DNA of 22,798 nt, from IMG/VR virus record IMGVR_UViG_3300035224_000295, positions 1 through 22,798 of that record; one strand, given 5' to 3'. Every line of letters begins with the position of its first letter. The first letter of the stretch is position 1. The position numbers and the translations under genes were made by a program. This stretch comes from a virus. Under the pieces are notes generated by a model. The model was not told the DNA's origin. It made no database searches and saw only the letters and a program-made list of their open reading frames with translations. This document shows, in pieces, positions 1 through 22,798 of the stretch.

Positions 1-1318
1 CACTAGCATCTTGTCCATCAAAGCTAAACTCAGGAGAACTAACATCACCAACCATTCTAAATGTAGTTGCACTTGCTAGTTTATCAGTTGAACCTGATCT
101 ACCACTAATTGATCCTGTTACGTTACCTGTTACGTTACCAATAAAGTTCTGCGAAAATACATTTAAGAACTGTTCGTTTTGAGTACCAATGTTTCTTGTT
201 GTTGTAATGTTTGGAACAATATTACCTGTAGTTAATAATCCGCCAACGTTTGCATCGCTACCTACATATAATCTTTTAGCAATACCAACACCACCTTTAG
301 CAATAATGCTACCTGTGTTTATAGTTGAACTGTCTGTTGTTCCGTTAACTAATACGCTACTGTCTGTTTGTATATTTCCAACTACATCTAATGACTCAAC
401 TGGTGCTAAGTTATTAATACCAATTTTGCTTGTTGAATCAACACGTAAAACTGTAGTAGTTGTACCTTCATTGTTAACTCTAATATCAATGTTTGATCCA
501 CTTGTTTGGTGACCAATAATACCTGCTTGTCCTTCAATACCAATGTTCAATGCACTATCTGCACCTACTGTGATACCTGAATTGTTTTTAATTTTAACAG
601 CAACTAGGCTGTTAGTTTCTTTGTCAGCTCTAAGGAAGTTTGCCGCTGGAACATTTTCTGATCCAATAACTAATGCTTCTGCTTTTTCTGCTGTACCTAA
701 ATATTTTGCAGTACCTGAACCAGTGATATCAAATGTACTTAAATTGTATCCTGGCTTAATACGTGTAAAGCCTTGTATTGTAGTCTTTGGTGTAAATGCA
801 TCTGTTGAAATAATTGCAAGTGTTTTTGCTTTTACTTCAATAACTAAAACTGTGTACGTAACATTATCTGTACCGATAATAGTTGTAGGTTTAACACCTG
901 TTGATAGTCCATCACTAAATGTTGGTCCAACTAATATCCAACCTGAACCTGTATACAAATATAATTGTTGGTTGTCTGTATCAACCCAAAGGTCACCTGT
1001 AACTGATTGGTTTGCTTCTGGTGCTGTTGTAGCTTTCTTTAATCCTGATGCACTAACCCAGTTAGTTCCATCATATAATTTTAACTGATCAACACCTGGT
1101 GTTGTATCATACCACAACTGTCCTTCTACTGGATTTGTTGGTGCTGTGTTAAAAGCAAAGTTTTCTAATAAGTGTAAGAAGTTTTCGGCAATAGCTGTAC
1201 CGTAAGCAGTTGTATTTCTGCCTGGCAAGTCCAAGGACGTTTGTTGGTTAATAGTGTTGTCTTCAACAACAATAGTACCTTTTTGGGATAAGTCAGTATA
1301 TTGTACAGTATATGCCAT
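1..1318 (-). CDS. Tail-fibre-like virion protein, N-terminal part (3' end outside window)
   Basis: The frame opens with MAYTVQYTDLSQKGTIVV at 1318 and stays open to base 2, giving 439 codons with no stop; the rest lies beyond the window. GAGG stands 8 nt before the ATG, inside the last codons of the preceding gene. Residues 65-87 and about 105-125 are two copies of a G-x-L-W-x-D-T...L-x-L-Y-x-G-x-x-W unit, common near the start of phage fibres. Residues about 297-325 (KIGINNLAPVESLDVVGNI) match the G-I-x-x-x-x-P-x-x-x-L-x-V-x-G pattern that recurs in fibres ending in an intramolecular chaperone. Residues about 369-391 (NIGTQNEQFLNVFSQNFIGN) and GNVTGNVTGSISG are shaft-like repeats. A self-cleaving chaperone at the unseen C-terminus is plausible but not visible. 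It probably contacts the host surface. Confidence 0.75.
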   Translation of the reverse strand, partial: MAYTVQYTDLSQKGTIVVEDNTINQQTSLDLPGRNTTAYGTAIAENFLHLLENFAFNTAPTNPVEGQLWYDTTPGVDQLKLYDGTNWVSASGLKKATTAPEANQSVTGDLWVDTDNQQLYLYTGSGWILVGPTFSDGLSTGVKPTTIIGTDNVTYTVLVIEVKAKTLAIISTDAFTPKTTIQGFTRIKPGYNLSTFDITGSGTAKYLGTAEKAEALVIGSENVPAANFLRADKETNSLVAVKIKNNSGITVGADSALNIGIEGQAGIIGHQTSGSNIDIRVNNEGTTTTVLRVDSTSKIGINNLAPVESLDVVGNIQTDSSVLVNGTTDSSTINTGSIIAKGGVGIAKRLYVGSDANVGGLLTTGNIVPNITTTRNIGTQNEQFLNVFSQNFIGNVTGNVTGSISGRSGSTDKLASATTFRMVGDVSSPEFSFDGQDAS

Positions 1319-1321
1319 TTA

Positions 1322-1939
1322 TTAAACCTCGTTAAAACCTGTTAAACTCTGTACTCTAACAGTATAATCAATTTGGATTAATCTGTTTAGTGATTTTTGT
1401 ACAGGGTGGAAAATTACGTGTGTTAGCAATCTGCCTGTTCCGCTAGTTGCATAACTTACAAGTCCTAACTCGTCAAACACATACAAACTATCGTTTGCTG
1501 TTGCGTTATCAAGAGCATCTTGCCCACTAGGCTCACCATAGTCTAACAAACAAGTTGCTACAATATCTGTGTAGTTTGTTCCGCTTACGTGTCTAGTTTC
1601 TAATTTGTTTCTAGTAGGATCAACGTTATTAACATTATTGTTGTCAATAACTTTAGCGTATGTTTGATTGTACAAACTAGCGTTAGTTCCTGTTGAGTTT
1701 GGTGACAAGTACGTAATAATACCCGTTGGGTCTACGTTAGTACCGCCATTACCAAATGCCATTTGGTAGACCATACCTTGTCCTTGATTAGATAAACTTT
1801 CCGCTAATGAAATACTCATGTTCTCGTAGTGAATAGCATTACGCTTGTCCACCAAGATTTCACCAGTTTCTGGATTGTGTATCTTGATGTGCCCTTGCAA
1901 AAGAACACCTTGTTTATCATTAAATTTGTCTGTCATCAT
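1322..1939 (-). CDS. Conserved-type virion structural protein of unknown function (205 aa)
   Basis: I do not know an assigned function. The protein begins with a short beta-rich unit (GHIKIHNPETGEILVDKRNAIHYEN, about residues 16-40). A MAFGNGGTNVDPTG segment follows at about 60-73, then an Asn/Thr-rich middle. The C-terminus has FDELGL (about 155-160) and a strongly patterned TGTGRLLTHVIFHPVQKS...IDYTVRV end. GNGG and FDELGL-type motifs recur in small tail or fibre-associated proteins of marine T4-like phages as I recall them. Its position between the giant protein and a fibre suggests an adaptor or connector, but that is inference. Either of two adjacent ATGs may be the start. It is followed by only 3 bp before the fibre gene. 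Confidence 0.8.
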   Translation of the reverse strand: MMTDKFNDKQGVLLQGHIKIHNPETGEILVDKRNAIHYENMSISLAESLSNQGQGMVYQMAFGNGGTNVDPTGIITYLSPNSTGTNASLYNQTYAKVIDNNNVNNVDPTRNKLETRHVSGTNYTDIVATCLLDYGEPSGQDALDNATANDSLYVFDELGLVSYATSGTGRLLTHVIFHPVQKSLNRLIQIDYTVRVQSLTGFNEV

Positions 1940-1943
1940 TATT

Positions 1944-1948
1944 TCCTA
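1944..1948 (-). promoter_or_regulatory. Ribosome binding site of the 205-aa protein gene
   Basis: TAGGA on the coding strand lies 4 nt before the ATG at 1939 and 7 nt before a second in-frame ATG at 1936. The spacing favours the second, which would give a 204-aa protein starting MTDKFN. Confidence 0.45.
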
Positions 1949-1954
1949 CAAGTG

Positions 1955-1962
1955 TATTTATT
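1955..1962 (-). promoter_or_regulatory. Possible T4-type late-promoter -10 element at the end of the giant gene
   Basis: The coding strand reads AATAAATA, one base from the T4 late element TATAAATA, overlapping the giant gene's stop codon and 16 nt before the first ATG of the next gene. A start here would let the 205-aa and fibre genes be made independently of the 14.8-kb gene. The leader would be only about 10 nt. The same octamer also occurs inside the coding sequence at 2197-2204, so chance is a real alternative. Confidence 0.3.
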
Positions 1963-4900
1963 TAGGTAACGCCACCTCTGTTGTCCTTAAGAACCTTGCA
2001 ATGTCATTTTCCTGCCTATGTAAAGGAATTCCAGTGTCAGTCCAAGGTCTACCAATGCGTCTAACCACCACTATCTTGGTATTAATAGGTGGTGTTTCAG
2101 CTAATACAACAGTTGAAGTTGTTCCATCGACACTAAACTCCGCGGGCGACACAATATCTGCCTCTGGGCTGTCTAAATCAACAGTTGGATCATATGTATT
2201 TATTGCATTTTTACGCAGGCGCTTACCAGCGACAAATATTTCAAATTCATGTACTGAATTTGGAATAAAGTCTACTACAATGCTACTAGTTGAACCATCT
2301 GCTGTAAATGTTTGCTGAAGTGTTCTATCTTGATATGGTACAGTTTGCTTATTACTCTGATCTAATAGTTCAGCGCCTTTAGCATGTACTGTTGCAATAC
2401 CCGTTCCTAGCGTACCTCTACGTAATTGTCTAAGTACTCCATCTTCTTTTAAGTAATATTCAATACGCTCTCCATCAACAAATACAATACCCGGAATACT
2501 ACGCTCTTTATTTGGTTGAGGTAGTGTATCAGAGTTAGTAACTTTGATGCTAGTATCGTAATAGTTTAGATCTTCTGCTAAGAAGTATTGTGAATCATCA
2601 CCTAAACGTTTAAAGTGTGTTCTATTAAGCATATCTTTGAATTGACTAAACCCAAACTTAGGAATAATAGTACTATTACTAAAGTGTATTACTTCCATTT
2701 CGTCATTTGCATCAATATCAACTGCTACTCTAATAGTTACTTTGTCTTCTAGTAATGCATATTCAACATTTGGACTTAATAGTACGCCATTTTTAGTTAA
2801 CCATACATAACTTGTATCAATTGCAGGAGTTCTTAGTTTAATAAATCCGTTTGCTAATTGATGATATTCGTTATATTCTTTTGTATCTGTTGTAAGTGTA
2901 GCTCTTGCAACAACATCTAAATTAATTCTTTCAATTTTTGCAACATCATGATTACTAAATTGATAAACAGTTACCTTTTCACCGTTTTGTGGAGCAGTTG
3001 TTAACTGTACTTGATTAGGTGTTTCAACCCAATATCCGTTAACATCAAACACACCAAAGTCGTACTCTCCGTCACCTAGTAAGTAAACATCTAAAATGTC
3101 TCCGTTGTTACCAACACCAGCAAACAATTCAACACTTGAATTAAATCTATTCCAAATATAACTTGTTGATAATATTTGCTCTACACCGTTTAAGAATACT
3201 TTAATTTTTTCTGCTGGTATCTGTGCAAGTCCAACTTGCCAATCACGCAGTTTGTATTCTCTAGTTGTTGAAACTGTATACTGTTGATTGTATCCAGGTG
3301 TAAGTATTTTATTACCTACTTTAACAACTACGCTGTTTGCTAATGGGCGTTGTGTAAACGGTGCATTAGCTAAATTAAATGTTTGTAATGATCCTGAACC
3401 TGTAAACTCATCAATTGATATCTGTGAGAACGACTTAGCCGCACTATCATAAATTACATATTGTATAAGTTCACCTGGAAGAGGAGCAACTGGCAATCTA
3501 AGTAATACTTGTCCTGCTGTTTCGTATGTTGCATCTGTTTCTGCAAGTACAGCATTAAGTGGATTACCATCTTTTGTAAGGAATAAACTTAGTCCTGCTT
3601 TAAATTTAACTGATGTAACAAACACTGATGTTGATCCGTCACCTGTAAATGTGTCAGCATCAAGAATGTTTTCACCGTTTGCTGACATTGTAATAATGTT
3701 AACACTTTGTCCGTTTGCTATTGCAACGCTGTTATCTAATGTTAATGTTTTATCTTGGTAGTTTACAGTAAACAAACTGTTATTACCTGAATCTAAAATT
3801 GTTCCGTTAGCTTTAACAAATACATCTTTACTACTTGCTGGTACTCTATCAAGGTTAAATGTACGGCTTCCTGTGTAAATGTAATTGTAATTATTAATAA
3901 TACTTGAACCATCATTAATTCTATCATATACTTTAATGTTTACACTATCAAGTAATTGCCCTGGTACAAGTTCTTCAGGTCCTTTTGATGTTAATGGAGT
4001 TACAAATCCATCACCGTCAACTACAATTTCCTCTGCACTAATACCTTTTGCAGTTGAGTATGCTATGTCACCACCTTGTAACATTGTATCATATGCATCT
4101 GCATCTGGTAAGAAACTACCATCACTTGTTGATTTTCTAATAACAATTACATCGTTACCTGCTGTTGAAATCTTATCATTGTCAATAACAAATGTATCTG
4201 TTGTGCCGTCACCTAATAGTGAATTCATTACTGCATTTGGATTACCTGGAACTGTTGATCCGTCATATTCTGGATCGTCAATTCTAATACCATTTTTGTA
4301 TACGTTATATGTAACGCCATTAACTAATGGAGCAGACAATGTTAATACTTGTGTACTTCCATCTAGTTGGAAAATTTCATCTTCGTATGTTGCATCATAT
4401 GAATCCCAAGTAGTTGTGTAGTATGGTTCGTTACCATATCCTGTACCAGTATTAAATGCAAAACTCTTAACTTGTACTCCACCGTAATCAATACCGTCCA
4501 TTAACTGTGAAATATCATTACCTAACTGTCCTGTTGTAGGATTATAGAATAAGTTAATTCTATCTTGTGCTTGTAACATTGATACATCTTTTTTGTATGT
4601 AACAATAATAACTGCATTATTAGCTGGTGGATTTTCAAATGCAATACGTCCTTTGTATCTTGTGTAGGACTTGTCAGTATATTCTTTATTGCTAACTGAA
4701 TAGTTACCTTGTAATTCTTCAATACCGTCAACTGTAATACTAACTTGGTTACGTCTTACGTCCATTGGCCATTTAACATCAAATAATGTTGAACTGTTAT
4801 TACCTGTAAACGTTTGTGTTTCTGCTAATGAAGTAATTAAGAACGTTCCTGTTACACGGTCAAACTTGCTACGCAAGTGCATTGCTCTAATTTTACTATT

Positions 4901-7900
4901 ACCTATTTGTGCCGCCGCTTTAGCAATTCTACTTTCGTTAACAGTTGACAAACTACCTTCAATTTCAATAGTGGGTGCTGACAAATATCCTGAACCTGGA
5001 TTTGTAACTTCAATGCTTACAACACTTCCGCCTGATCCTAATTTAGCAAGTCCTTTAGCACCTGTTCCACCACCGCCAACAAATTTAATAACAGGTATTT
5101 CAGTATAACCTATACCTTTGTCACTAATGTTACAGCTAGTTATTTCAAAGCCTACATTATCTAACCAATGTTTATTTGGATATGTGCTTAATGATGCATC
5201 TTGTCCGTATATTAAGTTGTCTTTAACTTTAAGTGATGCTGGTTCAATACGTTGTGTTTCTTCGTTGTATTGCGGAGCAAAGTCAAAGTCACTAGTACTA
5301 CTTGCAGTTAAATCTGTTTTAGTATAGTTACTTAGGTATTCTCTAATTTTTGTTTTGAAAGGTTTAGTTTCTTTAACAAATTCTTCATAGCTTGGTAAGT
5401 TATCATTTTGGAATGTAACTTTTTGTTGTAATTCACCAGCATTGTGTTTTGCTTTAATGAAACTAGTTTTAAATGCCCAATCAACAAATGGTTGCTCTGC
5501 AAACGCATATCTAATACTTGCTAGGAATAACTGATTATATTCTACTTCTAAGCCGTCAACAAATATATCATCTCTAAGTGCCTTTAGAATAATACGCAAT
5601 TCGTTAGTTGGTTGGTTATCGTAGAACGCTGTATCATAACTTAATCCGTCAAAGCCTACAAAGCTCTTAGTAAAGTTATACAGTTCTTCTTTAAATGCTA
5701 TAGTTCCGTTTTGTCTACCAATAGTTCTATAGTTACTTGTGTAATCACTTGCTTCTTCGTTACTAATTTTTTCTAGTAACAACCAACCACCAGTACCAAT
5801 GTTTTTAATTTTAACAATATCACCAATAGTGTCAGGTAATGCTGTTAGTAAATAACTTTGATCAATAGTAAAATCAATATCAGTAAATGTAGTGTAACCT
5901 GTAGCATACCAATCAATATAACTCCACCAGTTACTTACATCATATGCTTGTGTTGATGTTCTTTGATATTCAGTTAATGCTGTGTTGTATGAAAATATTG
6001 ACCATTTACTGTTTACAGTTTCGTCACTCTTAACAAGTACACTAAACAATCTTATTGATAAGTTTGTATTTGCTGAATAGTTTTTACCTGGGTTTCTAAC
6101 TGTCACGCTACCTATACCGCCTGCGGTATTAAGTGTTATTGTAACTTGTGCTTTTTCACCATCGCCAACTTGCTCAAAGTCGTATGTTGGTACTGTAATG
6201 TAACCCGAACCTGCATTTGTAATTTCAACTCTAATTAATTTTCCTTCTTCAAATACAGGAGTTAGCGTTGCTGGTTTAACTTTTGAAATATTAACAAAGT
6301 CAAGCTCAGAATATGTATCAACTGCTACGTCATATTTAGAACTAATAATTTCTGGTTGTGGATCTGATGATAATAAGTTAGTAAAACTATACTCATCTAC
6401 AATTAATTCTTTAGCCAACACTCTATTAGTACGTTCAATTACTTGTTTAAGTGCTTCAGTATTATTTTTAAACATTGACTGTCTAGGTCTATTAAGTATA
6501 CCATATTGCTGTTTAGGCGATACTGCTGGATCAGGAACTGGTCTATTATAAACATCTACGCCAACTAAGCTATCAATCCATTTAGCTTCTAAATCTTTGT
6601 TAGGTTTACTTGATGATAATCCATCAGTAATAAGTTGATACTGACTGTGTTGATTAATTTCTTGATTAGGAATTGTCCAATATCTAAAGTTAATTGCTTT
6701 TTTATCTTCTTCAACTAAGCTACCACAGTTATATAATCCAAATCTATCATTGGAATAAACTGCAACAAATTTGTAACCTTGTGCCGCTGGATCATTAATT
6801 AATTGTGCAACATCATACGCACTTGATTTTCTGTTTTCAAGTGTAGGAATAATTTTAGTATTCTTAACCCAATAGTAATATTTGTTATAGAAACTTGTAC
6901 TTACATTATTGTATAATCTCTTAGTTACAAATGTAGCAGTTCCGTATTTAGGTGTTCCACTAATTCCTCTTGCTAATCCATCTTCTGTATCAGCTAGTTC
7001 TAACCACTGTGTTGGTGTTAGTGAAGTTTCAACCCATTCATATACATCTATACTAGATCCAACCATTTGCTGGTTAAAGTTAGCTGTGTTATAAATGATA
7101 TTATTCTGGTATGGCTCAACCCATTGTACTGTACTAATATCCCACCATAGTTTACCTACGTGTTCATTAGCCCAATAATTTTCTGCATCTACATTTACAC
7201 TAGCTTGGTCGCTTGTAGTATAAGTTGCAGGATCAAACGGTGTTGTAAATGCTAATTCTTCTTCAGCCGGTCCAGCAATTTTTCCTTGGATAGGATCAAT
7301 ATAATCTAATTGTGTTGCTATTCCACTTCCGTCTTTACTGTAAATAAAGACACCTTTAAATTTACCTAAGTCAACTTGTTTAGTTGGACTTCTATATGTC
7401 TGCCATGGAAGTTCGTTACGTTGACGTTTGTAATCTACAACTGTACCAATAAAGTTATTACCTGTATTAGATGCACTTAGCTCTGGCATTGAAACATATA
7501 TGTGGTTGTTTGACGCATGGATAAATTCTCCAAAGCGTTCAACGTTACTGTTATTAAATGCTAATTTCTCTGCATACAATAAGTAACCACCAACATACTG
7601 GTAAATGAATACTTCGCCACTGTCTAAGTTTTCTTTACTAAACTGTGTTAAGTTATTATCGTATGTAGTTTCAACTGCTAAATCAGATTCTTTACTGTTA
7701 ACGTGTTGTGCTGTTACAAGTGTACTATCGTCTAAGTACGTTTGCGGTTGCGGATCCATTGCGGCTGTGTATCTGTCAAAGGAAGTGTTATCAACTAAGT
7801 TACCACCTTGTGATGATACCATTAGTTGGTTACCTGAGAAGTCAACTGATTGACCAAAACGTTCTGCTACAGAACTATCCGGACTATAAAGCTCTTGGAA

Positions 7901-10900
7901 TAAGTTAAATGTACCTTCTGTATTTTTGTATAGATAAACTTTACCATTGTCATTTGCTACTGTGTCGTCTAACGGAGCACCAACTGCAATTAATTCACCG
8001 TCATCACTTATTGATATTGACGATGCATATTTTGTAGATACAACAGGAGTTTCAACAACCTGTGAATATTCGTAATGGTTATTATTAAATCTATAAATTG
8101 CAATCTTAGGACTTGCATTTTCAAAGTCGGCTACAGTTGCTAATACACTTCCGTTTTTACTTACAGTAAATGGATGTGCAAAATTATATAAAGTGTTGCC
8201 ATCATTCTCAAACGTACTATCGCCATCTGGTTGATAACCTGTATCGTTTGGAACATGTCCAATAAAGTCAATGTTCTGTGCTAACAATGTCCAGCTTGTA
8301 CTAAATGCACTTGCTACTTGGTTAGTTGAACTCTTATAAAACTGATTATTATAAAGTACAATATCGTTTGTAAAATATGCTAACGTATCACTAAAGACAC
8401 CTTTATATGAAGGATCATTAGTAAATGCCCAATCGTATGTACCGTTACTGTCAACACCGTTTTTAACAAAATGTATTCTACCTGGATTAGTTCCGTTACC
8501 CGCACCTGGCGCACTTACAAACAATCTATATAGATTGTCTTGCTTAGTCATCTCAAGTTGTGTAGCTAAGTTTTTATTATTGCCTCTTTCAAGGTTTGTA
8601 TAACCGTGTTGTAAACTGTATTCTCCACTACCTGTTTTGTTGTAGATAAAGTATGCACCTTCACTACTGTACGCACTTGCAACACCGTCTTTAGGATCAA
8701 TTGGTAAGTTGTATATTTGTGTGTATTCTTTGTTTAATGGAGTTGGAATATTTGCTGTACGTGCCGCACCTGTTACAGAACGGTTTGTATAAAACTGGAA
8801 TTCAATTTCATTTTTAAATGTTGGCGTTGTTACTTGCAACAAAGTACTATCATTATTTCTAACAACAATATACTTACCTGAGTAATCAGTTGACAAGTCT
8901 GTTGATTCAATACGTCCTGTTAATCTATTAAATCCTTGACCTTGCCAGTTACTAATATGTAACTCACCAGTTGCTCCATGTGTGTTACCATATGCAAACA
9001 CTCCAGCACTTGTATCTAAGTTTTTAACAAATACTCTTGCACCAAGTAACCCTTCTTGTACATACGCTACAGTTGCATATGCACCTGTAAATAATTGTGT
9101 TACAATGTCGCCTTCAACTGGAACATATGGAACTTGGTTCGGTGGTGGTGTAAAGTTAGTAAATGTAATATCAATATAACCGTCCCACAAGTCATGTACT
9201 GTGTGAGGTGAATTTATGTATCCAAAGGACAATCCTAATGCTGATGGATCGTAAATTGTATTCAAGCTATCTTTAACTTGATTCATTGACATTGTAAAGT
9301 TATCTGTAGGACTTAAAATATCTGTAATTGTTTTTGGTGCTCTAACAAACCAATATGGTTCTGTTATAGGAAGTCCTTGTTTATTGTAATGACTTATTAT
9401 TCCAATTTTACCGCCTTTAGTTGGATTACCTATATCATTATTAAATGCTTTTACATCGTCCATTGTATTTGCCGCAACTTCTGGTGTTCTACTTTCTGAT
9501 GAAAGTATAAAGTCGCCTACTACAAGATTTGGAATTGTAATTGTTTTTTCTGTAGTTGTAAAGCTATTGATGCCGTCAATTCTCCACCACCCACCGTATG
9601 CTGTATTTGGGTTAGCAAATTCAACAGCCGTATAAGTTCCCATGTCAACGCTACTAGTTATTAGCGAACCTGTAGACTCAAATGCACCATTAACATCTGT
9701 CATATACAACATTGCTGAGTTAACATTATCAATAATAATATCTTGTAATGTACCGATTGCTGTTGGTGTAGATATAATGTCACCTACTGCTGGTGTTCTT
9801 AAAATATTGTCAACATATAAAATAGCATCAATCTTTCCAGCAATAACTTTAGTGCCTTCAAATGATGCAACACCTGGTCCATTAACACCAAATGGTAATA
9901 CACCGTTTGGATAGTTTTGTGAATATTGATTCCATTGTAAACTAATTTTATCGTTAACGCTTGAACCTTCATAAGGATCTGCTGGAGCTCTAACTAATAT
10001 ATGATCTGTTGCTCCGTCAAAACTGTAACGTCCTCTGATTGCATATACTGTTTCTGGATATACTCCGTCAGCATAACTGTTAACTGCAACATCATGTGAT
10101 GCATGATAGCTGTTAAATGTAAATGATCCAGACGCCGCTGTAATAGCGTAATTTGCTCTCCATAGATTCTGTTGATAAGAAACAATATCGTTTGTTGCAT
10201 AGTTTGCAGAATCTGAAAACTCACCTTTGTATAATGTTTTAAGATTACTTGCTTGTGGTGCACCAATTGCTAAAAATTCTGCATCTTCTGCAATAGCAAC
10301 TGACTTACCAAAGTTTCCGTTACCAGAGTAATAAGTTGCACCTGGTTCTTCAATTGTTTGAAGGTGTTGGAATTCTGCTGTGTCTGTAGTTCTTCCAAAC
10401 AAGTATACTTCGTTATTACCTGGAGCACTAATTACAAGTGTTGTATTTCTTTGGTCTGCCGCTATTACTTTACCAAACTCTACACTTGAATCACTAGTTT
10501 TAATATTTGATAAAACTTGTTGCTCAGAGTGTACTGGCTCATTCTTTAATACTAACCAGTTGTCTGTAATGTCTGTGTCAATCCAAATTGTTTCACCAAC
10601 TTTTAGATCGTTGTTATAATCTGATAATAACAAGTTTGCACTATCAAAGCTAGGTGTTCTATTAGAATTAAATCTAGTAACAAATCCGTTTAATAATTCA
10701 GCATCTTCAACAGTACCATTAGGGTAACAAATTAATGTATCAAGCTCGTTACGCTTAACTTTGAAAAACTTGTTAGCACCTGTAACATCAACTATACCAA
10801 TAATTTCGTCAATTTCGTATCTTGATTGTTTACCAAGTGTGATTACAAATTCTTCTACACCAGTAACTGATGATGTTTGAATAGCAAGTACTCTATCATT

Positions 10901-13900
10901 AGATCTAATATACTTTAAAACGTCCCATGTAATACCTTTTTTACCAGTCCAAACATAATCGCCAACATTAAGTTCTGACGGTGATTGGTTTAATAAATCT
11001 TCGTATGTTGCTATTGATAGTTTTACGTCTTGCGGGTTTACATATCCTGCTGTTGGTAATACATTTTTTTGAACATCGTTAGTTGGAAACGGCTTATGAG
11101 TATACCCTTGAGGTTTTAAATAAGTTTCAAACGGTCGTATTCTATAAATCAAGTCTGTTTCATCACCTGAGACTGTATCAACTAATTCAACAGGCTGTGG
11201 ACTTAGTCTAAAGTTTGCTTCGTCAAGTGTATATTCAACTTCGTCAAACGCTGTTGATGATCCGTATTGACCTAATCTAAATCCCCATTCTTCATAAAAG
11301 TCTAAGCTATCTGCATCTGTATTAGATAATGCATCAAACAATTTAGTTAAGCTATTTTTTGTACCCTTGTCTTGAATAAATCCTTGATAGAATTTATACT
11401 GACTTACATCATCATTAATAATGTTTTCTAAATACTTACGCTTTTGATATCCAATTAAATGTTGTGCTAGTCTTTGCTGATCATTGTCAAAGTTATCTGT
11501 ATCAAGATCATAGAAGTCACCAAATTGTTTTGCTTTATAATCTAAGTTTGCTTTTAATCCTGCTTCAGGACGAACTTCTAGCTTTTCCCACTCTTTGTTA
11601 TCAAATATATTTGTTCCAGGTATTTTTACCTTTGCAACATAATAAAATTCTTTATACTTAACTGTGTCACCAACTGCATAATCTTTCCATGCTTCCCAAA
11701 CAGTAGTGTCTGCACTATCGTAAATAAATCCAGGGATATTAAATCCGCCTGTCCACGCATCAGTTCTATAGCCCATAACTTTAAGTCTTGCTTGGCGATA
11801 GCCTGGTGCTTGATCGTAAATTACATCTTTAAATACTGTAGTGTTATCAAGTATTATTACGTGTTCTTTTTGTACTAGAGGAATATTAACATTGTAAATA
11901 CCGTCAGCAGTATTTCTAGTTGATATTGTAAATTCATTATCGTTATCTCTACCAACTCTTACATACTCTGGTATTAGTTTTTTACCATCTGCTTTTAATA
12001 AACTGTATTGATAGAATGTATCAAAAATATTATCTGCAACATTTTTCTCTTTGTAAAACTTTAATTCGTTTGCACCCGGACTTAGTGTAATAACACTATT
12101 TTCTGCCCAACCTTGTGTTGTCCAGAATAAAAATTCTTTAGCACTTACTCTCCAGTTTTCTACATCTAAAATCTGTTCACTAAATTTATTAAATGTAAAT
12201 CCTTCGCTTTCTAAATATTTGCTGTAGCCTAATAAAAAGTCAACTACTTCTTGTACTGTTCTAAACATTGTACCGTATAGTAACTCTAATGGCTCTTTTA
12301 CTAATTCAGTATTAAATTCACGTCTAAAGAACGCACTACGTCCTCCCTTCATAGGAATTTCAGGTAGCTTTTGATATAATGATTGGTCAAAATCTGTTCC
12401 AGCTACGTGTTGAGATTTAGCAACATAATATTCATTACCAAATTGGATTATTGATCCTTCAGCGTATGTTTTATTTTCACTCCACTTTACAAAGTCTTCA
12501 CTAATGCCGCCAACTGTAACAACTGGGTCATCTGCTTTTGGTGTTGGAGAAAAGTATTTGAAGTATGGGTTAACTCTGTCGTAACCTCTAACAATAAATC
12601 CTTCAGCTTTCTTTTCAATAATTACACCACTGTAAGAAACTAAGTTTGTTACAGAACTTGTGTTTAAGAAAATTTGATAGTTTTCATCTGGTACAAAAAC
12701 ATTACCTTCATTGTAAGGTGTTCTTGAATCAAGTATTAATTTAAACTTACTCTTTTCAGTAAAGCCTCCAAGTTTAATTCCTAACTTGTTATTAATAGCT
12801 TTTACATTTGCTTTATACTTTGTATAAACATCAACATCTTTACTGTTTAAATAGTTTGCAACTATGTTTACTAATCCACAAGTGTTTACTCTTGTTTCGT
12901 CTGTTGATGTATTTGGAAATACTAAATCTTGTAATTTTAAACGTTTACCTGTTGTACTATAAACAATAGTGCCTGCACTATCTCTAATAATTCTACTTCT
13001 ATCCCAACCAAGACCTAATACTCTACTTGGCTGATTTAACATTAATGAAATTAGCAATGCAAACGGATATTCACTACTTCTTCTCCAAGCAGTTTCTGTT
13101 GGTCCTTCATCGCCAAATTTAAATGGATTTTTAGTACTACCTAATACAAATTCTTTTGCGTAGTTAGCATCAACTGGACTTAATAAGTTACCTGCATCAT
13201 CAACTGGTATCCAATTAGTAAGTCCTGGGCGTTTATAATGTTTTAAGTATTCTGCAGGAGCGCCTGGCTTTCTGCATATACCATCTTCAAGGTCTTGCCA
13301 TAACAACATGTTTTCACTTGTGTATGGTGCTTTACCATATTCTGTTTCCCACCATGTAGGTTTAACACTTAGTCCTAACATTTCCCATGGATGAGTATGT
13401 GGGCGATCAGTATCAAATGCTTGTTTATAAACTGCTCTCCAGTATCCTGGGTTAGTGCTATTGTTTGCACCTAGTGTTGAAGAATAATTATATGTAAATG
13501 TATCTGTTGCTTCATAAAAGTCGTAGTTTGTATAATCTGGATTACCTACAACAGATAGCCAATCAATAAATTCTGCAATCATTCCTTTATCAATAGCCCA
13601 TTTAGGAATACCTGTTGATCTGTTTGAGCCACCTACAAAGTCATGTACATCAAATAGTGATGTATTGTATGGTACTTTTAAGTTGTTATAAATTCTTTTT
13701 TCTAATTCAAGTAATAAGTCATCTCTAAAATCGTTGTATGCTACAAAAGTAGATCCGTCATGTCCTCTAATAACAGTTTGGTCAACTCCGTAAGTATTAT
13801 CAATAAACTTAGTAGGAACATATGCAGGATATAAACCTAACTTAGTAGGTGTTTCTGGAATGTATGAACCATCTGTATTTTCATATTCGTATATTGTAAT

Positions 13901-16789
13901 AACATCGTCAATAACATTTGGCGTTATAATTTTTATAAATCCTTCAAACCCTACTTCAAATTCATAATCTTGTCCATGACATAGTAAAGCACCATTACGG
14001 TACACGCTTATTGCTTGATTCGATAATGAACGTAAACTATAATCTGCTGTTAAACTGTAGTATTCTTGTGACGCACTAAAAACTGTGTGTATGATTTCGT
14101 TACTGATACCATGCCCAATCATATCACTAAAGTAAAACGGCATGTCATTTGTTTTGTTTAGATTTAGTTCAGTTATTACTTTGTCAAAATGGATTCTTGT
14201 TGTTCCGTCATAACCTAAGTTCTCAGCTGTTTGTAAAAACTTTCTTCTAAACTTGCCGTACTCTGCTCGTGCATATTTTAATGCGTTAATAACGTTTGCA
14301 GTTTTATCTGTTATGTGATATACTGCAAGGTTAGTTAATCCACTATGTTGTGTAAATCTACTTCCGTATGGTGATAAGTTTCCTAAATCTCTTAGGTTAC
14401 TAGTTCCGGGAAAGTTTCCTGTCCAATCATTTCTAAATTCAGTAATAGATTCAACATGATCATTAACTTCACCTAACGTAAATGACTCAATATTTTCGTT
14501 CTTAGGATTACGTTCGTAGTTAATTGGGAATTCGTAAATACCGTTAGCATTTTTCTTTGTAGCACTATCAGTTTTAATTACTATAATATCGTCTTCTACA
14601 AGATCCTTTGTAAACGTAACATACGCTACACCATTAATTCTGTTTATAGCATAATCTATATTTTCTAATTTACGTTTATCGTTAACATAAACTCTTACCC
14701 AAAGATCGTTTAAATCTCCACTGCGGTCATATACATCAATAGCAAACTCATTAAACTGTGTTGCTACAACATATTGTCTATTAACTAACTGTTTACTTTC
14801 TGTATTTCCTTTGATCCAGCCACTTACGTATGTAAATGTCTCTCTATCGCTGTACTGTCTTAGTACACCGTTATCAGACTTTGCAGTAATAACTGCATTA
14901 CTTTGTTGGTAAGTATGATTTGTGTTTAACAAATTAAAATCAAACTCAATATCACCGGTATTTTCTAATGCTCTATAACTTAAAGGAAATCCTAATTCAA
15001 TATCATTAGTTCCTGTACCTTGCTTGTAACTAAACAGTTTATTACCAATAAACGTTGTACTAGGATATGTTGTTGTATTAGAAAAACTAACACCATTAGT
15101 ATCAAACAAGTCAAACATTGGTGTTTGATTAGTTGCTGTTTTTTCTTGTGCTACACACCATTTAGTTCCGTTGTAATACCACATTTTACCTTTGTTAGTA
15201 TTACCAGCTTCAACTAGTACTACTTCATTTAACAATGGTGTTGTATCAGCTTCTTCAATTAAACTAATTTGTCTAACATTATTATGAGTAATAAAGTTTA
15301 CTTTATAAATTTTACCTTTAACTCTTGTGTCAGGATCACCTGTAAACAAGATACGCATATCGTCTGCAACATCAACTCCGTCAATGTTATAACCTAATGA
15401 TCCTTCAATAGTACTAAACACATCAGCTGTAAATGTATCAATTAAGTCTACATTATCTTTTGCTGATGTACCAAACTCATGTAATTTAATATTTTCGTTA
15501 AATTCAATGATCGGACGTTTAGCTCTGTTTGCTTGATCAATTTCTGGTATAATTCCATTAATAGTTGCTGTAGTTTCAATAACAGATTTGTGTGTCCATC
15601 TATTATATCTTGACCATGGATTTAAATCAGCACTTGACCTGTTCATACAAACATAATCTTTTGTGCCTGCAAAACTATTTGCATTACTAAACGGTACTCT
15701 GTCAAATGCTTCTGAATCAAATGGTACAGGCTTATCTGTAGAATATGTTCCAGGTATCTGTACGTTTGCATCAGATACTAATTTAATTTTATCTCCTACG
15801 CCTTCAACATACCATTCGCCTTGAGCATATTTTGCAGGAGTTACATCACCTTGGAAGTATAATTTCATTCCATTTGATAACGCATATCCGTTTGACATTG
15901 TATAATTTTGTTTGCCAATTATTTCTGCTTCAACATCAATTTTACTGTTTTCTACAATATCATAAATTTTAATTAATCCACTTGTATTAATATCATTGCC
16001 ATTAATATAATATAATGTGTCTGGTGCATTAATATCAACTTCAAATGTAATTGTACCAACGTCAGTTGTTTGTGTGCTATCATCAAGACCGGTTGTATAT
16101 AACACTTCAGCATCTAAACTTCTAGCAGTTCTAAACGTTAGAGGCATGCCAGGAGTATTAAGAACAAATGTATATGTTTGTCCTCTATATAATTTTAATG
16201 ATGGATTTTGTGTTTTGCCGTCTGGTGAAAATACATATGCAGTATTGTCAAGGTTATCTTCACTAGTAACAGTAAATGTACTGTCAATGTCTCTAGCTTG
16301 TCCTGCAACACCAATACCTATTGGACCGTTTGGTAGCCAATAGTATTCTCTATAATTAGTAAACTTATCCCAATTAATATGTGGGTTCCAAGAATAGTAT
16401 TCTTGTTTGTTTAGTACGCTGTCGTTTTCAACTGTACCATTAAACGCTCTAATTTGATTTTTAAAGTCGTTATAATCTTTGTAAAATGTAACGTTGTTTA
16501 ATTCGTCTTGTACTAAAGTAGCAGGTTCAAATTGATAGTTTTCTCTATCTGCATTAGTATCTGTAATATAATTATCAGATGCAACTCTAGCTTTTGCAAT
16601 ACGTCTTCCGTAGTATGCTGATATCTTTTCAGCTACACCAGGATTTAAAAGTTGATCAAGTGTAGCACTAAGAAACTTTTTATTCGAATCCGTTCTAAAG
16701 TATTTAGGTAAGTGATCTGCACTAGTCCTTTTAGATTGATTTGCTCCAACTGGAAGAGCATTATCGGATTGATTATCGTTAAAAGCCAT
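1958..16789 (-). CDS. Giant multi-domain virion structural protein (4943 aa)
   Basis: One uninterrupted reading frame covers 14.8 kb. It starts at MAFNDNQ with a good Shine-Dalgarno and ends in ARFLRTTEVALPK. I know no established function. Position between gp6 and a fibre-like gene, and resemblance to very long structural proteins I recall from marine T4-like phages, suggest a baseplate-rim, fibre or adhesin role. Landmarks by residue: 112-155 Tyr/Trp-rich N-terminal motif (WNPHINWDKF, YYWLPNGP); 469-563 beta-rich region with DMRILFTGD and TATNQTPMFDLFD; 1129-1170 PWEMLG..KP.WW...YG.APYT; CBM5/12-like modules near 1434, 1696, 2187 and 2795; seven FG-GAP-like blades between 2103 and 3124; 3160-3272 IDPIQGKIAG, GKLWWD and VYEWVE; NPGSGY-type modules near 3510 and 3885; 3990-4620 and 4826-4920 beta-rich repeats, separated by a FVDGERIEY...RRGTLGTG segment. 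No signal peptide, membrane segment, protease or lytic catalytic motif was seen. The reading frame is certain; the function is not. Confidence 0.9.
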   Translation of the reverse strand: MAFNDNQSDNALPVGANQSKRTSADHLPKYFRTDSNKKFLSATLDQLLNPGVAEKISAYYGRRIAKARVASDNYITDTNADRENYQFEPATLVQDELNNVTFYKDYNDFKNQIRAFNGTVENDSVLNKQEYYSWNPHINWDKFTNYREYYWLPNGPIGIGVAGQARDIDSTFTVTSEDNLDNTAYVFSPDGKTQNPSLKLYRGQTYTFVLNTPGMPLTFRTARSLDAEVLYTTGLDDSTQTTDVGTITFEVDINAPDTLYYINGNDINTSGLIKIYDIVENSKIDVEAEIIGKQNYTMSNGYALSNGMKLYFQGDVTPAKYAQGEWYVEGVGDKIKLVSDANVQIPGTYSTDKPVPFDSEAFDRVPFSNANSFAGTKDYVCMNRSSADLNPWSRYNRWTHKSVIETTATINGIIPEIDQANRAKRPIIEFNENIKLHEFGTSAKDNVDLIDTFTADVFSTIEGSLGYNIDGVDVADDMRILFTGDPDTRVKGKIYKVNFITHNNVRQISLIEEADTTPLLNEVVLVEAGNTNKGKMWYYNGTKWCVAQEKTATNQTPMFDLFDTNGVSFSNTTTYPSTTFIGNKLFSYKQGTGTNDIELGFPLSYRALENTGDIEFDFNLLNTNHTYQQSNAVITAKSDNGVLRQYSDRETFTYVSGWIKGNTESKQLVNRQYVVATQFNEFAIDVYDRSGDLNDLWVRVYVNDKRKLENIDYAINRINGVAYVTFTKDLVEDDIIVIKTDSATKKNANGIYEFPINYERNPKNENIESFTLGEVNDHVESITEFRNDWTGNFPGTSNLRDLGNLSPYGSRFTQHSGLTNLAVYHITDKTANVINALKYARAEYGKFRRKFLQTAENLGYDGTTRIHFDKVITELNLNKTNDMPFYFSDMIGHGISNEIIHTVFSASQEYYSLTADYSLRSLSNQAISVYRNGALLCHGQDYEFEVGFEGFIKIITPNVIDDVITIYEYENTDGSYIPETPTKLGLYPAYVPTKFIDNTYGVDQTVIRGHDGSTFVAYNDFRDDLLLELEKRIYNNLKVPYNTSLFDVHDFVGGSNRSTGIPKWAIDKGMIAEFIDWLSVVGNPDYTNYDFYEATDTFTYNYSSTLGANNSTNPGYWRAVYKQAFDTDRPHTHPWEMLGLSVKPTWWETEYGKAPYTSENMLLWQDLEDGICRKPGAPAEYLKHYKRPGLTNWIPVDDAGNLLSPVDANYAKEFVLGSTKNPFKFGDEGPTETAWRRSSEYPFALLISLMLNQPSRVLGLGWDRSRIIRDSAGTIVYSTTGKRLKLQDLVFPNTSTDETRVNTCGLVNIVANYLNSKDVDVYTKYKANVKAINNKLGIKLGGFTEKSKFKLILDSRTPYNEGNVFVPDENYQIFLNTSSVTNLVSYSGVIIEKKAEGFIVRGYDRVNPYFKYFSPTPKADDPVVTVGGISEDFVKWSENKTYAEGSIIQFGNEYYVAKSQHVAGTDFDQSLYQKLPEIPMKGGRSAFFRREFNTELVKEPLELLYGTMFRTVQEVVDFLLGYSKYLESEGFTFNKFSEQILDVENWRVSAKEFLFWTTQGWAENSVITLSPGANELKFYKEKNVADNIFDTFYQYSLLKADGKKLIPEYVRVGRDNDNEFTISTRNTADGIYNVNIPLVQKEHVIILDNTTVFKDVIYDQAPGYRQARLKVMGYRTDAWTGGFNIPGFIYDSADTTVWEAWKDYAVGDTVKYKEFYYVAKVKIPGTNIFDNKEWEKLEVRPEAGLKANLDYKAKQFGDFYDLDTDNFDNDQQRLAQHLIGYQKRKYLENIINDDVSQYKFYQGFIQDKGTKNSLTKLFDALSNTDADSLDFYEEWGFRLGQYGSSTAFDEVEYTLDEANFRLSPQPVELVDTVSGDETDLIYRIRPFETYLKPQGYTHKPFPTNDVQKNVLPTAGYVNPQDVKLSIATYEDLLNQSPSELNVGDYVWTGKKGITWDVLKYIRSNDRVLAIQTSSVTGVEEFVITLGKQSRYEIDEIIGIVDVTGANKFFKVKRNELDTLICYPNGTVEDAELLNGFVTRFNSNRTPSFDSANLLLSDYNNDLKVGETIWIDTDITDNWLVLKNEPVHSEQQVLSNIKTSDSSVEFGKVIAADQRNTTLVISAPGNNEVYLFGRTTDTAEFQHLQTIEEPGATYYSGNGNFGKSVAIAEDAEFLAIGAPQASNLKTLYKGEFSDSANYATNDIVSYQQNLWRANYAITAASGSFTFNSYHASHDVAVNSYADGVYPETVYAIRGRYSFDGATDHILVRAPADPYEGSSVNDKISLQWNQYSQNYPNGVLPFGVNGPGVASFEGTKVIAGKIDAILYVDNILRTPAVGDIISTPTAIGTLQDIIIDNVNSAMLYMTDVNGAFESTGSLITSSVDMGTYTAVEFANPNTAYGGWWRIDGINSFTTTEKTITIPNLVVGDFILSSESRTPEVAANTMDDVKAFNNDIGNPTKGGKIGIISHYNKQGLPITEPYWFVRAPKTITDILSPTDNFTMSMNQVKDSLNTIYDPSALGLSFGYINSPHTVHDLWDGYIDITFTNFTPPPNQVPYVPVEGDIVTQLFTGAYATVAYVQEGLLGARVFVKNLDTSAGVFAYGNTHGATGELHISNWQGQGFNRLTGRIESTDLSTDYSGKYIVVRNNDSTLLQVTTPTFKNEIEFQFYTNRSVTGAARTANIPTPLNKEYTQIYNLPIDPKDGVASAYSSEGAYFIYNKTGSGEYSLQHGYTNLERGNNKNLATQLEMTKQDNLYRLFVSAPGAGNGTNPGRIHFVKNGVDSNGTYDWAFTNDPSYKGVFSDTLAYFTNDIVLYNNQFYKSSTNQVASAFSTSWTLLAQNIDFIGHVPNDTGYQPDGDSTFENDGNTLYNFAHPFTVSKNGSVLATVADFENASPKIAIYRFNNNHYEYSQVVETPVVSTKYASSISISDDGELIAVGAPLDDTVANDNGKVYLYKNTEGTFNLFQELYSPDSSVAERFGQSVDFSGNQLMVSSQGGNLVDNTSFDRYTAAMDPQPQTYLDDSTLVTAQHVNSKESDLAVETTYDNNLTQFSKENLDSGEVFIYQYVGGYLLYAEKLAFNNSNVERFGEFIHASNNHIYVSMPELSASNTGNNFIGTVVDYKRQRNELPWQTYRSPTKQVDLGKFKGVFIYSKDGSGIATQLDYIDPIQGKIAGPAEEELAFTTPFDPATYTTSDQASVNVDAENYWANEHVGKLWWDISTVQWVEPYQNNIIYNTANFNQQMVGSSIDVYEWVETSLTPTQWLELADTEDGLARGISGTPKYGTATFVTKRLYNNVSTSFYNKYYYWVKNTKIIPTLENRKSSAYDVAQLINDPAAQGYKFVAVYSNDRFGLYNCGSLVEEDKKAINFRYWTIPNQEINQHSQYQLITDGLSSSKPNKDLEAKWIDSLVGVDVYNRPVPDPAVSPKQQYGILNRPRQSMFKNNTEALKQVIERTNRVLAKELIVDEYSFTNLLSSDPQPEIISSKYDVAVDTYSELDFVNISKVKPATLTPVFEEGKLIRVEITNAGSGYITVPTYDFEQVGDGEKAQVTITLNTAGGIGSVTVRNPGKNYSANTNLSIRLFSVLVKSDETVNSKWSIFSYNTALTEYQRTSTQAYDVSNWWSYIDWYATGYTTFTDIDFTIDQSYLLTALPDTIGDIVKIKNIGTGGWLLLEKISNEEASDYTSNYRTIGRQNGTIAFKEELYNFTKSFVGFDGLSYDTAFYDNQPTNELRIILKALRDDIFVDGLEVEYNQLFLASIRYAFAEQPFVDWAFKTSFIKAKHNAGELQQKVTFQNDNLPSYEEFVKETKPFKTKIREYLSNYTKTDLTASSTSDFDFAPQYNEETQRIEPASLKVKDNLIYGQDASLSTYPNKHWLDNVGFEITSCNISDKGIGYTEIPVIKFVGGGGTGAKGLAKLGSGGSVVSIEVTNPGSGYLSAPTIEIEGSLSTVNESRIAKAAAQIGNSKIRAMHLRSKFDRVTGTFLITSLAETQTFTGNNSSTLFDVKWPMDVRRNQVSITVDGIEELQGNYSVSNKEYTDKSYTRYKGRIAFENPPANNAVIIVTYKKDVSMLQAQDRINLFYNPTTGQLGNDISQLMDGIDYGGVQVKSFAFNTGTGYGNEPYYTTTWDSYDATYEDEIFQLDGSTQVLTLSAPLVNGVTYNVYKNGIRIDDPEYDGSTVPGNPNAVMNSLLGDGTTDTFVIDNDKISTAGNDVIVIRKSTSDGSFLPDADAYDTMLQGGDIAYSTAKGISAEEIVVDGDGFVTPLTSKGPEELVPGQLLDSVNIKVYDRINDGSSIINNYNYIYTGSRTFNLDRVPASSKDVFVKANGTILDSGNNSLFTVNYQDKTLTLDNSVAIANGQSVNIITMSANGENILDADTFTGDGSTSVFVTSVKFKAGLSLFLTKDGNPLNAVLAETDATYETAGQVLLRLPVAPLPGELIQYVIYDSAAKSFSQISIDEFTGSGSLQTFNLANAPFTQRPLANSVVVKVGNKILTPGYNQQYTVSTTREYKLRDWQVGLAQIPAEKIKVFLNGVEQILSTSYIWNRFNSSVELFAGVGNNGDILDVYLLGDGEYDFGVFDVNGYWVETPNQVQLTTAPQNGEKVTVYQFSNHDVAKIERINLDVVARATLTTDTKEYNEYHQLANGFIKLRTPAIDTSYVWLTKNGVLLSPNVEYALLEDKVTIRVAVDIDANDEMEVIHFSNSTIIPKFGFSQFKDMLNRTHFKRLGDDSQYFLAEDLNYYDTSIKVTNSDTLPQPNKERSIPGIVFVDGERIEYYLKEDGVLRQLRRGTLGTGIATVHAKGAELLDQSNKQTVPYQDRTLQQTFTADGSTSSIVVDFIPNSVHEFEIFVAGKRLRKNAINTYDPTVDLDSPEADIVSPAEFSVDGTTSTVVLAETPPINTKIVVVRRIGRPWTDTGIPLHRQENDIARFLRTTEVALPK
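2030..4822 (-). repeat. C-terminal array of fibre-like beta repeats in the giant protein
   Basis: Residues about 3990-4620 and 4826-4920 contain repeated units. Each opens with F-x-G-[DNS]-G/N-S-[ST]..F or a variant (TFTGNNSSTLF about 3991, TFTGDGSTSVF about 4379, EFTGSGSLQTF about 4462, TFTADGSTSSI about 4827, EFSVDGTTSTV about 4884). Each continues to a V-x-V-x-x-x-G strand-turn such as VSITVDGIE, LFLTKDGNP, VFLNGVEQ or IFVAGKRLR. The style recalls the N-terminal region of T7-type fibre proteins. Units have diverged, so DNA-level repeats are weak. A non-repeat segment (about 4700-4825, including FVDGERIEYYL and RRGTLGTG) sits within the array. Confidence 0.65.
4955..5137 (-). repeat. NPGSGY-type module, copy 2, in the giant protein
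   Basis: Residues about 3885-3945 contain DKGIGYTEIPVIKFVGGGG, TGAKGLAKL and then VEVTNPGSGY-like IEVTNPGSGYLSAPTIEIE (P3931). It has the same two-half structure as copy 1 and is better conserved. Confidence 0.6.
6071..6262 (-). repeat. NPGSGY-type module, copy 1, in the giant protein
   Basis: Residues about 3510-3573 contain VEITNAGSGYITVPTYDF, then a Gly-rich turn and SVTVRNPGKNYS. A duplicated I-x-N-x-G-x-x-Y half-unit is visible. The same unit recurs about 375 residues later. Confidence 0.55.
8276..8407 (-). other. Domain: CBM5/12-like module 4 of the giant protein (between blades)
   Basis: Residues about 2795-2838 read YKGVFSDTLAYFTNDIVLY, then NNQFYKSSTN and a closing STSW (W2833). 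It lies between propeller blades 3 and 4 and is the paralogue of module 3. Confidence 0.5.
10124..10231 (-). other. Domain: CBM5/12-like module 3 of the giant protein (inside the propeller)
   Basis: Residues about 2187-2222 read YKGEFSDSANYATNDIVSY, with W2210 in NLWRANYA. It is placed right after the AP motif of propeller blade 2, at the start of the large insert. Its start closely parallels module 4 (YKGxFSDxxxYxTNDIVxY), suggesting duplication. Confidence 0.45.
11558..11704 (-). other. Domain: CBM5/12-like module 2 of the giant protein
   Basis: Residues about 1696-1744 are the best match of the four: W1698, W1701, then DYAVGDTVKYKEFYYVAKV, then a spacer and a closing EWEKL. The aromatic positions expected of a family 5/12 carbohydrate-binding module are present. 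Confidence 0.5.
12362..12490 (-). other. Domain: CBM5/12-like module 1 of the giant protein
   Basis: Residues about 1434-1476 follow the W....Y..G..V.y.....Y.a pattern: W1436, then TYAEGSIIQFGNEYYVAKS and an F-D-x-x-x-Y-x-K-L ending in place of the usual final Trp. It resembles the small chitin-binding modules of families 5/12; binding is inference. Confidence 0.45.
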
Positions 16790-16798
16790 TTAGCTTAT

Positions 16799-16804
16799 CC
16801 CCTT
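16799..16804 (-). promoter_or_regulatory. Ribosome binding site of the giant gene, overlapping the gp6 stop
   Basis: AAGGGG on the coding strand lies 9 nt before the ATG at 16789; its first two bases are the last two of the gp6 TAA. Only 13 bp separate the genes, so re-initiation by ribosomes finishing gp6 is likely. Confidence 0.6.
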
Positions 16805-19800
16805 AATAAGATGAACTACTGTAAGTAGTGCCACTTGTAATTCCGCTGGTTGTTGCTGTACTTGACGCTGTTACAACATTGCCTGTTGCTTGTATTCTAC
16901 TTGCTGTAATTGCATCAATAACTTGAACGTCATCAACTGACGCACCACTAATAAAAATTTCATCTGCTTCACTACGTATTTCAAACAAACTACCAAACGC
17001 TTGTCCTGTTTGTTTTGGAACAATAATCAAACTTACTAAGTCTGGGCTAACAGCATTCATTACAAATGTGCTTAATTCTGTAAAGTAAAAAGTATCACCA
17101 AAGTCCCAGTTCTCTAATGCAAAGAATTGATTAACTGCATTAATAACTTTTGATTTAATATCATTATCGTTAACAACTTGCTCTGGGTTTTTTACAATCT
17201 TAAATGTTGCCTGCATATTAGTTTCTGATTTATCTCCAAACAGTACTTTATACTTAACTGGATGATAAATTAGTTCATCACTAATTGACTTAATTTTATT
17301 AATTTCAGCACCGTAACTATTAAACAAATTATCACTACTTGGTGGTAACGGTAAAGATGCTGTTACACCAGTTAGATATTGTCTAAAGTTTGTGTCGTAT
17401 GTTTTTGTTAACAAGTAACAATCATTAATGTTAGAACTGCTTGGATCAATACGAGCATCATCATCTGCTGTATGCACATAATGGAACTTTAGTTTATCTC
17501 TACCTGTAAACGCTTTATAATCCGTTGTTTGTGTTAATAACAATGTAGTTGCATCATACTTTTTAAACACATCTGTTTTTACAACATAAAATACTTTTCC
17601 TGTTGGCATGCCTGACGTTTGAATAAAACTGTCATTAGTAACAACTGTAATTTTTTCAACTTCATTATCGACATATTTAAAATCTTCAATATTATCTGAA
17701 GTTATATATTTCTTTAGGAAAACAAATTTTGAATTAATGTTAGTTTCAGGAGCAATTAATACGTTAAACGTATCTGGGTCGTCAACAACTGAATCGTCAT
17801 CTCTATCAAAGAACCCAACTTCAACTTTTTTACTATCAATATATCCTTCAGGATCTCTATATTCTTTTGTAATTTGCCAAGGATAATCAATGGTAAACGG
17901 TGTAATAGCATCTGGAACTGTGTTAATTGATAATACTTCAATTCTATCTTTAACAATTTGTCCTGTTTTGTTATCGTAAATTTTTTGTTCGCTGTCGTAA
18001 AAGAATTTAATTTCTTGATTACTTTCAAACACATACCTTAAGCCTCTGTAACTAACAGTATACTGAGCTCCGTCTGTTTCAAATAATAACAACCAACTTG
18101 CATCTAATTGCTGATTAGTAATATCACCTGTTTTACCTGTAGTAAAGTTACTTGTGATGTCTAAGTTATTTTCTGTAATTAAACGCCATTGTCTTAAATT
18201 AGTATCGTATCTTAAACCAAATGTTTTGTATGCAAAAATTTGATCGATAATTTGTGTTTTAACATCAAGAACCAATGCTTTACTAAACTTTGGTCTAATT
18301 TCTGAAAGTACTGCACCTGTTGGTATTACATCATTAAATGCAATTGGTCCACTACCGTCAGTATTATCAGTTCTGCCGTCAGTGACTACAGATATAACTT
18401 TAGTCCAAACATATGTTTTTGTTCCTGCTGGTAAAATATTTCCTGTTCCAAGTGTACCATCTTTAGCAAAATACTGTCCTACTGGTGCAACAAATTTAAT
18501 TAAACTTCCTGGTTCAACAAAACGCAATCCACTACCTGTAAATGTTCCAACTTGATACGTTGAACTAACTGAATCTACAAACTTACCTGTGCTGTAGTTT
18601 GTAGAGGTTGACGACTGTGACCAACTTGCTTGTAAGTCAGAAACTAAAACTTTTGGAAACTTATCTAAGTAATAATTAATAACTGATGTTTTTGACAGTA
18701 TTGGAGTAATTGTATTTTCAATAGTACCTTCAACATCTGTTCTAGTACTAAACGTAAACGACTCTTTACTATCTGTTAATTCTTTGTATAGCAATCCGTC
18801 TGTACCAAACAAACTAGTATTTGAATACTTTCCTGTTGCATCAAGTAAATCATAATATCTACTAATACCACTTGCTGTTCTATTAACAGTTTTTACTTTA
18901 ATAATTTCTTGACTAACTCCTAATGGTGCTACTTGGTAGTCTTCACCAGTTACCATTCTATTTTGTGTATAGTATGTTGCAGGAGCGTTTGCTTTAATAC
19001 TTGCATTTGATTCGCTTCTACTTGAGTTGTCAACTGTATACTTTAAAGAAAATACTAAGTTTAATACTTCGGCATTACCTGCTTTAGATGTATAAGGAAC
19101 TGTTACAGAAATATTTGTTAAATCTTTAGGAACAACATTAAACGTGTCATTTGCACTAGTTCTAAAAAATGCTTTAAATTGTCCTTTAGGAAGATTACCA
19201 AATGTTCCGTCACTAAAGATCATATCAATTGAATCTTGTACTTTAGTTAATACAGCATAAATGTTTCTTTGATTTTTTCTTGTACTGTTATAAACAATAT
19301 TGTTGCCTTCAACTGCATCAACCTTTGTCCATAGCTGATCCTCAGCACCAATTGAATTTAATTTGTAAAGCCAAACATCTTCATTGTTAACATTAGTTGC
19401 GTCAATACTTACTGTTTGGTTAGTACTTGGTGTATCAACATTAAATATTCCGCTGTCAAGTGTACCTTGACGGAAGTGTGCAAAAAATCCTGAGTTCGTT
19501 GAACCTGGTCCTCTACCATCATCTCTATAAAGAAATCCTAAACTGTTTCCTGGAAGCGGTGCTTCTTCTGCAATAATACCATTACTAACATCAGTACTAA
19601 CAATTTGGAACTGTAAACTTCTTCCATCAACATTTTTACTAAAAGTATAAACTGGAACATCAGTGTTTGATGCGTTAAATCTATACTGGTCTGTTGGAAC
19701 ACCTTCTACTTTATCTTTTTTAATTGGTTTTCCGTATTGCGAATTACTAGGCAATGCGGCATTAAGTACTCTTTCAAACTGTTCTCTCCAATTACTGTTA

Positions 19801-20243
19801 CTAGGATCATTCCACATAACTCCTTGGTTAGAAAGATTTGTACCATTACTATCTAATATGTCTTCTGAAGTTGAAGCACTTTCCATTTTAAGCAATCCGT
19901 TAGCTGGTTTATTACGCTTTGGATTGTAGGAAAGTAAACGTGCTAAACGTAGAACACTTTCTCTACGTGATGCAAGTTCTAAAAAGTTTTCTCTAGCATT
20001 TAAGTCAACACGGAAAGCAATATTTTGACCTAGGAAAGCAATAAGATCAATTAGTGCCAAGTATTCACTTGATTCAATGTAGTCGTTAAAATCTTCTGGA
20101 TAATTTTGACGTATATAGTTAATCATTGTTCGACGTAAGTTGTCGAAATCGTATGATTTAAATTCAGCATTACGGAAAGATTGGTATACTTTAGCCCAAT
20201 CTTCTGCTATTAATAATCTATTCTGTCTATCTGTTGCCGCCAT
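16803..20243 (-). CDS. 6: gp6-like baseplate wedge subunit, enlarged
   Basis: This 1146-aa protein resembles the T4 gp6/baseplate J family, which forms the inner ring of wedges around the hub and triggers sheath contraction. The N-terminal about 110 residues are helical, with the family-like pattern YIRQNYPEDFNDYIESSEYLALIDL and a RRESVLRLARLLSYNPKRN helix. A central segment near residue 428 (MVTGEDYQVAPLG, then NRTASGISRYYDLLDATGKYS) and a C-terminal segment near 1044-1058 (ENWDFGDTFYFTEL, followed by SLIIVPKQTG) are the patterns I associate with gp6 of marine T4-like phages. T4 gp6 is 660 aa, so there are several hundred extra residues, apparently beta-rich inserts in the middle (about 520-1000). 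The extreme C-terminus is a Ser/Thr-rich low-complexity tail. The stop codon overlaps the Shine-Dalgarno of the giant gene. Confidence 0.9.
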   Translation of the reverse strand: MAATDRQNRLLIAEDWAKVYQSFRNAEFKSYDFDNLRRTMINYIRQNYPEDFNDYIESSEYLALIDLIAFLGQNIAFRVDLNARENFLELASRRESVLRLARLLSYNPKRNKPANGLLKMESASTSEDILDSNGTNLSNQGVMWNDPSNSNWREQFERVLNAALPSNSQYGKPIKKDKVEGVPTDQYRFNASNTDVPVYTFSKNVDGRSLQFQIVSTDVSNGIIAEEAPLPGNSLGFLYRDDGRGPGSTNSGFFAHFRQGTLDSGIFNVDTPSTNQTVSIDATNVNNEDVWLYKLNSIGAEDQLWTKVDAVEGNNIVYNSTRKNQRNIYAVLTKVQDSIDMIFSDGTFGNLPKGQFKAFFRTSANDTFNVVPKDLTNISVTVPYTSKAGNAEVLNLVFSLKYTVDNSSRSESNASIKANAPATYYTQNRMVTGEDYQVAPLGVSQEIIKVKTVNRTASGISRYYDLLDATGKYSNTSLFGTDGLLYKELTDSKESFTFSTRTDVEGTIENTITPILSKTSVINYYLDKFPKVLVSDLQASWSQSSTSTNYSTGKFVDSVSSTYQVGTFTGSGLRFVEPGSLIKFVAPVGQYFAKDGTLGTGNILPAGTKTYVWTKVISVVTDGRTDNTDGSGPIAFNDVIPTGAVLSEIRPKFSKALVLDVKTQIIDQIFAYKTFGLRYDTNLRQWRLITENNLDITSNFTTGKTGDITNQQLDASWLLLFETDGAQYTVSYRGLRYVFESNQEIKFFYDSEQKIYDNKTGQIVKDRIEVLSINTVPDAITPFTIDYPWQITKEYRDPEGYIDSKKVEVGFFDRDDDSVVDDPDTFNVLIAPETNINSKFVFLKKYITSDNIEDFKYVDNEVEKITVVTNDSFIQTSGMPTGKVFYVVKTDVFKKYDATTLLLTQTTDYKAFTGRDKLKFHYVHTADDDARIDPSSSNINDCYLLTKTYDTNFRQYLTGVTASLPLPPSSDNLFNSYGAEINKIKSISDELIYHPVKYKVLFGDKSETNMQATFKIVKNPEQVVNDNDIKSKVINAVNQFFALENWDFGDTFYFTELSTFVMNAVSPDLVSLIIVPKQTGQAFGSLFEIRSEADEIFISGASVDDVQVIDAITASRIQATGNVVTASSTATTSGITSGTTYSSSSY

Positions 20244-20250
20244 TTATTTG

Positions 20251-20258
20251 CTTTCCTT
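20251..20258 (-). promoter_or_regulatory. Ribosome binding site of gp6
   Basis: The coding strand reads AAGGAAAG, ending 7 nt before the ATG at 20243. This is good spacing and supports MAATDRQ as the true start. Confidence 0.6.
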
Positions 20259-20281
20259 AGTGTAATACTATTTAGTGTAAT
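20257..20281. repeat. 10-bp direct repeat in the gp25-gp6 gap
   Basis: TTAGTGTAAT occurs at 20257-20266 and again at 20272-20281 on the plus strand, a period of 15 bp. On the minus (coding) strand this reads ATTACACTAA-ATAGT-ATTACACTAA, just upstream of the gp6 Shine-Dalgarno. This 53-bp gap is the longest non-coding stretch in the window. It could be a regulatory site or chance in AT-rich DNA. Confidence 0.6.
20269..20276 (-). promoter_or_regulatory. Possible phage late-promoter -10 element upstream of gp6 (weak)
   Basis: The coding strand reads ACTAAATA, two mismatches from the T4 late element TATAAATA. It lies 26-33 nt before the gp6 ATG in the longest intergenic gap, between the two copies of the direct repeat and partly inside one. 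T4 late promoters need no -35 box, so the octamer is the only testable signal. The match is weak and the DNA is AT-rich. Confidence 0.25.
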
Positions 20282-20296
20282 CTGTTAAGTGTGTAC

Positions 20297-20734
20297 TTAA
20301 TTCATTCCCGAGTTTTCGTCAAACGTTAAACGCATTTTTTCGCTAATATTATACGGCAAATATGTTAAGTCGCAGTCTATAATAATACCACTTTCATATG
20401 TGTCAATAATAACTGCATTTGCAGTAACTCTTGGGTCTGAATTTACAATTCTTTTAACATTCTCAGCTATTGCTTCTTCCATTGACGGAGTCATTGGTTC
20501 AAATATTGCGTCCCAAATAATTGTTCCAAATTCAGGATTCATTAATTTTTCGCCTTGTCTAATATGGAAGTGATTAAGCAAGTCTTGTTTAATTAAACCA
20601 ATGTCATATAACGTTTTACTAACGTTTTCTGGATTAACTGTACTAAGACCTTTGTAAGCACGATTTGTTGATGTTGGATTACTTGGTGTATTGTTACTGT
20701 TAACTTCGATGTTTTTATATAATTCGCTTGCCAT
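20297..20734 (-). CDS. 25: gp25-like baseplate wedge / sheath initiator protein
   Basis: This 145-aa protein matches the gp25/TssE family in length and layout. In T4, gp25 bridges the inner baseplate wedges and nucleates sheath assembly. Visible family features are a middle segment IRQGEKLMNPEFGTIIWDAIFEPMTP (about residues 58-83), which parallels the RPFDPEFG...LFENMTP region of T4 gp25, and a helix followed by SDPRV. The latter sits where T4 and TssE have the conserved EPR motif; here it is D100-P101-R102. The first 30 residues are Asn/Ser/Thr-rich and look like a flexible extension. The start at 20734 has AAGG 11 nt upstream, a rather weak and distant Shine-Dalgarno. The gene sits between gp5 and gp6, as expected for a baseplate core cluster. 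Confidence 0.9.
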   Translation of the reverse strand: MASELYKNIEVNSNNTPSNPTSTNRAYKGLSTVNPENVSKTLYDIGLIKQDLLNHFHIRQGEKLMNPEFGTIIWDAIFEPMTPSMEEAIAENVKRIVNSDPRVTANAVIIDTYESGIIIDCDLTYLPYNISEKMRLTFDENSGMN

Positions 20735-20754
20735 ATCAATATTTACCTTACTTT

Positions 20755-22335
20755 TTATTCGTTAGCTTTACTAGTTTTCTTAAATGTATCAGGAATACTA
20801 GGAGTTGGTTCATCATTTTTAGTTGTAAAATTATTATCCCTATCAGTAGCAACTGGTTTAAATGCTTGAGGGTTTAAATTTTCATGCCATGGCCATGGTT
20901 CGTGCTGTGGCATACGTTGGCTTAACCATCCTAATGATGACGGTCCTGGGTTAACGTGTGTGTTCAATGCACTAACTAATTCAGCTGTTGCGGCTGTCGG
21001 GCCGTTCATGTCAATCTTAGGTGCTGTTTCTGTATGGTTTCCGCCACTGTTTATATCAGTAGTTGTACCTGCTGTAAACTTGTTTGCAGAACCTGTGTTT
21101 AGATCAAAGTTAGTTGCTGTTGTAATTTTACCGTTAGCACCAATTAAAATATTTGTATCAGCGGCAGATTCTATTTGTATTTTGCCTCCTGGCTTTGAAC
21201 TAGCATTGTGATTGTCACTTGCTTTTAAGTATAAATTTGCACCAGCTTCAATAGTAACATTACGATTTGCTGTAAAATTAAAATCATTGCCACTATACAT
21301 ACTAATACTATCTTCAGCATAAATGTCAATCTTACCATCGCTTGTCATTTCAAGCCAAGCAGTACCTCTAGCATTAGATATGTAGATTAAATCTTCTGTG
21401 TTATGTAACAGTATCTGATGACCTGTTCTAGTACGCACACGGAATAATTCGTTGTGTGGTAATTCTCTTCTACCGTCTGTTTCATTTTGCATTACATCAG
21501 CATATTCTGGCGGGCCTTTGTCTGCTGTTGTTTTTCTTAAAAATTTATCATCTCCGTCATCTGCTACAAGAGAAGTGCCGCCAAGTCTTGATTTATAAAC
21601 ATCAACAAATTCTTCGTTAGTACCTATTCTTGATTTTGGAGCTCCTGGGCGTTTATCAACAGGTCCTGGTGTATTAAATCCAAAGACTGCACTTGGTACT
21701 TCACGCCTTGCACTTGACGTTGTGATTCCTCTTGTTTCGTCAAATATTAATCCTGATTCAACTAGTCCGTTTACAAATTCTTTTTGGTGTGGTTTTTCAA
21801 ACTTTGTAGGATCTTGTCCAAGTCCTGTTTCAGTTACTTTATTGTATTCACTAACTGGCAATTTAGCAGGCTTCATTTTTTCGTCAATTAGATCATTTCC
21901 ATCAGCATCAACTTTTTTAGTAAATGACGTTGCGGCATTTCCCGGTACAGAAAAATTCATATACCTATCTTGAACGCAACCTAACCAGTAACACATATTT
22001 GGGTTACCTTCTGCAAAAATTATAAGAACCTGTGTTCCAATATCAGGTGGAATCATCCACATACCGTATGCTTGTTGAGTATCTCTATAACCGTCGTTTG
22101 CTGTTACTCCATTTCTTGGAGTTTGTCCTGTAAACGGTGACAAGTATCTTGCATTGTACATTGATCCGCCAGCAAAGTTTGGGTTACCAGTTGTTGTAGT
22201 TTTTAATAACTGCACTTGTAAAGTACCCATGTACTCTGAATCAATAAAGCTCACTACCTTAGCAAGGTAAGGCCCTGGCATCATCACTGGGGGTGTATTT
22301 TTTGATACTTTATCTAATAAAGGTTGCATTGCCAT
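20755..22335 (-). CDS. 5: gp5-like baseplate central spike protein (OB-fold, no lysozyme domain)
   Basis: This 526-aa protein should form the trimeric spike below the tail tube that pierces the host envelope. Residues about 20-130 form a gp5/VgrG-type OB-fold region (PGPYLAKVVSF..., then IPPDIGTQVLIIFAEGN and a CYWLGCVQD segment). Residues about 130-290 are a linker with the SSARREVPSAVFGFNTPGP segment I associate with marine T4-like gp5. Residues about 294-446 are a repetitive beta-helix: GHQILLHN, then successive short G-K-I-x-I, V-T-I-E and L-Y-L-K strands, as in gp5 C-terminal and VgrG needles. The tail has QHEPWPWHE (about 476-484) and then a polar, probably disordered end. T4 gp5 is 575 aa and carries a lysozyme domain between OB fold and helix; none is visible here. 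The start is MAMQP at 22335, with a strong Shine-Dalgarno. gp25 follows 20 bp downstream. Confidence 0.9.
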   Translation of the reverse strand: MAMQPLLDKVSKNTPPVMMPGPYLAKVVSFIDSEYMGTLQVQLLKTTTTGNPNFAGGSMYNARYLSPFTGQTPRNGVTANDGYRDTQQAYGMWMIPPDIGTQVLIIFAEGNPNMCYWLGCVQDRYMNFSVPGNAATSFTKKVDADGNDLIDEKMKPAKLPVSEYNKVTETGLGQDPTKFEKPHQKEFVNGLVESGLIFDETRGITTSSARREVPSAVFGFNTPGPVDKRPGAPKSRIGTNEEFVDVYKSRLGGTSLVADDGDDKFLRKTTADKGPPEYADVMQNETDGRRELPHNELFRVRTRTGHQILLHNTEDLIYISNARGTAWLEMTSDGKIDIYAEDSISMYSGNDFNFTANRNVTIEAGANLYLKASDNHNASSKPGGKIQIESAADTNILIGANGKITTATNFDLNTGSANKFTAGTTTDINSGGNHTETAPKIDMNGPTAATAELVSALNTHVNPGPSSLGWLSQRMPQHEPWPWHENLNPQAFKPVATDRDNNFTTKNDEPTPSIPDTFKKTSKANE

Positions 22336-22798
22336 TATGTATATGTTCCTCCACCTGGGAAACGATCTTTATAACCGCCACTATAGGATTGCCCGCCGCC
22401 AACATTAGCAGAATCCGGTTCTTTGTCTTTCTTATAATCTAATTCTGTTTGTGTACTCATTCTTAACAATGATAATGTTTGTATAAACTTGCCTTGATTA
22501 AATTCAGACTTAACATATGTTACTTTATATAATCCACTAAATTGTCTAATTGTAACTCCGCCGCCTTCATCTTTAGTTACAGGAAATTCTATTGTGCTTG
22601 ATGTTGGACTATAATCATATGGAGTTTTAAAATTTAACTCTATAAATTGCTGACTACGTACATGATCAATATGTCCATTTTCGTCTGCAAACCAAGTTGC
22701 TCCTTGTGCTGACATATAATTTCCTGTACCACTATCGCTTATGTAATAAGGATCTCCCATTATTTGCAATTCAACTCTTACCAAGTCTAACATACTGT
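22335..22798 (-). CDS. C-terminal fragment of a probable baseplate hub/tail protein (5' end outside window)
   Basis: This is the 3' end of a longer gene. The frame stays open to the window edge (a Ser codon precedes the first Met at 22793), so that Met is probably internal and the true start lies outside. The visible 153 codons include a GDPYYIS stretch near the beginning, a beta-rich middle, and a segment reading GLYKVTYVKSEF..GKFIQTL. Short strands followed by a Y.V..V...F..G.F.Q.L pattern are typical of hub proteins of contractile tails (gp27/VgrG/gpD style), and the position directly upstream of gp5 fits a hub partner. The C-terminus is Gly-rich (GGGQSYSGG, then RFPGGGTYT). Its stop codon shares one base with the gp5 start (TAATG), and the codons for its last glycines carry the gp5 ribosome binding site. 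The hub assignment is inference; another tail protein, such as a tube-associated one, is possible. Confidence 0.55.
   Translation of the reverse strand, partial: SMLDLVRVELQIMGDPYYISDSGTGNYMSAQGATWFADENGHIDHVRSQQFIELNFKTPYDYSPTSSTIEFPVTKDEGGGVTIRQFSGLYKVTYVKSEFNQGKFIQTLSLLRMSTQTELDYKKDKEPDSANVGGGQSYSGGYKDRFPGGGTYT
22348..22352 (-). promoter_or_regulatory. Ribosome binding site of gp5 inside the upstream gene
   Basis: On the minus strand GGAGG lies 12 nt before the ATG at 22335, within the codons for the final Gly-Gly-Thr of the upstream protein. A second in-frame ATG two codons later would be 18 nt away, so the first ATG is preferred. With the TAATG overlap this indicates translational coupling of the hub-type protein and gp5. 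Confidence 0.6.

Follow-up and report, generated by a model that had tools for sequence, protein, structure and literature searches.

A giant protein encoded after gp6 in a marine phage baseplate operon, a probable equivalent of the wedge subunit gp7

Gene content of the baseplate operon

The window analyzed here, 22,798 bases in length, is the whole IMG/VR virus record IMGVR_UViG_3300035224_000295. The minus strand carries a run of genes that encode, in this order, an uncharacterized protein of 152 aa, a gp5-like protein (526 aa), gp25 (145 aa), a gp6-like protein (1146 aa), the giant protein that is the subject of this work, a protein of 205 aa and a fibre-like protein of 439 or more aa (Table 1). 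The giant open reading frame (positions 1958-16789) starts with ATG, is free of stop codons over 4943 aa and takes up 65% of the window. A Shine-Dalgarno motif, AAGGGGA, is located 8 nt 5' of the start codon (upstream letters TTAAGGGGATAAGCTAAATG), so that the unbroken frame and the good ribosome binding site proposed in a previous sequence-only reading of this DNA are both confirmed, with the coordinates exact.

Of the 15 marine contigs, 14 encode the 205 aa protein, which also occurs in Atu_ph07, PA5oct and Vibrio 2.275.O, with identities of 42-100%; no similarity to T4 gp8, gp9, gp10, gp11 or gp53 was detectable. The first part of the fibre-like protein matches Atu_ph07 gp176, PA5oct gp358, which is annotated as gp10-like, and gene 422 of Vibrio 2.275.O. 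Judging from these alignments, the protein seems to combine a common N-terminal anchor with a variable remainder.

Table 1. Features of the operon and predicted regions of the giant protein (residue numbers refer to the giant protein)
Feature	Coordinates	Strand	Basis or remark
gp5-like hub protein, 526 aa	20755..22335	-	profile searches
gp25 wedge protein, 145 aa	20297..20734	-	PF04965
gp6-like wedge protein, 1146 aa	16803..20243	-	phrog_10646 + phrog_219; cyanophage gp6 hhalign E 7e-17
AAGGGGA Shine-Dalgarno	16798..16804	-	overlaps gp6 stop codon
Giant ORF, 4943 aa, phrog_10938 family	1958..16789	-	ORF call + profile match
Conserved N-terminal region, residues 1-165, retained as far as RaK2-like phages	16295..16789	-	alignment/tblastn
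Cupredoxin-like beta domain, residues 170-290	15920..16282	-	AlphaFold2 model + Foldseek
CBM5/12-like motif 1, residues 1433-1480	12350..12493	-	motif scan
CBM5/12-like motif 2, residues 1698-1745	11555..11698	-	motif scan
Most conserved stretch, residues 1745-1885, FYxGxIxxKG[TS]...EEW; candidate wedge (gp7-like) core	11135..11557	-	alignments
FG-GAP beta-propeller with inserts, residues 2105-3140	7370..10477	-	Pfam FG-GAP_2, blades, alignment
CBM_5_12 (Pfam), residues 2191-2221	10127..10219	-	E 7.8e-8
CBM5/12-like motif 4, residues 2799-2845	8255..8395	-	motif scan
Second conserved core, residues 3131-4330	3800..7399	-	tblastn, alignment
GSGY-type beta repeat, residues 3499-3576, common to cyanophage giant gp7	6062..6295	-	hhalign E 2.3e-8
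Second GSGY-type beta repeat, residues 3882-3973	4871..5146	-	hhalign E 2.3e-5
C-terminal region, residues 4331-4943; kept in 15 marine contigs	1958..3799	-	contig comparison
205 aa conserved protein after giant, phrog_11259	1322..1939	-	profile match + relatives
Fibre-like protein, 439+ aa, 3' open at window end	2..1318	-	relative of PA5oct gp358 start

Integrity and conservation of the giant gene

The giant gene is intact and conserved. Relatives are encoded on 382 viral contig stretches identified in one IMG/VR scan, and in all 15 other contigs checked, which are marine, the gene is a single open frame of 4,600-5,292 codons. The dN/dS values, obtained for residues 1-4333 in comparison with three relatives (84-94% protein identity), are between 0.06 and 0.16 in every 550-codon block, indicative of uniform purifying selection. 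Two contigs contain the gene in two frames (L116, 9941-18928 and 18903-21878; L120, 4193-6064 and 5952-8396), reflecting either a sequencing frameshift or a true split, and the gene is also split in several K64-1 annotations. The possibility that the frame is a fusion of mis-joined genes, which the sequence-only reading had named as grounds for rejecting its own proposal, draws on the metagenomic origin of the contig and on these few split records. Given the numerous relatives, the single frame in the 15 independent contigs and in isolate genomes, and the low dN/dS along the chain, the giant is not a chance or assembly fusion; for practical purposes, this explanation is ruled out.

Domain architecture

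The central part of the protein contains the propeller and some of the carbohydrate-binding-like modules that had been noticed from the sequence and that were recovered by Pfam searches and a motif scan. The FG-GAP assignment derives from a match to PF14312 (E 6.7e-11, residues 2921-2954) and five blade-like motifs. One CBM5/12 copy scores above the cut-off (32.7 bits vs 26.2) and three further copies are predicted by motif only; two of the four are located inside residues 2105-3140, and motif 2 is missing from Atu_ph07, PA5oct and RaK2 in the alignment. The propeller/CBM segment encompasses approximately 1,036 of the 4,943 residues and is absent from RaK2 ORF070. As judged by these comparisons, this part of the protein is real, yet is an accessory insert.

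AlphaFold2 modeling yielded a pLDDT of 78 for residues 1-1200 and of 71 (pTM 0.38) for residues 3131-4330. Foldseek searches of PDB with both models revealed only the cupredoxin-like domain, which by tblastn occurs in fibre and gp9-like proteins of cyanophages as well, and weak likenesses to tail-adaptor and fibre proteins (best E for the second core, 1.4e-3) and to a KP1 baseplate. In PDB sequence searches, neither residues 1-1200 nor residues 1700-1960 had a relative, and residues 3131-4330 showed only a weak tailspike match of about 69 residues.

Homologs in RaK2-like jumbo phages

By profile similarity, the giant belongs to phrog_10938, a family that includes the giant proteins encoded after gp6 in RaK2-like jumbo phages. 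The match (PHROG hmmscan, E = 0, 1026 bits) extends over five stretches, the best of which spans residues 700-1691; the length of the family profile is 3324 aa. The named members, namely RaK2 ORF070 (3,326 aa), CBB_236, PA5oct gp355 (3,857 aa) and Atu_ph07 gp180 (4,449 aa), occupy the same slot after gp6 and share the same two conserved cores, with about 24-36% identity to the giant. In a tblastn search, residues 1-1000, 1001-2000 and approximately 3130-3840 were matched in 84-88 phage records, mostly from RaK2-like jumbo phages and their relatives, with about 23-36% identity at the best places, whereas residues 2001-3000 and 4001-4943 had no match in these records. The alignment shows the same pattern, with residues 1-1950 and 3130-4330 conserved and residues 1950-3130 variable and nearly missing in RaK2. 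Thus, compared with the RaK2 protein, only the marine giant has the propeller insert, and its C-terminal part has no tblastn match in the named phages.

The giant gene lies directly 3' of gp6 in eight phages (Atu_ph07, PA5oct, RaK2, Phosso, 121Q, GAP32, fENko-Kae01 and CBB). The exception is Salicola phage SCTP-2, in which the two genes are about 92 kb apart; there, the giant gene (L307, 3157-14580) sits after another gene of about 3,096 codons.

Peptides of three relatives are on record from virions. For CBB_236, virion mass spectrometry yielded 21 unique peptides, which cover 7.72% of the protein (PMC5259590); this protein was equated with FDG95_gp236 on the basis of the identical gene number and the same position beside the gp6 gene, 237. 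The records of PA5oct gp355 and of ENKO_265c, the homologue from fENko-Kae01, note detection by ESI-MS/MS and LC-MS/MS, respectively. Absence from virions, which the sequence-only reading had considered fatal to its proposal, is thus not what is observed for the relatives, and together with the operon context these data are in agreement with its assignment of the giant as a structural protein of the baseplate operon.

The library labels, 'head and packaging' for phrog_10938 and 'head closure Hc2' for phrog_460, look misleading for a giant protein of a baseplate operon. The phrog_460 match (residues 3820-4005) was not accepted as an indication of function because it overlaps a GSGY beta repeat that is common to cyanophage gp7.

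Comparison with gp7 and the search for a gp7 core

The gene order gp25-gp6-giant parallels the order 6-7 in T4, W-J-I in P2 and 25-6-7-8 in cyanophage P-SSM2. The annotated gp7 of P-SSM2 consists of 5195 aa, and in Syn33 the slot after gp6 holds a gene of 6376 codons, a size taken from its coordinates; both exceed the giant and bear out the earlier statement that very long structural frames exist in marine T4-like phages. The gene of Prochlorococcus phage Syn33, Syn33_092 (L143, 11916-28078; 19,131 bp), is labeled only 'structural protein'. The cyanophage proteins share with the giant the slot, the size class and the GSGY beta repeats; beyond these repeats, profile comparison detected no common region, and the N-terminal core of cyanophage gp7 had no significant match in the giant. 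T4 gp7 (1032 aa), which has a common core with the cyanophage giant (hhalign E 4.8e-6), likewise directly follows gp6 but is five times shorter than the giant of the window, with an undetectable sequence relation; the claim that the latter is longer than T4 tail proteins holds for the T4 genes compared, a set that does not include the gp34-37 fibres. P2 gpI (Tail_P2_I), a wedge subunit grouped with gp7 and with TssG of T6SS, follows gpJ as the giant follows gp6, and a KGT...EW motif is discernible in gpI by eye, but gpI is only 176 aa long and has no profile match to the giant.

Alignment by hhalign of the giant's family with T4 gp7, at full length and in segments, gave nothing. The stretch with the KG motif (residues 1745-1885) was the best of about 120 windows compared with cyanophage gp7, with a per-window E of 0.002 that is not significant; it was not the best window against T4 gp7 or OLIVR5, and its comparison with P2 gpI comes down to an unrelated 6-residue match. 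When an HMM was trained on known KG cores, the site in the relatives did not score above reversed controls, so that this candidate core is retained as a lead only. Pfam, PDB sequence and PDB fold searches yielded no gp7 match, the fold searches covering residues 1-1200 and 3131-4330, on either side of the candidate core. Given these results, the giant is not filed as a member of the gp7 family, and homology to gp7 is not shown by sequence. The operon's own gp6-like protein barely matches T4 gp6 (hhalign E 2e-4), which partially excuses the missing gp7 match.

A separate gp7 was sought with three gp7-type models, and none was found in seven complete genomes (Atu_ph07, PA5oct, RaK2, SCTP-2, Phosso, 121Q and GAP32), in the Vibrio 2.275.O record or in two marine contigs; the controls for these models were positive, that for PF23786 weakly so.

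Predicted role in the baseplate

Considering the order of genes shared with T4, P2 and P-SSM2, the giant is probably a much enlarged version of the third subunit of the baseplate wedge, the equivalent of gp7 (gpI in P2). This reading rests on position, the core tests by sequence and fold being negative or not significant, and is favored by the presence of the relatives in virions and by the conservation of the gene. The failure to find a separate gp7, the two conserved cores flanking a variable insert and the purifying selection also count for it; the negative core tests and the location of the SCTP-2 giant away from gp6 count against it. The wedge heterotrimer is defined by a 2:1 arrangement with gp6, with a three-helix bundle and a triangle (PMC6300606). 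By analogy with such a heterotrimer, a single copy of the giant would bridge two gp6 chains in each of the six wedges, the rest of the chain might build up the outer part of the wedge and offer surfaces on which the products of the fibre genes directly downstream could dock, and the propeller and CBM5/12 modules would be accessory inserts on the wedge scaffold. The slot is that of gp7, a part of the inner wedge heterotrimer, which argues against the previously suggested attachment to the baseplate rim.

The giant could instead be a peripheral baseplate scaffold or a hub of the fibre network, with the true gp7 encoded elsewhere in the genome and diverged past recognition. The undemonstrated gp7 core, the weak resemblance of the second core to tail-fibre and tail-adaptor proteins and the separation from gp6 in SCTP-2 are all compatible with such a role, but the slot and the conservation throughout the RaK2-like phages, along with the lack of another gp7 candidate with any of the three models, make it somewhat unlikely. 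The view advanced in the sequence-only reading, that the whole protein is a surface-recognition megaprotein attached to the baseplate rim, here taken to bind glycans of the host, appears very unlikely. It accommodates the FG-GAP propeller, the significant CBM5/12 copy with its three companion motifs, and the cupredoxin-like domain common to cyanophage fibre proteins; however, these modules account for the smaller part of the chain, the propeller segment is missing in RaK2, and purifying selection on this segment is the same as elsewhere in the protein. Furthermore, a separate fibre-like gene is located downstream, and in RaK2 receptor binding has been assigned to gp526-534 and gp098 (PMC10253068).

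A more elaborate version of the gp7-equivalent reading, which we consider quite unlikely, is that the wedge subunit contains a built-in host-sensing propeller, so that glycan contact would be relayed to the gp6 ring by mechanical means, with no need for a fibre joint of its own, and that the gp7 slot became giant on more than one occasion, in cyanophages and in RaK2-like phages.

Implications

Altogether, the giant is a real, conserved, structural protein of a kind already known from other large phages; on comparison with these, the marine form has a propeller insert and a distinct C-terminal part in addition. Through this giant baseplate protein, which is filed in databases as 'head and packaging' or 'hypothetical', a marine phage lineage that is abundant, as indicated by the contig stretches from the single scan, is linked to the RaK2-like jumbo phages. 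The gp7 slot is enlarged in cyanophages too and, if the giant is indeed the equivalent of gp7, the inner wedge of a contractile tail can bear approximately 4,000 extra residues.
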